Below, in pieces: positions 1 to 64,000 of a stretch of DNA of 64,000 bases (its first letter is position 1; every line of letters begins with the position of its first letter). Made by a program: the position numbers and the translations under genes. This stretch comes from Fulvivirga lutea (lineage in GTDB: Bacteria > Bacteroidota > Bacteroidia > Cytophagales > Cyclobacteriaceae), in assembly GCF_017068455.1 (NCBI RefSeq), contig NZ_CP070608.1:1407488-1471487 (forward strand), given 5' to 3'. The notes under the pieces were generated by a model that saw only the letters and a program-made list of their open reading frames with translations, was not told where the DNA came from and did no database searches.

Positions 1-2067
1 TGGTATTCACCCGGAGAGGGATTACTTGCAACAGATCAAAATAGTTACAACCACTTAGTTACTAAAAAAGACACCATAATATCCGAGGTTTTTAATACTG
101 TCGGATGCGTAAAGTATGACAGTATAATTATAGACTTCATAACCTTACCGGATTTTGATTTAGGTAGCAATGAAACTATTTGTTTCGATGAGATTAAATC
201 ATTTGACTTAGGTGATTCATGGAGTGCAGTGAATTGGTATTCACCGGGCGAGGGGCTTTTAGCATCATCCTTTCAGCTCGATCATAGAGTTGAAAAAATA
301 GATACCATCGTTGCAGAAGTCTTCAATGTATCCGGCTGTGTCCAGTACGATTCTGTTATTATTGATGTCTTCGATCTCCCAGCTGCTTCTCTGGGAGTGG
401 ATCAATCTGTATGCCTTGATCAGGTTTTGGACTTAAATATTGGTGAATGGAGTAATGTCAACTGGTACTCAAAGGTTGATGGTTTATTATTTACCGGTCT
501 GGATTTTAGTTATCAGGTTAAGAGTACGGATGATATTATTGCAGAATTTACCAATGATAATGGCTGCACCAACTATGATACCCTACAAGTTACCAAGTTA
601 GAATTACCTGAGATTAGCATAGCTTCGGATACTACCATTTGTTTTGGCCAAAGCTTGCCCTTAGATGCTGGCGCTAATAGAAATACAATTTCCTGGTATA
701 ATGCTGAGCTTAATTTACTCTCAACCGAGCAATTATTTGATTATGAAGTAACACAAAAGGACACTATTTCTGTGGTTGTTACTGATTTTAATGATTGTGC
801 TAACTCAGATTCTGTAATTGTAGATGTATTTCAATTGCCTGAAGTAAACATTGGTCAGGATACCACGGTGTGCTTTGGTTCGGAGGTTTTATTGGAGGCC
901 TCTGGAGTAACTACCAATTGGTATTCTTTTGAAGAAGGACTAATCAGTGAATCAACTAATTCATTAACAAGAAATGTTATTAATCCAGAAACCTTAATAG
1001 CAGAAGTAATTGATGCTAACAATTGTGTAAACTATGACTCTATCAATGTCAATCACTTTGAAGTACCTGAATTTACTGCTGGCGAAGATAAAGCACTTTG
1101 TAATAATGAATCTGTAACTATAGGAGGTAGCCCCACACTTGTTTCACCAATCGATGTATCTTATAAATGGCTCCCTGAGTCTGGCTTAGATGACAACTCA
1201 ATTCCCAATCCACTAGCAAACCCTGATTCTTCAATAAATTACATTCTTGAAATCACAACTCAAAATAACTGTCAATTTACAGACTCTGTGTATGTAGAAG
1301 TTGATCCGAAAAGTACCGTAAATACGGGCGGTAATAGGGTCATGTGTTTTGGCGACTCGATAACACTCGGAGGTCAGCCAACAGCTACTGGAAGCACCTT
1401 GCCTTACGAGTTTATCTGGTCGGGTGATGAGTCGATTGATGATAATAATTCGTCAAATCCTAAAGTCTCACCTTCAGAATCCACCATAATTCAGCTAATA
1501 ACCAAAACCGGTGGCTGTATAGTAGATACGTCTTATGTGAATGTTTTAGTTAATGCCCTTCCAACCGTGGAGGTGAGTAAAGACATTACGATAGGCTTGA
1601 ATGAAACTATAACGCTCTTTGCTTCTGGGGGCATAGAATATCTTTGGTCGCCTTTTGAAGGGCTAACTTTTAATGATGTTGCCAACCCACAAGCCTCTCC
1701 TGATGAGACTACCACTTACACAGTGACAGTTACCGATGATAATGGCTGTTCAGACCAGGCCGAGGTGATTGTTCGTGTGAATTCTGAAGTATTCATTCCC
1801 AATCTTTTCACGCCTAATGGGGATGGCAACAATGATGAATTCAGGGTTTTTGGTACAGGTATTCAATCAATAATCTTACGTGTATTTGATCGATATGGGC
1901 AAGAGGTATTTATGACCGATGACCCTGATAAGAGTTGGGATGGTATGATTGCAGGTAAACAAGCAGCATCCGGAAATTATATCTGGACTGTGAGCGGCAC
2001 ATTCTATGATGGCAGGCCACTCACATCGTTAATCGAAAAAACGGGAATAATAAAATTAGCCAGGTAA
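1..2067 (+). CDS. Repetitive T9SS type B surface protein (5'-truncated by window edge)
   Basis: The frame is open from base 1, so the gene begins outside the window. At least five repeats of about 76 residues follow each other (tryptophan-tyrosine cores near bases 1, 235, 463, 692 and 919), each ending in a GC..YDS strand, which suggests stacked Ig-like domains. The last ~90 residues (from about base 1790) start with IPNLFTPNGDGNND, the hallmark of the gliding-motility-associated C-terminal domain, a type B sorting signal of the type IX secretion system. Such proteins are exported and held at the cell surface as adhesins. The stop TAA overlaps the next ATG by one base, so it is translationally coupled to the PorP/SprF-like gene; that pairing matches the known SprB-SprF arrangement. 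The ligand is unknown. Confidence 0.88.
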   Translation, partial: WYSPGEGLLATDQNSYNHLVTKKDTIISEVFNTVGCVKYDSIIIDFITLPDFDLGSNETICFDEIKSFDLGDSWSAVNWYSPGEGLLASSFQLDHRVEKIDTIVAEVFNVSGCVQYDSVIIDVFDLPAASLGVDQSVCLDQVLDLNIGEWSNVNWYSKVDGLLFTGLDFSYQVKSTDDIIAEFTNDNGCTNYDTLQVTKLELPEISIASDTTICFGQSLPLDAGANRNTISWYNAELNLLSTEQLFDYEVTQKDTISVVVTDFNDCANSDSVIVDVFQLPEVNIGQDTTVCFGSEVLLEASGVTTNWYSFEEGLISESTNSLTRNVINPETLIAEVIDANNCVNYDSINVNHFEVPEFTAGEDKALCNNESVTIGGSPTLVSPIDVSYKWLPESGLDDNSIPNPLANPDSSINYILEITTQNNCQFTDSVYVEVDPKSTVNTGGNRVMCFGDSITLGGQPTATGSTLPYEFIWSGDESIDDNNSSNPKVSPSESTIIQLITKTGGCIVDTSYVNVLVNALPTVEVSKDITIGLNETITLFASGGIEYLWSPFEGLTFNDVANPQASPDETTTYTVTVTDDNGCSDQAEVIVRVNSEVFIPNLFTPNGDGNNDEFRVFGTGIQSIILRVFDRYGQEVFMTDDPDKSWDGMIAGKQAASGNYIWTVSGTFYDGRPLTSLIEKTGIIKLAR

Positions 2068-3566
2068 TGAGAACGAGATCGATACTCCCAATATTACTTT
2101 TAATATTAACTGCATTAAGCAGCATGGCTCAAAATGTGTCGTTCAATCAATTTGACCAATCGCCATTTACAACAAATCCTTCAATTCTGGGAATGAAAAA
2201 CGAGGCATCTGTGTCCTTTTTGCATCGAACTCAACAGCTTGCTGCAGATATAAAATTCAACACAACACAATTAACAGGCAGTTATGCGCTAATAAATAAG
2301 AAAACGTTTAGGCGTAGAGGTGGTGTTGGTTTTTCAATTTTAAGAGATGCCCAAAACGGAGAGCAGGCATTTAAATTACAAGGAATAAACCTTGGTTATG
2401 CCTACAACTTACCTTTTGCTTCTAATCAGTTTGTAAGTTTTGGTCTTCAAACGGGCTATTTTCAACGTAGTATTAATTCAGATGGTTATACTACGGGTAG
2501 TCAATGGGTTAACAATATAGGGTTTGATAGAAATGCACCATTAGGCGAGACTTTCTTAGATAACCAAACCAGTTATTTTTCTATTGCGTCAGGAGCTACA
2601 TGGTATGCCGAAGATGCCAGTCAAAGACAAATTTTTAGACTAGGAGTTGGAGTTGCACACCTAAATAAACCAGATATTGCCTTTACTGAAGTTGAAGATA
2701 GGTTAGATTACAGGCTTACAGGGAATGCATTTATTGCTCTTCTTAAAAATGAAAAAGTATTATACGGCCCGGAATTGCTTTATCTGTATGAAGCAAATGA
2801 TGACCTCATTAGTGCTGGTTCCTCACTATCCTATTTTTTTAAGAATGACAATCCTTTAAGTGCCATTCGTTCCGGGTCTATAGATTTCAAGTCCCGATAT
2901 ACAATCAATAACTCTATCGTTCTTGGAATTCAGCTTACACAACCCAACTTTTCTGTAGGTTTTAGCTACGATTTTGCAGTAGGTAATAATGCAGTACTAA
3001 CCACAGGCCGTAATTCATCAGAAATATTTATTTCAATCAAAAAGTCACTTGGTAATAGAAAGCAGTCAAACAAGGTCGTAATTGATAACTATTCCTTGGG
3101 GGAGGTAAGAGATTTTTATGCAAGTGACAAAGTGCGATATTTTGGTAATGAGAATAATGCACAACCATCTGATGATGCAGAAAGGCAAGATGAAGAGGAA
3201 ATTAATTGGGAGGAGGAAAATTATCAATTCGAATTACGAAAGGACTTTAGCTTTGGATTTAACGAAGCTAATTTAAGTGAAGAGGCTAAGTTCTTTTTGG
3301 ATGACATTATCCGACTATTAAATTCAAATGATCGCCTTTATTTAGAAGTTATTGGTCATACAGATAATGTGGGCACCAATGCTGCCAATAAAAAAGTATC
3401 GGTTGCCAGAGCTCAGGTGGTAGTAGATTATCTGGTAGAAAAAGGCATACGATCTAAAAGACTGAAAGTGACTGGAAAAGGAGCAGACGAACCACTTCTT
3501 GACAACTCCAGCGAATCCAACAGGGCTCAAAACAGACGTGTGGAATTTATCATCTATACAAAATAG
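2067..3566 (+). CDS. PorP/SprF-family T9SS outer-membrane protein fused to OmpA domain
   Basis: 499 residues. A signal peptide ends at MAQ (about residue 22). It is followed by the PorP/SprF opening (FNQFDQSPFTTNPSILGM) and a barrel of about 300 residues. Residues ~386-499 form an OmpA C-terminal peptidoglycan-binding domain (GHTDNVG, RAQVVVDYL, NRAQNRRVEF), with the conserved Asp and Arg that contact diaminopimelate. PorP/SprF proteins help secrete or anchor T9SS substrates with type B signals; the OmpA tail would tie the barrel to the cell wall. It is coupled to the upstream adhesin by a 1-base overlap and to the downstream barrel gene by a TAG/GTG overlap. The fusion means one protein could both hold the adhesin and anchor it. 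Family confidence is high; adhesin partnership is inferred. Confidence 0.87.
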   Translation: MRTRSILPILLLILTALSSMAQNVSFNQFDQSPFTTNPSILGMKNEASVSFLHRTQQLAADIKFNTTQLTGSYALINKKTFRRRGGVGFSILRDAQNGEQAFKLQGINLGYAYNLPFASNQFVSFGLQTGYFQRSINSDGYTTGSQWVNNIGFDRNAPLGETFLDNQTSYFSIASGATWYAEDASQRQIFRLGVGVAHLNKPDIAFTEVEDRLDYRLTGNAFIALLKNEKVLYGPELLYLYEANDDLISAGSSLSYFFKNDNPLSAIRSGSIDFKSRYTINNSIVLGIQLTQPNFSVGFSYDFAVGNNAVLTTGRNSSEIFISIKKSLGNRKQSNKVVIDNYSLGEVRDFYASDKVRYFGNENNAQPSDDAERQDEEEINWEEENYQFELRKDFSFGFNEANLSEEAKFFLDDIIRLLNSNDRLYLEVIGHTDNVGTNAANKKVSVARAQVVVDYLVEKGIRSKRLKVTGKGADEPLLDNSSESNRAQNRRVEFIIYTK

Positions 3567-5356
3567 TGAAGTTGATAAACCATATCGCACGGTCAATATT
3601 CAATGAGAATGTCAGGTTGAGCTTGTCGAAACCCCATTCACATTTCGAAAGGTTCAATTTGACTATAAGTCTCCTATTGTTGCTTTGTTCAATAAACTCC
3701 TATTCACAAAACCTTGAATCCATTGGTCAATCAAAACCAATAGAAGTAAGTGGAGGGCTCTCGCTAAGTAATATAATCTATGCTGCCGATGGAATTGATC
3801 AAAGAAGGGATCCTTATACCTATTTTGCCTCAGGTAATGTAACGTTAAGCTTATACGGATGGTCAGTGCCATTTTCTTTCGCCTTTTCAAATCAAAATAG
3901 CTCTTTTCAGCAGCCATTTAATCAATATGGATTACATCCAACCTATAAGTGGATAACGGGGCATATTGGCTATACAAGTATGTCTTTTTCGCCATACACC
4001 TTAAATGGACATTTGTTTTTGGGAGCGGGAGTTGATTTGCAGCCAACAGATAAATTATCAATTTCTGCCATGTATGGTCGACTTCAAAAAGCAGTACAGC
4101 CGGATTCAACGAATGAGTCGGTTTTGCCAGCTTTTCATAGAACTGGTTTTGGGTTAAAAACCAGTTATGGCTCTGCTTCAGATAATGTCACATTCATTTT
4201 CTTTAGCGCTACAGATGATGAGAATTCATTGAATTATGTTCCTGAATCACTCGAGGTCTTGCCAAGAGAAAACCTTGTACTCAGCCTTGCTGGTAGTAAA
4301 ACAATTGTACCAAATCTAGTCTTGAAAGGAGAGTTTGCAACAAGTGCACTGACAAGAGATAAACGAGCAGCTTCTTATGAACCTTCAAATAAAAACATAT
4401 TCTCAACAGGTATTTTTAATCAGAAGCAATCTACGGGCTATTACAATGCCTATAACTTAGGCGTATCTTATGCCTTCAGTACATTTTCTATAGGAGCTGG
4501 TTATGAAAGAATTGATCCTGGCTATGAAACGTTAGGAGCTTATTTCTTCAATAATAATCTTGAAAATATTACTGCCAATGCAAACACTGCACTGTTCAGT
4601 GGAAAGGTAAATGTTGGTGTGAATGCCGGTTTGCAGCGAGATAATTTAGATGGTGAAAAGGTATCTTCTATGAGCCGTTTTGTTGGTTCTATGAATGTTG
4701 GCTACACCCCGAGCAACAGGCTGAATATTGCTGTTAATTACTCAAGCTTTAACACCTATACGAACATCCGTTCACAGTTTCAGGATATAAATCAGTTAAC
4801 CCCATATGATAATCTCGATACATTAAACTTTACCCAGATTTCACAAAGCGTTAATTCAAATGTTAATTATATGCTTTCTACAAACGAAGCCAGAAGGCAG
4901 AATATTAATGTCAATATTACTTATCAGAATGCAGCAGATGAACAAGGCGGTGTTGAGCAAAATAGCGGATCACAGTTTTATATGTTTAATGCAGCTTATA
5001 ATTTGAGTATCGTGCCTACGAACACCTCATTTACACTCGCTTTTAATTATAACAAAAATGAAGCAGCAGGTTTAAATTCTACCACCTTGGGGCCAACCTT
5101 AGGTATTAACAAAACATTACTAGACAAGAAAATGCGAACCGGTTTATCCGTGTCTTTAAACAATGCCTACACCAATAATCAGCTGGTAAACAGAGTGGTT
5201 AATTACCGATTAACAGGTAGCTACACCTTAAAGAAAAAGCACGCTTTTAATATTAGTGCAGTGGCATTGAACAGAACAACAGTAGGCGAGGATGGAGCTG
5301 TAGACTTTTTAGAGTTTACTGGCACAATAGGGTATAATTTGACGCTTGGGAATTAA
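3566..5356 (+). CDS. Outer-membrane beta-barrel protein, unknown function
   Basis: 596 residues rich in alternating aromatic/polar strands, ending in an NLTLGN-type strand; predicted outer-membrane barrel. The only start giving the full frame is GTG at 3566 overlapping the previous TAG. The first ~30 residues are encoded by a REP-like palindrome (3611-3663) and look unlike a signal peptide; a normal signal peptide begins only at LTISLLLLLCSINSYSQ, so the functional start may be the in-frame TTG at 3659. It is the third gene of the adhesin/PorP operon and may assist that system, but no known family motif was recognised beyond the barrel pattern. Confidence 0.7.
   Translation: MKLINHIARSIFNENVRLSLSKPHSHFERFNLTISLLLLLCSINSYSQNLESIGQSKPIEVSGGLSLSNIIYAADGIDQRRDPYTYFASGNVTLSLYGWSVPFSFAFSNQNSSFQQPFNQYGLHPTYKWITGHIGYTSMSFSPYTLNGHLFLGAGVDLQPTDKLSISAMYGRLQKAVQPDSTNESVLPAFHRTGFGLKTSYGSASDNVTFIFFSATDDENSLNYVPESLEVLPRENLVLSLAGSKTIVPNLVLKGEFATSALTRDKRAASYEPSNKNIFSTGIFNQKQSTGYYNAYNLGVSYAFSTFSIGAGYERIDPGYETLGAYFFNNNLENITANANTALFSGKVNVGVNAGLQRDNLDGEKVSSMSRFVGSMNVGYTPSNRLNIAVNYSSFNTYTNIRSQFQDINQLTPYDNLDTLNFTQISQSVNSNVNYMLSTNEARRQNINVNITYQNAADEQGGVEQNSGSQFYMFNAAYNLSIVPTNTSFTLAFNYNKNEAAGLNSTTLGPTLGINKTLLDKKMRTGLSVSLNNAYTNNQLVNRVVNYRLTGSYTLKKKHAFNISAVALNRTTVGEDGAVDFLEFTGTIGYNLTLGN
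3611..3663. repeat. REP-like imperfect palindrome inside coding start
   Basis: The left arm (3611-3631, GTCAGGTTGAGCTTGTCGAAA type) and right arm (3643-3663) are inverted copies with about five mismatches over 21 bases and a loop of 11. The left arm resembles a widespread Bacteroidota intergenic palindrome. Here it lies between the GTG codon and the signal peptide of the barrel gene, in the same operon. Confidence 0.6.
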
Positions 5357-5377
5357 AAATGAATGATAAACTTAAAA

Positions 5378-5434
5378 CCAATAACCAACAACTAATAACC
5401 AACATCAAAAGAGTAGTTAGTTATTGGTTATTAG
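5378..5434. repeat. CCAATAA/CCAACAA repeat with 11-bp inverted repeat upstream of IVS gene
   Basis: Heptamer-like units (ACCAATAACCAACAACTAATAACC) run from 5378 to 5402. CTAATAACCAA at 5392-5402 is a perfect inverted repeat of TTGGTTATTAG at 5424-5434. The same repeat vocabulary resumes after the gene (5827-5940). Confidence 0.7.
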
Positions 5435-5444
5435 AAATAAAAAA

Positions 5445-5909
5445 ATGGAGTTAGAAAAATTAAATATCTACAGTATATCACTGGATTTGGCCGAAGAGGT
5501 CTATGAAAAAGTAATGATATGGAAACATTTTGATCGTGACACCATTGGTAAACAACTAGTAAGATCAGCGGATAGCATTGCCGCCAATATAAGTGAAGGT
5601 TTTGGAAGATATCATTTAAATGACTCTAAGAAGTTCTACTACTATTCCAGAGGTAGCCTGTTCGAAACTAAAACATGGCTAACCAAAGCAAATAGAAGAA
5701 AACTTATTGGTAATGATTTTTATCAGGAGAAAATAAATGAGCTCGAAAAGCTCGGCAAAATGCTCAATGCATTCATAACCTCAATGAGTAAAAATATGGC
5801 TAAAGAACCATTAGAAGAATATAAAATCAATAACCAAAACACCAACAACCAAAACACCAACAACCAACAACCAACAACCAACAACCAACAACTAAGAACT
5901 AAGAACTAA
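5445..5909 (+). CDS. Four-helix-bundle protein (23S rRNA intervening-sequence/bAvd-like family)
   Basis: 154 residues from ATG 5445; an in-frame TTG at 5424 lies within the upstream inverted repeat and is less likely. The core is the family pattern: an N-terminal helix, then LVRSADSIAANISEGFGR, then a YYYSRGSLFETKTWLTKA helix and a final amphipathic helix. These small proteins occur within or near 23S rRNA intervening sequences and as stand-alone genes in many Bacteroidota; their biochemical role is unsettled. The last ~25 residues are an Asn/Gln/Thr tail encoded by the downstream heptamer repeat, so the gene end has run into the repeat array. It sits alone between two operons of different function, as an inserted cassette would. 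Confidence 0.85.
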   Translation: MELEKLNIYSISLDLAEEVYEKVMIWKHFDRDTIGKQLVRSADSIAANISEGFGRYHLNDSKKFYYYSRGSLFETKTWLTKANRRKLIGNDFYQEKINELEKLGKMLNAFITSMSKNMAKEPLEEYKINNQNTNNQNTNNQQPTTNNQQLRTKN

Positions 5910-5940
5910 GAACCAACAACCAAAATACCAATAACCAATA
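5827..5940. repeat. Heptamer array (CCAACAA / CTAAGAA / CCAATAA)
   Basis: About 16 imperfect 7-base units. The most regular stretch is consecutive CCAACAA copies followed by three CTAAGAA copies and CCAATAA variants. The first 80 bases are translated as the tail of the four-helix-bundle protein; the rest reaches to within 4 bases of the next start codon. The same units precede the gene at 5378-5402. Confidence 0.8.
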
Positions 5941-5943
5941 CTC

Positions 5944-8900
5944 TTGAAAGCCTATCATACCATATTAACCATTCTAATTCTGCTGATATTTAGCATTACA
6001 GCAAAAACTCAAAACTTCCCTGTCCAAGCCAATTTATCTATTTCTCCACCTTATTCAGTATATCTGCAAGATTACATATCCCCGGGGGTTGATAAATTAA
6101 ATGTAAACATCCTTCCAACGGATTTTACCATTTCAGAGCTTCGTGTAAAACTCAGGATTAGTATTGAAGGCCAGAACGTTACGTTGCGCACTAAACCTTC
6201 CTTCCAGCCAACACCATTATTTATTAATGGTGGCGTGCCGCTAAGGTTAACTGGTTTTGACTTGGCTGAATATTTTAATCCTGATAACCTCGATTTTCAA
6301 GGCATCTCAAAACAACAGTTTTTGCAGAATGGAGCCCTGCCAGAAGGGGTTTACCGTATCAATATTGAAGTCTTGGAGTTCAACAGAAATGTGGTGATCT
6401 CAAATAGAGCTTTTGTTGTTGCCTGGATTATTCTAAATGATCCACCTTTAATTAACCTCCCGTTTAATGGAGAAAAAGTAAGGGCGACTGACCCTCAAAA
6501 TGTTATTTTTCAGTGGACACCAAGGCATACCGGGTCACCCAACTCTGCCTTTGCTACTGAATATGAATTCTCACTGGTAGAAATCTGGCCTGCAGGTCGC
6601 GATCCTGAAATAGCTATACGTTCAACCAGTCCCATTTACCAAACCACTACTCAAAGTACTACACTCGTTTATGGTATTGCCGAACCAGCATTGGTGCCCG
6701 GCAGAAGCTATGCCTTTAGAGTAAGAGCTAAAAGTATTGTAGGAATTGATGAATTGGACCTTTTTAAAAATGATGGCTATAGCCAGACGGGCACATTTAC
6801 TTTTGGTGATGAATGTAAGCCTCCTACAGGAATAGAAAGTAATACGATAAGTGCTAAAAGCTTCAACGCCACATGGAACACAGCATTTAATCATACCGGA
6901 TTTAATGTGCGCTATCGTGAATCAGATGAAAGGAATAATTCATGGTACGAAGAAGAAACGTTCATTGGAGAGCAGCGCATTGGCGCCCTCAAACCTGAAA
7001 CTGCTTATGAAGTACAAGTACGTGCTGCCTGTGGTAGTTTGGAAAGCCCGTATTCTGAATCTTTGGCTGTAGTAACAGATACCGAAGGCGAAATAGCTTT
7101 CAGTTGTGGATTACCACCCGAAACGTATGGTTTGGAAAACCGGGAACCACTTCAAAACCTTCTTATTGGTGAGTATATTTATGCCAACGATTTTGACATT
7201 AAAGTGAGAGAGGTAACAGGAAGCAACGGAGTATTCACAGGTACAGGAGTAGCTGAAATGCCATTATTTAGCATGGCAAAGGTTCGGGTAAATTTTGAAG
7301 GTATTAGTGTAAATACAGATTACCGCTTGGTGGATGGTGTTGTAACCACGATATATGACCCCAATAGTAGCATGATGGTGGATTTAGACCCTCAAGATTC
7401 ATTAGATGATGAAGCAGATGTAGATGATGACGGAAACAGTGGCAATGATGTTGTTGCAGATGCTGGCAATGGCATCTCCTATGACGAACCCATTGATTCA
7501 GTATATGTAGATGATAATGGTGATATAGTAGTTGTATTAGAAGATGGCAGCACAGACACAGTAACGCCCGACCAAGATGGCAGTGAAGATGAGGAACCTG
7601 AAGATACAGTAATCACTGATAGTGAAGGTAATACCTGGACTGTGGATAGTGGGGGGAATGTTACTGCTGGAACTGGAAATGCAGGTTCAGATACCGGAAA
7701 TCAAACACCGGTTCAAATCCAATTGCTACAGGAAAAACTTATCGTTGAAGTACTGGAAGAGTTTGAAACGGAGATCAATGCCTGGTTAGACACTTATGGC
7801 AAAGGTCCACTATCAGAAGAAGAATTAAGAAGGGCACTTGACCTTCCTAATTGCCTACCGGAAGATGAAGAAGCCCTGACCTGGATCAGTGAAGAAAAGA
7901 TACCGGCTTACAAAGAGAATCCGACTTCATTGCTTGACCAGATGAATGCCAATGATGGACACAAAGCACTATTAAGCGGGTTAATTGGTGGCCTTGACGA
8001 TGATAGCCAGTCTGTTAAATCTCAATTGGAATCAGAGCAATGGACAGAGGTAAAAGAAGCCACTTGCGATTACCTGCAGGCCGGAGTGGAAGAAGCATTG
8101 GCCAAGCTGTATGTGAGCATCGAAGGCACCAAATATAAAGATGGAGAAACAGCCATTGTAAAGCGGGAGTACAAAAAAGAAATTATGCTTACCGCTTACC
8201 AGGGCAATAATGAAATAGCCGAAGAACTTAGCTGGACGATTGATGATGAGAACCAGACCGGAACTTCAGTGGTATTTGATGCAGGTACAGTCTCAGCAGA
8301 TGCAGAAGGAAAGACAGTAACAGCCAGCCTTGGCAATAAACAAGTAACAGTAAAGATCGTAGTGGCGCAAGTCCTGCTTCTGCGTAGCATTACCATGGCC
8401 GTAAATGCTAACCTATACCCCCTAATTGAGCCGGAAGGTATTGCTGACCAGATTACTTTTGAGGCTGACAATAAAGATATATTAACGCTATTAGAAGGCT
8501 ATCCAACCTTAAAACTTACGGCAGGCAAACCTGGAGAAACCACCGTGACGGCCAAAGCTGGGAATACCGTTTTTCATCAAAAATCAATCAGGGTGATTGA
8601 GGAGCCGGAAGTGAAATTTGTACGACCTGTGGTGAGTAATGTTAATTTTGATAACATTACAGCATCTTCCATTAATTACACCACAATTATGCTTCCAGAA
8701 GTTGCAGGAGGTGCAGTTAATGGCCTCTGTTCGCCTGAAATAATCACAATTGATGAGCCGCAGTTTTTCTATTTAAAAGAAGATAAATGGTATCCCTACA
8801 TCGAGCGTGTAGAAGGAGAGTACTTTTTTGATTACCGATTGATTGATGGCCAGCAGGAAGTGACAGGCCCTGGCGGGAATACTACCGAGGACAATTACTG

Positions 8901-9681
8901 TGAACAGGTAATGGTGTTGGGCAGTATCCCGAAATACAACCATGGCCCGGACTATCAAAATTACTACGACCGACAGCAGGCAGCCGGGCAGCCGATCTGG
9001 TATATGCTGGAAGCTGTGAAGGAGCATGAGAAGGTGCATGAGCCGAATGTGATTGATGCATACTTTAAGGATATCCAGGATAGCTTATTTGCTGTTATTG
9101 AAAATGAACTGGTATTTGATGATCAACCACAAAAGAGCTTTTCCGAAATAGAAAGTGAGAATTTTGTGATTCTTGATTTCTTGATAAATGATATCTCGAA
9201 AGAAGTAGCATTAGATTGGCTAGAAACTTCTTATAAAAGAGCGGCAAATGATCATGATCCGGGCGGTGCAGCTGAGCAGGCCGAATATGCGGTGATCAAC
9301 CCGATGATCGAGCAAATATGCGATCATTCCAAATCGGCTAACTGGCAGGTTTGTGATCCTGATGCCTGCAACGAACCATTATCCTTTGGCCCGGAAATTC
9401 CTTACATCATAGACGTGACTGACCCGGCAAGTCCGGTGAGCTATGATCTTAGCGAATATGTCAATATCCCTATGGGTGACAGGGAAGAAGTCAGGTTACG
9501 GCTTAGCCTGGAAAACAGCATGGTTATTGGTAAGGATGTAAACTGGAAGTATACTTTTGACGGGGGGCAGGTTAATGGAAGCCGGGAGATCGTGTTCAGG
9601 AAAGACCAGCTCAAGGATACCCCGGAGATCGTCAACATAAGCTACCAGTATAGCCAGTACAACTTTAATATAAAGCACTGA
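5944..9681 (+). CDS. Large secreted multidomain protein with FN3 domain and HExxH motif
   Basis: 1245 residues from TTG 5944; no ATG lies near the signal peptide (to about residue 22, ending TAKTQ). Residues ~170-290 form one globular region and ~294-380 a fibronectin type III domain. Residues ~470-590 are a low-complexity Asp/Gly linker (repeated DDNGD/DPDQDG-type segments), and ~815-890 resemble a bacterial Ig-like strand set. Near the C terminus, residues 1028-1032 read H-E-K-V-H inside KEHEKVHEPNV, a possible zinc HExxH site. No T9SS C-terminal domain is seen. The following gene starts 5 bases downstream and may be a partner. The protein may be a surface or secreted metallopeptidase, but catalysis is only inferred; structural proteins can carry chance HExxH. 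Confidence 0.75.
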   Translation: MKAYHTILTILILLIFSITAKTQNFPVQANLSISPPYSVYLQDYISPGVDKLNVNILPTDFTISELRVKLRISIEGQNVTLRTKPSFQPTPLFINGGVPLRLTGFDLAEYFNPDNLDFQGISKQQFLQNGALPEGVYRINIEVLEFNRNVVISNRAFVVAWIILNDPPLINLPFNGEKVRATDPQNVIFQWTPRHTGSPNSAFATEYEFSLVEIWPAGRDPEIAIRSTSPIYQTTTQSTTLVYGIAEPALVPGRSYAFRVRAKSIVGIDELDLFKNDGYSQTGTFTFGDECKPPTGIESNTISAKSFNATWNTAFNHTGFNVRYRESDERNNSWYEEETFIGEQRIGALKPETAYEVQVRAACGSLESPYSESLAVVTDTEGEIAFSCGLPPETYGLENREPLQNLLIGEYIYANDFDIKVREVTGSNGVFTGTGVAEMPLFSMAKVRVNFEGISVNTDYRLVDGVVTTIYDPNSSMMVDLDPQDSLDDEADVDDDGNSGNDVVADAGNGISYDEPIDSVYVDDNGDIVVVLEDGSTDTVTPDQDGSEDEEPEDTVITDSEGNTWTVDSGGNVTAGTGNAGSDTGNQTPVQIQLLQEKLIVEVLEEFETEINAWLDTYGKGPLSEEELRRALDLPNCLPEDEEALTWISEEKIPAYKENPTSLLDQMNANDGHKALLSGLIGGLDDDSQSVKSQLESEQWTEVKEATCDYLQAGVEEALAKLYVSIEGTKYKDGETAIVKREYKKEIMLTAYQGNNEIAEELSWTIDDENQTGTSVVFDAGTVSADAEGKTVTASLGNKQVTVKIVVAQVLLLRSITMAVNANLYPLIEPEGIADQITFEADNKDILTLLEGYPTLKLTAGKPGETTVTAKAGNTVFHQKSIRVIEEPEVKFVRPVVSNVNFDNITASSINYTTIMLPEVAGGAVNGLCSPEIITIDEPQFFYLKEDKWYPYIERVEGEYFFDYRLIDGQQEVTGPGGNTTEDNYCEQVMVLGSIPKYNHGPDYQNYYDRQQAAGQPIWYMLEAVKEHEKVHEPNVIDAYFKDIQDSLFAVIENELVFDDQPQKSFSEIESENFVILDFLINDISKEVALDWLETSYKRAANDHDPGGAAEQAEYAVINPMIEQICDHSKSANWQVCDPDACNEPLSFGPEIPYIIDVTDPASPVSYDLSEYVNIPMGDREEVRLRLSLENSMVIGKDVNWKYTFDGGQVNGSREIVFRKDQLKDTPEIVNISYQYSQYNFNIKH

Positions 9682-9686
9682 ATGCC

Positions 9687-10301
9687 ATGAAATATATAAT
9701 ACTCATCGTTTTAACCTTATGCCTTTCTGGCCTTCATGCTCAGGACTTCCAGCATGAGTTTACAGACCCTGATGACTCGGTAAAACTTAAAGGGCTTAAA
9801 TTGTATCTTGAAATAGACAGTGTCTATGCAGTAACTGATTCCAGCGGAGTGAGGTTTGCTTTGGAGATTGTAAATGAAGGTGGGAAGCAATTAATACTTA
9901 CGAACCCATTGTATGATACAAAACTAAGAGTCAGATTTAGAATATATGATTTTAAAACAAAGGAGCAGTTCATTTTAAAAGAAGTGTCCCGTTGGCCAAA
10001 TCCTCGTTCAGCAGAAAACATAAAGCCTTATAGGTTGGAAAAGGTAACTGTATCAGGAGAAGAAGTGTCAAAAGATCAGTACAAAAACTATTGGGAGACG
10101 GATACATTATCAATTGATCCGGGGGAAAGCATACGATATGAATTAAACCTGTTTGAACAGGTGTTGGCAGATGAAAACAACAAGCCTTATATCAAACCAC
10201 TTTTTAAAGGAGAGTATTACACAATCTTCAATGTATCACTGAACTTGGGTAATTACTCAATCAGGAGTAAGCCACTCCGGTTCAAATTGCGGTTGGAGTG
10301 A
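9687..10301 (+). CDS. Secreted protein of unknown function
   Basis: 204 residues with a clear signal peptide (to LHAQ, about residue 19). The mature part is beta-rich with charged stretches and a proposed Ig-like fold (FALEIVNEGGKQLILTNP, then YELNLFEQ). It follows the large HExxH protein after 5 bases and so is probably co-transcribed and works outside the cytoplasm with it. No recognised catalytic motif. Confidence 0.7.
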   Translation: MKYIILIVLTLCLSGLHAQDFQHEFTDPDDSVKLKGLKLYLEIDSVYAVTDSSGVRFALEIVNEGGKQLILTNPLYDTKLRVRFRIYDFKTKEQFILKEVSRWPNPRSAENIKPYRLEKVTVSGEEVSKDQYKNYWETDTLSIDPGESIRYELNLFEQVLADENNKPYIKPLFKGEYYTIFNVSLNLGNYSIRSKPLRFKLRLE

Positions 10302-10339
10302 TCAGGAATAAGCCCTACTGGTTTTATAATCCCCTATCT

Positions 10340-10367
10340 AGCACGCTTCTGTAAAGCGTGCTCATTT
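10340..10367. terminator. Strong hairpin, terminator or REP element
   Basis: A perfect 9-bp stem AGCACGCTT (10340-10348) / AAGCGTGCT (10354-10362) with a 5-base loop, followed by a short T-rich stretch. It lies 38 bases after the preceding gene, so it may end that transcript. It is also immediately upstream of a transposase remnant, so it could be the REP hairpin of that element. Confidence 0.6.
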
Positions 10368-10405
10368 TACCAACATTTCAATTGAAAGCCTTATTTTTAA
10401 TTCAA

Positions 10406-10510
10406 ATGTCAGAAAAGTGTAAAATTGGAGAATCTGAACGACCTCATTTTATAACCACCACAGTTATAGATTGGCTATTTGTATCTTCTTGCTCGTTTAT
10501 AAATGATTGA
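10406..10510 (+). pseudogene. 5' remnant of a REP-associated tyrosine (IS200-like) transposase
   Basis: Reading from ATG 10406 gives 34 residues beginning MSEKCKIGESERPHFITTTV and then IDWLFV before a TGA at 10508. This resembles the N terminus of Bacteroidota REP-associated tyrosine transposases (start MSEKYK, then a phenylalanine-rich beta strand and a D/GW.DVF segment). No HxH or catalytic Tyr region follows and the frame is broken, so it is a decayed fragment. Identified from memory of the family only. Confidence 0.5.
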
Positions 10511-10689
10511 TACTCACTTCATTTCAGAAATCTTTGGTTAATCCTTCAATAAACCCATTCATATTCCTCACCATCCATGTAATAAAAACACAAAAAAAGA
10601 ACTTTTAATTTATAAAATATTAGGGTAGTCTTGCATCGTTTTGTTCAGAAAGAATAAGACGCTTTAAAACCTATAAACCTTAATTTTTT
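10511..10689. other. Intergenic region, no supported gene
   Basis: This completes the 388-base gap after 10301. It probably contains decayed transposase DNA and the promoter of the lipocalin-like gene. A possible -7 box TAGTCTTG (10626-10633) is one base from the Bacteroidota consensus TAnnTTTG, but no convincing -33 box was seen. Confidence 0.3.
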
Positions 10690-11094
10690 ATGAAAAACAA
10701 TTTACTGAAATCATTACTATTTATAGCCTTAGCTATTTTTTCATTGGCATGCAGCGATGACGATGAGGCAGCCGCACCAGATCCACTAGAAGGAACCTGG
10801 GTTCTTAAATCTTTTGTAAGAGACTGTGAGGGTACAGATAATGATTCTGAAACTAGCGTTACTTGCGATGATCAGGACTGTATAAGGGTAATTTATCTCA
10901 ATGGTACCGCCACTGTTGTCGGTACTTACGATGGTGTAGAAACTATTGATGACACTTATAGCTACACAATCAATGGCAATACTGTGAATAATGTGGATGG
11001 TGATATCGTACAGTGGGAAATCGTTGGAGACGATTTAATCATCACCAATAATTCGGGCGATTGTATCCTTACTGTTAGATACTACAAAGAATAA
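10690..11094 (+). CDS. Lipocalin-like lipoprotein
   Basis: 134 residues. The lipobox SLAC places the lipidated Cys at residue 21, followed by an acidic DDDE stretch typical of surface-exposed Bacteroidota lipoproteins. The mature part follows the lipocalin-like pattern: LEGTWVLKSF, repeated strands (YSYTINGN, WEIVGDDLIITN) and a C-terminal YYKE. Four cysteines (DCEG, TCDDQDC, DCIL) may form disulfides. Small lipoproteins of this type are common and mostly of unknown ligand. It starts the run of secreted-protein genes to 12.8 kb. Confidence 0.75.
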   Translation: MKNNLLKSLLFIALAIFSLACSDDDEAAAPDPLEGTWVLKSFVRDCEGTDNDSETSVTCDDQDCIRVIYLNGTATVVGTYDGVETIDDTYSYTINGNTVNNVDGDIVQWEIVGDDLIITNNSGDCILTVRYYKE

Positions 11095-11109
11095 ACAGTG
11101 TTTCTAAGA

Positions 11110-11937
11110 ATGAAGAAATTTGTAAATACCGCAGTTTTTTCTGCGGTTATTCTTTGTGCCCATCTTACAACAGCTCAAGAGTATAAATTCAAGAAAGACG
11201 TCATTTTTTTAGATAAAGAGGAAGTGGCATTAGTTGAAGGTGAAGCAGGAGCTGATTATACGTCATTCAAAGTTTTATCTTCAAATAAGGATGAGATATT
11301 TGAAGTAACTCAAGATGGATTTAAATCTGGTAATCCATTCTCAACAGGTACCTATTGGTATGAGCTGCGATATTCCGGATCAGATGAGGTAATCAGATTA
11401 GGTTATGTGTATAACTGTAATGTAAAATGCGTTTTTAAGCGCAAGATATTTCCAACGGAAGTGCCCTTTGATAAACCGGCAAAAGATCAGATTGAGGTGC
11501 TTAAAGATTATGACATAAGTGCAAAGATTAATGCAGATACGCTAAAGCAATTGGCAGAATATAAAGCGATACAGGAAAAGCTTACCTACCCAGAAGTTAA
11601 GCGTGATAGATCAAAACCTGTAGACCTGATGTTTTATAAGAAAGAGGAGGAATCATCTACAGATAAGATCACATATACCATTTTACAAGATTCGCAGGTT
11701 ATAGGCCACTTGGTAAAGTATGATTATTCCGTTTCAGCAGTATACGAGTTTTATAAAAAAGTTTTATTGCCTGATAGTACAGAGGAATTAGTGCCCTTGG
11801 CCAAAAGCAATATGCATTCTACCAATTTAGAGTTAACCACTGTGGCCGATGGCAAGCTACATAAGCTTGATCTAAGTCGTAAGAGTTCACCACACGTTTG
11901 GGTAGCAAGATATCTGTTTAAAACAAACTATTTATAA
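11110..11937 (+). CDS. Secreted protein, paralogue of next gene
   Basis: 275 residues. I chose ATG 11110 over GTG 11098 because it gives a clean signal peptide (MKKFVNTAVF... to TTAQ). The mature protein begins with KKDVIFLDKEEVA and ends with a basic HVWVARYLFKTNYL. The following protein shares the KKDV..DKE.VA opening and a similar end, so the two are tandem paralogues after ancient duplication. No known domain recognised; context suggests an envelope role. Confidence 0.65.
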   Translation: MKKFVNTAVFSAVILCAHLTTAQEYKFKKDVIFLDKEEVALVEGEAGADYTSFKVLSSNKDEIFEVTQDGFKSGNPFSTGTYWYELRYSGSDEVIRLGYVYNCNVKCVFKRKIFPTEVPFDKPAKDQIEVLKDYDISAKINADTLKQLAEYKAIQEKLTYPEVKRDRSKPVDLMFYKKEEESSTDKITYTILQDSQVIGHLVKYDYSVSAVYEFYKKVLLPDSTEELVPLAKSNMHSTNLELTTVADGKLHKLDLSRKSSPHVWVARYLFKTNYL

Positions 11938-11944
11938 AGTGAAA

Positions 11945-12823
11945 ATGAGAAAGTTAATATTACCATTATGTATTACTATCCTTAGCATGGCTCAGTCTTT
12001 TGCACAGGATGTAAAAACAAAAAAAGATGTTGTATACATCGATAAAGAGGCAGTTGCCAATTACTCTGGATTTGCCAGTGCATTTAAAGGTGTGGAGTTA
12101 AATTTCACAACTTTGGACAACAAACCACTATTTAGCATAAAGCAAAACTATCGAAGACAGAAGCACCCGGCACTGGATAATAAAATCTGGACTGATTTGA
12201 TAGTTTCTTCAGATAGTTCCAAAATATCATTTGTGATGGATAGACCTATTTTTAATGATCGCAAAATCATAGAAGATTTAATTGAAAGAACTAGTGTTGC
12301 CATTTTTGATGGTGACTTTTCTACACTAGCTTCTATTGATGAAAGTGAAGCCATTATAGCCGATTCAATTAGAGCTGTGGAATTTAAAGCCAGCGTGTCT
12401 AATGCTTTAAAAGAAGGGCATAGAAACAGAGAAGATGAGGAGTTGAAATTTAAAGTGAAAACAGTATCTCCAGTAATTTCTAAAAAGGAAAATAGCACAG
12501 AAAGTTTTCAGCTTGTAAACCGCATTGATGTATACCAGGGAGGTGAATTTATCGGATGGATAACCAAGGAGAAGCGATTATATTTAGCTGCGGAGAAATA
12601 TAGATACAGTGTTTATAAAAACTTATATAAAGAGTTTACAATTGGTGAAGAAACAACAAATCAGGTTTTAGCAGCACAAATTGAGCTACCAGCTCCAACT
12701 GCTACTATTGTAACTTTTCAAGACTTTAAGGAACATAAATTACGATATGAGGATGAACCTAAAAGTGATAGCAGCGCTGAACAACATCTAATTCGCTGGA
12801 TGGTGAAAGAAGGCTATTTGTAA
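11945..12823 (+). CDS. Secreted protein, paralogue of previous gene
   Basis: 292 residues from ATG 11945 (GTG 11939 is in frame but gives a poorer leader). The signal peptide ends at SFAQ. It shares the KKDVVYIDKEAVA start and the terminal IRWMVKEGYL pattern with the upstream protein, from which it is separated by 7 bases. A basic/acidic central region without cysteines follows. No known domain. The pair was probably co-transcribed; a palindromic element lies directly downstream. Confidence 0.65.
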   Translation: MRKLILPLCITILSMAQSFAQDVKTKKDVVYIDKEAVANYSGFASAFKGVELNFTTLDNKPLFSIKQNYRRQKHPALDNKIWTDLIVSSDSSKISFVMDRPIFNDRKIIEDLIERTSVAIFDGDFSTLASIDESEAIIADSIRAVEFKASVSNALKEGHRNREDEELKFKVKTVSPVISKKENSTESFQLVNRIDVYQGGEFIGWITKEKRLYLAAEKYRYSVYKNLYKEFTIGEETTNQVLAAQIELPAPTATIVTFQDFKEHKLRYEDEPKSDSSAEQHLIRWMVKEGYL

Positions 12824-12858
12824 AATGAAATAGAATCCTATTCATTAATAAAGAGTCA

Positions 12859-13019
12859 GACTCAAAAGGTAGGTTAAGTTAATAAAAGGTCATTCAGACC
12901 TGCCTGCAAGTAGCCTTTTCGGCAATGGCAGGCGAAGGAAGAATCTCACTCAGTTTTTAATATGCGTTTTAAAAAGAGTAAGATCCCTTGTTTCCTCAGA
13001 ATGACATACCTTTTGAGTC
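12859..13019. repeat. 13-bp inverted repeat enclosing palindromic element
   Basis: GACTCAAAAGGTA (12859-12871) is repeated exactly in inverse at 13007-13019. The pair encloses the ~117-bp palindromic element and lies between convergent genes. It may be an extended stem acting as a bidirectional terminator, or the end repeat of a small non-autonomous element. Confidence 0.65.
12889..13005 (-). repeat. Palindromic intergenic element, copy 1
   Basis: Read on the minus strand it starts GTCATTCTGAGGAAAC, contains AGGGATCTTACTC and GATTCTTCCTTCGCCTGCC, and ends TGCAGGCAGGTCTGAATGAC. A close copy in plus orientation lies at 48259-48378. The ends GTCATTC/GAATGAC are inverted repeats and internal arms pair, giving a long hairpin. 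Confidence 0.8.
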
Positions 13020-13025
13020 ACTTCT

Positions 13026-13685
13026 TTATTCGGACTTCAAACTAGCCGTTGACTGCCTCATCCCCTTCAACCCCGCCCTCATATTCTTAAAAGTGCCTTC
13101 CAGATTTTCTAAAATTGCAGGTTTGATAATACTATAAGCGAAGTTGAGCTGTACATCAACAACTCCTTCATAAATAATTTTCGAACGACTTCCATCGATG
13201 GGTAGAACATACCATTTAACCTGGTAATGGCTAATTCTGTCATAATCTTCCACTTTCGCTGCTGCACGATCGATATTCGATTCTACGTAAACAAAATCAG
13301 GTTTTTGTGTAACCGTGCTATTCACAACCCCATCTTTCTTAATCTCATAGAGGCCAAAGAATATTTTGCGGTTAATATAGAAGTGGTAGCTGTAAGAATC
13401 CTCACTCAATTTGCTAACTAGATCACAGGCATTTATACCGTCAATCCAATTTTCATAGTCCTTCACCTTTCTTAAGAAAATCTTTACCTTCTCAGAAGAA
13501 GCATTCACTACAAACTCAGCACCGAATTTTTTAAGGCTTCCAGTGGAGTCTTTCGTAAATATTTTAATATCATCAACTGAATTTTCTAAGTCCCACTGGC
13601 TGAAATTCGGCTTCTGTGCGCTTACTGAAAGACAAGAAAGTATAAGTAACAGTATACTATTGAAAATCGAATTACGGGTAATCAT
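13026..13685 (-). CDS. Secreted START/SRPBCC-fold protein
   Basis: 219 residues. The signal peptide ends at SVSAQ. The mature part has the helix-grip layout of START-like lipid-binding proteins: FVVNASSEKVKIFLRKVKDYENWIDG, YHFYINRKIFFGLY, a SHYQVKWYVLPIDGSRSKIIYEG strand pair and a long C-terminal helix. Such proteins bind hydrophobic ligands in a central cavity. It is the last gene of the lnb-DUF3857 operon, 1 base after the preceding stop, so it likely acts in the periplasm with them. Ligand unknown. Confidence 0.7.
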   Translation of the reverse strand: MITRNSIFNSILLLILSCLSVSAQKPNFSQWDLENSVDDIKIFTKDSTGSLKKFGAEFVVNASSEKVKIFLRKVKDYENWIDGINACDLVSKLSEDSYSYHFYINRKIFFGLYEIKKDGVVNSTVTQKPDFVYVESNIDRAAAKVEDYDRISHYQVKWYVLPIDGSRSKIIYEGVVDVQLNFAYSIIKPAILENLEGTFKNMRAGLKGMRQSTASLKSE

Positions 13686-13686
13686 C

Positions 13687-15639
13687 TTATTTCGACATCA
13701 CTAAAACAATCTTATTCCAATCTGCAGCAGCATTAATAACTGTTCTGAAGGCTTCAAACTTTTCTTTAGGGTAGTAAATTTCTTCATAAGCCTCGTTCAC
13801 ATATATTTTTAACTTTTGGCCTTTTAATTCATAGCCCGATTTGAAGTAAAATATGGTTTCACCATCTTCTACTACTTTTTCATCAAAGTTTAAGTCCTCT
13901 AAATTTTCTACTTTATAGCCTTCTGGCAACGTGATGGTAATATTTCGTTGATATTCTCTGTTGAAATCATTCTCAACTTCTGTCATGCGCTCATTTTCCT
14001 GATACATTTCTGTTTGAGGACCAATCAGTTCACCTACTTTCAGAAGTATAATATCTCCAGCCAGCTCAATAAAGCTTGGCGAGGTAAATTCACTATCTAT
14101 CACCAATGGGTCTTCCCAGGTTTTGTAATGAAATTCCTTATCCTTCATTTCAAGGGTTGTGATGTTGGCATCAGCCGCTAAAAACTTTACCAAACTTTTA
14201 AGTAGCTCTTCTTTTCGTGCTTCTTCAATTAGCGGGTATACTGCTTTAATAAAAGCGGCCTGGTAGCCATTGAAGCTTCTTTTTAAATGCACTGTGTTTG
14301 TTGTCAGGTCTTCGTTGAAAGTGACATTTACATCCATTTTATCCAGGTTGTCAGCTGCCGGAAGTGCAGGTATGTGTTTAATTTCATATTTAGGAAAGGC
14401 CATTCCTTCTTCCGTAACCTGACTTATGAACAAACCTTCTGTGGCAGTTAATGTTGCCGGAACCATGCCGTACCTGAACTCAGGGTTGTAAGGAGCCACA
14501 AACGAGTCGTCTTCTGGTAGATAAATCAGGTATTCTTGTAGGTAATTGTAGGATTCAAACTCACCATCAAATGGCACTTCGCTTCTATCGCTGGTCAGCA
14601 CTAAGGAAGGATTGGCTCCAACCAACTTGAACGCATTTAAGGTTAGCTTGGTGAGGCCCAATTTACTTCCGATCCTATTTTCTAAAATAAATGGTATGCT
14701 GGATGCCTCATAAGGGGCATTTTCATTCAGGTAGTAAGAAGTCTTTATGAAGTCTTCAATGGCCGCTACTTTTTCCGGTATAGTTTTCAGCCCCTTGAGT
14801 TTTATATCTTTAAGTAAATCTTCGAGTGCCTTGCTCTCTTCTTTTTCCAATAAAAATGCTCTGCCATATAACAGTTGAGATGCATCTGACCATTGAAACA
14901 GCTTTCTGCCAGTTGCTTCATTATACCCTAATTTAAACTCCAGTCGTTGTCTGCTGCCATTATAAGAAGAGAATTCTTCTTCACGTAAGGCAGGTACATT
15001 TTCGCATACCATAGTATACACATTGGTGTTTTCAACGGTGTCAGTTTTTATCTCCGGAAGTCCGTTGTAGCTTTTGAAAACGAACTGTAAGTTACTAGGA
15101 GCCAGCAATACAAATGATCCTTTGATGATAGGTTCAGAAAACTGAAAGAATTCACGACCGAAATAATCGGCTTCTAGTTTTTTGGTATAGTAATATTCAA
15201 TTTCACTGCCTACTTCCGCACCTTCAATGGCAAATATTTTATAGCCGGAGCCTGTTTCTTCGTCCTCCAGTTCTTTAATCTCACTCTTATCAAATTCAAT
15301 TACACTGCCATCTTTGTTGATGGTTCGGGCATGTAACTCAACCAATTCCAGTGCGTTACGCATAGGTATGTAAATGCGGTTGCTTCTGGCTAATGCATTA
15401 TCGTTATTAGCGCGCATGATTTGATGCTCCGTTTGATAGAGGTATAAATTTCTATCCTCCCCTTCATAGATGTATTCAAACTGCTGATGGTATTTTAAAT
15501 AAATTAATGCTTCATCGGTAAACGAATTACCTAAATCGTATCGCTCGCGGTCTTCTTCCCATTCGTATTTTAAATGTTGAGCGTGTACGTAATTTAAGGA
15601 TGCCAAAAAGGCAATGAGTATCAAAAAGGATTTATGCAT
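13687..15639 (-). CDS. DUF3857 protein with apparently degenerate transglutaminase core
   Basis: 650 residues. I use ATG 15639, which gives a signal peptide MHKSFLILIAFLASLNYVHAQ; a longer frame from 15696 overlaps the upstream gene and lacks a leader. The N-terminal half is the DUF3857 domain and the middle is transglutaminase-like. In the position where the neighbouring 642-residue protein has GDCKD this one reads GSKLGLTKL, and the catalytic His region (YNYLQEYLIY) has no His, so it is probably not catalytic. The C terminus is a DUF3858-like beta domain. Ten bases separate it from the active-looking paralogue; the two may form a pair in the envelope. Confidence 0.8.
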   Translation of the reverse strand: MHKSFLILIAFLASLNYVHAQHLKYEWEEDRERYDLGNSFTDEALIYLKYHQQFEYIYEGEDRNLYLYQTEHQIMRANNDNALARSNRIYIPMRNALELVELHARTINKDGSVIEFDKSEIKELEDEETGSGYKIFAIEGAEVGSEIEYYYTKKLEADYFGREFFQFSEPIIKGSFVLLAPSNLQFVFKSYNGLPEIKTDTVENTNVYTMVCENVPALREEEFSSYNGSRQRLEFKLGYNEATGRKLFQWSDASQLLYGRAFLLEKEESKALEDLLKDIKLKGLKTIPEKVAAIEDFIKTSYYLNENAPYEASSIPFILENRIGSKLGLTKLTLNAFKLVGANPSLVLTSDRSEVPFDGEFESYNYLQEYLIYLPEDDSFVAPYNPEFRYGMVPATLTATEGLFISQVTEEGMAFPKYEIKHIPALPAADNLDKMDVNVTFNEDLTTNTVHLKRSFNGYQAAFIKAVYPLIEEARKEELLKSLVKFLAADANITTLEMKDKEFHYKTWEDPLVIDSEFTSPSFIELAGDIILLKVGELIGPQTEMYQENERMTEVENDFNREYQRNITITLPEGYKVENLEDLNFDEKVVEDGETIFYFKSGYELKGQKLKIYVNEAYEEIYYPKEKFEAFRTVINAAADWNKIVLVMSK

Positions 15640-15649
15640 ATAACCAGAT

Positions 15650-17578
15650 TTAAGCTTCGGTTTTCTCCAGTATGAGAACGGCCCGGTAAGCGTCATTCAA
15701 TTTTTTTATTGCCTCATTCCACTGATCAAAATGTTCAGGCATAATCAGCAACTCATTAATATAATAGGTTCTGTGGAGAATAACCTTATTGTCAACTACT
15801 TCATAATTGATATTGAATCCAAAAACTTCAGAGTCAAATTTAGCATTTTCGGGCATTCGATTAATTTTATAACCATCAGGTAAGTTTAAAACTGAGGTAT
15901 TTTTATTGGTAAGCTTAAAATTAAATTCTCGCGGCTGCTCCCGATCTTCATCAATAATTTCATTGGTGATTGACCGATCGAGGTTCATATTGAAATAAAT
16001 CTTATCGCCAATTTCCCGATAATAATCCTGCACCCTGAACTGATATTTCACTTCAATAGGAGTGTCCAGATCATCCAGATTTTTAATGGTATAGTCATCG
16101 ATAAAAAACTTGTTGCTTCCTTTTTGTAAGATATTCACAAGGTAATCATCAACCTCCTGTTTGCTACTTTTTACCATTCTGTAGCTGTTATACACCTTCG
16201 GATATCCATGCAAAGAGGCCAGTCCTGAACCTTTAACACTCCCATTTTCTAATTGAAAACTGATTGAATCTTGTCGCAGGTTTACTTCCTTATCAATAAC
16301 GGGTACAGTTTTAATTTCAAAGGTCTCATTATCAAGAGCGATGAGCGCCTCTTTTCCCTGTATCATGGCTGAAGGCAATTCGAACGAAGAATATTGCGAG
16401 GTAGCATCTAAGAAATAATATCGGTCACCATTCTTATAAGTGGCAATCATATGATTATCCACCATGGGCGATGGATACTCCGAATATTTATAAGGAATAT
16501 CTCTTGTTCCTATCCAGGTAAAATAAGCTTCCACACCAGCTTCGTGCAGCATGTTTATTACGATTGTGGCCATATCCTTACAATCTCCATATCGTTTTGT
16601 ACATACATACTCTGCCGTGTGTGGTATGAGCCCACGCATACCATCTTCAAAAGCAATGTATTTTATATTGTTTTGAACCCAGTAGAAAACCTTTCTTACC
16701 TTCTCTAATTCCGTGTCAGAGTCATCAATAATTTCATTGACAATTGCCTTCACATTTTCATGGCTGTATTCTTTTAAACCATCAATAAATGTGGAGTACC
16801 AAGCAAACAAATCTTCTGGAGATGATAAAACATTATTCTTTTTACCATTCACCTCGAAACTCTTGACCAATGAAATAACACTAGTGCTCGAATAGCGAAT
16901 GGGAGGGGCATCATCTTCAAATTTGAGTTTTGGTACATCAAATGCCTCAAAAGTGTATTTCTTTCTGCCTTTTAAATCTTCTACCTTCTTTTTAATGAGG
17001 GATTTGTCATCATTTAATATATCCAGTCTCAGTTCTACGCCTTCATCTGCAATAATGGTGTATTTAGAATGCGCCACAGGCAGGTAACTCTGGAATAAAA
17101 AGCTGGTTAAAAATTTAGGGTCAATAATTACCTGATTATAGGTTAATGAAGTAATGGCACCTTCCTGAACTCCAGGAAAATAGAATTTAATGGTTTTAGA
17201 ATCGTCATAAAATACAGATGAGTTCTTATCATAACTCTCTTTAAAATCGGTTACTTCCAGTATTTTATATTTTCTTTTATCAGGAATTAACGTTTTGGCT
17301 TTTATATTTTCCGTTTTGTAGAAGGAAGAGCTGTGTATAGCATCTTTGGCATATACGCTCGACTGGCTGCCCAGGTGCAAAATTTCTTCTGTGTTAGTAG
17401 TAATTATTTGGAGGGAGTCGCCAACTATTTTAATATCTACGTCCTCGAATTGCTTCAAAAAAATAGCCTGATCATTGGGGTATTTCTCCTTATACTTTAG
17501 AAACTCATCTTCGTCATACTTTTGCGCAAAAAGCGACTGCGAAATAACTAATAAAACTAACAGCGCATATATTCTCAT
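15650..17578 (-). CDS. DUF3857 / transglutaminase-like secreted protein
   Basis: 642 residues with a signal peptide ending SLFAQ. The DUF3857 domain occupies roughly residues 50-230. The transglutaminase-like core has a complete Cys-His-Asp set: C333 in YGDCKDMA, H376 in VDNHMIA and D391 in FLDATS. A beta-rich DUF3858-like region ends the protein. Transglutaminase-like folds in bacteria are often peptidases or acyltransferases; the substrate is unknown. Its start overlaps the lnb stop by 4 bases and the paralogue follows closely, so the group is one operon. Confidence 0.85.
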   Translation of the reverse strand: MRIYALLVLLVISQSLFAQKYDEDEFLKYKEKYPNDQAIFLKQFEDVDIKIVGDSLQIITTNTEEILHLGSQSSVYAKDAIHSSSFYKTENIKAKTLIPDKRKYKILEVTDFKESYDKNSSVFYDDSKTIKFYFPGVQEGAITSLTYNQVIIDPKFLTSFLFQSYLPVAHSKYTIIADEGVELRLDILNDDKSLIKKKVEDLKGRKKYTFEAFDVPKLKFEDDAPPIRYSSTSVISLVKSFEVNGKKNNVLSSPEDLFAWYSTFIDGLKEYSHENVKAIVNEIIDDSDTELEKVRKVFYWVQNNIKYIAFEDGMRGLIPHTAEYVCTKRYGDCKDMATIVINMLHEAGVEAYFTWIGTRDIPYKYSEYPSPMVDNHMIATYKNGDRYYFLDATSQYSSFELPSAMIQGKEALIALDNETFEIKTVPVIDKEVNLRQDSISFQLENGSVKGSGLASLHGYPKVYNSYRMVKSSKQEVDDYLVNILQKGSNKFFIDDYTIKNLDDLDTPIEVKYQFRVQDYYREIGDKIYFNMNLDRSITNEIIDEDREQPREFNFKLTNKNTSVLNLPDGYKINRMPENAKFDSEVFGFNINYEVVDNKVILHRTYYINELLIMPEHFDQWNEAIKKLNDAYRAVLILEKTEA

Positions 17579-18780
17579 ACCTTCTTTGCCTTTCCTAACT
17601 TTTTATAATTGAACAAAGATCTTACCACAAGTATTAAAACTATTGGGATCAAAGAATAGTGCATTTGTTGAGGTAAAAAATTCCATGTAAGCACTAAAAT
17701 CACTCCCAAAATAGAATAACCAAGGAAGTAATGTTTCAGCCATTTTGGTGGATTACTTCTAGCTAATAATACCGCAGCAATTAAGTGAAACGGCAGTGCC
17801 CAGAGAATGTTCATATTTCTGGCGGCAGCGTTATGGTCGGTAGCTACCCACAATACAAATAACAACAAACCCACTAAACCAATGATGCCAAACAAAGAGA
17901 CATCTATAAGCTTTATATGTTTGCCTCTTTTCCAGCCTAAAACCGTTGTCAATAGTATCGCACCAAATAAAATGCTAAACACATTGAGAGGATTAAAAAA
18001 CGATATTTCAAATGTTTCCGGCTTTGATTCATACGTAACTATAGTTTCTTTAACTAATGGAAGTTTACCGGAATCTGACTCAATAGTGGCATTATTGAAA
18101 GCGCTCTCAATATAATCCGGTAAAAACATATACATCTCAGGAGTTGCTTTTTTATCCATCGGTAAACCGAGACAAATATCGATTCCCAAATCGCCCCAGG
18201 GCTGATACGTGAGATATAAATCTGTTAATTCTCTGATGGTATAATCGGTATTGATGTAGGAACCATCGAATGTTACTTTTTCTCCAAATGTAGTTTTTAA
18301 AGCATCTCTTACGCGAGTAGCGCAGTTATCATAGAAATAATCGTAATAATAATATTGGTTTTCAGGCTGCGCATTCCACTGCAGGAAATCGAAAAAGGCC
18401 TGTTTTTGCTCTTGATTGAGGTTTAAAACTTGCTCATGGATATATCGGTTTTGGTAGATGTAATAGTCTCTAAAACGACTATAATCCATCACGGCCAACT
18501 TGTAATTCAAATAGCCTCTGGCAAAATTTAAATAGAAGTTAGGCTGGTTGAAATCAAAAACACCATAGTTGTATAGCCAATCCAAGCCTCTTTTTGGATC
18601 ATGGACTCTTATGGCGCTATGCCCAAAAGCCGAGTACAACTCACCTTGATACGGTCCACAGGTAAGTACATGAATTTCAGCTTCTTCAGATAATTTAAAC
18701 CCTTGTCCATTCCCTATGAAAGAGAATAGACAAAGAGTTACTAATATGAGTGTGTGTATTTTTGTAATCCTTTTCTTCAC
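17575..18780 (-). CDS. lnb: Lnb-like lipoprotein N-acyltransferase (DUF4105)
   Basis: 401 residues: signal peptide/anchor (to about residue 25), then a DUF4105 (Lnb N-terminal) papain-like domain with H54 in AFGHSAIRVH and C153 in YDNCATRVRDAL, then about five membrane helices from residue ~250. DUF4105 proteins of Bacteroides have been described as Lnb, the enzyme that N-acylates lipoproteins in place of Lnt. The layout (periplasmic His-Cys domain plus C-terminal membrane block) fits that. It is the first gene of an operon with two DUF3857 proteins and a START-like protein, and a perfect inverted repeat lies just upstream of its start. The function is by family; it was not verified here. Confidence 0.72.
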   Translation of the reverse strand: MKKRITKIHTLILVTLCLFSFIGNGQGFKLSEEAEIHVLTCGPYQGELYSAFGHSAIRVHDPKRGLDWLYNYGVFDFNQPNFYLNFARGYLNYKLAVMDYSRFRDYYIYQNRYIHEQVLNLNQEQKQAFFDFLQWNAQPENQYYYYDYFYDNCATRVRDALKTTFGEKVTFDGSYINTDYTIRELTDLYLTYQPWGDLGIDICLGLPMDKKATPEMYMFLPDYIESAFNNATIESDSGKLPLVKETIVTYESKPETFEISFFNPLNVFSILFGAILLTTVLGWKRGKHIKLIDVSLFGIIGLVGLLLFVLWVATDHNAAARNMNILWALPFHLIAAVLLARSNPPKWLKHYFLGYSILGVILVLTWNFLPQQMHYSLIPIVLILVVRSLFNYKKLGKAKKV

Positions 18781-18782
18781 TT

Positions 18783-18813
18783 TTAGTACGATATAGTTAT
18801 CGTAAAACTAAAT
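18783..18813. promoter_or_regulatory. Dyad in the lnb 5' region
   Basis: TACGATA (18787-18793) and TATCGTA (18798-18804) form a perfect inverted repeat around TAGT, with outer flanks TTTAGT/ACTAAA also inverted with a 2-base slip. It begins 7 bases before the lnb ATG, next to a -7-like TAGTTTTA. It could be an operator or an RNA hairpin that masks the start. Confidence 0.45.
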
Positions 18814-18841
18814 ACTTTCTCCTCTTTTCGCTCTATCAGGA

Positions 18842-21800
18842 TTAAGTTGTTGGTTTAGTTTCTTCTTTAGGTTTCTCCTCTTTCTTTGGAGCTATATATT
18901 GTACGCCTTTTTCTTTAAGAAGTTTGTTAAAAGAAGGAACATCTTCATTGAGAATTTCTTTTACTGATTGCTGCTGTTTAGTCCACTCTTTTTCCAACTC
19001 ATTATAAAGATCTTGCTCGCCTTTAGTTAGTGGGGGCACACTATTATCTATGGTTTGCAATAGTTGATAAAGCTGACCATCTAACTTATTTCTAAAGTTG
19101 ATGATATCCTGAAAAGTTTCTTGACTAGGGGAAATCAGTTCTTCTTCTACTCCATTTACCTTGTCCATAATGCTCTCACCATTTTTCTTAATATCCTCAT
19201 CATTTTGCTCCCGATCAATCATATATTCCACTTGCTCCCTTACCTCCTGCAAATCGACTAAAGATTCATTCAAGTCATTCAGGTCTTTATAAATTTCTTT
19301 CAATAGTTGCTGTTGAGCTTCGATTTGCTCAGGTGTAGCTTCATCGCGAGGGTCTTTTAGGACTTTAAAATTTTGAGTACTACTATAATCGCCATAGGTG
19401 AATTTAGCAGAGTACTCTCCGGGCCCCACTTTATAACCTTGCATTCCGGTTTCCCCGAAAGACATAACAAATACATTTTCAGCTGGCTTAATATTGGCAA
19501 CCCTTAAGTCCCATCTTGCCAGGTTCATACCTTCTTTCTTTTCTATTTTATTCCAGCTGTCTTCAGAGTCTGAGGAAAGAGTCCTCAATACTTTTCCACT
19601 CTTATCCATAATATCGATAGTCAAAGGAAGGGTATCATTTTCGCCTACTGCCTTTAAATAATATTTCATACTTACTCCTGGGAAAGGGTTCTTGCCAACA
19701 TTCGGAATTGGTAAGTCCACTAAATCGAATGCATTGGTTTTATAAGCATCAGCAGGCTTATAGAAATAAGTTGCTGCATTGGCTACTTCTGGAGTTAGCT
19801 GGTGGAATGGAGTTAAATCATCCAATACCCAAAATGCTCTTCCAGACGTAGCTGCTAATAAATCATTCTTATGAACTTTTAGATCTAATACAGGTACGGT
19901 AGGAAAATTAAGTTCTAGTTTTTTCCAGTTGCTACCATCATCAAAACTAATATAAACGCCCTGCTCGGTTCCAGCATATAATAGCCCTTTTCTTACAGGG
20001 TCTTCTCTAACCACACGAGCATAGGCTCTTTTATCAATGCCGTTAGTAATGAGCGACCATGAAGCACCATAATTATTACTCTTATAAATGAAAGGTGTAA
20101 AGTCATTGAACTTATACTTCATAAAGGTTACATAAACCGTAGCCGGATCATGATGAGATACTTCTATTGAGTTGATAATTCCCTCACCAGCAGGACTTAT
20201 TTTTTGCCAGTTTTTACCTCCATCTCTGGTAATATGCATCAACCCATCATCGGCACCAGTGTAAATTACATTCGCATCGTGAGGCGATTCTGCTACGGAC
20301 ATCAGCGTGTGATAGGTTTCACCTCCTGCCGCTTCATTTGTAATTGGCCCACCCATTAAACCTAATTTGGTGGTGTCATTCCTGGTTAAATCTGGAGAAA
20401 TATCTGTCCAGCTCAACCCTCTATTGGTAGATTTGTGGAGTACATTACTTCCATAATAAATAGTTTCAGGGTTGTGAGATGAAGTAATGACCGGTGGGTT
20501 CCAGTTATATCTGTACTTCATTTCATCTGATGGTTCTCCTAAATCAAAAACCGGGTAAGGTTTGATGGGTTTAGATTTATCAGTTTCCATATTGTATTCA
20601 TCAATAAAGCCTGTGATATTAGATGAATACACATATTTTGGATCATCTGGATTGAAGGCAATATGTGCCGCTTCACCACCACCTACACCAGCAATAAAAT
20701 CCTGCCAGCCGATACCAAATCCATCTGTTCTATTTTTTATCGCAACTGTGCTATTATCTTGTTGTCCACCATAAACCCAATAAGGAAAGCGATTATCTGC
20801 GTTTACTCGATAGAACTGTGCTGTAGGTTGGTTTTGCTGTGTAGACCAGCTTTTGCCTCCATTAAAACTTATGTTAGCTCCACCATCATTCGAGTTAATC
20901 ATATTAGTTGGATCATTTGGGTTAATCCATAAATCATGATTATCGCCATGGGGAACTGCTACAGGCATAAATGTCCTACCACCATCAATGGACTTCATAA
21001 AAGGAGCATTCAGCACATAAACTACATTTTCGTTTTTAGGATCTGTAAACACATGCATATAGTACCAAGAACGCGTTCTTAAAACCCTTTGGCTATTCAT
21101 AAGCGCCCATTTTTCACCGCCATCATCAGAGCGGTATAATCCGCCTTCCTCTGACTCAATTACTGCATATACTCTATTAGAATTAGCTCTGCTCACAGAA
21201 ACGCCAATCTTACCCATCATTGCTTTTGGTAGACCTTCAGATAGTTTCTCCCAGGTTTCTCCACCGTCTTTTGTTTTATAAATACCACTACCGTTACCAC
21301 CACTTCTTACATACCATGGCTTACGCTGATGATCCCAATAGGCTGCATATAGAATACGCGGATTATTCATATCCATGGATAGATTGTTTGCTCCACTGCT
21401 TTCATTAACAAAATGTACTCTCTTCCAATTTTTACCACCATCCTCAGATTTGTAAATCCCTCTCTCTGAAGTGGGAGCATAAGGACTGCCTTGAGCTGCT
21501 ACATAAACCACATCTGGATTATTCGGATGAATTCGAATTTCTGAAATTTGCGAGGTCCCATCTAAGCCTATGTGTTTCCATGTTTTGCCTGCATCTGTTG
21601 ATTTGTAAACGCCATCTCCGTGTGAAGTCATTACACCTCTAATACAAGCCTCGCCAGTGCCTACATAAATTACATTTGGGTCTGACTCACTTACCGATAT
21701 CGCTCCAATGGACGTAGTATTAAAAAACGTATCTGAAATGTTACGCCAGTTAATGCCTGCATCATCTGTTTTCCAAACACCGCCACCAACAGAACCGAAA

Positions 21801-22006
21801 TAATAGGTCATTGGATCGCCTACCACACCTGTGGAGGTTAGCGAACGCCCACCTCTGAACGGACCAATATTTCTCCAAGTCATTTTGTTAAATAACTTTT
21901 CGTCATAGGTTTCTGAAGGCTGATTTCCTTTCTTCTTTTTCTGAGAAAAAGCAGGTGCTGTGTATAATAAGCTTAAAATGATAATTAGGGAGGTAGTTAA
22001 TTTCAT
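18842..22006 (-). CDS. VPS10/sortilin-type beta-propeller protein
   Basis: 1054 residues, signal peptide to AFSQ. At least ten Asp-box-like repeats (S.DGG..W) are spaced as in VPS10/sialidase-type propellers ([60 protein letters not shown]). A C-terminal coiled-coil region (~900-1020, rich in Glu/Lys/Gln) and a Lys/Glu/Pro tail follow. Members are annotated as glycosyl-hydrolase-like or sortilin-like secreted proteins, usually without demonstrated catalysis; ligand binding is more likely than hydrolysis. It stands alone, divergent from the radical SAM gene. Confidence 0.8.
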
Positions 22007-22115
22007 GGGCTAGTAAATTGAACTTGTTCTGATAAATTGAATCAGAAAAGTTACTTATTTCAATTAACTAATCCTATCAGTTCAAATACTCGAAGATGCG
22101 GTCTATATTTAATGT

Positions 22116-23141
22116 GTGAAGGCGATAATAAAAGATGTAGCTAATTTCTTAACTAAGTTTTTTAGAGTAAAAAGGCTATGGAACGCCACTAAATTGGTTA
22201 GTAGCTACCTTTTATCACGCGCTATACGCAAGCCAATACACTGGGGAATGCCTTTGAGTATTTCTTTTGAACCTACCACATCTTGCAATCTAAGGTGCCC
22301 GGAATGCCCAAGTGGTTTGCGCTCCTTTACACGCCCAACTGGGATGTTAGAAAGTGATCTATTTAAAAAAGTGATTGATGAGCAGAAAAATACGCTTTCA
22401 TACCTTCTTTTTTACTTTCAAGGAGAACCCTATTTACATCCTCAGTTTTTGGATTTAGTTCAAGAAGCCTCAACAGCTAAGATTTATACGGCTACATCTA
22501 CCAATGCGCATTATCTAAATGATGATAATGCCAAAAAAACAGTTGAATCTGGCTTAGACCGATTGATTATTTCTATTGATGGTGCCTCGCAGGAAACGTA
22601 TGAATCGTATAGGGTAGGGGGCAAGCTGGATAAAGTAATAGAAGGAACAAAGAACATAGTGAAGTGGAAGAAACAATTGAAATCTTCTACCCCACATATT
22701 ATATTTCAGTTTTTGGTGGTTAAGCCTAATGAACATCAAATTAATGAGGTATATGAATTGGCCAATGAGCTAGGTGTAGATGAGGTAAAACTAAAAACAG
22801 CACAAATCTATGATTATGAAAATGGCTCAGATCTAATTCCTTCCCAGGAAAAGTATTCGCGCTACAGAAAGTTGAAAAACGGCAAGTATGAAATTAAAAG
22901 TAAATTGTTAGACCATTGTTGGAAAATGTGGCACAGTTGTGTGATTACCTGGGATGGCAAGGTGGTGCCTTGTTGCTTTGATAAAGATGCGCATCACACA
23001 CTTGGTGCAGTCGAAAGTGCTTCGCTTACATCTGTCTGGAAAAGCAATGAATACAATGAGTTCAGAAAGCTGCTTTTGAAATCAAGAAAGGAAATTGAGA
23101 TGTGCAAAAATTGTACGGAAGGGACAGCTGTTTGGGCTTAA
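22116..23141 (+). CDS. Radical SAM / SPASM domain enzyme
   Basis: 341 residues from GTG 22116. The radical SAM iron-sulfur site is C57-x3-C61-x2-C64 (CNLRCPEC), followed by a TIM-barrel pattern (FYFQGEPYLHPQF, SIDGASQETYE). The C-terminal SPASM region binds auxiliary clusters through CVITWDGKVVPCC and EMCKNC. SPASM enzymes modify peptides or make cofactors; no precursor peptide or maturase partner was found next to it, so the substrate is unknown. Its stop overlaps the 39-aa FeoB-associated gene tail to tail. Confidence 0.88.
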   Translation: MKAIIKDVANFLTKFFRVKRLWNATKLVSSYLLSRAIRKPIHWGMPLSISFEPTTSCNLRCPECPSGLRSFTRPTGMLESDLFKKVIDEQKNTLSYLLFYFQGEPYLHPQFLDLVQEASTAKIYTATSTNAHYLNDDNAKKTVESGLDRLIISIDGASQETYESYRVGGKLDKVIEGTKNIVKWKKQLKSSTPHIIFQFLVVKPNEHQINEVYELANELGVDEVKLKTAQIYDYENGSDLIPSQEKYSRYRKLKNGKYEIKSKLLDHCWKMWHSCVITWDGKVVPCCFDKDAHHTLGAVESASLTSVWKSNEYNEFRKLLLKSRKEIEMCKNCTEGTAVWA

Positions 23142-23257
23142 CAATCACAATTCTTAGAACACCCAGAATCTTCTGACTTGTAGGTTTTGTAGACACCACG
23201 GCCAACATAGGCAATCGCTCCCACAAATAGTAATCCGATGATAACGCCTTCAATCAT
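23138..23257 (-). CDS. FeoB-associated Cys-rich membrane protein
   Basis: 39 residues (start 23257, stop 23138-23140). One membrane helix (IGLLFVGAIAYVGRGVYK) and a Cys-rich tail (GCSKNCDC) match the small FeoB-associated family. These sit next to the ferrous iron transporter FeoB in many Bacteroidota. No feoB is in this window, so the gene has lost or never had the usual neighbour here. Confidence 0.78.
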   Translation of the reverse strand: MIEGVIIGLLFVGAIAYVGRGVYKTYKSEDSGCSKNCDC

Positions 23258-23275
23258 AGCTTTGTAACTGCAAAT

Positions 23276-24085
23276 TTACGCTTTTGGTTCTTTGTTTTGC
23301 CAATGCTTCTGAATAACCTGTAACATTTCATTTTGTACATTGCTCGAAGCCACAATCTCACGTCCAAACACAAAGTCATTTCCTCCTTTAAAGTCCGTCA
23401 CCTGGCCACCTGCTTGCTGTACGATAAAGGCACCGGCAGCTACATCCCAGGCATTGAGATTGTATTCAAAGAAACCTTCGAATCGGCCACAAGCCACATA
23501 GGCTAAATCCACAGCTGCGCTGCCCATTCTTCTTAAGCCATGCGTGCTCTGCATGAAGTCGTTTAGTATTTTTAGGTATGACTGCATTTGCTCAAAATCA
23601 TAATATGGGAAGCCAGTAGCTAAAAGACTTTCGGAAAGCGTGTTCACTTTAGAAACCTTTATTTCTTCATCATTACAATAGGCTGGGCTGCCTTCTACCG
23701 CGTAGAAAAACTCATCTCTATTTATTTCATAAACTACGCCAATAACCAGTTTTTCATTTCTCATGAGTGCCACACTAATGGAATAAACTGGAAGTCCATG
23801 AGTGAAGTTAGTGGTGCCATCTAACGGATCGATGATCCAATTGTATTCTACTTTTCTTTCTGTTTTAGTGCCTTCCTCAGTAATAAAACCTGCTTCTGGT
23901 AAGGCCTCAGAGCATGAGCTCACCAGCATTTTCTCAGCTTCTTTATCCACATAAGAAACCAGATCATTAAAGCCCTTTCTCTCGATTCGATCTGCAGAGA
24001 ATTGATAGGCTTCTTCCCTAATAAACTGTCCGGTTTGTAAAATACCTGCTTTAATGTGATCTAAAACTTGCTGCAGAAGTATCAT
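23276..24085 (-). CDS. Inositol monophosphatase family protein
   Basis: 269 residues. The metal-binding motif DPLDGTTNF (D86, D89), the upstream EE at ~70-71 and the C-terminal NAWDVAAGAFIVQQAGG are all present, as in inositol-1-phosphatase/SuhB and CysQ relatives. It dephosphorylates a sugar- or inositol-type phosphate with Mg2+ in the cytoplasm; the exact substrate cannot be told. Its start overlaps the upstream membrane gene by 4 bases, so it belongs to the rsmI-led operon. Confidence 0.9.
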   Translation of the reverse strand: MILLQQVLDHIKAGILQTGQFIREEAYQFSADRIERKGFNDLVSYVDKEAEKMLVSSCSEALPEAGFITEEGTKTERKVEYNWIIDPLDGTTNFTHGLPVYSISVALMRNEKLVIGVVYEINRDEFFYAVEGSPAYCNDEEIKVSKVNTLSESLLATGFPYYDFEQMQSYLKILNDFMQSTHGLRRMGSAAVDLAYVACGRFEGFFEYNLNAWDVAAGAFIVQQAGGQVTDFKGGNDFVFGREIVASSNVQNEMLQVIQKHWQNKEPKA

Positions 24086-24843
24086 TTGGTGGTCTTTAGT
24101 TTAACTAAGCTGTATATTAAAACCAAAACCGATAGCCAGGCACATGTTCTAGCCAACCATTCGCCTCGTTCAGCATATTGCTGACTAATTTCTGTTATAT
24201 CTGCTCCATAGTAAAAGGCAACCATGTGATCAAAATTAACAACAGGTGCATCATTTAAAAAGACCGAGATGAAAGCTGGAATGGCTACAATAACCAATGC
24301 TATTAGCACTGAAGGTGAAATTTGTATAAGCAGGTTTCCTTTCGGGTTATATATGCTTTTTGCAATAATAATATTCGCGAATAGTACCCATGCTGTTATA
24401 CCCATCAAGCCTGTATGATCTGTCCATTGAGTAAAAATCCCATCTAAATTTATAAACGGAAAATAAACAGCCCATACAGGGTTCAACTTCAATAATAGAT
24501 AATGTCCGCCCAACCAAAATGCCACCATTATTACAGTTCGCATTGCACCTGAAAGTGCTCTGCGAGTTATTAAATTCAAATAAAGTGTAGTGTAGATTAT
24601 AAGTGGGTAAACAATCACCCCTAAAGATAATGGTGTTTCAGTAGTGCCAATGTGAATGGCTCCATTCACTAGTAAAACGAGTCCTAACGATATAATCCAA
24701 CTTGAACTGTCTGTATTCTGAAGATAGAGTAGGAAGATAGGAACCAGACATATCAGATAAACTAACTCGAGGTTTGTAATTCTCCCAAGAAGTAACAGAA
24801 TAAGTGAAACAAGAGGGTAAATGTATTTAAGTTTATTTTCCAT
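24082..24843 (-). CDS. Integral membrane protein resembling Lnt membrane part without nitrilase domain
   Basis: 253 residues with about seven hydrophobic segments. The stretch FTQWTDHTGLMGITAWVLF looks like the membrane region of apolipoprotein N-acyltransferase (which has W-x(2)-TG-x-GG-x-x-W), but the C-terminal nitrilase-type catalytic domain is absent. It could be a Lnt-derived membrane protein or an unrelated look-alike. It overlaps rsmI by 11 bases and the phosphatase by 4. Interesting because an Lnb-like enzyme, which would replace Lnt, is encoded 6 kb away. Function unknown. Confidence 0.55.
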   Translation of the reverse strand: MENKLKYIYPLVSLILLLLGRITNLELVYLICLVPIFLLYLQNTDSSSWIISLGLVLLVNGAIHIGTTETPLSLGVIVYPLIIYTTLYLNLITRRALSGAMRTVIMVAFWLGGHYLLLKLNPVWAVYFPFINLDGIFTQWTDHTGLMGITAWVLFANIIIAKSIYNPKGNLLIQISPSVLIALVIVAIPAFISVFLNDAPVVNFDHMVAFYYGADITEISQQYAERGEWLARTCAWLSVLVLIYSLVKLKTTK

Positions 24844-25510
24844 GTACCACTATAACAATTTCGCCCTTCACTGTTCCTTTTTCATAGTGCTTTTTAAGCT
24901 CATCCAAAGTTCCATTCATTGTCTCTTCGTAGATTTTAGTCAGTTCGCGAGAAACTGATGCTTGTCGGTCAGCACCAAACTCATCGGCTAACTGACCGAG
25001 TGTTTTAACCAAGCGGTGTGGCGATTCATACAAGATGATTGTTCTTTCTTCCTCTTTGAGTTTATCAATTCTAGTTTTTCGACCCTTTTTGTGGGGTAAG
25101 AAACCCTCAAACACAAACTTATCGGATGGTAATCCTGATTTTACAAGAGCCGGTACAAAGGCAGTAGCTCCCGGTAAACATTCAATTTTAATATTGTTAG
25201 CCAAACATTCTCTAACCAATAAAAAGCCGGGATCGGAAATGGAAGGCGTGCCTGCATCAGAAATGAGTGCCATGGTTTTGCCCTCTTCAAATTCAGTTAA
25301 TAGCTTTTCAATGGCCTTATGCTCATTAAAAATATGGTAGCTCTTTAAAGGCTGACTAATGTCGAAGTGCTTGAGTAACTTGCCAGAAGTTCGTGTGTCT
25401 TCAGCTAATATGACATCAACCGATTTTAATACTTTTAACGCCCTTAGGGTGATGTCTTCAAGGTTGCCAATGGGTGTTGGTACTAAATAGAGTTGGGTTG
25501 TTTCACTCAC
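24833..25510 (-). CDS. rsmI: 16S rRNA (cytidine1402-2'-O)-methyltransferase
   Basis: 225 residues. The N-terminal [19 protein letters not shown] and [16 protein letters not shown] motifs and the [13 protein letters not shown] loop identify RsmI, a tetrapyrrole-methylase-fold enzyme that 2'-O-methylates C1402 of 16S rRNA. Length is slightly short of the usual ~270-290 because the C-terminal helical domain is reduced, which is common in Bacteroidota. It overlaps the preceding pterin dehydratase gene by 4 bases. Confidence 0.93.
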
Positions 25511-25746
25511 TTATCGCCAGCTATTTTATCAATTGCTTTAGCTAATTTATGATCTTTTTCAGTGACAACATCACCGGCATCGTGCGTGTTAAGCTCAAAA
25601 TTTACTGTGTTGTACACATTATTCCAATTGGGATGATGGTTCATCTTTTCAGCAACAATGGCCACTTGGCTCATGAAGCCAAAAGCTTCTACAAAATCTT
25701 TAAATTGAAATGACTTAACGAGTTTATTATTTTCTTCTTTCCACAT
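25507..25746 (-). CDS. 4a-hydroxytetrahydrobiopterin dehydratase
   Basis: 79 residues with the pterin-4a-carbinolamine dehydratase signature [16 protein letters not shown] and the [13 protein letters not shown] end. It recycles oxidised tetrahydropterin for aromatic amino acid hydroxylases. It is shorter than many members because the N-terminal strand is reduced. No hydroxylase gene is in the window. It is in the DUF493-rsmI operon, with 2 bases between it and the DUF493 gene. Confidence 0.9.
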
Positions 25747-25748
25747 AT

Positions 25749-26021
25749 CTATAACGCTATTACTCCTTCTACTTTATTTGCTTCTAAATAATATTCTACA
25801 ATGGTGTCGCTCGATGAGGCCATAACTTTAGAGGTTATGCTTATGTAATTTCCTTTGCTTGACTGTTTCTCAGAAACATCATGCTTCACAAAGATTTTCT
25901 TAATCTCATCCTTCTTATCTATTGGCACGATAAACTTAAACGTGTACAATGAAGGCCAATCATATTCATTCTCTAATTTCTCTTTGAAAGACTGTATGGC
26001 CTGTAGGTCTTGTGCTTTCAT
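25749..26021 (-). CDS. DUF493 family protein (YbeD-like)
   Basis: 90 residues. DUF493/YbeD proteins are small alpha/beta (ACT-like) proteins; [12 protein letters not shown]-type N-terminal and the [24 protein letters not shown] pattern fit. The role is unknown; in Escherichia coli the relative sits by the lipoate genes. First gene of the minus-strand operon running to 23276, separated from ppiD by a bidirectional hairpin. Confidence 0.8.
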
Positions 26022-26037
26022 ACTTCCTTAAAATAAG

Positions 26038-26063
26038 AAAAGCGGGACAAAATCCCGCTTTTT
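26038..26063. terminator. Rho-independent terminator of ppiD
   Basis: AAAAGCGGGA (26038-26047) pairs with TCCCGCTTTT (26053-26062) around a 5-base loop, with T-rich flanks in both directions. It is 20 bases after the ppiD stop on the minus strand. Confidence 0.85.
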
Positions 26064-26084
26064 ACTCTTATGAATTCTTAGTTA

Positions 26085-28172
26085 TTAATAAAATTTATAA
26101 CGTTCGTCCTGAATATCAGCGTGTTCTTTTATAGCTTCTGTAATGCCATAGCTTACCTGGCTATTAGCTTTTTGCTGAACTTGATCTCTGTAAGTTGCGT
26201 AGTCAGCAATTTCAGGAGCAATTGTTTTATTTTCCATTTTGAATACGATAACTCCATTCTCGCCTTCTATTGGAGCGCCTGTTTCACCAGATTCCAATGC
26301 AAATGCTGCACCTACTGCTTTCGGGTCAAAACCTACACTTGGTATGGAGGTAGCACTTAGCTGTAAAGCACTGCTGCTATACACATTAGCATCGTCACCA
26401 TAAGCTGCTGCTTTCTCATCCAGCGTTCCTGAAAGGCTACTTAACTTATCTGTTATCACTTTGGCTTTCGCCTCTTTTCTGATGATTACACCAATTTCGT
26501 TCTTAACCATCTCAAATGGTTTTGTTCCTTCTTCTACTTCGTCAGTCATAACAGCTACTACATACGCTTCATCAAGCTCATATACTTCAGAAACTTCACC
26601 TTCAGAAGCATCAGAGAATACCCACTGTACAATCTGTCTTGCATCACCTAATGTTCCAACTCTTCTGTCATTTGCCTTTAGGTTGTTTGCTGTCATAACT
26701 TGTACTGAATCTGCCGCAGCTTGTGATTCAAAAGATTCTAAATCATCAACACTAGAAGCAAAAAGATCTGCCTTTGTAAATGCCTCGTTGATCGTTTCAT
26801 CACCTGGTAGAATTTCTCTTGCAACAGTTGCCACTTTATAAGCGGTATTTGTTTTGGTTTCCGTAACATTAATGATGTGATAGCCAAACTGAGTTTTAAC
26901 TAAATTATTAATCAACCCTTTTTCATTGGCGTTGAATACAGCTTCCTCAAATTCAGCCACCATTTTACCAGTGCCAAACCACCCAAGATCTCCACCTCTT
27001 GATGATGTTCCATCAGTACCATGCTCTTTTGCCATTTCAGCAAAGTCAGCACCATTTTTAATGTCATTTAAGATACCTTGTGCTTTAGCTTTTGTCTCAT
27101 CATCATCACCTTTTAAAAGGATGTGGCTGGCCTTAGCATAGCTTACAGAATCTTCATAGATATCTGTGATTTTATAAAGTTTAAACCCTTCAGCATCTAA
27201 ATAGGGTCCTCTAACATCACCTTTAGAAAGGTTGCTGATGTTAGCCTTCAATTGTACAGGTAGGTTACCAGGGTTGTAGTTTCCAAAAGAAGTTAAGTCA
27301 TCAGAGTTCAAACTAGCGAAAACAGAATCATTTTCAGCAGTTTTAAAATCATCTACTAATTGTAGCAACTCTTCTTTTACAAACGCAGTATCAGCTGCTG
27401 AAGGAGTGATGTCAAATGCCACATATTTTAACGATCTTGTTGCCTCAATTTTGTATCGGTCTTTATTCTTATTGTAGTATTCTTTCATCTTGCTATCGTC
27501 AAGCGAGATAAGAGAATCACTTACAGTATAATATGGGATGTATAAATACTTTACTTCCGCTACGTTGTTTTGAGCTTGATACTCTCTCTGAGCCTCAGCT
27601 GTAGTAACGTAGTTAGTTTTTGTCAATAGGTTTTCGTATTTCAACCTAACTCTGCTTTGAATTAATTCATTTTTGAACACTTCCCATCGCATTCTAGCAT
27701 TAGCATCTAATGATGGAAGTTGTTGCAAGTATGTCATGAATTGGTTTCTGTCGTACTCACCAGTTTCAGGGTTTGTGAATGCCTGCTCTAAGCTAGGGTT
27801 AATGTTTTTACCCTGAAGCATATCCCAGATTTCATCGTCAGTTACCTGAACACCCACCTCATCATACTGCTTATCGAAAGCATATTTTGAGATTAATAGA
27901 TCCCAAGCCTGCTGTCTAAGCGTTGGACGCTCACGCTCCGTAGGCTGACGGTTAAAATTTAAAATATAGCTACTCTCACGTTCTTGTACTGTAGCCTGAA
28001 ATTCTTTCAGAGATATAGTTTCGCCTGCTATCTCACCCACATCGTTGCCACCTCCCATAAGGCTAGAGTTTGGTCCTAGAAGGTCTGCAAGTACGAAAGA
28101 CATAATTGCGATTGCTACTGCCGCAACTATGAATTTCCCCATCTTATTTCTCAGCGTATTTATTACTGCCAT
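26085..28172 (-). CDS. PpiD-like periplasmic folding chaperone / PPIC peptidylprolyl isomerase
   Basis: 695 residues: a short N-terminal membrane anchor (residues ~12-33), a SurA/PpiD N-terminal domain (EIAGETISLKEFQATV and long helices), a central parvulin-type PPIC domain (KASHILLKGDDDETKAKAQ, then GGDLGWFGTGKMVAEFEEAVF) and a C-terminal helical region. It assists folding of envelope proteins at the inner membrane. A perfect Bacteroidota promoter sits upstream and a strong terminator downstream, so it is monocistronic. Confidence 0.9.
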   Translation of the reverse strand: MAVINTLRNKMGKFIVAAVAIAIMSFVLADLLGPNSSLMGGGNDVGEIAGETISLKEFQATVQERESSYILNFNRQPTERERPTLRQQAWDLLISKYAFDKQYDEVGVQVTDDEIWDMLQGKNINPSLEQAFTNPETGEYDRNQFMTYLQQLPSLDANARMRWEVFKNELIQSRVRLKYENLLTKTNYVTTAEAQREYQAQNNVAEVKYLYIPYYTVSDSLISLDDSKMKEYYNKNKDRYKIEATRSLKYVAFDITPSAADTAFVKEELLQLVDDFKTAENDSVFASLNSDDLTSFGNYNPGNLPVQLKANISNLSKGDVRGPYLDAEGFKLYKITDIYEDSVSYAKASHILLKGDDDETKAKAQGILNDIKNGADFAEMAKEHGTDGTSSRGGDLGWFGTGKMVAEFEEAVFNANEKGLINNLVKTQFGYHIINVTETKTNTAYKVATVAREILPGDETINEAFTKADLFASSVDDLESFESQAAADSVQVMTANNLKANDRRVGTLGDARQIVQWVFSDASEGEVSEVYELDEAYVVAVMTDEVEEGTKPFEMVKNEIGVIIRKEAKAKVITDKLSSLSGTLDEKAAAYGDDANVYSSSALQLSATSIPSVGFDPKAVGAAFALESGETGAPIEGENGVIVFKMENKTIAPEIADYATYRDQVQQKANSQVSYGITEAIKEHADIQDERYKFY

Positions 28173-28211
28173 TTTGTTTAATTGATTACTTTCTAAAGTC
28201 TAAAAGAGGCG

Positions 28212-28242
28212 CAAATTTAATGAGTATATTACTAAAATCAAA
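28212..28242 (-). promoter_or_regulatory. Promoter of the ppiD-like gene
   Basis: On the minus strand TTTG (28239-28242) is followed by 19 bases and TAAATTTG (28212-28219), a full match to the Bacteroidota primary-sigma consensus TTTG-N19-21-TAnnTTTG. The start codon lies about 40 bases downstream. Confidence 0.8.
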
Positions 28243-28282
28243 CAAAGTATTTTAGAGGATTAAAACTTTGTTTTTAGGCCAA

Positions 28283-29554
28283 TTAACGGCTTTTATCTAC
28301 CAATAATTTTACTGTATCAATTCTGATGTCGTTTGTGGTTTGTATAATAAAGGTATAATCTTCACTTTTCACCACATCACCAGCTTTTGGTAGGTCTTCA
28401 GTTAAAGATAGGATAAGCCCACCTAGTGTTTCATAATCACCAATAGGCAAATCCCAGTTGTATTTATCGTTCAAATAGTCAATCTCATGTCGTGCGCTAA
28501 ACAGATAGGTATTGGGGTCAAGTTCTTGTTCTACCCAATCCTCATCGTCATGTTCATCTTGTATTTCACCGAAAATCTCCTCTATAATATCCTCAATACT
28601 TACTATGCCGGAAGTTCCACCAAATTCATCCACAACAAGTGCTAAACTTTTTCTTTCTGAGATAAACTGGATCATTAATTCGTTGGCCAACATTGTTTCA
28701 GGAACAATGATGATGGGCGTGAGCATGTTTTCTATACTCTTTGGTTTTTTAAAGAGCTCAAGTGAATGGCAATACCCAATTACATCGTCAATTGACTCTC
28801 TGTATACCAGTATTTTTGAATGACCGCTATCGATGAAGGCCTTTTTTAATTCTTCAATAGTATCTTCAATATCTACTGCTACAATCTCTGTTCTGGGTAG
28901 CATGCACTCCCTAACCCTAATAGATTTAAATTCAAGGGCATTATTAAAGATTTTGGTATCCACTTCTACATTCGTTTCCTCATCAGCCATTAAAGTATTC
29001 CTGATGTAGTTGTTTAAATCGGTCAGTCGAAATGCGGGCTTGTCTTCTTCATATTTTTGTCTTAATACTTTCGTGATAATGAATTTAGATAGAGAAACTA
29101 CCAAAACTACAATTGGGTACATCAGCCTGTAAATGATATCCATTGGAATAGCAAAAATGGATAGCATCCAATTTGGGTTAAGCAAAAAGATACTTTTAGG
29201 AAGAAACTCTGCAGTAAAAAGAACAATAATTGTGGAAAGTACTGTTTGGGAAAACAGAATTATAGGCTCGTTCAGAAATATTTCAGGCAAGGAAGATCGA
29301 ATGATTGGATCTAACAGCTTAGCCATATAAATACCATAAAGCACGAGTGCAAGAGTGTTACCTACTAATGTTGTACTTATAAACCTCGAGGCGTTTTGAA
29401 TGAATTTTGAAACAATTCTGCCTGCGATTAAGCCTTTCTTGTTTTGAAGTTCAATATGCAGCCTATCGGCAGATACAAAGGCAATTTCTATCCCTGAGAA
29501 AAATGCAGAAAACATTAATGTAGCGATAATCGGAAGTAGAATGCTTGGATCCAT
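28283..29554 (-). CDS. CNNM/CBS-domain membrane protein, GldE-like
   Basis: 423 residues: an N-terminal CNNM (DUF21) domain with three to four membrane helices (SAFFSGIEIAFVSADR signature), two CBS domains (~200-320; MLPRTEIVAVDIED and LALVVDEFGGTSGIVSIEDI) and a C-terminal CorC/HlyC domain. The family includes metal exporters/CorC-type magnesium proteins and GldE, a gliding-associated paralogue. The ATG overlaps the upstream 58-aa gene's stop by one base. Whether it is GldE or a general CorC relative cannot be decided from sequence alone. Confidence 0.85.
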   Translation of the reverse strand: MDPSILLPIIATLMFSAFFSGIEIAFVSADRLHIELQNKKGLIAGRIVSKFIQNASRFISTTLVGNTLALVLYGIYMAKLLDPIIRSSLPEIFLNEPIILFSQTVLSTIIVLFTAEFLPKSIFLLNPNWMLSIFAIPMDIIYRLMYPIVVLVVSLSKFIITKVLRQKYEEDKPAFRLTDLNNYIRNTLMADEETNVEVDTKIFNNALEFKSIRVRECMLPRTEIVAVDIEDTIEELKKAFIDSGHSKILVYRESIDDVIGYCHSLELFKKPKSIENMLTPIIIVPETMLANELMIQFISERKSLALVVDEFGGTSGIVSIEDIIEEIFGEIQDEHDDEDWVEQELDPNTYLFSARHEIDYLNDKYNWDLPIGDYETLGGLILSLTEDLPKAGDVVKSEDYTFIIQTTNDIRIDTVKLLVDKSR

Positions 29555-29730
29555 TATTTATCGGACGACTTGTCTTTTGACTTGATCAATTGATATAAAA
29601 ATAAAAGACTTATGGTTAACATGAAAATCCAGTACGAGTAAGAAAACCCTAAAGTAATGGTTTGGTGGATCGCAATGATAAATAATGCTACCACAGCCGA
29701 AAAAAGAAGGGTAGGGCCTAACTTATTCAT
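29554..29730 (-). CDS. Small two-helix membrane protein
   Basis: 58 residues, ATG at 29730 and stop at 29554-29556. Two hydrophobic segments (LLFSAVVALFIIAI and YWIFMLTISLLFLYQL) are followed by a Lys/Asp-rich tail. It overlaps lptC by 8 bases at its start and the GldE-like gene by 1 base at its stop, so all three are co-transcribed. Conserved position suggests a real gene, but no family was recognised. Confidence 0.72.
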   Translation of the reverse strand: MNKLGPTLLFSAVVALFIIAIHQTITLGFSYSYWIFMLTISLLFLYQLIKSKDKSSDK

Positions 29731-30247
29731 CGAGATAAAATTCGCCCTCTGGTTGTTTTATGGTGTATTCCGATAAATCCTGCTTGGCATCTAACCCAGT
29801 ACCATACAAAACCTGGTCAGGCAAGGTAATTTTTACAAACTTTTCTGTGTACATTCTTTCTTCTGAAGGCTTCCAGAATAGCTCTTCTGTATTGAGTTGC
29901 TCTTTTGTTTCAACATTTTTGATAACTACATCACCTCTGCCACGCCAATGATCTTCTTCTTTAAAATACTTTGCTTCATTGGCCTTTAACGTAGTTTTTA
30001 GTTGGCCTTCTTCATTATAAAACTCCAGGTACACACCTTTAGGAAATTCTTGATTTCCATTGGCAAATTGTTGAAGCAATGGGGTTACAAGTTTTACCCT
30101 TTTTGTGGCAGATTCACTTCTATAAAGTACCATGTCTGCCATTTCTTCAGTGGGCCCTTCATAGGGCTTTACTGTTTCTAACTCTTTATCTGTGTTTCCA
30201 CAGCTAAAAAGAAAGGCAATAAATACTATTTTAATTGGTAGCTTCAT
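29723..30247 (-). CDS. lptC: LPS transport lipoprotein-type LptC
   Basis: 174 residues. The N terminus is a short lipoprotein signal with lipobox FLFSC (Cys16), rather than the membrane anchor of enterobacterial LptC, as is common in Bacteroidota. The body is the LptC/OstA-like jellyroll (KGVYLEFYNEEGQLKTTLKANEAKYF). It bridges the LptB2FG extractor and LptA in lipopolysaccharide export. Its neighbours in the operon are a small membrane protein and a GldE-like protein. Confidence 0.88.
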   Translation of the reverse strand: MKLPIKIVFIAFLFSCGNTDKELETVKPYEGPTEEMADMVLYRSESATKRVKLVTPLLQQFANGNQEFPKGVYLEFYNEEGQLKTTLKANEAKYFKEEDHWRGRGDVVIKNVETKEQLNTEELFWKPSEERMYTEKFVKITLPDQVLYGTGLDAKQDLSEYTIKQPEGEFYLDE

Positions 30248-30254
30248 ATAGTAA

Positions 30255-30284
30255 AAGAGGCCTATGAATATTCAAAGGCCTCTT
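30255..30284. terminator. Terminator of the TPR gene
   Basis: AAGAGGCCT (30255-30263) pairs with AGGCCTCTT (30276-30284), a perfect 9-bp stem with a 12-base loop and T-rich minus-strand tail. It ends the coaX-porin-TPR transcript and separates it from lptC. Confidence 0.8.
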
Positions 30285-30303
30285 AATTTAATCAAATTAT
30301 TAA

Positions 30304-31602
30304 TTAGTCTCTGGTTCTTATTGTTGTAGTCTCACCAATCCAGCAGCCTACAGTAATCGCATCACCAGTGGTATAGTTGTAGGTAAATACTTCTTCTTTA
30401 GAAGGAAACTGGCCTTTAGCCTGTTCCATCATTTTAGAGTTACCTGCTTTTTCAAACATATCATAAGCAGCTAAGAAAACAGCTCTATCTTTAACGATGT
30501 CAGATTTACCTGCACAATCATCGAAGCTCTGGAAATAAAGTATTCCAATGGCACTGTAGGCATCTCTTTTAGTCGGATCCGCAGCCAATGCTTTTCTATA
30601 CATTTCTCTTGCTGCCGAACCTGATCTCATAGTACCTAACTGAATGTACATATCTGCTTTATTGCTTGGATCATCAGTTAACTCAATAGCTTGGTTAAAG
30701 AATTTCTCAGCTTCAGCGTTGTTGGTACCCTTTAATTTTAGCGCTATATTTTTTGCTAAACCAAACTCAGGCTCTTTCTCCTGAATTTTTTTACCAGCCT
30801 CTAACCACAAAGGATCATCAGTACATTTGCCATTCAACATGAAGCCGAAGATTTTCTTAGCGAGCTTTAAGTCGCTAGGATTCTCTTTGAATTTTGGACC
30901 TAAATTAGTTCTCACAAAGTCACAGTCGATATTCACCACACTTACAAGCATACCATCAACCTTACCTTTGTAATCTTCCCACTTATCTTTTCTTGTACCA
31001 TTAGCTATATTGTGATTAATAACTTCAGAAAGTTTGTCATATCTCTCCAAAATCTCGGCCTCAGAAAGGTTCTTTACATATTTTGCATTATTAACAATGG
31101 CACTCATGTAAGGCAATACAACATAGTAATCCAAATTATTTCCATTTAGCTCAAGAGCCCTATCGAAAAGCTCAAGAACTTTTGGTAATTCACTTACCTT
31201 CCTGGCATTTTGCTTATAGTTTTCATAAGCTTTTCTAATGATTACGTCCTTTTCTTCTCCACAGTACCTCACTCGCATATCGTACATCATCATTAGTGAG
31301 TCAAAGTACACTTCTTGCTTAGCTTCATCCTTGGTACTTTCCATTAAGCCTTTATAAATTTTCTCACCGTTGATGTAAATAGCTGTATTTAAATTCGGGG
31401 CGTTTTTCAAAATCCACATATGTGGTTTTTGGGCAGCCTTGAAATTATCGTTTCTTAATGCATCGGTGTACAACACATTTTTTTCTTCAGCGGTGGCTTT
31501 ATCTTCAGGCCAATTCCAGTCGTTGCATTGTGCGCTAGCTAATCCTGTAGAAGCAGCAAATGCAGTTGTCAATAAAATGTGTTTAAAAATTGATCTTTTC
31601 AT
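30304..31602 (-). CDS. Secreted TPR-repeat protein
   Basis: 432 residues; the signal peptide ends at LASAQ. Several TPR-like helix pairs lie from ~70 to 400 (for example NNAEAEKFFNQAIELTDDPS and REMYRKALAADPTKRDAYSAIGILYF). A cysteine appears soon after the leader (QCNDWNW), but a lipobox is not convincing. TPR proteins scaffold partners; here the partner could be the FadL-like porin encoded 10 bases upstream. Last gene before a terminator. Confidence 0.8.
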   Translation of the reverse strand: MKRSIFKHILLTTAFAASTGLASAQCNDWNWPEDKATAEEKNVLYTDALRNDNFKAAQKPHMWILKNAPNLNTAIYINGEKIYKGLMESTKDEAKQEVYFDSLMMMYDMRVRYCGEEKDVIIRKAYENYKQNARKVSELPKVLELFDRALELNGNNLDYYVVLPYMSAIVNNAKYVKNLSEAEILERYDKLSEVINHNIANGTRKDKWEDYKGKVDGMLVSVVNIDCDFVRTNLGPKFKENPSDLKLAKKIFGFMLNGKCTDDPLWLEAGKKIQEKEPEFGLAKNIALKLKGTNNAEAEKFFNQAIELTDDPSNKADMYIQLGTMRSGSAAREMYRKALAADPTKRDAYSAIGILYFQSFDDCAGKSDIVKDRAVFLAAYDMFEKAGNSKMMEQAKGQFPSKEEVFTYNYTTGDAITVGCWIGETTTIRTRD

Positions 31603-31612
31603 AATCGTTTTA

Positions 31613-32899
31613 TTAATCGTATTTCCGTTTTATGAACCACTGGTCATTAAATGTAATGCCCAAGTATACTCTGTAATAGTTTTCTTCCAATATTGTTTTG
31701 TCAATTGATCCTCTTCTACCATAACGGAAGGCCATATCAAAACTTGAAAACCTTCCTGCTGGTAAAGACCATCCAAAGTTAATGCCAAAATCTTTAACCT
31801 GATTCATTTCCCCTTCATTATCAACCAAATAGGGGGTATTTTCATATGAACCACCTATTCTATAGGTTATACGTTTAATATAACTGGTTACTGAAGAGGG
31901 GTCTGGAGTCCATTCACCACCCAATGTAATTTTAAATGAATCGTCAAATGAGCCGTCAGAGCCATCAAATCGCTTGTATTCAGACCATTTTTGCATTTTA
32001 ACATCCATACCAATCATCCATCTTAACCCTCTATTGAAAGATATACCTAAACCAATAGCCTGAGGAATTCTAACTATGCCGCTTTGATTGTCTATTAAAG
32101 TATCAGTAGCAATTGGAGGTCTATTATCTACGGTTCTGTCGAAGCTTTGGAATTTTTTAGCATTTACATCTGTACCTAAATCATACGTTAATCCGGCTTT
32201 GAACTTTACCTTGCTGTTAAATATGGAATCAGCGTTAAAAGCTAAGCCACCACTCAATAGAAAGTCTGAAACCGTTACTCTATCCGTTACTACGGGTGTA
32301 TATACATTACCCACATTTTGTATGGTGTTTGAGAATTTCTTTTCAATTGAACTAAAAATGTAGGTAGCTTTTAAGCCTACAAATAGATATTTGTTTAATG
32401 CGACACCATTAGACCAGTAGAATTGATTGAAGCCACCCGTTCCTCTTTCCCTAATCTCTACTACATCATTGCTTCCTGTAACCACACTGGTGTAGGTGAA
32501 GTCGTAATTCACATTACTGTAAGGCATTAAACCTATAGATGTAGTCCAAATACCTTTTTTAACGGGAAAGGCTGTGACCAAATAGTTTAAGTTTCCGGCA
32601 GTATACTGTTCTTCAAGACTTTCGCTGGCTACAGTACGCTGACCACCAACAAAACCTGCTGAAAAAACTGTTAAAGAGTTGTATGGTAAAAGGGCAGGAT
32701 TCATGTTATTGAGGTTCCAATAGTTACCATTGCTGATGCCTAATCCACCATTACCCTGATTATGCGCCTGGGCTAATTCTACAATATCACCGATACCATT
32801 AGCCGTAAAGGGGGATCTTGTTGCCTGACCCATTGCCGCGTTTCCTACTACACAAATCAATACTACCGCCAAAATACGGCTTGCTATTCTATGATACAT
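31613..32899 (-). CDS. FadL-like outer-membrane protein
   Basis: 428 residues, signal peptide to AMGQ. The opening (ATRSPFTANGIGDI...N.NPA.L) and the strand pattern match FadL/OmpP1-like barrels of Bacteroidota, which import hydrophobic compounds, though the family is broad. The C terminus (RVYLGITFNDQWFIKRKYD) differs from the usual terminal aromatic strand. It overlaps coaX by 11 bases upstream and lies 10 bases before the TPR gene. Confidence 0.7.
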   Translation of the reverse strand: MYHRIASRILAVVLICVVGNAAMGQATRSPFTANGIGDIVELAQAHNQGNGGLGISNGNYWNLNNMNPALLPYNSLTVFSAGFVGGQRTVASESLEEQYTAGNLNYLVTAFPVKKGIWTTSIGLMPYSNVNYDFTYTSVVTGSNDVVEIRERGTGGFNQFYWSNGVALNKYLFVGLKATYIFSSIEKKFSNTIQNVGNVYTPVVTDRVTVSDFLLSGGLAFNADSIFNSKVKFKAGLTYDLGTDVNAKKFQSFDRTVDNRPPIATDTLIDNQSGIVRIPQAIGLGISFNRGLRWMIGMDVKMQKWSEYKRFDGSDGSFDDSFKITLGGEWTPDPSSVTSYIKRITYRIGGSYENTPYLVDNEGEMNQVKDFGINFGWSLPAGRFSSFDMAFRYGRRGSIDKTILEENYYRVYLGITFNDQWFIKRKYD

Positions 32900-33596
32900 T
32901 ATACTGTAAAATCCCGTTTAAACCTTTCAAAACCAATTCAGGGGCTGCAAATATGCTAGCTTTGAGTTTGTTTTCAAAGAAAATGTAATCTCCACCACAA
33001 ATTAGCACCTTTAACGGGCCAAATTTGTGATTGAAGTTCTCTATGAACCCATCAATTTCAGCCGCCATACCATTTGCAACCCCGCTTAATATTGAGTTTT
33101 TAGTACTATCGCCTACTAACTCTGTTGAACCTTCATTTTCAACCAACGGTAAATTTGCTGTGAAAGTATTCAATGCTTTAAATCGCATTGTTAACCCCGG
33201 AGAAATCGCTCCTCCCGGATACTGGCCATTAACGAGCACATCATATGTGATGCAAGTGCCAATATCTATCACTAAACAATTTTCATTAGGGTGGTTGAAA
33301 TAAGCACCTGCTACCCCAGCAATTCTATCTAACCCTAGCGTTTCCGGGGTTTTATAGTTAATGGCAAATGGTAGCGGAGTTTTATGGCTCAGCTCCAAAC
33401 AATTGCCATGTACTTTTTTTCGAATATTTGATGTAGAAATGCTGGATGAACTAATTATCGTATTCTGAATATCATACTCATCAAAAAATTTAGCAATGTC
33501 GTCAAGTTGTACAGGACGCATTACCTTTATAAGGTCATTATTAGTAAAAAGACCTACTTTGCCTGTAGTATTGCCAAAATCGATAACTAAATTCAT
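32889..33596 (-). CDS. coaX: Type III pantothenate kinase
   Basis: 235 residues. The phosphate motif LVIDFGNTTGKVG, the PETLGLDRIAG motif and the VIDIGTCITYDVL motif identify CoaX. It phosphorylates pantothenate, the first step of coenzyme A synthesis, with K+ dependence and no feedback by CoA in this type. It starts the operon with the FadL-like and TPR genes and diverges from anmK. Confidence 0.93.
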   Translation of the reverse strand: MNLVIDFGNTTGKVGLFTNNDLIKVMRPVQLDDIAKFFDEYDIQNTIISSSSISTSNIRKKVHGNCLELSHKTPLPFAINYKTPETLGLDRIAGVAGAYFNHPNENCLVIDIGTCITYDVLVNGQYPGGAISPGLTMRFKALNTFTANLPLVENEGSTELVGDSTKNSILSGVANGMAAEIDGFIENFNHKFGPLKVLICGGDYIFFENKLKASIFAAPELVLKGLNGILQYNVS

Positions 33597-33644
33597 AATT
33601 TGTACCTGTAAATCAAGGTAAGTTCTGAAAGGAGTGGCAAAGCT

Positions 33645-34715
33645 ATGAAAAATAATTCAACCTATCGTGTGTTAGGCGTAATGTCTGGAACATCATTAGA
33701 TGGCCTTGATTTGGCTATTTGCGATTTTAGCCTAGTTGGTGAGAAATGGGAATTCGATATTGTTGATTGTAAAACAGTAGATTTTCCAAAAAGCCTATAT
33801 GAAAGTCTATCTTCTGCTACTGAAAATTCTGGCCTTGAGTTAAAGGAATTAGATAATCAATTAGGTGTATTTATCGGACAGCAATGCCATAAAATAACTC
33901 AAGGCCACTCGGTTGATTTCATAGCCTCGCATGGCCACACAGTTTTTCATCAACCAGAAAAAAGTATTACTCTTCAAATTGGTAATGGACAAATTATATC
34001 AGGCATTTGCAAGTTGCCAGTAGTTTATGACTTCAGAAGTTTGGATGTCGCTTTGGGCGGACAAGGGGCTCCACTCGTTCCGCTAGTTGATCAACTATTG
34101 TTTTCGGATTATGATTTCTGCCTAAACCTTGGCGGGATAGCCAATATTTCATTTGATCAAGCAAAAGAAAGAAAAGCTTTTGATGTGGTGCCATGTAATA
34201 TGATATTGAACAAACTTGCCAATAAGCTTAATCAACCTTACGATAACGAAGGCAAGTTGGCGGCAGAGGGCAAAGTGATAGATGCCCTATTAAATAAATG
34301 GAATGAGCTAGAATATTACACGACCAATGGCCCAAAGTCATTGGGGTATGAATATGTGTCATCACACTATTTTTCAGATTTCGAACACTATGATATAAAC
34401 GATCTTCTGGCTACAAGTGTGGAACATATTGTCGGACAATTAAAAATGTGTGTTCAAGACACCGAAAATTTCAACACTAAAATGTTGGTGACAGGAGGTG
34501 GTGCTAAGAATAAATTTCTGATATCGAAGCTAAATGAAGCTTTGCCCAAAGTTGACGTGGTTATTCCTGATTCTATGTTGATAGACTTTAAGGAGGCCGT
34601 TGCTTTTGCATTTTTAGGGGTGAAACGCGTGAGGGGCGAGGTAAATGTTTTGTCAAGCGTTACCGGTGCTTCCAGAGACTCATGTTCTGGAGTGGTAGTG
34701 GGTTTCTTAGGCTGA
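33645..34715 (+). CDS. anmK: Anhydro-N-acetylmuramic acid kinase
   Basis: 356 residues. The opening VLGVMSGTSLDGLDLAI, the SHGHTVFHQPE loop, the GGQGAPLVPLVD segment and the late VTGGGAKNKFL sugar-kinase fold motif identify AnmK, which cleaves and phosphorylates 1,6-anhydro-MurNAc in peptidoglycan recycling. An AAAGGAG purine stretch lies about 10 bases before the ATG, unusually Shine-Dalgarno-like for this phylum. Its 3' end contains the promoter of the next gene. Confidence 0.93.
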   Translation: MKNNSTYRVLGVMSGTSLDGLDLAICDFSLVGEKWEFDIVDCKTVDFPKSLYESLSSATENSGLELKELDNQLGVFIGQQCHKITQGHSVDFIASHGHTVFHQPEKSITLQIGNGQIISGICKLPVVYDFRSLDVALGGQGAPLVPLVDQLLFSDYDFCLNLGGIANISFDQAKERKAFDVVPCNMILNKLANKLNQPYDNEGKLAAEGKVIDALLNKWNELEYYTTNGPKSLGYEYVSSHYFSDFEHYDINDLLATSVEHIVGQLKMCVQDTENFNTKMLVTGGGAKNKFLISKLNEALPKVDVVIPDSMLIDFKEAVAFAFLGVKRVRGEVNVLSSVTGASRDSCSGVVVGFLG

Positions 34716-34732
34716 AAATTTTTGTAGTTTTG
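34703..34732 (+). promoter_or_regulatory. Promoter of the Glu/Leu dehydrogenase gene
   Basis: TTTC (34703-34706), 18 bases, then TAGTTTTG (34725-34732), a full -7 match and a one-off -33 match with a slightly short spacer. It lies across the anmK stop, 28 bases before the ATG at 34761. Confidence 0.55.
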
Positions 34733-34760
34733 CCCGCCAAAGAAATTTAAAACGTTTACG

Positions 34761-35987
34761 ATGAAAGAACTTCTCGAGAAATTTGAAAATAAAAAACCGG
34801 AAATTGTTTTTGAATGGAGCGACTCAGAAACCGAAGCTGAAGGCTGGGTTGTAATTAACTCATTACGCGGAGGCGCTGCAGGTGGTGGAACCAGAATGCG
34901 CAAGGGGTTAGATAAAAGAGAAGTAGAATCACTGGCTAAGACTATGGAAGTGAAATTCACCGTTTCAGGTCCTGCCATTGGGGGTGCTAAATCGGGTATC
35001 AATTTCGATCCAAGCGATCCTAGAAAAAGAGGAGTTTTGGAGCGTTGGTATGCTGCGGTGAAGCCTTTACTTAAATATTATTATGGAACGGGTGGCGATT
35101 TAAATGTAGACGAGATACATGAAGTAATACCCATTACTGAAGATGTAGGTGTTTGGCATCCACAAGAAGGGGTATTTAATGGTCACTTTCAGCCCAGAGA
35201 ACCAGAATTGATCAATCGTATTGGTCAGCTAAGGATAGGTGTAATTAAAGTATTGGAAGATGAGAAATATTCACCATCACTGAAAAGGAAATATACTGTT
35301 GCTGATATGATTACTGGTTATGGTGTATCTGAAGCTGTACGGCATTACTATAACCTATGGGGTGGTAGTGTGCAAACAAAAAGAGCTGTTATTCAGGGCT
35401 GGGGTAATGTAGGCGCAGCGGCAGCATTCTATTTAGCTCAAATGGGAGTTAAGGTGGTAGGTATTATTGATAGAGATGGTGGAGTGATGAATGAGGAAGG
35501 TTACTCATTGGAAGAAATAAGAGAATTGTTTCTTAATCGTGATGGGAACAGACTTTCTACACCAGATATGATTCCTTTTGATGAAATCAATGAAAAGATT
35601 TGGGATTTGAATTTCGAAATATTCATTCCTGCAGCTGCTTCGAGGTTGATAACTAAAGAACAGGTAGATCGAATGATTGCCTCTGATTTGGAAGTGTTTT
35701 CATGTGGTGCTAATGTGCCTTTTGCCGATCCTGAAATCTTCTTTGGTCCGACCGGTTTATTCGCAGATAGTAACTTTTCTGTTATCCCAGATTTTATCGC
35801 AAACTGTGGTATGGCAAGGGTATTTGCTTATTTGATGGAGTCAGAAGTAGAACTTACAGATGAATCGATCTTTACAGATACTTCAGAAAAGATACGTATG
35901 GCATTAGAAAAAACGTTTAGAGCGAATAATTCTAAAACGAATATTGCGAAGACATCTTTTGAAATAGCATTGAAACAGCTGGTTTGA
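34761..35987 (+). CDS. Glu/Leu/Phe/Val dehydrogenase family amino-acid dehydrogenase
   Basis: 408 residues. The catalytic GPAIGGAKSGINFDP segment, the GTGGDLNVDEIHEVIP stretch and a NAD(P)-binding QGWGNVGAAAAFYL motif identify an oxidative deaminating dehydrogenase. It interconverts a 2-oxo acid and amino acid with ammonia. Length is near that of the glutamate/leucine dehydrogenase group, but substrate choice (glutamate or branched-chain) cannot be read with confidence. Monocistronic, with its own promoter. Confidence 0.88.
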   Translation: MKELLEKFENKKPEIVFEWSDSETEAEGWVVINSLRGGAAGGGTRMRKGLDKREVESLAKTMEVKFTVSGPAIGGAKSGINFDPSDPRKRGVLERWYAAVKPLLKYYYGTGGDLNVDEIHEVIPITEDVGVWHPQEGVFNGHFQPREPELINRIGQLRIGVIKVLEDEKYSPSLKRKYTVADMITGYGVSEAVRHYYNLWGGSVQTKRAVIQGWGNVGAAAAFYLAQMGVKVVGIIDRDGGVMNEEGYSLEEIRELFLNRDGNRLSTPDMIPFDEINEKIWDLNFEIFIPAAASRLITKEQVDRMIASDLEVFSCGANVPFADPEIFFGPTGLFADSNFSVIPDFIANCGMARVFAYLMESEVELTDESIFTDTSEKIRMALEKTFRANNSKTNIAKTSFEIALKQLV

Positions 35988-36021
35988 TAATAACATAATA
36001 GTTCTAAAAAAGCTGACATTT

Positions 36022-36912
36022 GTGAAGGTCATTCAATCAATATTTGTTGCGTTAAGCTTTATAATTCTGGGATTTTTCCTTTGCGGATATTTAGCTTCCC
36101 TAACCTTGGAATACCCAAGTGGCTTGGCTGGCCCTGGTATAGTGGTAGGTACTGGTATGTTTGGTGCTGCCTTCGGCTTAATAACCTCGCTCATCATTCT
36201 TTCGAAATGCTCAGCAAAACGTGCGATGATTTTAGCAGTAACGGCATTAATTGTTTCTGCTCTCATACTACTATTGTTATGGAGAGCAAAACAAGCTAGA
36301 GAAGAGAAAAGAAAAGATGCTCAATTTTCCTTGATCTCTTATCAAAAGCGTGGTGAGACCATTTCAATGGGATTGGGTATGGCCAAACCAAACTTCTTTG
36401 AGAAGAATACTATCTATTTTTACCAACCACAGCTCAAAAAATCTGTTAACGAGCACTTACCGTTAGATAGTTTAGTGTTTCAGAGAACAGAATTAGGGTA
36501 CACATTAACATACGCACCGCCATGGTTTTATCCTGAGTACATAAAATTGGATTATGATATTCTATTGATTAGGTGTATGTCTATTACAACAGATTGGGTT
36601 CAGGTAATTGTAAACAAACAAACGGGGAAAACTATGTGGATGAGTGTTCATGATTTAAACGTAGAGTTCTGGCCTTCATTCTTGTTAAAATGCCACTCCG
36701 TTAAAAATATTTCCACAAATAATCAATTAAGGGTGAAACCTCTTGGAAATTCAGCAGCAGTAAATCTTCAGGGTATTTATAAACCTGTTGAGATAAATTC
36801 TGATTGGATGAGAGTGGAAATTTACAATGATGGTTACCAGCTTTTGGGTGATGCCTGGCTGCGGTGGTATGAAAATGGTGAATTGCTCATAAATTATGAG
36901 CTCTTTAGTTAA
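36022..36912 (+). CDS. Membrane protein with extracytoplasmic domain, unknown
   Basis: 296 residues from GTG 36022. Three hydrophobic segments lie in the first 90 residues (IFVALSFIILGFFLCGYLA, VVGTGMFGAAFGLITSLII, AVTALIVSALILLLLW). A soluble part then has two SH3-like strand sets (KQTGKTMWMSVHDLN and LQGIYKPVEINSDWMRVEI). SH3-like domains in envelope proteins often bind cell wall or partners. It starts 34 bases after the dehydrogenase. No family recognised. Confidence 0.55.
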   Translation: MKVIQSIFVALSFIILGFFLCGYLASLTLEYPSGLAGPGIVVGTGMFGAAFGLITSLIILSKCSAKRAMILAVTALIVSALILLLLWRAKQAREEKRKDAQFSLISYQKRGETISMGLGMAKPNFFEKNTIYFYQPQLKKSVNEHLPLDSLVFQRTELGYTLTYAPPWFYPEYIKLDYDILLIRCMSITTDWVQVIVNKQTGKTMWMSVHDLNVEFWPSFLLKCHSVKNISTNNQLRVKPLGNSAAVNLQGIYKPVEINSDWMRVEIYNDGYQLLGDAWLRWYENGELLINYELFS

Positions 36913-36938
36913 AATTTAATGGCTTGTTAATTTTCATA

Positions 36939-36970
36939 TTGAAAATTATTAAGTCAATTGTATACCTTTG
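36939..36970 (+). promoter_or_regulatory. Promoter of nhaD
   Basis: TTG (36939-36941), 21 bases, then TACCTTTG (36963-36970), a perfect TAnnTTTG box. The GTG start of the antiporter lies 72 bases downstream, leaving a leader with a repeated TTTGACAAAAA motif. Confidence 0.7.
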
Positions 36971-37041
36971 GGGCTTCCACCAGTAACGAGCTTTTGACAA
37001 AAAGGAGCATTTTCAATTAATTTGACAAAAACTAAGGATTA

Positions 37042-38535
37042 GTGAATAGTAAGCTTGTTGGCATTTTATTTCTTATTCTAACCATGGTGGTTATGCTTCC
37101 GGCTAACGCGGAAGCTTCCAATCCGAGCGATTCTGATACCATTGAAAATGTGGATGTGTATCATGATTCACATGCAGAAACCATAGCCGGCCATGAAGAA
37201 GATCATGCACCTCCCGGCTGGACAGTTCTTCCTTTTATCATTTTACTTTTAATGATTGCCACTGGGCCGCTTTTCTATGAGCATTTTTGGCATAAGAATT
37301 ACCCAAAGGTAGCCGTGGCCTTTGCCGCAATGGTAGTACTTTACTATCTGTTTGTTTTAGGTAATACCCATGGGCCGGTTCATGCCCTGGCTGAGTATGT
37401 GCAATTTATTTCTTTACTGGCTGCGCTATATATCGCTTCAGGTGGTATTATGATCGATATTGATAAGAAAGCCACTCCCATGGCCAATGTGATACTGTTG
37501 GTAACGGGCGCTGTGATTTCAAATTTAATTGGTACAACCGGGGCATCCATGTTACTTATTCGTCCTTTTATGAGGTTGAACAAAACAAGACTCAAGGCCT
37601 ATCATGTGATATTCTTCATTTTCCTTGTGAGTAATATTGGAGGCTCACTTACACCTATTGGAGATCCACCGTTATTTTTAGGATTCCTAAAAGGGGTGCC
37701 TTTCTTCTGGACGTTAGAGCACAACATTGTTCCGTGGGCTGTAGCCATTATATTGTTAGTCATCGTTTTCTATTGGTTTGATTCACACAACAAATCAAAT
37801 TATGGTTTGAGTGATGAAGAAATTACTTACTCAAATAAAATTAAACTGGTCGGGGCCAGGAACTTCTTTTGGCTTGGACTGGTAATTGCCTCTGTATTTT
37901 TGGACCCCAATGTAATATCATGGGTACCAGCAATAGAATATCACGGGCAAAAATTCTCTTTCCTGAGAGAGCTGATCATGTTGTTTGTGGCCTTTTTATC
38001 GTTCAAGTTGGCCAATAAAAAGGCAATTCAAGGGAATGAGTTTAGTTTTGAGCCAATTAGAGAAGTGGCATTTATTTTCATTGGAATTTTTGGAACTATG
38101 ATGCCGGCACTTGAACTGGTGGGTGGTTTTGCCGCATCACCGGCTGGCGCTAAACTAATAAGCCATAACACGCTCTATTGGGGAACCGGTATTTTATCAG
38201 GATTCCTGGATAATGCTCCAACTTATATTAACTTTTTAACGGCTGCACTAGCATCACAAGGCGGTGAGATCACCAAATTGAATGATGTTGTTGCCTTCGC
38301 CAATGGAGGTGTATTCCACGATTCAGTACTCGACCTTAAGGCAATTTCTATTGCGGCAGTTTTCTTTGGAGCATTTACTTATATTGGTAATGGTCCGAAC
38401 TTTATGGTTAAATCAATAGCAGAACAGATTGGTTTAAAAATGCCGTCCTTCTTTGGGTACATTATTCGATTTTCTATTCCATTCCTTCTGCCACTGCTTT
38501 TAGTTATCTGGCTAATTTTCTTTGCGTTTATATAA
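37042..38535 (+). CDS. nhaD: NhaD-family sodium:proton antiporter
   Basis: 497 residues from GTG 37042. A leader-like first helix (to about residue 25) and a His/Asp/Glu-rich external segment (VDVYHDSHAETIAGHEEDH) precede about 11 membrane helices. The motifs ISNLIGTTGASMLLIRPFM and SNIGGSLTPIGDPPLFLGF are typical of NhaD in the ion-transporter superfamily. It exports Na+ in exchange for H+, giving salt and pH tolerance, which fits a marine habitat. It abuts the convergent aspartate kinase gene with no gap. Confidence 0.9.
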   Translation: MNSKLVGILFLILTMVVMLPANAEASNPSDSDTIENVDVYHDSHAETIAGHEEDHAPPGWTVLPFIILLLMIATGPLFYEHFWHKNYPKVAVAFAAMVVLYYLFVLGNTHGPVHALAEYVQFISLLAALYIASGGIMIDIDKKATPMANVILLVTGAVISNLIGTTGASMLLIRPFMRLNKTRLKAYHVIFFIFLVSNIGGSLTPIGDPPLFLGFLKGVPFFWTLEHNIVPWAVAIILLVIVFYWFDSHNKSNYGLSDEEITYSNKIKLVGARNFFWLGLVIASVFLDPNVISWVPAIEYHGQKFSFLRELIMLFVAFLSFKLANKKAIQGNEFSFEPIREVAFIFIGIFGTMMPALELVGGFAASPAGAKLISHNTLYWGTGILSGFLDNAPTYINFLTAALASQGGEITKLNDVVAFANGGVFHDSVLDLKAISIAAVFFGAFTYIGNGPNFMVKSIAEQIGLKMPSFFGYIIRFSIPFLLPLLLVIWLIFFAFI

Positions 38536-39840
38536 TTAGAAAAGCAGGTTCAGTTTTTTCAAAATTTCGGTTTTGTGGGTGGAGTCGATTAATAATGAGA
38601 TATTATGTCGACTACCTCCATAAGATACCATTCTCACAGGTATATCTGAAATACTATCGAATATCTTTTTGAGCATTCCACTCTTTTCAGAAACCATATT
38701 CCCAACAATGCAAATAATGGTTTGATTTTCATCTACTTCTACCACCCCGAATTTGTTCAAATCTTTAACAATATTGTTCAGGTTTCTATTATCATCAATA
38801 GTTAGTGAAACGGCCACCTCAGATGTGGTGATCATATCTATAGGAGTCTTGTACTTACCAAACACCTCAAATATGTTTTGCAAGAACCCATACGCCAATA
38901 ACATTCGCGTTGACTTAATTTTTATCGCAGTAATATTATCCTTAGCAGCAATAGCCTTAATATCCGATTGATTGGATTCGAGACTAATGATTGTTCCCTT
39001 GGCTTCATGATCCATGGTGCTTTTCAATCGAACCGGAATTTTATATTTCTGAGCAGGCAGAATTGAAGTAGGGTGAAGTATTTTAGCTCCGAAATAAGCC
39101 AGCTCTGCGGCTTCATCAAAAGTTAAAGCTTCTATGGGTTTTGTATTAGTTACTACACGCGGATCATTATTGTGCATACCATCTATGTCTGTCCAAATTT
39201 GAACTTCTTTGGCTGCAACGGCTGCTCCAATAATAGACGCTGTATAATCGCTACCGCCTCTTTTGAGGTTATCTGTTTGGCCTTCATGGTTTTTGCAAAT
39301 GAAGCCCTGGGTAATGGTAAGTGCCTTTCCTTGTATTAAAGGCTTAAGTTTTGATCCTATCTTTTCAATCTCAGGTTCACCATCTTCATCGATAGTCATA
39401 AATTCGAAAGCGGATACTAGCTGAGATTCGATGCTTTTACTTTGCAGATAGGTAGCAAAGAGGTTGGTTGACAAAATTTCGCCATATGCTACCAGCGTTT
39501 TATTATTCCCTAAATTAAAGTCAGGAATATTGGCTAAATTCTCAATCTGACCGAAAAATTTATCTACAATAGTAAGGCCCCGGTCTTTCCATTCCTTTTG
39601 ATTGTATAGCTCTTCAACAATTTTATAATAATCGTTTTTTAAACTGGCTACAAGCTTAAGAGCAGTTTCATTGCTACCTTTAAGTAACAGCTCTCCAATT
39701 TCTACCAAGGTATTAGTTGTGCCAGATACCGCTGATAGCACCACGATTTTGGGTTCATTATCTAATGTAATGAGATCTGCCACTTTGTGCATGCGTGAGG
39801 CACTTCCTACCGAGGTGCCACCAAATTTGTAAATAATCAT
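38536..39840 (-). CDS. lysC: Aspartate kinase
   Basis: 434 residues. The kinase start YKFGGTSVGSASRM, the SAVSGTTNTL loop and the RGGSDYTASIIGAA segment identify aspartate kinase, followed by two ACT regulatory domains (~310-434). It makes aspartyl phosphate for Lys, Thr and Met synthesis and is probably feedback-controlled through the ACT domains. Single gene without homoserine dehydrogenase fusion. Its stop abuts the nhaD stop. Confidence 0.92.
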   Translation of the reverse strand: MIIYKFGGTSVGSASRMHKVADLITLDNEPKIVVLSAVSGTTNTLVEIGELLLKGSNETALKLVASLKNDYYKIVEELYNQKEWKDRGLTIVDKFFGQIENLANIPDFNLGNNKTLVAYGEILSTNLFATYLQSKSIESQLVSAFEFMTIDEDGEPEIEKIGSKLKPLIQGKALTITQGFICKNHEGQTDNLKRGGSDYTASIIGAAVAAKEVQIWTDIDGMHNNDPRVVTNTKPIEALTFDEAAELAYFGAKILHPTSILPAQKYKIPVRLKSTMDHEAKGTIISLESNQSDIKAIAAKDNITAIKIKSTRMLLAYGFLQNIFEVFGKYKTPIDMITTSEVAVSLTIDDNRNLNNIVKDLNKFGVVEVDENQTIICIVGNMVSEKSGMLKKIFDSISDIPVRMVSYGGSRHNISLLIDSTHKTEILKKLNLLF

Positions 39841-39972
39841 AATCGAAAATTAGGCCACGAAAATAGTGGTTTTGAAGTTAATAGAGTGTAGTAAAAGAAT
39901 TAAAAACTAATAATGTAATATTTGTTACAGTTAAACTGGATGTTTAATTGAAACTTGCGGAAAATTGTTAAG

Positions 39973-40692
39973 ATGAAAAACACACTTTTAATTACTGTTC
40001 TACTCACTATATTCATAAATTTTCACTCGTATTCTCAGGAAATTCATGGCAGGGATGATGTTTGGTTTATGATGTTGCATACCTTCAAATTGAATGATAA
40101 GTGGGATGTTGGCAATGAGATACATCTACGTTTTGATGACTATCTGAATGATGATCAGCAGTTTTTATTAAGACCCTTTTTTAACTACTATGCGAATGCT
40201 AATATCATTTATTCTGGTGGTTATACTTATATACGTACCTATCCGTACGGTCAATATCCATTACCTGAAACCAAACCAGAACATAATATTTGGGAGCAGA
40301 TAACATTCAATCAGCAAATCAATAAATCCATATTTGCTCATAGGTATAGGCTGGAACATCGCTGGCAGGCTAACTTGGCAGAACAAACAGATGGTTCTTT
40401 TGAAGTAGATGATTATGATTTCAGTCATCGCTTGAGGTACAGATTGATGTATAGAAGACCATTGAATGATGCATGGGAGATAGTGTTGTTCGATGAACTT
40501 TTTATAAACAGTAGTGACGATTTAAAAAGTGTTGGTTTTGATAGAAATTGGTTTTTTATTGGAACCAATTACCACTTTTCAGATCGGTTGTCTTTGTTAG
40601 GTGGCTATATGCATCACTATGCAAAAAATTCAGCTGATAGATTTGAGCGCCACCCTACAGCATGGTTTATTTTTGACTGGAGGTTGAATTAG
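39973..40692 (+). CDS. DUF2490 outer-membrane protein
   Basis: 239 residues from ATG 39973 (a TTG at 39955 adds six residues before the signal peptide). The leader ends at HSYSQ. Repeated aromatic strands (FRPFFNYYANAN, HRYRLEHRWQAN, YDFSHRLRYRLMYRRPLN) and a final FIFDWRLN match DUF2490, a family of predicted outer-membrane barrels common in Bacteroidota. Function unknown. It precedes the sulfate-type transporter cluster but has its own spacing. Confidence 0.82.
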   Translation: MKNTLLITVLLTIFINFHSYSQEIHGRDDVWFMMLHTFKLNDKWDVGNEIHLRFDDYLNDDQQFLLRPFFNYYANANIIYSGGYTYIRTYPYGQYPLPETKPEHNIWEQITFNQQINKSIFAHRYRLEHRWQANLAEQTDGSFEVDDYDFSHRLRYRLMYRRPLNDAWEIVLFDELFINSSDDLKSVGFDRNWFFIGTNYHFSDRLSLLGGYMHHYAKNSADRFERHPTAWFIFDWRLN

Positions 40693-40825
40693 ATCATACT
40701 CCTCTATTCATTTGAGGTTATGTACTGCAATTCTTGATCATTCTTTTGTGTAACATAAGTTACTTAATCATAGATTCTGAATAATCATTTTTGCAACTTG
40801 TTGAAATAAACGGGATATAAATACT

Positions 40826-42553
40826 TTGAAAAAATTCTTCCCAATAATAGAGTGGCTTCCGAAATACTCGGGTACTGATTTAAAAGGCGACCTTTTTGCC
40901 GGACTTACTGTAGGCGTAATGCTTATTCCGCAGGGAATGGCCTATGCCCTAATTGCCGGATTACCTCCTGTTTATGGATTGTACGCTTCAATAGTTCCAC
41001 AAATTATTTATGCGTTCTTCGGTACCTCAAGGCAGCTTTCTGTTGCCCCGGTTGCTATGGACTCACTCATGGTGGCTGCGGGTGTTTCAGTAATGGCTAC
41101 TCAGGGTACTGAGCAATACATTACCTATGCTATATTGCTGGCTTTTTTCATGGGCTTATTTCAATTGCTTTTAGGTGTATTTAGGATGGGTTTTATTACT
41201 AATCTTCTATCAAAACCGGTAATTAATGGGTTTACATCTGCAGCGGCAATCATCATAGGGCTCAATCAACTTAAGTATTTAATGGGTGTTGAGATATTGA
41301 AAAGCAACAAGGTTTATCTCATAGTTTGGGATGCGATTCAGAAAATTAATGAAACACATATAACTACCTTATTACTTGGTGTAGCTGGTATTGTGCTTAT
41401 TAAGCTTGTAAAGCGGCTAAATAGTAATATACCAGGTTCACTTCTGGCAGTTATTGTAGGTATTGGAGTGGTGGTTATATTTTCTCTGGACCAAACCGGA
41501 GTGGCGGTAGTCCGGGAAATACCAAGTGGTTTACCATCTTTTATATTACCTTCTTTTGATTTGGAAACAATCAGTTCATTGTTGCCGTTGGCGTTAACCA
41601 TTTCTATAGTGGCTTTTATGGAGGCATACTCAGTTTCAAAAGCATTGGAAACTAAAAGTGGCGATCATAAAGTAAAAGCCAATCAGGAATTGATAGGCCT
41701 TGGAGCCGCCAATGTAATAGGTTCATTATTTCAGTCATACCCGGTAACGGGAGGTTTTTCACGAAGCGCAGTCAATTATCAGGCGGGAGCTAAAACACCT
41801 ATGGCTTCTGTAATAAGTGCGGTTTTGATTGCGCTAACCTTACTATTTCTTACGCCATTGTTCTACTATTTGCCCGAGGCAATATTGGCTTCGGTTATCA
41901 TGGTAGCAGTGTCGGGGTTAATTGATGTCAGTTATATTAAACAACTTTGGCATGATAGTAAAGTAGATTTTGCCTTGCTCATGGCTACGTTACTCATCAC
42001 GTTGAATTTCAGTATGGTGCCTGGTATTGTTTCGGGGGTTGTACTTTCAATATTGGTGTTATTATATCGAACAGCATATCCGCACATTGCGAGGTTAGGT
42101 AAATTAAAAGGCTTTAATGAATACAGAAACCTCGCACGCTTTAGAAATTTAGAGGTTTGGGATGAATTGCTGATAATGAGGGTGGATGCGCCAATAACAT
42201 TTATCAATATACAGTTTGTGAAAGATTATATAGAAAATGCCATTAGTTCTAACCCAAAAATTGAGCGAGTGATTATTGATGCAGGGCCTGTAAGCATGAT
42301 AGATGCCACAGCAGCACAGGGGATTCGAGAAATACATGCTTCATTGAAGGAAAAGAATATCAGGCTATCGTTTAGCGATGTTATTGGGCCGGTACGAGAC
42401 GTGTTCTATAAGATAGGTTTGATGGATGAACTTGGTGAAGACAACATTTTCCTTACCCTTAATTCAGCGGTTAATGGTCGGCCTACAGAAACGGATCAGC
42501 AGTCGAAAGAATATGCCACACAACATGGCATTTTAGAAAATCATAAAAATTAA
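40826..42553 (+). CDS. SulP-family anion transporter with STAS domain
   Basis: 575 residues from TTG 40826 (no better ATG nearby). About 10-12 membrane helices start with LFAGLTVGVMLIPQGMAYALIAGLPPVYGLYAS, the SulP signature. The C-terminal ~120 residues form a STAS domain (RVIIDAGPVSMIDATAAQGI). SulP proteins take up sulfate, bicarbonate or other anions. The next two genes are a split YeeE/YedE sulfur transporter, so sulfate or thiosulfate uptake is the likely role. Confidence 0.9.
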   Translation: MKKFFPIIEWLPKYSGTDLKGDLFAGLTVGVMLIPQGMAYALIAGLPPVYGLYASIVPQIIYAFFGTSRQLSVAPVAMDSLMVAAGVSVMATQGTEQYITYAILLAFFMGLFQLLLGVFRMGFITNLLSKPVINGFTSAAAIIIGLNQLKYLMGVEILKSNKVYLIVWDAIQKINETHITTLLLGVAGIVLIKLVKRLNSNIPGSLLAVIVGIGVVVIFSLDQTGVAVVREIPSGLPSFILPSFDLETISSLLPLALTISIVAFMEAYSVSKALETKSGDHKVKANQELIGLGAANVIGSLFQSYPVTGGFSRSAVNYQAGAKTPMASVISAVLIALTLLFLTPLFYYLPEAILASVIMVAVSGLIDVSYIKQLWHDSKVDFALLMATLLITLNFSMVPGIVSGVVLSILVLLYRTAYPHIARLGKLKGFNEYRNLARFRNLEVWDELLIMRVDAPITFINIQFVKDYIENAISSNPKIERVIIDAGPVSMIDATAAQGIREIHASLKEKNIRLSFSDVIGPVRDVFYKIGLMDELGEDNIFLTLNSAVNGRPTETDQQSKEYATQHGILENHKN

Positions 42554-42613
42554 TTGTTAATACATACAAGAGAATTACAGCGCATTAAGTGTTGTGCTAA
42601 AAAATGAATGTTG

Positions 42614-43189
42614 ATGAAAGAACTATTTGAAATTATAAGTCAACCCTGGCCGTGGTATGTAGCGGGCTTTATCATTGCCCTGGTGATGTTTACGCTACTT
42701 TATTTAGGTAATACGTTTGGCATATCCTCTAATCTGAGAACGGTATGTTCCATTTTTGGTGCGGGAAAAAATTGCGAATTTTTTGATTTTAACTGGAGGG
42801 CTCAAACTTGGAACCTGATTTTTGCTGGTGGAATGATGATCGGAGGCTTCATAGCGGCACAATGGCTCACTCCCGATTCGAGTGTTCAGATTTCAGATGA
42901 GACCATTGCTGAATTGCAATCTTTAGGAATTGAAAATCCGGGAGAGAATATCGTTCCTGAGCAACTCTTTTCCTGGGAATCCCTTTTAACCCTAAAAGGA
43001 TTTGTAATGCTTATTGTTGGCGGATTCTTGGTGGGTTTTGGTACTCGCTATGCAGGGGGTTGTACTTCGGGGCATGCCATTAGTGGGTTGAGTGATTTGC
43101 AACTACCCTCTCTAATAGCAGTTATTGGCTTTTTTATAGGTGGCCTTTTTATTACTTATCTTGTTTTACCACTCTTATTAACTCTTTAG
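42614..43189 (+). CDS. YeeE/YedE-family sulfur transport protein, N-part
   Basis: 191 residues from ATG 42614 (ATG 42608 is also possible). Several membrane helices and the family motifs [15 protein letters not shown] and [18 protein letters not shown] carry conserved cysteines. YeeE/YedE proteins import thiosulfate or related sulfur compounds. It is split from its partner half encoded 4 bases downstream; the fused form is typical of Escherichia coli and the split form of Bacteroidota. Confidence 0.88.
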
Positions 43190-43193
43190 GAAA

Positions 43194-43607
43194 ATGAAAT
43201 TTTTTAGATATTTATTAATCGGAATTGTATTCGGTATCACGCTTACCAAAGCAGAAATTATTTCGTGGTACAGGATTTATGAGATGTTCCGCTTTCAGTC
43301 TTTTCACATGTATGGAGTAATAGGTACAGCCGTGGTGTTGGGAGTTATTGCTACGCAAATCATTAAACGCACTAATATGAAGTCGGCTGATGGCTCTCGA
43401 ATTATTATTGCACCAAAAGCTAAAAGCGTTTCCAGATACCTATTTGGCGGTATTATATTTGGATTAGGCTGGGCATTAACCGGTGCTTGTCCGGGGCCGT
43501 TATTTATTCTAGTTGGTAATGGAGTAAGCGTTGTATTGGTGGTAATTGCCTCAGCATTGCTTGGAACTTACACCTATGGGTTGGTGAAGGATAAGCTGCC
43601 GCATTAA
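43194..43607 (+). CDS. YeeE/YedE-family sulfur transport protein, C-part (DUF6691)
   Basis: 137 residues, four membrane helices, with FGGIIFGLGWALTGACPGPLFILVGNG carrying the conserved CPGP cysteine. It pairs with the preceding half. Its last codons are repeated as a 39-bp remnant at 57408-57446, so the genome once held or transferred a second copy. Confidence 0.9.
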   Translation: MKFFRYLLIGIVFGITLTKAEIISWYRIYEMFRFQSFHMYGVIGTAVVLGVIATQIIKRTNMKSADGSRIIIAPKAKSVSRYLFGGIIFGLGWALTGACPGPLFILVGNGVSVVLVVIASALLGTYTYGLVKDKLPH

Positions 43608-43665
43608 TTATTAGTGCAAGATCAAAGGAGTGTTCCTTAAAACAGCATGGTTCTTGATTTAATGG

Positions 43666-44799
43666 CTAATTATCTGACGCCCTGCAAGTATTTTTAATAT
43701 ACTGATCTTCCAAAATGTATGTCTTAACATAATCCAATGAAACTCTGCTGGTGGTAAGCCTGCAATCGAAACTTATTAAATCTCCATCTTTCACCATATT
43801 AAAATCAGCTTCTGGTGCAGTAGCCTTATCACAAGAAATAGGCCGGGAGAAATCTTCGAGGCGATTACTTGCAATCCGATTAATGTTACTTTCAATTTTT
43901 GCCAGTTTATTTCTATCTTGAATTAATTGAGATAACTCATCAGTTGTTACCATTTCCAAATCTCTTCCGATAACCTTCCCTGTTCGTGCTATCACTGAAC
44001 CTTCCAGCACGAATTCATTCCTGAAAAATGTATGAACCGTTGCAACTTTAATAAAGTTGTCATCTTCCTTAAAATCTAGTTTTTGATATGCTTCTTTGAT
44101 ATTACCGTTAGTGTAAATGAATGAATCAACAGGTAATTCTCGTTTATCATACCAAATTTCATGCTTTTGGTATTCATAGCCTTCGAATTTACTTCCTCTT
44201 TCAGCTTCTTCCGTTATGCACCGCGCGTACATTATAACCTCAGTGGCAGCATAATGATACCCATTCTGCTCCCTAAAAAAAGGTATTTTATATGGGTCTT
44301 TTAATTCCCATTTACCTTGATACTTATAACAAGGAAAGTTGCAGTCTTCTGGCAGATTATTAAGATTAACATACGGTTTTACATAAGATGTTTCAAAGCT
44401 CCAGCGAAGCATATCATATTTGGATATTGAAGATTCAACTATATTCTCGTTATTAAAAAACAAGAGGTAAGCCGAAACAGACCCAACGATTAATCCCACA
44501 ATCAAAAACATAATTCTTTTCTTGGGTGAGGCAAGTGCTTGCTTTGGGTTTACACCCACTTTTTTCAATCGATTTTCTAATTCCAGAAGAGTTAAAATTC
44601 TTTCTGCATTTTTATTGGCTCTTTGGTATTCGCCTTCAGTTGCATGCTGATTAATTAGTCTGGAAAACTGTGCATCGCTATAGCCAAGCTCTCGGGCTAC
44701 TTCAGAATTAGGAGCTTTAGGAAACTTCTTATTTTCCTCATCAAATTTGCCAAACAGCAGCTCTAATTTGGAAACTAAATCTTTATACAGGTCGGTCAA
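43666..44799 (-). CDS. Membrane-tethered helix-turn-helix protein
   Basis: 377 residues. Residues ~31-51 (NSEVARELGYSDAQFSRLIN) look like a helix-turn-helix, followed by a helical linker and one membrane helix (~95-115, FLIVGLIVGSVSAYLLFF). The remaining ~260 residues face outside and contain scattered cysteines (CNFPC, SCD, FDC, NTC). That layout is a one-component membrane-bound regulator (ToxR-like in plan, not in sequence). It is divergent from the big duplicated lipoprotein at 44921, its likely target. Function is inferred. Confidence 0.6.
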   Translation of the reverse strand: MTDLYKDLVSKLELLFGKFDEENKKFPKAPNSEVARELGYSDAQFSRLINQHATEGEYQRANKNAERILTLLELENRLKKVGVNPKQALASPKKRIMFLIVGLIVGSVSAYLLFFNNENIVESSISKYDMLRWSFETSYVKPYVNLNNLPEDCNFPCYKYQGKWELKDPYKIPFFREQNGYHYAATEVIMYARCITEEAERGSKFEGYEYQKHEIWYDKRELPVDSFIYTNGNIKEAYQKLDFKEDDNFIKVATVHTFFRNEFVLEGSVIARTGKVIGRDLEMVTTDELSQLIQDRNKLAKIESNINRIASNRLEDFSRPISCDKATAPEADFNMVKDGDLISFDCRLTTSRVSLDYVKTYILEDQYIKNTCRASDN

Positions 44800-44920
44800 T
44801 TAGTTTTCTATTAATAATCTTTCTTAAAATTCGATAAAAATCGTTGAAAGTACATTTTTTTAGCATAAAACATTTTAATTGGCTGCTGATTGCAAACGTT
44901 TTAAATAAACTTATCTACAT

Positions 44921-47900
44921 ATGAAGTGGTTAATTAGTTCTTACAAAACCTACTTGTCGCTGCTTACGGCAATTACAATTTTAACTTATTCGTCATGTAA
45001 AGACGATGATGATCCAACTGTAGCGGGGCCATCAGTTCCGGTACTAACTGCTCCTGTTAATGAAGCAGTAGACCAATCTTTAACACCAACACTTTCGTGG
45101 CAGGCATCAGAGTCAGTTGCTGGTATAAAAGAATATGCCGTCTTCTTCGGAACGAGTGAAGACCCTACAGATTTACTGGCAACGGTAACAACAACAGAAG
45201 TAACATTATCTACTGCTCTTGCTTTTACAACCAAGTATTACTGGAAGGTTCAGGTAAAAGATCTGAACGATCAAATAGCTACGAGTGAGATATTTTCATT
45301 TACAACAAAAGCAGACACAGGTTTTGAAATACCTGATGTGGAATTTGGAAAAGCGCTAGAAGCACAAGGTTATGCTACGGCTAATGGTGACACATATGTT
45401 TTAAATGAAACAGCTGCAGCTACCGTAAAGAATTTGGATTTAGGAGGTAGTAGCTCAGCACCGCTTGATATTAAAAATATTGATGGTATTCAATTCTTCA
45501 CTTCTTTGGTAGAATTGGATATTGATTATACAAGCATTTCAGACTTGGATTTGTCGGACAACCCTACCTTGGATACACTTCAATATACTAACTCTTCAGA
45601 TAATCAGGCAAATTTCTTGACCAATCTGGTACTGCCTTCAGGTATGAAGAGAATTAGAATTTTCAGACACAACCTGGCAGAGTTTGATGCAACACAATTT
45701 GCTGAGCTGACCTATTTAAGATTAGACGGTGATGATATTCCAAATGCAGAAGTAGATGGGGTAACAAATGTTCTAACCACACTTACTGTTGATGAAACGA
45801 TAAATACAGTACTTGTTCATTTAGATATGGGAGGCAATCTTGATGCTGATGGTGAACCAATTACCTACGAAGTAAGCCAGGCATTATTTGCACAACTAAC
45901 GAGTGACGGCACAGGCAATAAAGATGGTGTTGTTGGAGCCTTTGAAGGTGAGGCAGGTTACGAATTGCCTGATGCAGAATTTGGTAAAGCGCTAATGGCT
46001 CAAGGATTAGCTACTGAAGATGGAGGTTCTTACTTTTTGGATGAAGATGCAGCAGCTACAATTACATTCTTAGACTTGGGTGGCAGTAGTGGAACACCAC
46101 TTAACATACAAGATATTGATGGAATTCAATTCTTTACTTCGTTGGTTAATTTAGATATTGATTACACGAGTATTAGTGATTTAGACTTGTCAGCAGTTAC
46201 AACTTTAGATACACTGCAGTATACTAATTCCTCTGATAATCAGGCGAATTTCTTAACTAATTTAACGCTTCCTGCCGGAATGAAAAGAATTAGAATCTTT
46301 AGACATAACTTATCAGATTTTGATGCTACAGATTTTCCTGAATTAACCTATTTGCGTCTTGATGGCGATGGCATAGCAAATGCAGAAGTAGGTGGTGTAA
46401 CGAATGTATTGTCTACATTAACAGTAGATGAAAGTATAAATACCGCCCTGGTTCATTTAGATATGGGCGGCAATTTAGATGGTTCTGGTGATCCTATTAC
46501 CTATGAAGTAAGCCAGGCACTTTTTGACCAGCTAACGAGCGATGCAACAGGAAATAAAGACGGAGTGGCCGCTGCGGCACCACCTGAAACGTTCTCAGTT
46601 GTAAGCGTTAATCCGGCTGATGCCACGGCAGATGTGGCAACATCCACACAAATTATTATCACATTTTCAAGCGATATAAATGAAGCCAGTTTAGTATACA
46701 CTCTCAAAGAAGGCTCAACGGATGTACCACATACCTCGGATGTTACAGGTGCCGTGTTAACATTGACACCTAATACAAATTTATCTAATTCGGCAGTGCA
46801 CACACTGGAAATTACTTCAGCCGAAGGTACTAATGGTGCAGGCATTGAAAATACGTTTAGCTCTACATTCACAACAATTGCCCCAGGAGCTGTGGCCGTG
46901 GTGAGCGTAGAAATCTCTTCAGATCTATTAACAACGGGTGTAACTGCCACCGAAATAGATAGGGCAGGAGAGATAATCGTAACTTTTGATACAAGCGTAG
47001 AAACCAGGTTTGATGAAAATAGCTACACATTAACTTCCGGTGGAAGCACTGTAGGCTCAAGCTTTGTGGCAACAGGCAGCATGGTTACAATTACACCTGA
47101 TGCCAATTTTGATGGCGAGACGGACTACACATTGACCCTATTGTCAGCTAATCCAATAGCTGATAATGACGGAAGCCTTCCATCAGATTTGGTGTATGAT
47201 TTTACTACAGCATTTTATATTGGTGAAGGTACAGGAGGCTCTCCATACGAGATTAGCACAGCCGAAGAATTGGATGAGGTGCGCAATAATCTGAGCGCAA
47301 GCTTCATTTTGATGAGTGATGTTAATTTATCTGGATTTAATGCTGGTTTCTGGGATCCTATAATGCTTTTCACTGGATCATTTAATGGTAACGGAAATGA
47401 AATTTCAAATCTTCAAATTGATTTAAATACTACGGATATGGTTGGACTATTTGGCTCAACACAAGGAGCTGAAATATCTGATTTAGGTGTTAGTCTTGGA
47501 TCAGGAGGTGTTGTAGGTCAAGAAATGGTTGGAAGTTTAATTGGTTCTATGGATGGAGGTACAGTTATAGATTGTTACGCTACAGGTTCAGGAACTGTAT
47601 CTTCAATAAATGCAGCTGGAGCAGCAGGAATTGGTGGTTTAATTGGTGAGGTAGTGTCGAGTGCGACTATTACAAGGTCTTATTCAACTGTTGATGTAAA
47701 TGGAGGTGCCGATGGTGATAGAGTTGGCGGACTTATTGGATATACAACAGATGATGCTGATGCTATAATAATTACAGAATGCTTCGCTTCAGGTAATGTA
47801 ACTGGTATTGATGATGTTGGCGGTCTTATAGGACAAGCAACAGATGGTACTATAAGTGATTGTTACGCAATTGGAAATGTAACTGGTTCAAATGAAGTGG

Positions 47901-48223
47901 GTGGGTTGATTGGTGATATGAAATCTGCCGCAACTAATGACGTGTCGAATTGTTACTCTGGAGGAACAATAACCTCTGCTGGTGAAGGAGGTTTTATTTT
48001 GGGAGAGGCTTCTACAGGACCATCATTCTCAAATCTTTATTATGACAATTCATTATCACATTCTATTGTGGCTGATGGCAATGACGGAACACCTGTAGGC
48101 ATAGATTTTGGAACGGACGGTGATAATGCAGCCTCATTTACAGGATTTAGCGGCTCAGTTTGGTCTTTCGGAACTTCAGGAATCAGCGGCTCTAACGGCC
48201 CGGTGCTTCAGTGGGAATTATAA
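44921..48223 (+). CDS. Surface lipoprotein with duplicated LRR-like module, Ig-like and GLUG repeats
   Basis: 1100 residues; the lipobox ends at SSC27 followed by acidic DDDD. Residues ~40-130 are FN3-like. Two near-identical 212-residue modules follow (from E136 and E348), each with a leucine-rich-like strand ladder (FTSLVELDIDYTSISDLDLS). Residues ~565-765 hold two Ig-like SbsA-type domains. From ~770 GLUG-type repeats appear (VGGLIGYTTDDADAIIITEC, VGGLIGQATDGTISDCYAIG). It is probably a surface adhesin or binding protein. No T9SS signal is seen. Confidence 0.8.
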   Translation: MKWLISSYKTYLSLLTAITILTYSSCKDDDDPTVAGPSVPVLTAPVNEAVDQSLTPTLSWQASESVAGIKEYAVFFGTSEDPTDLLATVTTTEVTLSTALAFTTKYYWKVQVKDLNDQIATSEIFSFTTKADTGFEIPDVEFGKALEAQGYATANGDTYVLNETAAATVKNLDLGGSSSAPLDIKNIDGIQFFTSLVELDIDYTSISDLDLSDNPTLDTLQYTNSSDNQANFLTNLVLPSGMKRIRIFRHNLAEFDATQFAELTYLRLDGDDIPNAEVDGVTNVLTTLTVDETINTVLVHLDMGGNLDADGEPITYEVSQALFAQLTSDGTGNKDGVVGAFEGEAGYELPDAEFGKALMAQGLATEDGGSYFLDEDAAATITFLDLGGSSGTPLNIQDIDGIQFFTSLVNLDIDYTSISDLDLSAVTTLDTLQYTNSSDNQANFLTNLTLPAGMKRIRIFRHNLSDFDATDFPELTYLRLDGDGIANAEVGGVTNVLSTLTVDESINTALVHLDMGGNLDGSGDPITYEVSQALFDQLTSDATGNKDGVAAAAPPETFSVVSVNPADATADVATSTQIIITFSSDINEASLVYTLKEGSTDVPHTSDVTGAVLTLTPNTNLSNSAVHTLEITSAEGTNGAGIENTFSSTFTTIAPGAVAVVSVEISSDLLTTGVTATEIDRAGEIIVTFDTSVETRFDENSYTLTSGGSTVGSSFVATGSMVTITPDANFDGETDYTLTLLSANPIADNDGSLPSDLVYDFTTAFYIGEGTGGSPYEISTAEELDEVRNNLSASFILMSDVNLSGFNAGFWDPIMLFTGSFNGNGNEISNLQIDLNTTDMVGLFGSTQGAEISDLGVSLGSGGVVGQEMVGSLIGSMDGGTVIDCYATGSGTVSSINAAGAAGIGGLIGEVVSSATITRSYSTVDVNGGADGDRVGGLIGYTTDDADAIIITECFASGNVTGIDDVGGLIGQATDGTISDCYAIGNVTGSNEVGGLIGDMKSAATNDVSNCYSGGTITSAGEGGFILGEASTGPSFSNLYYDNSLSHSIVADGNDGTPVGIDFGTDGDNAASFTGFSGSVWSFGTSGISGSNGPVLQWEL
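45326..46597 (+). repeat. Tandem 636-bp intragenic duplication
   Basis: The module starting at 45326 recurs from 45962 with high protein identity (the stretches SSDNQANFLTNL and MKRIRIFRHNL are the same) but many third-base changes, so it is an old duplication kept by selection. Confidence 0.85.
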
Positions 48224-48258
48224 TAAACAGATCAATTAGAAGATGACTCATAAGACAG

Positions 48259-48378
48259 GTCATCCCGAGGAAACGAGGGATCTTACTCAGTCAGAAATTA
48301 ATAATTTAACAACTGAGTAAGATTCTTCCTTCGCCTGCCTCTGCCAAAAACGGCTACATGCAGGCAGGTCAGAATGAT
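48259..48378 (+). repeat. Palindromic intergenic element, copy 2
   Basis: 120 bases in plus orientation: GTCATCCCGAGGAAAC, AGGGATCTTACTCAG, CTGAGTAAGATTCTTCC, CGCCTGCCTCTGCC, GCAGGCAGGTCAGAATGAT. It matches copy 1 (12889-13005, minus strand) over its length except the central loop. It lies between two lipoprotein genes. Confidence 0.8.
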
Positions 48379-48429
48379 TTTATAATGACTTTACCAATCT
48401 TTTGAGAATACTTCTATTATTAAAACACT

Positions 48430-49659
48430 ATGAAATTTAAATACATTTTTTTCTCACTTGCATTAATGTCAGCGGCATTCATGTCTTGCTCTACCGATGA
48501 TACTGATGAAATAGATCCTATAGACACAGTAGGCGGAGGTGGTAATGGTAGTGAAGTAACAGGTTCAGGAACTGATGCAGACCCCTATCGGTTATCAACA
48601 GCTGAGCACTTAGATTTATTTTTAAGAAACAGATTGTCAAGCACTTATGTACTAAACAATGATATTGACCTATCTGCTTATATCTCAGAAAACTACCCAA
48701 CTGAAGGGTGGTTGCCGATCAACAATTTCGAAGGAAATTTTAATGGCGGTGGGTTTACTATTTCTGGTTTGAAAATTGACCGACCCGATGTGGATGGGAT
48801 TGGTTTTTTTGGTGTATTGGGAAATGATAACAATTCAACAGCAATTTCAATTGAAATAAGAAATCTAACAATTGAAGTTGCCCCATCTGAAGCAGTAAGA
48901 GGTAGTACGCACGTAGGTGTTTTATTAGGGTATGCTAACGATGGTTTACGTGTAACAAATACGCATGTCCGTGGCGCCAATACCGACTCGCGTGTAGAAA
49001 GTACTGCATCAGGCTCTGAAACTGAATTAGGTCGATCTGGAGGGTTAATAGGCGAAGCCGACAGATCTATAATTACCTTAAGCTCATCGGCTATCAACGT
49101 AACAAGTGCTGCTAATAGAATTGGTGGTTTGGTTGGAATGGTGAATACTACAACTATTGATCAGTGCTATGCATCAGGTAATGTTTCAGGATCTTCAATT
49201 CGTATTGGTGGGTTAATTGGCTTTGCCGCTAATGCAGGAACATCCATATCAAATAGTTATTCAACCGGTACAGTTAGTATTACCTCCAGCAGTACTGACG
49301 ATATAGGAGGTTTTATCGGTGCGGCCAATAGTGCTATTTCACCTATTACTAATTGTTATAGTACAAGCAATTTAATTTTGGATGTACCCAGTTTTACACC
49401 TGGGTTTAGTCCGGATAATTCTAATTCATTTGGATATTTTTCCGGTGATGGCGATGGTGGGTCTGGAATTTTCGGAAGTAACTTACAAACAATCTTAAAT
49501 GGTTCTAATGCTGATATAAGTGTAGATGCCGTCTCTGAAGACAGTGGTTTTACACTTCTCAACATTAGCGCTTCAACTTGTTCAGATTTTTCAGCATTTG
49601 ACTTATCAATCTGGTCTTGTGTAGATGGTAGTTTTCCAACATTAATCAATAATCCTTGA
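48430..49659 (+). CDS. GLUG-repeat surface lipoprotein
   Basis: 409 residues. Lipobox FMSC (about residue 20), then acidic and Gly-rich linker. The body has GLUG-type repeats: GWLPINNFEGNFNGGGFTISG, RIGGLVGMVNTTTIDQCYASG and RIGGLIGFAANAGTSISNSYSTG, as in the preceding 1100-residue lipoprotein's end. GLUG proteins are often adhesins or peptidase-linked. Its stop is 17 bases before the porin start, so it could lead the uptake operon and capture its substrate at the surface (inferred). Confidence 0.78.
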   Translation: MKFKYIFFSLALMSAAFMSCSTDDTDEIDPIDTVGGGGNGSEVTGSGTDADPYRLSTAEHLDLFLRNRLSSTYVLNNDIDLSAYISENYPTEGWLPINNFEGNFNGGGFTISGLKIDRPDVDGIGFFGVLGNDNNSTAISIEIRNLTIEVAPSEAVRGSTHVGVLLGYANDGLRVTNTHVRGANTDSRVESTASGSETELGRSGGLIGEADRSIITLSSSAINVTSAANRIGGLVGMVNTTTIDQCYASGNVSGSSIRIGGLIGFAANAGTSISNSYSTGTVSITSSSTDDIGGFIGAANSAISPITNCYSTSNLILDVPSFTPGFSPDNSNSFGYFSGDGDGGSGIFGSNLQTILNGSNADISVDAVSEDSGFTLLNISASTCSDFSAFDLSIWSCVDGSFPTLINNP

Positions 49660-49676
49660 TAACGCACGATTTAATA

Positions 49677-51101
49677 ATGTGCCAATTCAAGCGGTTGCTA
49701 ATGTCATTGGCATGCAGTTCATTTTTATTAATTAGTACTTCTGCCTTCAGTCAAGATGATCCTGACGCTGAATTTGGAGTGGATGAAGATGATACCGAGT
49801 ATACTTTTGATACCGATGCAATGTATGCTTTACCTAATTGGTACACCATTGGAGACGGCTTAAGATTCAGCTCCAGAACTAATGACTATTCTATGCGCAT
49901 CACAGGCTATATCCAGCCTTATTACGAGTTGTTTTGGGGTACCGATACTCTTGGCAATTCCTACCGTGAAAATCGATATAGAATCTCCAGGGCTAGAATT
50001 AAAATGAGTGGTGAGAGTAAAAAATTAAAAATGTCTTACCGCATCAGTTTTGATTTAAGTAGAAATAATAGTGAGGGTGATAGAAATACATTAATAGATG
50101 AAGAGAACAATTTCCTTTGGGATGCTTACATCACTTATCGCCCTTTTAGATATACCAGAGTTAGCCTTGGCCAAAAGGCACCTAGAACTAACTATCGCGA
50201 ATTTTTTATGACATCAAATACCCTTCAGATGGTAGAGCGAAGCAGAATCACTTCTTTATTTTCTGTATTTAGAGATATGGGCCTTTTTGTTGATAGAAGA
50301 GATAAAGTATATCGTGATCTGTACATCAAATCCTATTTAGAAATTACCACCGGGGAAGGGCAAAATGCTTTTGAGAACTATGGAGGGCTAAAGTATGGCG
50401 GTCGATTAGATATTTTTCCTTTTGGCTTATTCAAAGGCGGTGAATTTAATGGTGTGGATATGCTGAGGGAATGGAAGCCTAAGCTAGTGGTAGGAGGTGC
50501 CTATTCAATCAATAAGGGCATGTCGAACAGAAATGGAAATTTCAGGCAAGTACCGGATAGATTCTTATATACAGATATCGAAGGCAATGAATTATTGCCA
50601 GACTACGAAAAATTCGTGGCTGATTTTCTTCTTAAATATCGAGGGTTTGTGGTACTGGGGGCTTATGTAAAAACCCAGGCTTCTGTTCCATCCGGCATAA
50701 CAGATGATGAAGCAACAGTACGAGGGCGATTAAATCTGGGCGAGATATGGAATATCCAGGCAGGTTATCTTTTCAGAGGCGATTGGTCCGTAGATGCACG
50801 TTACGAAAAGATCAACGATTTAATTGAGCTTGATAACACAGGTGCAATCATCCCTGAATCAGAGACTTTTCTTGATGCTGGTATCTATAACAGACCGGAG
50901 TACTACACTTTTGGCTTAACGAAATACATGCAAAAATATGCCATGAAAATTCAGGCGTCAATTACCTACAATTCTGTGGAAACAAAAACAGGGGGAGATG
51001 CCCGAATTTATTCAGGAGCCAACCCCTCAGGTGGTTCTGATATAGATGTAGCAATCCCTGATGAATGGACTTATAGGATGGTATTTTCTCTAGCATTTTA
51101 A
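49677..51101 (+). CDS. OprO/OprP-type porin 1
   Basis: 474 residues from ATG 49677 (TTG 49656 would overlap the previous stop). The leader ends at SAFSQ. Features of phosphate-selective porins O and P are present: SRARIKMSGESKKLKMSYRI, LGQKAPRTNYREF and the GGRLDIFPFG strand. These trimeric barrels pass anions. It is followed after 2 bases by the carboxypeptidase gene and has a second family member 3 kb on. The acidic segment just after the leader is unusual. Confidence 0.85.
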   Translation: MCQFKRLLMSLACSSFLLISTSAFSQDDPDAEFGVDEDDTEYTFDTDAMYALPNWYTIGDGLRFSSRTNDYSMRITGYIQPYYELFWGTDTLGNSYRENRYRISRARIKMSGESKKLKMSYRISFDLSRNNSEGDRNTLIDEENNFLWDAYITYRPFRYTRVSLGQKAPRTNYREFFMTSNTLQMVERSRITSLFSVFRDMGLFVDRRDKVYRDLYIKSYLEITTGEGQNAFENYGGLKYGGRLDIFPFGLFKGGEFNGVDMLREWKPKLVVGGAYSINKGMSNRNGNFRQVPDRFLYTDIEGNELLPDYEKFVADFLLKYRGFVVLGAYVKTQASVPSGITDDEATVRGRLNLGEIWNIQAGYLFRGDWSVDARYEKINDLIELDNTGAIIPESETFLDAGIYNRPEYYTFGLTKYMQKYAMKIQASITYNSVETKTGGDARIYSGANPSGGSDIDVAIPDEWTYRMVFSLAF

Positions 51102-51103
51102 TT

Positions 51104-52657
51104 ATGAAACTAAAATTAATATACATACTCATCCTAATTCAGCTAGCCGTGGTTGGTTATTCTCAACAGCCAGGTAGGCTTACCAATAAGTTCTTTCCAG
51201 ATTTGGATGTAACTTTTAACACTCCTGCATTTGAGAGCAAACACGGGTTTACTAATTATAAAGAGCTAATTGCATTTTTGGAAGAGTTAACTTCTTCAAA
51301 TGAACATGCTCAACTTCTGTATTTAGGCAAGACACAAAAAGGCAGAAAAATTCCTTATGTAAAGATATCAAAACCCGGAAGCACGGATAAATTAAGAATT
51401 TGGATGCAAGGTGGAATTCATGGTAATGAGCCTGCCAGCTCCGAAGGTATGCTGGCCGTGTTGAGTGACTTGCTCACGAAAGATGAAAACTCCTTTTTAC
51501 TCGATAGGCTTGAGGTAGTGATAGTGCCAATGGTAAATATTGATGGGTATGTTAAGCAAAATAGAAGAGCTAAAAACGACCTTGATTTAAACCGTGATCT
51601 CATGAAGCTTCAAATACCGGAAATCAAGCAATTAAGAGCTACTTATGCTGACTACTCCCCACATGTTTCCATAGATTTTCATGAGTATAATCCTTTCAGA
51701 GCGGCCTTTAGGCAATTTGGCGATATGGGCTATACATCCTTTTATGATGCTATGTTTCTTTACACCGGTGAGCTAAATGTTGAGCCCAAAATACGCGATT
51801 TAACAGAGAATTTATTTGTGAAAAATGCCAAAGCCAAATTCACTGAAGAAGGCTTTCAGTATAATGATTATTTCTCACCACAGGAGAACCTTGGTAAACT
51901 CTATTTTAACATGGGGTCAACGAGTGCCAGGTCAAGTGCTACTTCCTTTGCCTTGGGTAATTCAATCAGCGTTTTGATGGAAATAAGAGGAATTAGATTG
52001 AATAGAAATTCTTTTGAACGAAGGGTTTACATCACCTATACTGCTGCATTTTCATATCTAAAAACGGCTTATGAAAATCATGATCGGGTTCTTGCCGGAG
52101 TGAACGAAGCCATTGAATCCACCATAGCCAGGGAACATGATGTGGTGATAAAAAGTAAAAAGTCTAATGTAGAGCTGCCTATTAAATTCATTGACATAGC
52201 TGAGAATGAAGCGGTAGAAAATGAATTTCCTGTAGCAAGTTCTAAGGAGATGACACCTGTAGTTTCCAGAGAAAGGCCTTATGCCTATGTGTTACCATCA
52301 AATCAAACACAGGCCATTGAAAATTTACGAATCCTTGGTCTTGATATCGATACACTCAAAACCCCCCAAACGTTTGAAGTGCAATCTTATGTAGTAGAGG
52401 CTCAGGAAATTGAAGCATCAAAATATCAGGGCTACTTTCCTAATAATGTATCCACACAAATATCTACCATCGAAAAGCAATTTGAGCAAGGAGCTTTTAT
52501 TATACGCCTCAATCAAAAGAATGCAAATCTGGCAGTAACTGCCTTAGAGCCTGAAAATGAAAACAGTTTTGTGCGCGTGCGGGTAGTGGAAGCTCAAAAG
52601 GGAGAGGAAATCCCAATTTATCGATTAATGAACGTTGATGAGAGCCAAAATTTTTAA
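51104..52657 (+). CDS. M14-family zinc carboxypeptidase
   Basis: 517 residues, signal peptide to YSQ21. The zinc motif is H106-x2-E109 (GGIHGNE), with the third ligand H193 in SIDFHEYN and the substrate-binding N163-R164 in LDLNRD. The catalytic glutamate region is LMEIRG. M14 enzymes remove C-terminal residues or open amide bonds in peptides and peptidoglycan. Length above 450 implies an extra C-terminal domain. Position between two OprO/P porins points to processing of an imported or surface substrate. Confidence 0.88.
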   Translation: MKLKLIYILILIQLAVVGYSQQPGRLTNKFFPDLDVTFNTPAFESKHGFTNYKELIAFLEELTSSNEHAQLLYLGKTQKGRKIPYVKISKPGSTDKLRIWMQGGIHGNEPASSEGMLAVLSDLLTKDENSFLLDRLEVVIVPMVNIDGYVKQNRRAKNDLDLNRDLMKLQIPEIKQLRATYADYSPHVSIDFHEYNPFRAAFRQFGDMGYTSFYDAMFLYTGELNVEPKIRDLTENLFVKNAKAKFTEEGFQYNDYFSPQENLGKLYFNMGSTSARSSATSFALGNSISVLMEIRGIRLNRNSFERRVYITYTAAFSYLKTAYENHDRVLAGVNEAIESTIAREHDVVIKSKKSNVELPIKFIDIAENEAVENEFPVASSKEMTPVVSRERPYAYVLPSNQTQAIENLRILGLDIDTLKTPQTFEVQSYVVEAQEIEASKYQGYFPNNVSTQISTIEKQFEQGAFIIRLNQKNANLAVTALEPENENSFVRVRVVEAQKGEEIPIYRLMNVDESQNF

Positions 52658-52667
52658 TGAATTGAAT

Positions 52668-53930
52668 ATGAAGAAATTTATCATTTTAGCCTTAATACAT
52701 TTCACCGTTTTTGGTGAGGCTATTAGCCAGGATAGTACCTACTTCGAATTGGGGGAAGGCGCCAACCTATCATTGAATGATGGCGACTACTTTTTTAGTA
52801 TTGGAGGAAACTTAAAATCCGCATACACTTATACGAGAGATACAGCAGAAATTCTTGAAAGTAAGCATGGTTTTGCCTTGCAAAGAGCGCAATTCTCGTT
52901 ACTCGGTAAAGCTAAAAATGAAAAAATGACCTTCTTCATTTTGGCGGACTTCGTAAACACCTGGTCGTTATTAGAAGCATGGGTGGGGTTTGATGTGGCC
53001 AATAAAAAATTGTTTATTTCAGCCGGTCAAAAACTGGTAAATACAAACAACAGGGAAGTAAATACACATCAGAATTATTTTCAGTTTGTAAATAGAAGCA
53101 TTCTAAGCTCCAACTATGCCAGATTGGGACGGGAGTTTGGTTTATTCATTGATGGTAATTTCGATGTTGGAGGAGTGGTATTGAAGCCTTCTTTAGCATT
53201 TACTTCAGGGGATGGAATTAACTCTTTCGGTAATGGAACCACAGATCGGTACGACTACGGAGGCGCTAAATTTGGAGGCAGACTAGAGGTATATCCATTT
53301 GGAGAATTTTCTGAAGGGAATGATTTTCTTGGGGCAGATTTAGCCAGGGAAAGTACACCCAAAATAATGATTGGTAGTGCGTTTTCAAGTAATCAAGGTG
53401 CAAGTGATCAGGTGGGTGAAGGCCATGGGCAATTCGTGTTCTATAGTCAGATTGATTCTGATGGGCAGTTCAGAAATGCTTATCCAAATTATCAAAAGCT
53501 TTATGCAGATGTGATAGTTAAATTCAAAGGGTTTAATGCTTCATTGGAATACGTGAATGCATTTGGAAGTGAGATAACAGGTCTTTACACCAATACAGAT
53601 CCACTAGCGCAAATACCTATCTACAAAGGAGATATTTCACAATACCTGGTATTGGGAACAGGATTAAATGTTCAGGCAGGTTATTTAACAAAAAACAATT
53701 GGTCTTTGGATGTTCGCTATACTCAGATTACACCGGAATTTGATAATGAGCCTTTTTCAGTGATCACCAATCAGGAAGATATTACTGTTGGTCTAACAAA
53801 ATTTTTAAAGGGGCAAGCAATGAAGATTCAGTTGAATGCCGATTTTCTTACTTATGATCAGTTAGAAAATGACGCATTGGTGGAAAAAGGCGAAATCAGG
53901 GCAAGCGCTGCACTTCAAATCATTTTCTAA
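52668..53930 (+). CDS. OprO/OprP-type porin 2
   Basis: 420 residues. I chose ATG 52668, which starts a clean signal peptide (MKKFIILALIHFTVFGEAISQ), 10 bases after the carboxypeptidase stop; an upstream TTG at 52635 lies inside that gene. The barrel has QRAQFSLLGKAKNEKMTFFI and GGRLEVYPFGEF segments shared with porin 1, and a terminal ALQIIF strand. It is a paralogue of porin 1 and overlaps the next gene by one base. Confidence 0.84.
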   Translation: MKKFIILALIHFTVFGEAISQDSTYFELGEGANLSLNDGDYFFSIGGNLKSAYTYTRDTAEILESKHGFALQRAQFSLLGKAKNEKMTFFILADFVNTWSLLEAWVGFDVANKKLFISAGQKLVNTNNREVNTHQNYFQFVNRSILSSNYARLGREFGLFIDGNFDVGGVVLKPSLAFTSGDGINSFGNGTTDRYDYGGAKFGGRLEVYPFGEFSEGNDFLGADLARESTPKIMIGSAFSSNQGASDQVGEGHGQFVFYSQIDSDGQFRNAYPNYQKLYADVIVKFKGFNASLEYVNAFGSEITGLYTNTDPLAQIPIYKGDISQYLVLGTGLNVQAGYLTKNNWSLDVRYTQITPEFDNEPFSVITNQEDITVGLTKFLKGQAMKIQLNADFLTYDQLENDALVEKGEIRASAALQIIF

Positions 53931-55036
53931 TGAACAAAATGCTAAAACATATTTTTTTCCTGGTTGCGGTTAGCATTGTAATTTTATTGCCTGCCTGTAA
54001 TTCAAATGAGGTAAAACCAATAGCAAAAAAGGCTCCTGTAGACCCTAATGAATTACTAACTATCACCTCTGCTGAGGTTACCAGCACATTTGACGCTGCT
54101 GCACGTCAGACCATCCAATTTAGAACAGTCGCTGAGGAAAATAATGTAGGAAATTTCTATTTCTATGCATCACACAATGTTAATTCAGTGAATTCAGGAA
54201 TTAGGAATGTAATCTTTTCAGTACATGGGTTAAGTGCTTTAGATGGCGCAGTGCAATCTGAATATAACTCCATGAACTCTGCTGTAAATTCTTCCTCGGC
54301 AGGCAGTAGCACAATGGTTATTGCGCCACATTTTTTTCATGAAGGTACAGGGGCAGAAATAGACTGGGACAATGCCGTTTGGAGGGCAGGAGGCAAGGCT
54401 TCTTCCCCATCCGGAGCTCCACTAAGCTCATCTCAAATTATAGATTATTTTCTAACAGAATTGTTACTGGAAAATTCAAATTTTCCTGATTTAACCAATG
54501 TCATTATTGCCGGCCACTCTGCTGGTGGGCAATTTGTACAGCGATATGCTTCTATCAGCGAAACTGAAGGTCAGTTTCCTGATTACACATTTACATACCT
54601 GGCAGCAAATGCCTCTCATTATGCGTATCCTAATTCACTAAGATGGAATGGATCTGACACTTACTTACCAATAGATTGTGATACGTATGATGACTATCCC
54701 TACGGATTATCTGCACTGACGGAGGACAGCAGATATGCCTTTATTTCATTAATAGGGCTCGAAAACATACGTGTTCAATTCATTAATAGAAAAGTATACT
54801 ATGTGCTTGGGGAACTTGATGTGAATGGGGCTACAAGTGGTTGTGAATCTGAAAATCAGCAAGGTGGATCTGGTGACAGTAGGTACCAGCGGGGGCAATA
54901 TATGCTTCAATATATGAATAATCAATACCCTACAAATGAACATGAGATTTTAAGTGTACCGGGCGTAGGTCATAGTGCAGATGGTATTTATAACTCACCT
55001 GAACATGTGCAACTTCTGAATCAACTTCTACAATAA
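53930..55036 (+). CDS. Alpha/beta-hydrolase lipoprotein
   Basis: 368 residues; the lipobox LLPAC gives Cys about residue 23. The nucleophile elbow GHSAGG has Ser197, and the end VPGVGHSADGIYNSPEHV supplies the catalytic His in GHS. A serine ester/amide hydrolase on the envelope is likely; substrate unknown. It overlaps the second porin gene by one base and lies 12 bases before the SGNH hydrolase, so it is co-transcribed. Confidence 0.85.
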   Translation: MNKMLKHIFFLVAVSIVILLPACNSNEVKPIAKKAPVDPNELLTITSAEVTSTFDAAARQTIQFRTVAEENNVGNFYFYASHNVNSVNSGIRNVIFSVHGLSALDGAVQSEYNSMNSAVNSSSAGSSTMVIAPHFFHEGTGAEIDWDNAVWRAGGKASSPSGAPLSSSQIIDYFLTELLLENSNFPDLTNVIIAGHSAGGQFVQRYASISETEGQFPDYTFTYLAANASHYAYPNSLRWNGSDTYLPIDCDTYDDYPYGLSALTEDSRYAFISLIGLENIRVQFINRKVYYVLGELDVNGATSGCESENQQGGSGDSRYQRGQYMLQYMNNQYPTNEHEILSVPGVGHSADGIYNSPEHVQLLNQLLQ

Positions 55037-55048
55037 AAAGAGCTGCGA

Positions 55049-55807
55049 ATGAGGTTTAAAATTTCCATACTACTATTTCTATGTGCAAGCTTCTATACTG
55101 TTGAACTACACTCACAGGAAAAAGAACCGATTCGAGTCCTTTTTGTGGGTAATAGTTTCATGTTTTTTAATAATCTACCACAGGTAGTAAATGCGATGGC
55201 AGAGAGCCAGGGAGTAACCATTGAAACGCGCCATTCTACAGTGTCAGGGTCAAATTTGGAACAGCATTGGAAAGAGGAAAAGGGTACAGAAACACGTAAA
55301 CTTTTAAACGATCAAAAATGGGATTATGTGGTTTTTAATAATCACAGCCTGAGCGCCATTGAAACTCCTGAAAGTTTCGAAACTTATGGAAAGAAGTTCG
55401 CTGAATTAGTGAAAGAAAAAGGGGCTAAGCCTGTATTTATGATCACATGGGGCTATAAATCGAACCCCAGGCTGTTTAAGCCAATTAATGAAGCATACAT
55501 AAAACTTGCCGAAGAAACCGATTCCCAGATAGTTCCGGCAGGTTCGCTCATGGCTCAAGCCAGAGAGTGGCGCCCAAATTTGGACCTTTATTTTGATGAT
55601 AAGCACCCCACATCTATAGGTACCTACATGATTGGCCTGGCATTCTATAAGTTTTTTACAGGCAAGTCTACCTTACAAATACCGGAACGAACTACTACTA
55701 CAGATAAAAACGGGCAGAGGTTATATCTACTCATTTTATCAAAGGAAAATGCCGAATTCCTGAAAATGTTGGTTGAAGATTTTGAATTTGAAATAGCAAG
55801 CGAATGA
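55049..55807 (+). CDS. Secreted SGNH/GDSL-type hydrolase
   Basis: 252 residues, signal peptide to LHSQ. Block I is VGNSFMFFNN (GNS replacing GDS), block V is DDKHPTSIGTYM with the catalytic D-x2-H. Ser, His and Asp of the triad are therefore present. Such enzymes deacetylate or hydrolyse esters. The DASS gene overlaps its end by 4 bases. Together with the alpha/beta hydrolase it suggests a substrate carrying ester groups. Confidence 0.83.
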   Translation: MRFKISILLFLCASFYTVELHSQEKEPIRVLFVGNSFMFFNNLPQVVNAMAESQGVTIETRHSTVSGSNLEQHWKEEKGTETRKLLNDQKWDYVVFNNHSLSAIETPESFETYGKKFAELVKEKGAKPVFMITWGYKSNPRLFKPINEAYIKLAEETDSQIVPAGSLMAQAREWRPNLDLYFDDKHPTSIGTYMIGLAFYKFFTGKSTLQIPERTTTTDKNGQRLYLLILSKENAEFLKMLVEDFEFEIASE

Positions 55808-57276
55808 ACGTTGGAAAGAAAATAATACCCATTTTGTTAGGGCCTTCGGTCTTCTTACTAATGCAGCTCATAGGTGCGCCTAGCTCCATGCCACCACTGG
55901 CATTTCAGGTGCTTGCAGTTACCTTTTGGGTGGCTATCTGGTGGGTAACAGAAGCTATACCAATGGCTGTAACTGCCATGTTACCTATACTTTTATTTCC
56001 TTTAACAGGTGCGCTTGATATTAAAGAAACAACAACAGCATTTGGCGATAAATACATATTCCTGTACTTAGGTGGATTTTTAATAGCTATTGCAATAGAA
56101 AAATGGGATTTGCATAAACGTATTGCACTTACCATCATTGATCTAATAGGGTCAAATTTTGTACGTATCATACTGGGTTTTATGGTGGCCACTGCTTTTT
56201 TATCTATGTGGATTTCTAATACAGCCACTTCAGTAATGATGTTACCAATTGCGATTGCCGTGGCTGAGCAGTTTAAGAAAAGCCATGATGGCAAGAAAAA
56301 TGGAAAACTTGATGCGATTGGTAAAGCATTAATGCTGGCAGTTGCATATAGTGCTTCTATTGGTGGTTTTTCAACTCTTATAGGTACTCCGCCTAATTTG
56401 GTTTTGGCAGGTGTACTTGAAGAAACCTATGGGGTAAAGATTAGTTTTTTTGATTGGATGAAATTTGGGCTGCCTATTTCAATCACGCTTATTTTTATTT
56501 GCTGGAAGTATTTAACGTTGAAAGCATTTCCACTGAAGAATGTGGAGTTTCCAGGTGGAAGAAAGGCCATCAGAAAAATGAAGAAGGACTTAGGCAAAAT
56601 ATCCAAACAAGAGCGCGTTGTTTTATGGGTATTTATTGCTACTGCCACTTTATGGGTCACAAGATCATTACTGCAAAAGTTAATTCCAAATTTGGATGAT
56701 ACCATCATCGCTATGGCAGCTGGTACATTGTTATTTATTTTACCTTCAGGCAAAGGGAAAACTTTGTTGGTTTGGAAAGATGCGAAGAGACTTCCCTGGG
56801 ACATCATACTATTATTTGGAGGAGGTTTAGCCCTGGCCAGAGGATTTAATGAAACAGGATTAGCGGTTTGGATTGCCTCGCAGCTAACCGATTTACAAGG
56901 GCTATCATTGATATTCTTAATTCTGGTGATGGTGGCGTCAGTTAATTTCTTAACTGAAATTACTTCGAATTTAGCTACAACAGCCATGCTATTACCAGTG
57001 CTGGCACCTATGGCATTGGCTTTTGACTTGCACCCTTATATGATCATGGTATCTGTGACTATATCTGCTTCCTGTGCCTTTATGCTGCCAGTGGCAACCC
57101 CGCCTAACGCAGTAGTATTTGGTTCGGGCTACTTGCGCATCCCCGATATGGTGAGGACAGGATTTTTTATGAATCTTGTTTCAATACTAATTATTTCATT
57201 ATTAACATTTTACATGCTCCCTATAATTTGGGATTTTGATCAGGATGCTTTTCCGGCAGCTTTTATGCAGAAATAA
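55804..57276 (+). CDS. DASS (SLC13) sodium-coupled anion symporter
   Basis: 490 residues with about 11-12 membrane helices. The divalent-anion:sodium symporter pattern includes WVTEAIPMAVTAMLPI, MWISNTATSVMMLPIA and the duplicated late MLPVATPPNAVVFGSG. DASS proteins import dicarboxylates, citrate, sulfate or phosphate with Na+. It is the last gene of the porin-hydrolase operon; a sodium-linked uptake of an acidic product released by the hydrolases is the simplest reading. Confidence 0.88.
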   Translation: MNVGKKIIPILLGPSVFLLMQLIGAPSSMPPLAFQVLAVTFWVAIWWVTEAIPMAVTAMLPILLFPLTGALDIKETTTAFGDKYIFLYLGGFLIAIAIEKWDLHKRIALTIIDLIGSNFVRIILGFMVATAFLSMWISNTATSVMMLPIAIAVAEQFKKSHDGKKNGKLDAIGKALMLAVAYSASIGGFSTLIGTPPNLVLAGVLEETYGVKISFFDWMKFGLPISITLIFICWKYLTLKAFPLKNVEFPGGRKAIRKMKKDLGKISKQERVVLWVFIATATLWVTRSLLQKLIPNLDDTIIAMAAGTLLFILPSGKGKTLLVWKDAKRLPWDIILLFGGGLALARGFNETGLAVWIASQLTDLQGLSLIFLILVMVASVNFLTEITSNLATTAMLLPVLAPMALAFDLHPYMIMVSVTISASCAFMLPVATPPNAVVFGSGYLRIPDMVRTGFFMNLVSILIISLLTFYMLPIIWDFDQDAFPAAFMQK

Positions 57277-57407
57277 TATTAAAAACTCTAAAATACTTGA
57301 GTGTTTAGTTTCATAGCAGAAATGTATGAGACTGCATGTTAGAATGGCGTTACATTGTATGAAGTATTTGAAGTAGCATTGAACTGACTGTTAACACTCG
57401 TGACATT

Positions 57408-57446
57408 TACACCTATGGTTTGTTAAAGGATAAGCTACCGCATTAA
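57408..57446 (+). pseudogene. 39-bp remnant of a YeeE/YedE gene 3' end
   Basis: This codes YTYGLLKDKLPH and a TAA stop, the same as the last codons of the YeeE C-part (43569-43607) but for one residue; 35 of 39 bases match. Upstream of it no open continuation is seen, so it is a relic of a second copy, next to another anion transporter gene. Confidence 0.75.
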
Positions 57447-57480
57447 CCAGACCAATTAACTAATCAACATCGTGTTTCAG

Positions 57481-57603
57481 CTACCAAAGTAAAGTGGTAA
57501 GCTTATTTAAAAACTCAAGCACTTTAACTAATACTATTGAAACAGTAATTATTGCTAGGAAGTATATGTTTTTTTCGATCCGTTCGCTCACATTTACTTT
57601 CAT
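57481..57603 (-). CDS. Small membrane protein (40 aa)
   Basis: 40 residues, ATG 57603, stop 57481-57483, four bases after the receiver-like gene. A single hydrophobic segment (IYFLAIITVSIVLVKVLEFL) follows a charged N terminus (MKVNVSERIEKN). Position favours a real gene co-transcribed with the 123-residue protein. No family recognised. Confidence 0.45.
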   Translation of the reverse strand: MKVNVSERIEKNIYFLAIITVSIVLVKVLEFLNKLTTLLW

Positions 57604-57607
57604 AATT

Positions 57608-57979
57608 TTATATCGCTGTTAGTTTGGTTTTTAATTTTTTTGATTGATAGTTTTTTCTACTCAATACAGAAGCAATGGCATCATTAAGCTCATGAATGAA
57701 ATTGTGTATTAGTAAAATGGCCTGATTTTCTTCAGTGAAGTTCTTGAGATAAAAATCACTGAGGTAATCACTTAATATGATTAAGCCACGCGCATGATTT
57801 TTAAGTAATTGGGGGATATTATAGCCGTAGCTTAAGGTGTCATAAACCACAATGCTGGTATAGAATTCAACGGAATGAAGTTCACAGGGCTGGTCGTTAA
57901 ACCAAACGCACTCATAACCTTCTTCCGAAAGGAATTCTGCTAAGTGAATATTTTTACTTATTAAATAAATGCAGTCCAT
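57608..57979 (-). CDS. Receiver-like small protein, unknown
   Basis: 123 residues. The alternation IYLISKNIHLAEFLSEEGYE, SIVVYDTLSYG, GLIILSDYL and ILLIHNFIHELNDAIASVL resembles a CheY-like receiver fold, with D47 where the phosphate-accepting Asp would sit, but the conserved acidic pair near the start and the Lys are missing. It is probably a divergent receiver or adaptor. Its promoter has the composite operator block also found before yfiR, tying it to the kinase system. Confidence 0.5.
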   Translation of the reverse strand: MDCIYLISKNIHLAEFLSEEGYECVWFNDQPCELHSVEFYTSIVVYDTLSYGYNIPQLLKNHARGLIILSDYLSDFYLKNFTEENQAILLIHNFIHELNDAIASVLSRKNYQSKKLKTKLTAI

Positions 57980-58022
57980 GACAAAGAATATGACTGCAAA
58001 CCTCGGTAGGGTAGGGAGTATT

Positions 58023-58067
58023 TATTTAAGCATGCACACGTATTTCAACATCTACGTGATTCACTTA
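58023..58067 (-). promoter_or_regulatory. Composite operator block, copy 1
   Basis: Site A (58049-58067) is the near-perfect 19-bp dyad TCTACGTGATTCACTTAGA. Five bases away, site B (58023-58043) reads on the minus strand AAATACGTG-N4-TGCTTAAA. The block is 44-88 bases before the 57979 start codon. It is a likely site for the nearby LuxR-type regulator. Confidence 0.65.
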
Positions 58068-58081
58068 GAGGAAGGATAAAC

Positions 58082-58723
58082 TCAAATTATATCATCAAAA
58101 ATTCTGTTTTTTACGGCATATATTACCAGGCCTGCAGAACTTTTGGCACCTGTCTTTTCCATTAAATTACGCTTGTGCACTTCCACAGTTCTAATGCTTA
58201 TAAACAGCTCATCGGCAATTTCCTGATTGGATTTATCATCCATAATTAGTTTGTAAATATCTAACTCTCTGGGTGTTAGAGGTATGGAGTTGGATTGCCT
58301 CACCTTTTTCTTGGCAAGATTGTTCATGACCGTTTGTGCCACTTCAGGGCTGTAGAAAATTTCGTTATCCATCACCCGATCGATGGCTTCAATCATTTCT
58401 GACTGGTTGCAATTTTTTAGCAGATAACCACTAGCACCTGCATCCATCATTGATTTAATATGGTGATAATCGTTATGCATGGTAAGTGCAATTACCTTCA
58501 CGTTTTCAAATTCTTTTGTGATCTGAGTTGTAGAATCAATACCATTGAGCACAGCCATGTTAATATCTATCAACACCAGGTCAACAGGGTGTTGCCTTAA
58601 ATGGGCCAGGGCTTCGTTGCCATTTTTTGCTTCTTCAATGGTTTTAACTTTAGGGTGCTTTTCAACATAGAGCCTAACTCCATCCCTAACTATTTTGTGA
58701 TCATCAACAATTAATACATTCAT
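58082..58723 (-). CDS. NarL/LuxR-family response regulator
   Basis: 213 residues. The receiver has D7-D8, phospho-acceptor D53 in LVLIDINMAVLNG, and the KN lysine at ~102. The C-terminal LuxR helix-turn-helix (PLTPRELDIYKLIMDDKSNQ, then EIADELFISIRTVEVHKRNL) binds DNA. It starts 4 bases inside the kinase gene end, so it is the cognate partner. Dyads of 19 bp on both flanks fit the dimeric binding of this family. Confidence 0.92.
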   Translation of the reverse strand: MNVLIVDDHKIVRDGVRLYVEKHPKVKTIEEAKNGNEALAHLRQHPVDLVLIDINMAVLNGIDSTTQITKEFENVKVIALTMHNDYHHIKSMMDAGASGYLLKNCNQSEMIEAIDRVMDNEIFYSPEVAQTVMNNLAKKKVRQSNSIPLTPRELDIYKLIMDDKSNQEIADELFISIRTVEVHKRNLMEKTGAKSSAGLVIYAVKNRIFDDII

Positions 58724-61080
58724 TTTTCTATTACATAATGACTCTTAAACGGTATTTCGATAGTAATGCTTGTTCCGTGATTTATCCTCGATTCTATTGT
58801 TGCATTGCCCGATAAAAGTTGTGCTCGTTGTCTGATGCCCTCCAGGCCAAACTGCTGTTCTTTCTCGAGTTGGGTGATATCAAAGCCTTTACCATCATCT
58901 TCAATCGACCAAATAATTAAATCAGGGTAGAGCATTAATTGAATAGCAACCTGTTTGGCCTCTGCATATTTTAATACATTGTTTATTGCTTCCTGTGTTA
59001 TGCGATATAGGTGTAAACCCAGGTTCACAGAAATATCTTTGTCCTGTAAGTTATCATAAAACGAAAATTTGGTTTCAGAAATGGCATTCAACTCATTCAC
59101 CAAACTCTCTATCGATAGCTTGAGGCCAAAATCTTCAACATTTCGTGGCATTAGGTTATGTGAAATGTTACGTGTCTCTTTTATTGCCAACTCTAAAAAG
59201 CCTAAACCTTTCACCAATCGAGTGTTTAATTCGTTATACTCTAATTCTTTGTCTTTCAATGAATTGAAATATAGTGAAACAGTAGTTAGTTTTTGGCCCA
59301 AACTGTCGTGTAGTTCCTTGGCAATTCTTTTTCGTTCTCTGTCCTCTGTCTGAATAATGGTTTGCACTATTTTTTCTTCTGATTCCACACGATCGGTGAT
59401 ATCGATGATGATACCTTCCAGATAACCCTTCTCGATTTCCTGACCCCGATCGAATACCCATTTAGGGCCAGCTGCCGTGTAGATTTCATAGAATAATTTG
59501 TACGGCTTTTTTTCAGCAATGGCCTCTGCTACATCCCTTCTAATTTTGTCGTGATAATTTTCTTTAATGATATTGAAAATTGAGGACTTCGAAGTTTTCA
59601 ACTGGTCGGGTGTGTAGCCTGTGAGTTCAAGAGAGCCTTCACTCACAAAAGTGAGTTTGAAATCATTCTTATGGGCAGACCGATACACCATGCCTGGCAG
59701 ATTGGCCATTAACGCAAGTAATCGCGATTGATTCTTTCTTAAGCTTTCTTCGGCTTTTTTTCGATTTTTTTCATTCAGTACCTGTTCCGTAACATCAAAT
59801 AACAGCCCATCAATCACGCGCTCGCCACTACTTAGTTTTGTAGGTTTAAAGCGAGCATTCACCCATTTTTTTACAGAACTATATTCTATTGGCAGAGTCA
59901 TTTCACCATTACCACCAGTTTGCATTAATTGGCTCAAATATTCACGAGATTTTGTAATGAACTCATCAGGTAGTACATCACGACCGCGCAAATTCTTTTC
60001 TTTTATATCGCTATTTTTTATACCCAGATACGCCTCGCTGTTTCCGCTAATGTATTGCAGGCTAAACTCGCTATCAGTGCCCAGCCTGAAAAACATACCG
60101 GGCATATTTTCTATAAGCGATTGCAATTGTTCTTTGCTTTCTTCCAACTCATGTCTGATACGCCTTTGTTCTGTAATATTGGAAATGGATAAAACACTGT
60201 ACCTTGTTCCTTCTACCGGAAGCGGATACACACTTACCTCACAATAAAATTCAGAGCCATCTTTACGCTTCAGCGTTATTTCTTCCTCTAAACCAAGATG
60301 AAACACCTTGAAATCGTTGATTAAACCTTGACGAACTTTATGAAGCAGCGGGTAGTATTTCTCCGGTACTATTATTTCGCCTGGTTCGCCTAAAATCTCA
60401 TTGATCTGATAATCGAAATAGTGGGTGAAGGTTTTATTAATCTGATGGATTTTACCATCCTTAAACAAAACAATAGCAAATTGGCTATAGTCCAGAATGC
60501 TTTCCAGAAGCGTTACATTAAATCTCAATTCAGATTCTACTTCTTTTTCTTTCGTTACATCTTTTGATGTAAAAAGAATATAATCTATCTCCCCTTTATC
60601 ATCCAAAAGTGGTATAAAGCTTGAGTTTGACCAGCCTCTTTTCCCGTCAGGGTCTTTGTAATTTTCAAGGTAGGTAATGGGCTTTCTTTCAATAATGGTT
60701 TTCAAAATCTTGCTTTGCCTGGTAGCAATTTCGTTTTCATTTAGCTTTAATATTTCCACATAAAACCATTTCAAAGATTTTCCAATGACATCTTCTTTAG
60801 AATAATTAGTGTGCTTTTGTATTTGTATCCAGTAAGATTCAGGGAATTTAATGATGATCAAATTATTCTTATCTTTTTTTAACAACGCCACAAATTCCTT
60901 TGTGTAGGTGTACATAGATGATAGAATCCTTTCCGACTCTTGATACTTTTTCTGGGCTAAACTACTATCAGCTTCAACAGAGCTTTTGATCTTCCAATAG
61001 TGCAAATACATAAGAAGGTAGACTAGCAATCCGGCAGTTCCAGCAGACAAAAACATGTATAAAACCAAATTGAGAGTCAT
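58720..61080 (-). CDS. Multi-PAS HPK7-type sensor histidine kinase
   Basis: 786 residues: one N-terminal membrane helix (~5-27), four PAS domains (~50-185, 195-315, 320-445, 455-570), then a HisKA_3 dimerization helix with phospho-acceptor H591 in KELHDSLGQ, and an HATPase domain (EAINNVLKYA, DDGKGFD, GLEGIRQRAQLLSG). This is the NarX-like kinase type that pairs with LuxR-type regulators. PAS domains may sense redox or small molecules. Start codon is 22 bases from operator block 2, suggesting autoregulation. Confidence 0.9.
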   Translation of the reverse strand: MTLNLVLYMFLSAGTAGLLVYLLMYLHYWKIKSSVEADSSLAQKKYQESERILSSMYTYTKEFVALLKKDKNNLIIIKFPESYWIQIQKHTNYSKEDVIGKSLKWFYVEILKLNENEIATRQSKILKTIIERKPITYLENYKDPDGKRGWSNSSFIPLLDDKGEIDYILFTSKDVTKEKEVESELRFNVTLLESILDYSQFAIVLFKDGKIHQINKTFTHYFDYQINEILGEPGEIIVPEKYYPLLHKVRQGLINDFKVFHLGLEEEITLKRKDGSEFYCEVSVYPLPVEGTRYSVLSISNITEQRRIRHELEESKEQLQSLIENMPGMFFRLGTDSEFSLQYISGNSEAYLGIKNSDIKEKNLRGRDVLPDEFITKSREYLSQLMQTGGNGEMTLPIEYSSVKKWVNARFKPTKLSSGERVIDGLLFDVTEQVLNEKNRKKAEESLRKNQSRLLALMANLPGMVYRSAHKNDFKLTFVSEGSLELTGYTPDQLKTSKSSIFNIIKENYHDKIRRDVAEAIAEKKPYKLFYEIYTAAGPKWVFDRGQEIEKGYLEGIIIDITDRVESEEKIVQTIIQTEDRERKRIAKELHDSLGQKLTTVSLYFNSLKDKELEYNELNTRLVKGLGFLELAIKETRNISHNLMPRNVEDFGLKLSIESLVNELNAISETKFSFYDNLQDKDISVNLGLHLYRITQEAINNVLKYAEAKQVAIQLMLYPDLIIWSIEDDGKGFDITQLEKEQQFGLEGIRQRAQLLSGNATIESRINHGTSITIEIPFKSHYVIEK

Positions 61081-61101
61081 TTCTTCGGATATATTGAATA
61101 A

Positions 61102-61146
61102 TCTACGTGTTTCACTTAGACATTAAAATACGTGAATCTGCTTAAA
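61102..61146 (+). promoter_or_regulatory. Composite operator block, copy 2
   Basis: Site A (61102-61120) is TCTACGTGTTTCACTTAGA; after 5 bases, site B (61126-61146) is AAATACGTG-N4-TGCTTAAA. Order, spacing and orientation to the promoter match copy 1. It is 59-103 bases before yfiR-like 61205 and 22 bases from the kinase start on the other side. Confidence 0.7.
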
Positions 61147-61204
61147 TCATGTGCATGATAGTTTATCAAGTTTGCATTGAAAAATTAGTTAAATCAATAC
61201 AACC

Positions 61205-61708
61205 ATGAAAAAACTAAACTATTTAACAGCCCTAATATTAATGTGTGCCTTAAGCATGCCGCTTTTGGCTCAAAATGCAGAGAGTCAGATCAAAACCTTG
61301 TTTGTATACAATTTTACAAGGTACATTCAATGGCCTAACAACGATGGAAATGTAACCATCGGTATTCTTGGCAATGATGAGCAGATTGTTGCAGCGTTTA
61401 AGGAAATGGCCGCAAAAAAATCAAGTTCCTCGGCCAAAATTATTATTGAAGTATTTACCGATGTGTCCAAATCAGGAAACTATGAACTGGTTTACATTCC
61501 TGAAGGTAGTAGCCATCTAATCTCATCGGTTTCCAAATCGGCTAAGACCGTTTTGGTTTCTGAAAAGCCAGGTATGACACAAAAAGGAAGCGATATCAAT
61601 TTTGTGCATAAAGACGGTAAAATTCGATTTGAATTGAACAAAAAGTCTATTGACAATTCACAATTCAAAGTGGCGAGCCAGCTAGTAAGTCTTGCCATTG
61701 TTGTTTAA
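61205..61708 (+). CDS. YfiR-family periplasmic protein (DUF4154)
   Basis: 167 residues, signal peptide to LLAQ. The YfiR pattern is clear: IKTLFVYNFTRYIQWP, IGILGNDEQIVAAF, a VYIPEGSS step and the final GKIRFELN...KVASQLVSLAIVV. In Pseudomonas YfiR represses a diguanylate cyclase; in Bacteroidota it usually neighbours TonB receptors and sensor proteins, as here. It starts the yfiR-receptor transcript and is governed by the composite operator. Confidence 0.88.
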   Translation: MKKLNYLTALILMCALSMPLLAQNAESQIKTLFVYNFTRYIQWPNNDGNVTIGILGNDEQIVAAFKEMAAKKSSSSAKIIIEVFTDVSKSGNYELVYIPEGSSHLISSVSKSAKTVLVSEKPGMTQKGSDINFVHKDGKIRFELNKKSIDNSQFKVASQLVSLAIVV

Positions 61709-61732
61709 TCAAACTAGTAATTAATAAATACC

Positions 61733-63799
61733 ATGAAAAATACAATCAAATTTTTAACAGTTATGGCCTTAGCGATGGTTATTGCACCGTCATACGGCCA
61801 GGAAGAAGATATTTTCGAGTTGAGCCTCGAAGAGTTAATGGATATAGATATTTATTCTGTATCAAAAAAGGCGGAATCATTATTTGAAGCACCGCTTTCA
61901 AGTTCTACGCTTACAAAAGAAGAGATTTATAACGCAGGTGCTACCAGCATTCCTGAAGCGTTGCGTTTAGTTCCCGGTCTTATTGTAAGAGAAATGACGA
62001 ATGGCTCCTATGATATTCATTTAAGAGGTTTTGACAACATTAACAGGTACGGTGACGGAACAAGTTCTGCTAACCAAATTACCTTGGTAATGATTGACGG
62101 CAGACCTGTATTTAACTACAACTTAGGCGGAACTAACTGGGAAGCATTGCCGGTAGACTTAGTGGATGTTGAGCGAATTGAAGTAGTTAGAGGTCCTTCA
62201 GCACCACTTTACGGACCAAATGCAGTAGCAGGTGTTATTAACATTATTACAAAAGATGTAGACGGTGATGGCGTAGTTGCCAATGCCAATGTTTCAGCCG
62301 GAACGGATAATACGTATATCGGTGGTGTTAGATTAGGCTACCAATTCAATGAGAAATTCTCTGCTCAGGTGTCTGGTAATTTCCAGCGTAGAGACAGACA
62401 AGACGATGAAATTTTCTTGTATCAGCAAAATGCATATGGCGATCCGGGTAACGACAATTTTGAAACAGGTGTAGAAAGAAATGGTGTAAATCTAATGTTA
62501 GATTATGCTGTTGCTGAAGATTTTAATATCGGAGTACAAACAGGATTGCAAAGAGCAGAAGTTGTTAAGCCGTTTACTCAAAATGCTACCACACCATTTT
62601 CACAGTCAGTGTATGAGTCAGAATATGTGAACTTAGCTGTAAACAAAGGTGGATTATCAGGTAGATTTTCTTATACAACAGGTTTTGATGACCTTAATAA
62701 GGGAGCAGCACAGGTGTTGTTAAAATACGATTACTCCATTGTAGATGCCAATCTGGAATATAATTGGAATTTGTCAGATAAAATCTCTGTTCGTCCGGGG
62801 TTCAGTTATCAAAGTGCAGCATATAATAATGAAGATTATGTGGATTTATCACAGGGTACAATAGGCGTATTTCAAGGCGAGCAAACGGTAGAAAATATAG
62901 CCGGATCTTTAATGGCTGACATTGAAGTAACTGAAAAACTAAGATTGGTTGCTGGCGGTCGAGTAGATAAATTTAACTCACCTGACGAAGCGTATTTTGC
63001 TTATCAATTTGCTGCAACATATGACATTAACGATAAGAACTTGATTAGAGCAGTTGTTTCAAAATCTAACAGTGGATCATTTATAGGGCCCAACTTTTTA
63101 GATGTACAATTACCTCCTGCTAACCTGTACTATCAGGGAGATAAAAACCTAGATTTATTTCAGATTCAAATGTTTGAATTAGGTTATAGAACTAAATTGA
63201 GCAATAAGTTAGAATTGAATATTGAATTATTCAGACAACAAGCAGAGAATACCAATGCCTTGATTGTAGACATACCACAGGCACCTTATACTCCTGGCGG
63301 TGACTACTTCAGGTATGTAAACATGCCGGTTGAGTCTGTTCAAAATGGTGTTACACTTTCAGCTAATTATGTGCCGTCTACAAAAGTGCAGCTAAAGCCA
63401 TTTGTAACATTCCAAAAAACAGAATCTGAGAACCTGGCATCATCCCAAAGCATTTTTGGACTGGCAGATCTTAGTGATGATGAGAACGATCAAACTCCTG
63501 CAGTATATGGTGGGTTCTACTTAAACGTGAAAGCCACAGAAAAGCTAACTGTGAATTTGAACCCTTACTTTATGAGTGAGCAAAATCAGTACAGTTTTTA
63601 TGACAATGTAAACCCAGCTACTACTGTGGGTGAAATAGATAGCCGTTTAATCGTAAATGCAAAAGTGAATTATATGATTAACAACCACTTTAATGTATAT
63701 CTAAACGGAAGAAACTTATTAGGTGATGAAAAGGCAGAGTTTTATGGAACTGACAGAACCAGCATGTTATTGATGGCTGGCGCTTCCATCAAATTCTAA
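61733..63799 (+). CDS. TonB-dependent receptor
   Basis: 688 residues, signal peptide to SYGQ. An N-terminal extension (EEDIFELSLEELMDIDIYSVSKKAE) precedes the plug (~50-170; LRLVPGLIVREM, MIDGRPVFNYN, VEVVRGPSAPLYGPNAVAGVINI-like run) and then a 22-strand barrel ending in ASIKF with a terminal Phe. It imports a ligand with TonB energy. No SusD partner follows, so it is not a classical SusCD pair. Substrate unknown; the YfiR gene 24 bases upstream suggests a signal-coupled system. Confidence 0.9.
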   Translation: MKNTIKFLTVMALAMVIAPSYGQEEDIFELSLEELMDIDIYSVSKKAESLFEAPLSSSTLTKEEIYNAGATSIPEALRLVPGLIVREMTNGSYDIHLRGFDNINRYGDGTSSANQITLVMIDGRPVFNYNLGGTNWEALPVDLVDVERIEVVRGPSAPLYGPNAVAGVINIITKDVDGDGVVANANVSAGTDNTYIGGVRLGYQFNEKFSAQVSGNFQRRDRQDDEIFLYQQNAYGDPGNDNFETGVERNGVNLMLDYAVAEDFNIGVQTGLQRAEVVKPFTQNATTPFSQSVYESEYVNLAVNKGGLSGRFSYTTGFDDLNKGAAQVLLKYDYSIVDANLEYNWNLSDKISVRPGFSYQSAAYNNEDYVDLSQGTIGVFQGEQTVENIAGSLMADIEVTEKLRLVAGGRVDKFNSPDEAYFAYQFAATYDINDKNLIRAVVSKSNSGSFIGPNFLDVQLPPANLYYQGDKNLDLFQIQMFELGYRTKLSNKLELNIELFRQQAENTNALIVDIPQAPYTPGGDYFRYVNMPVESVQNGVTLSANYVPSTKVQLKPFVTFQKTESENLASSQSIFGLADLSDDENDQTPAVYGGFYLNVKATEKLTVNLNPYFMSEQNQYSFYDNVNPATTVGEIDSRLIVNAKVNYMINNHFNVYLNGRNLLGDEKAEFYGTDRTSMLLMAGASIKF

Positions 63800-63831
63800 G
63801 ATTTCATGGTAGATTGATTAGTGTTGAGGGC

Positions 63832-63867
63832 GAAAGCTGTGGGGAAACCTGCAGCTTTCTTTGTTTA
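63832..63867 (+). terminator. Terminator of the receptor gene
   Basis: GAAAGCTG (63832-63839) pairs with CAGCTTTC (63852-63859), helped by a GG/CC inner pair, and is followed by TTTGTTT. It lies 33 bases after the stop. Confidence 0.8.
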
Positions 63868-64000
63868 TTTTGTCTCGTCAAGTATGGCGTTAATTTCTTT
63901 TACTACACGGTCTAAATCCTCACTTGATTTTTTGATTTTCTCAATGATCTTAAGCCTTTCATGTTCTGAGAGAATGTGAGTTTCAAACAAATTTACCAAC
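63865..64000 (-). CDS. C-terminal end of a helical protein, possibly signalling (partial)
   Basis: An open minus-strand frame of 45 residues runs off the window and ends at 63865 with ...SEHERLKIIEKIKKS and EDLDRVVKEINAILDETK. The amphipathic helix resembles the dimerization helix at the end of some Bacteroidota PAS-kinase or regulator proteins. Convergent with the receptor gene; its stop overlaps the terminator tail. Confidence 0.55.
   Translation of the reverse strand, partial: LVNLFETHILSEHERLKIIEKIKKSSEDLDRVVKEINAILDETK

Follow-up and report, generated by a model that had tools for sequence, protein, structure and literature searches.

The described systems closest to the locus studied here are those of NarL (Escherichia coli), GacA (Pseudomonas), and BvgS/BvgA (Bordetella). 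GacA belongs to the NarL/FixJ family, and BvgA is a NarL-type regulator whose binding sites, several in number, step toward the promoter. Two papers give the 7-2-7 geometry of NarL sites (PMC4549865, PMC9314961), the second also describing a single NarL site at −44.5 from which activation takes place. For GacA, the UAS of rsmY/rsmZ in Pseudomonas is given in PMC4950607 as TGTAAG-N6-CTTACA and is found upstream of small RNA genes.

We analyzed a window (the whole stretch of DNA under study, 64 kb) of the Fulvivirga lutea genome, which is a single contig of 4.14 Mb. There, a kinase gene and a response regulator gene, both on the minus strand, are enclosed by two copies of a composite DNA site (blocks 1 and 2), with the gene for a 123-aa protein (minus) outside one of them and yfiR plus a TonB-plug gene (plus) outside the other. 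The features are as follows.

57608..57979, minus: gene for the 123-aa pseudo-receiver protein (receiver fold, without a DNA-binding domain; relatives carry homologues at the matching place)
57997..58004, minus: block 1 predicted −7 box GAGGTTTG, predicted promoter of the receiver-like gene; TTTG starts 26 bp after site B
58027..58042, minus: block 1 site B, 16 bp
58053..58067, minus: block 1 site A, 15 bp
58082..58723, minus: response regulator of the NarL/FixJ (LuxR) type, presumed to bind the blocks (PF00072 and PF00196)
58720..61080, minus: PAS sensor histidine kinase (HisKA_3; Pfam), with orthologues in 13 of 14 same-genus genomes
61104..61118, plus: block 2 site A, 15-bp near-palindrome of the 7-1-7 type, predicted center ca. 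−67
61129..61144, plus: block 2 site B, 16-bp inverted half-sites of 7-2-7 geometry, predicted center ca. −41.5
61167..61174, plus: block 2 predicted −7 box CAAGTTTG, predicted yfiR promoter; TTTG (61171-61174) starts 26 bp after site B
61205..61708, plus: YfiR/HmsC-like protein (DUF4154; PF13689), predicted target of block 2
61733..63799, plus: TonB-dependent receptor plug-domain protein (PF07715), 24 bp downstream of yfiR

The regulator has a receiver domain (PF00072, E = 1.3e-28) and a C-terminal GerE/LuxR helix-turn-helix (PF00196, E = 3.2e-18), and is thus, like NarL, a NarL/FixJ protein made of a receiver and a GerE domain. Site B has the same 16-bp inverted-heptamer geometry as the 7-2-7 sites of NarL, while site A is 7-1-7 and not the classical 7-2-7; in blocks with variant spacing (see below), A is 7-2-7 as well. 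The engineered NarL site TACCCCTAAAGGGGTA (PMC4549865) resembles the variant block of locus L025. Unlike in NarL, the half-sites are TAMG/CKTA in a fixed pair, the first site is 7-1-7, and an apparent Bacteroidota −7 box follows; no link to nitrate was seen. With the GacA system, the locus shares a response regulator, TAAG...CTTA half-sites, and, in relatives, apparent small RNA genes downstream, but the spacers are longer, two sites stand at a fixed distance near the promoter, and protein genes are targets too. Small RNAs driven by the regulator, as in a Gac/Rsm system, were not found in F. lutea, where both strong operators precede protein genes and the family-1 RNA of relatives (see below) gave no match; in relatives, 18 blocks precede a terminator-like hairpin. 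A likeness to BvgS/BvgA is found in the kinase of a relative (L040), which has an N-terminal SBP_bac_3 sensor and PAS domains. Unlike BvgS, the window kinase is without a receiver or Hpt domain by Pfam, and the targets are unrelated.

Composite operator and promoter geometry

The composite site has the form (TAMG-N7-CKTA)-10 bp-(TAMG-N8-CKTA), followed after 26 bp by TTTG. Its cores in the window are at 58027-58067 (minus) and 61104-61144 (plus), each oriented to its gene. When both are read toward the gene, the A sites of the two blocks are reverse complements of each other with a different center base, an arrangement that the near-palindromic character of A allows. The pair of blocks had been noticed in a first-pass annotation of this DNA, and the observation holds more strongly than it was first put. 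The two sites described there, a 19-bp dyad and a second site after a 5-bp gap, are real, but relatives do not share the outer TC/GA of the dyad, and the cores measure 15 and 16 bp with a gap of 10 bp. Likewise, the GTTTGCA box is present in both blocks, although its spacing, given as 22 to 24 bases past B, is identical in the two, TTTG standing 26 bp from the B core in each.

In the 64-kb window, the 16-position form TAMG-N7-CKTA-N10-TAMG-N8-CKTA occurred twice exactly, never with one or two mismatches, six times with three, and 31 times with four, compared with means of 0, 0.03, 0.37, 3.9, and 33.5 (0 to 4 mismatches) in 60 first-order Markov windows. Searching the whole genome for site A with up to three mismatches gave four rows versus five for the reversed control, the four being both exact copies, block 1 read on its reverse strand, and an unrelated site with three mismatches, and site B gave two exact copies and 26 others with two or three mismatches versus 24 for its control. 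Single A or B sites are therefore rare only if exact, and it is the composite that stands out. Two models were used for wider searches, R1, built on 39 blocks from relatives with the window blocks excluded, and R2, which adds the spacer and the −7 box (43 of 46 non-window blocks). In the F. lutea genome, R1 found the two window blocks at 31.1 and 29.6 bits, the next best match having 15.7, while R2 found them at 44.1 and 38.4 bits, with 16.5 for the third.

The promoter geometry was measured in 48 distinct blocks, each exact or with a single mismatch, from the window, L037-L049, and L109-L117 (L108, rows with N, and rows cut by the end of a locus being omitted). TTTG started 26 bp after B in 41 blocks and 27 bp after it in three, and in the other four, TTT followed by A or T was found at 26. 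The bases in between are poorly conserved, with no more than 0.23 bit at each of positions 43 to 58 of the composition table (the third to the eighteenth base past B). Given that the distance from B to the −7 box is fixed while most of the intervening positions are near random, the likeness of the operators does not come merely from closeness of the sequences, and this explanation was ruled out. Six blocks with other A-B spacings (16-8-16, 16-7-16, or 15-8-16) also retain TTTG at 26, and in the seventh of the variant-spacing blocks listed, which lies where the L041 receiver-like gene ends (3′), TTTA stands there instead. With a spacing-tolerant exact pattern applied to the same-genus loci, 10 of 41 matches were without TTTG at 26, a figure that pools opposite-strand readings with TTTA and TTTT cases. 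The rigid spacing of operator to −7 box had been missed by the first-pass annotation.

The sigma-A −7 box of Bacteroidota has the consensus TAnnTTTG (PMC7366714). Compared with it, the blocks have the A in 43 of 48 cases and TTTG in 41, but the leading T in only 18, and the window's own boxes, CAAGTTTG and GAGGTTTG, are without this T. The composition table of the 48 blocks showed no conserved TTG around −33. If the −7 box spans −11 to −4, B is centered at −41.5 and A at −67; with positions predicted in this way from the box, B would occupy a class II and A a class I activator position relative to the predicted start. The starts predicted for the window are at ca. 61178 (plus) and 57993 (minus).

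Co-occurrence with the kinase and regulator

The distribution of the operator was compared with that of the kinase (orthologue cutoff, E ≤ 1e-60) in 58 genomes, 15 of the same genus (F. lutea included) and 43 of other genera. The kinase is present in 14 of them, namely, F. lutea and 13 of the 14 others of the genus, and R1 matches at E ≤ 1e-4 were found in exactly those 14. The genus member without the kinase (G011) had a best R1 E value of 0.27, and none of the 43 other-genus genomes had a match at E ≤ 1e-4, their weak matches being partial (the best in G044, E = 8.6e-4, and in G025, E = 9.2e-4). Since R1 was trained on the blocks of relatives, this co-occurrence is partly circular for the relatives, although not for F. 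lutea or the other genera. Across the class, 25 of 394 other genomes had an R2 match at E ≤ 0.01, the best with 22.5 bits (versus 44.1 and 38.4 in F. lutea); these and the R1 matches in other genera we take for chance. Both the R1 search of 58 genomes and the R2 search of 394 were run with stricter filters, by which weak matches were lost.

A scan for the composite in 9 kb of the window and 15 loci (same-genus loci, L025, L029, and L030; 192,575 bases in total) returned 28 exact blocks, 14 with one mismatch, and 11 with two, compared with 0, 0, and 2 in the reversed control. All 14 same-genus loci have a block, in some a spacing variant, directly past the regulator gene, nine of them being 15-10-16 and five (L039, L041, and L046-L048) 16-8-16, 16-7-16, or 15-8-16. 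Upstream of the kinase, the exact 15-10-16 block is present in 12 of the 14; it is absent in L047, and the contig of L041 stops short. Comparison of orthologous loci, which the first-pass annotation had proposed, thus found a block kept in every one. The locus of a metagenome-assembled genome (L025) keeps the architecture, and its block, a variant, likewise has TTTG 26 bp past B. On the other hand, 11 of the 14 regulator-like contig loci (L026-L036; 25 to 49% identity) had no block, some of them being cut by contig ends, with one match each in L027 and L028 in the reversed control of that scan, so that the pairing of operator and regulator is seen only with close orthologues. L023 and L024 are apparently the same records as L041 and L044 and are not independent. 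The recognition-helix region is near-invariant over 15 aligned regulators, that of L025 among them.

Given that the same rigid switch stands beside the same gene pair in related species, the blocks are probably the regulator's own activation site. Judging from these sequence comparisons, we give a probability of ca. 0.8 to the reading that the NarL-type regulator encoded between the blocks binds both and controls both outer genes. A palindromic operator of a LuxR/NarL-type regulator acting on both outer genes had been proposed in the first-pass annotation, and the proposal appears well founded, the site being rare, conserved, and matched at E ≤ 1e-4 only in kinase-bearing genomes among the 58. 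The half-sites of different NarL-type regulators look alike, and any regulator with a matching distribution could bind instead; the operon would then be a mere neighbor, and the sites would belong to some other dimeric regulator, of the LuxR/NarL type or not, with its gene elsewhere. However, a block or variant adjoins this kinase-regulator pair in 14 of 14 kinase-bearing genomes, G011 shows no match below E = 0.27, and the only two strong sites of the F. lutea genome both flank the pair, all of which makes a regulator from elsewhere quite improbable. The near identity of the 45-bp blocks and their inversion relative to each other would also be expected of a general repeat or a mobile element, but the probability of this is negligible in view of the strict promoter geometry, the mostly unconserved bases between B and the −7 box, and the genome counts, which rule it out: the genome scan suggested at first pass gave two strong copies in 4.14 Mb, not hundreds.

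It had also been proposed that, through block 2, the regulator controls its own operon. Twelve loci have an exact block beside the kinase. In all 12, TTTG at 26 was on the outer side of the block, and in none was it on the kinase side, where the nearest offsets were 25, 27, 24, and 23, once each. Thus, block 2 reads as an outward promoter, and the data do not support the proposed control of the operon. The distance from the block to the first kinase ATG, which varies from 10 to 63 bp across loci, likewise argues against a bidirectional or autoregulatory operator that would also activate or repress the kinase-regulator operon, and we consider such a role unlikely. In its favor, only 23 bp separate the A core of block 2 from the kinase start codon downstream of it, and with A nearly symmetric, a bound protein would occupy or adjoin the kinase promoter and might affect it, e.g., sterically.

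Predicted targets in related species

In relatives, R1 located predicted targets off the kinase locus that were not among its training blocks. Eight regions were fetched from other contigs of same-genus genomes (R1 E < 0.005), and two more, L116 and L117, flank known loci. The blocks of L109 and L115 precede two yfiR genes of G003, a genome with no yfiR in 12.5 kb around its kinase; those of L110 and L111 precede two ECF sigma factors, and those of L112 and L114 two proteins with HisKA as their only match, while the block of L113 has no clear gene after it. L108 probably continues the G001 locus and has a PAS kinase behind one of its two blocks, and PAS kinases also follow blocks within the kinase locus in several relatives (Pfam was run on two of them). 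F. lutea itself has four yfiR-type genes, and the operator is found at one, the yfiR of block 2. In sister species, the same promoter appears to be reused for distant yfiR genes, PAS kinases, ECF sigma factors, and apparent small RNAs.

After the 48 blocks, we found an open frame of 90 codons or more that begins no farther than 200 nt from TTTG in 26 cases, a terminator-like hairpin within 260 nt in 17, both in one, and neither in four (one of which runs into the contig end). The terminator rule was satisfied at 41 of 1,500 random positions. The 18 terminator ends are 104 to 232 nt past TTTG, 17 of them at 104 to 162, and these apparent short terminator-ended transcripts of relatives are candidate small RNA genes. 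In the family-1 RNA, defined by the GGTTTAGGTTGATTA motif and a terminator, 6 of 10 predicted pairs have two-sided changes. Its model was trained on seven of the 37 genomes searched and matched all seven at E < 1e-7, with weak matches (E = 0.0045 to 0.05) in five other-genus genomes and nothing at E ≤ 0.05 in F. lutea. Rfam at the gathering score detected only a tRNA in seven loci of relatives, leaving the small RNAs there without a match, and gave a single subthreshold snoRNA match in positions 57200-61300 of the window. A promoter before apparent noncoding RNAs is visible only in the relatives and was beyond the reach of the first-pass annotation. This small RNA branch is the part most worth following.

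A proposed two-dimer switch with a pseudo-receiver

The 123-aa protein had no Pfam match. Its AlphaFold2 model (mean pLDDT, 81) has as closest solved folds the receivers of RcsB, LiaR, and VraR, the best being RcsB (E = 2.1e-3; TM, 0.69) and none reaching E ≤ 0.001; this fold comparison backs the earlier label of the gene as receiver-like in spite of the Pfam result. In an alignment of 13 homologues, read with what we take to be the canonical receiver active-site positions, Asp47 (numbered as in the F. lutea protein) is invariant, while both the acidic pair that would follow strand 1 and the Lys that would follow strand 5 are missing. By this alignment, the protein is without three of the five active-site residues. 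A pseudo-receiver, by the definition in PMC12632262, is a receiver fold missing one or more of the five active-site residues; the 123-aa protein has the fold and misses such residues, although the same source defines pseudo-receivers as computationally identified receivers and no Pfam receiver match was obtained here. We infer that it is a feedback partner of the regulator or the kinase.

In the proposed mechanism, in which both the sign of regulation (activation) and phosphorylation are presumed, the kinase would sense a signal and transfer a phosphoryl group to the NarL-type regulator. Once phosphorylated, the regulator would occupy both sites, with a dimer on B next to RNA polymerase (ca. 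−41.5, class II) and another on A (ca. −67, class I), and would switch on two transcripts, that of yfiR and the TonB-type receptor and that of the pseudo-receiver, which would feed back on the regulator or the kinase. As to its kind, we regard the system as a NarL-type regulon whose fixed double operator is unusual and was not found described in the open-license literature as judged from titles and abstract openings. A tentative and somewhat doubtful extension is that it represents a Bacteroidota counterpart of Gac-type systems, in which the rigid two-site promoter would drive several unrelated and often tandem small RNAs ending in terminators, a pseudo-receiver brake, and signaling proteins, F. 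lutea having retained nothing but its two protein branches.

The finding offers a precise and testable promoter code for a two-component system of Bacteroidota, with transcription starts predicted to the base. The code predicts targets genus-wide, among them apparent small RNA genes that match nothing in Rfam, and gives the pseudo-receiver a defined context, that is, a promoter type shared with the outputs of the regulator that it may restrain.

Family-1 small RNA-like genes and a neighboring ORF

In the relatives' loci L045, L049, L038, L040, L042 and L043, each gene of family-1, a set of predicted short, terminator-ended RNAs, is preceded by the composite operator (block; sites A and B), with a tandem arrangement in some loci. 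These small RNA-like genes have in common a GGTTTAGGTTGATTA stretch that is conserved and a terminator that shows covariation, and a search of Rfam gave no match for them. Immediately 5' of a variant family-1 motif (L040 and L043), we observed a 40-aa lipoprotein-like ORF (CS.YTCPTYSK).

Family-1 RNA-like genes and lipoprotein-like ORFs
L045, blocks at 4239 and 4041, minus strand, RNA-like genes
L049, blocks at 3856 and 3658, minus strand, RNA-like genes
L038, blocks at 3846 and 3070, minus strand, RNA-like genes
L040, block at 4417, minus strand, RNA-like gene
L042, block at 7917, RNA-like gene
L043, block at 4303, minus strand, RNA-like gene
L040, near 4000, minus strand, ORF
L043, near 3700, minus strand, ORF

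Other RNAs behind the operator

Upstream of the kinase in L046 and L047, a unit of operator plus short RNA occurs three times in succession. These RNAs belong to a family different from family-1, ending in a AGTGAAGG...CCTTCACT-type terminator. L040, L042 and L043 carry a G/A-rich, C-poor RNA with a terminator and repeated GAAGTTG/GAAGTG words, flanked on one side by the operator and on the other by the gene of a TTWVIDPTHSSIQFEV-type protein, which we take to be YceI-like.

Triple units and G/A-rich RNAs
L046, blocks at 2466, 2274 and 2059, minus strand, triple unit
L047, blocks at 9898, 10305 and 10695, triple unit
L040, 8374, G/A-rich RNA
L042, 3967, minus strand, G/A-rich RNA
L043, 8252, G/A-rich RNA

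HisKA-only proteins and the kinase sensor end

Behind the operator in L112 and L114, regions on other contigs, proteins of ca. 110 aa showed a HisKA phosphoacceptor match and little else.

HisKA-match proteins
L112, 2570-2899, minus strand
L114, 3018-3365

Pfam detected no extracellular sensor domain in the window kinase (58720-61080), whereas the L040 orthologue (L040:5618-8332, minus strand) has an SBP_bac_3 domain; judging from these domain matches, the sensory part of the kinase appears to have been swapped for another or to have disappeared.
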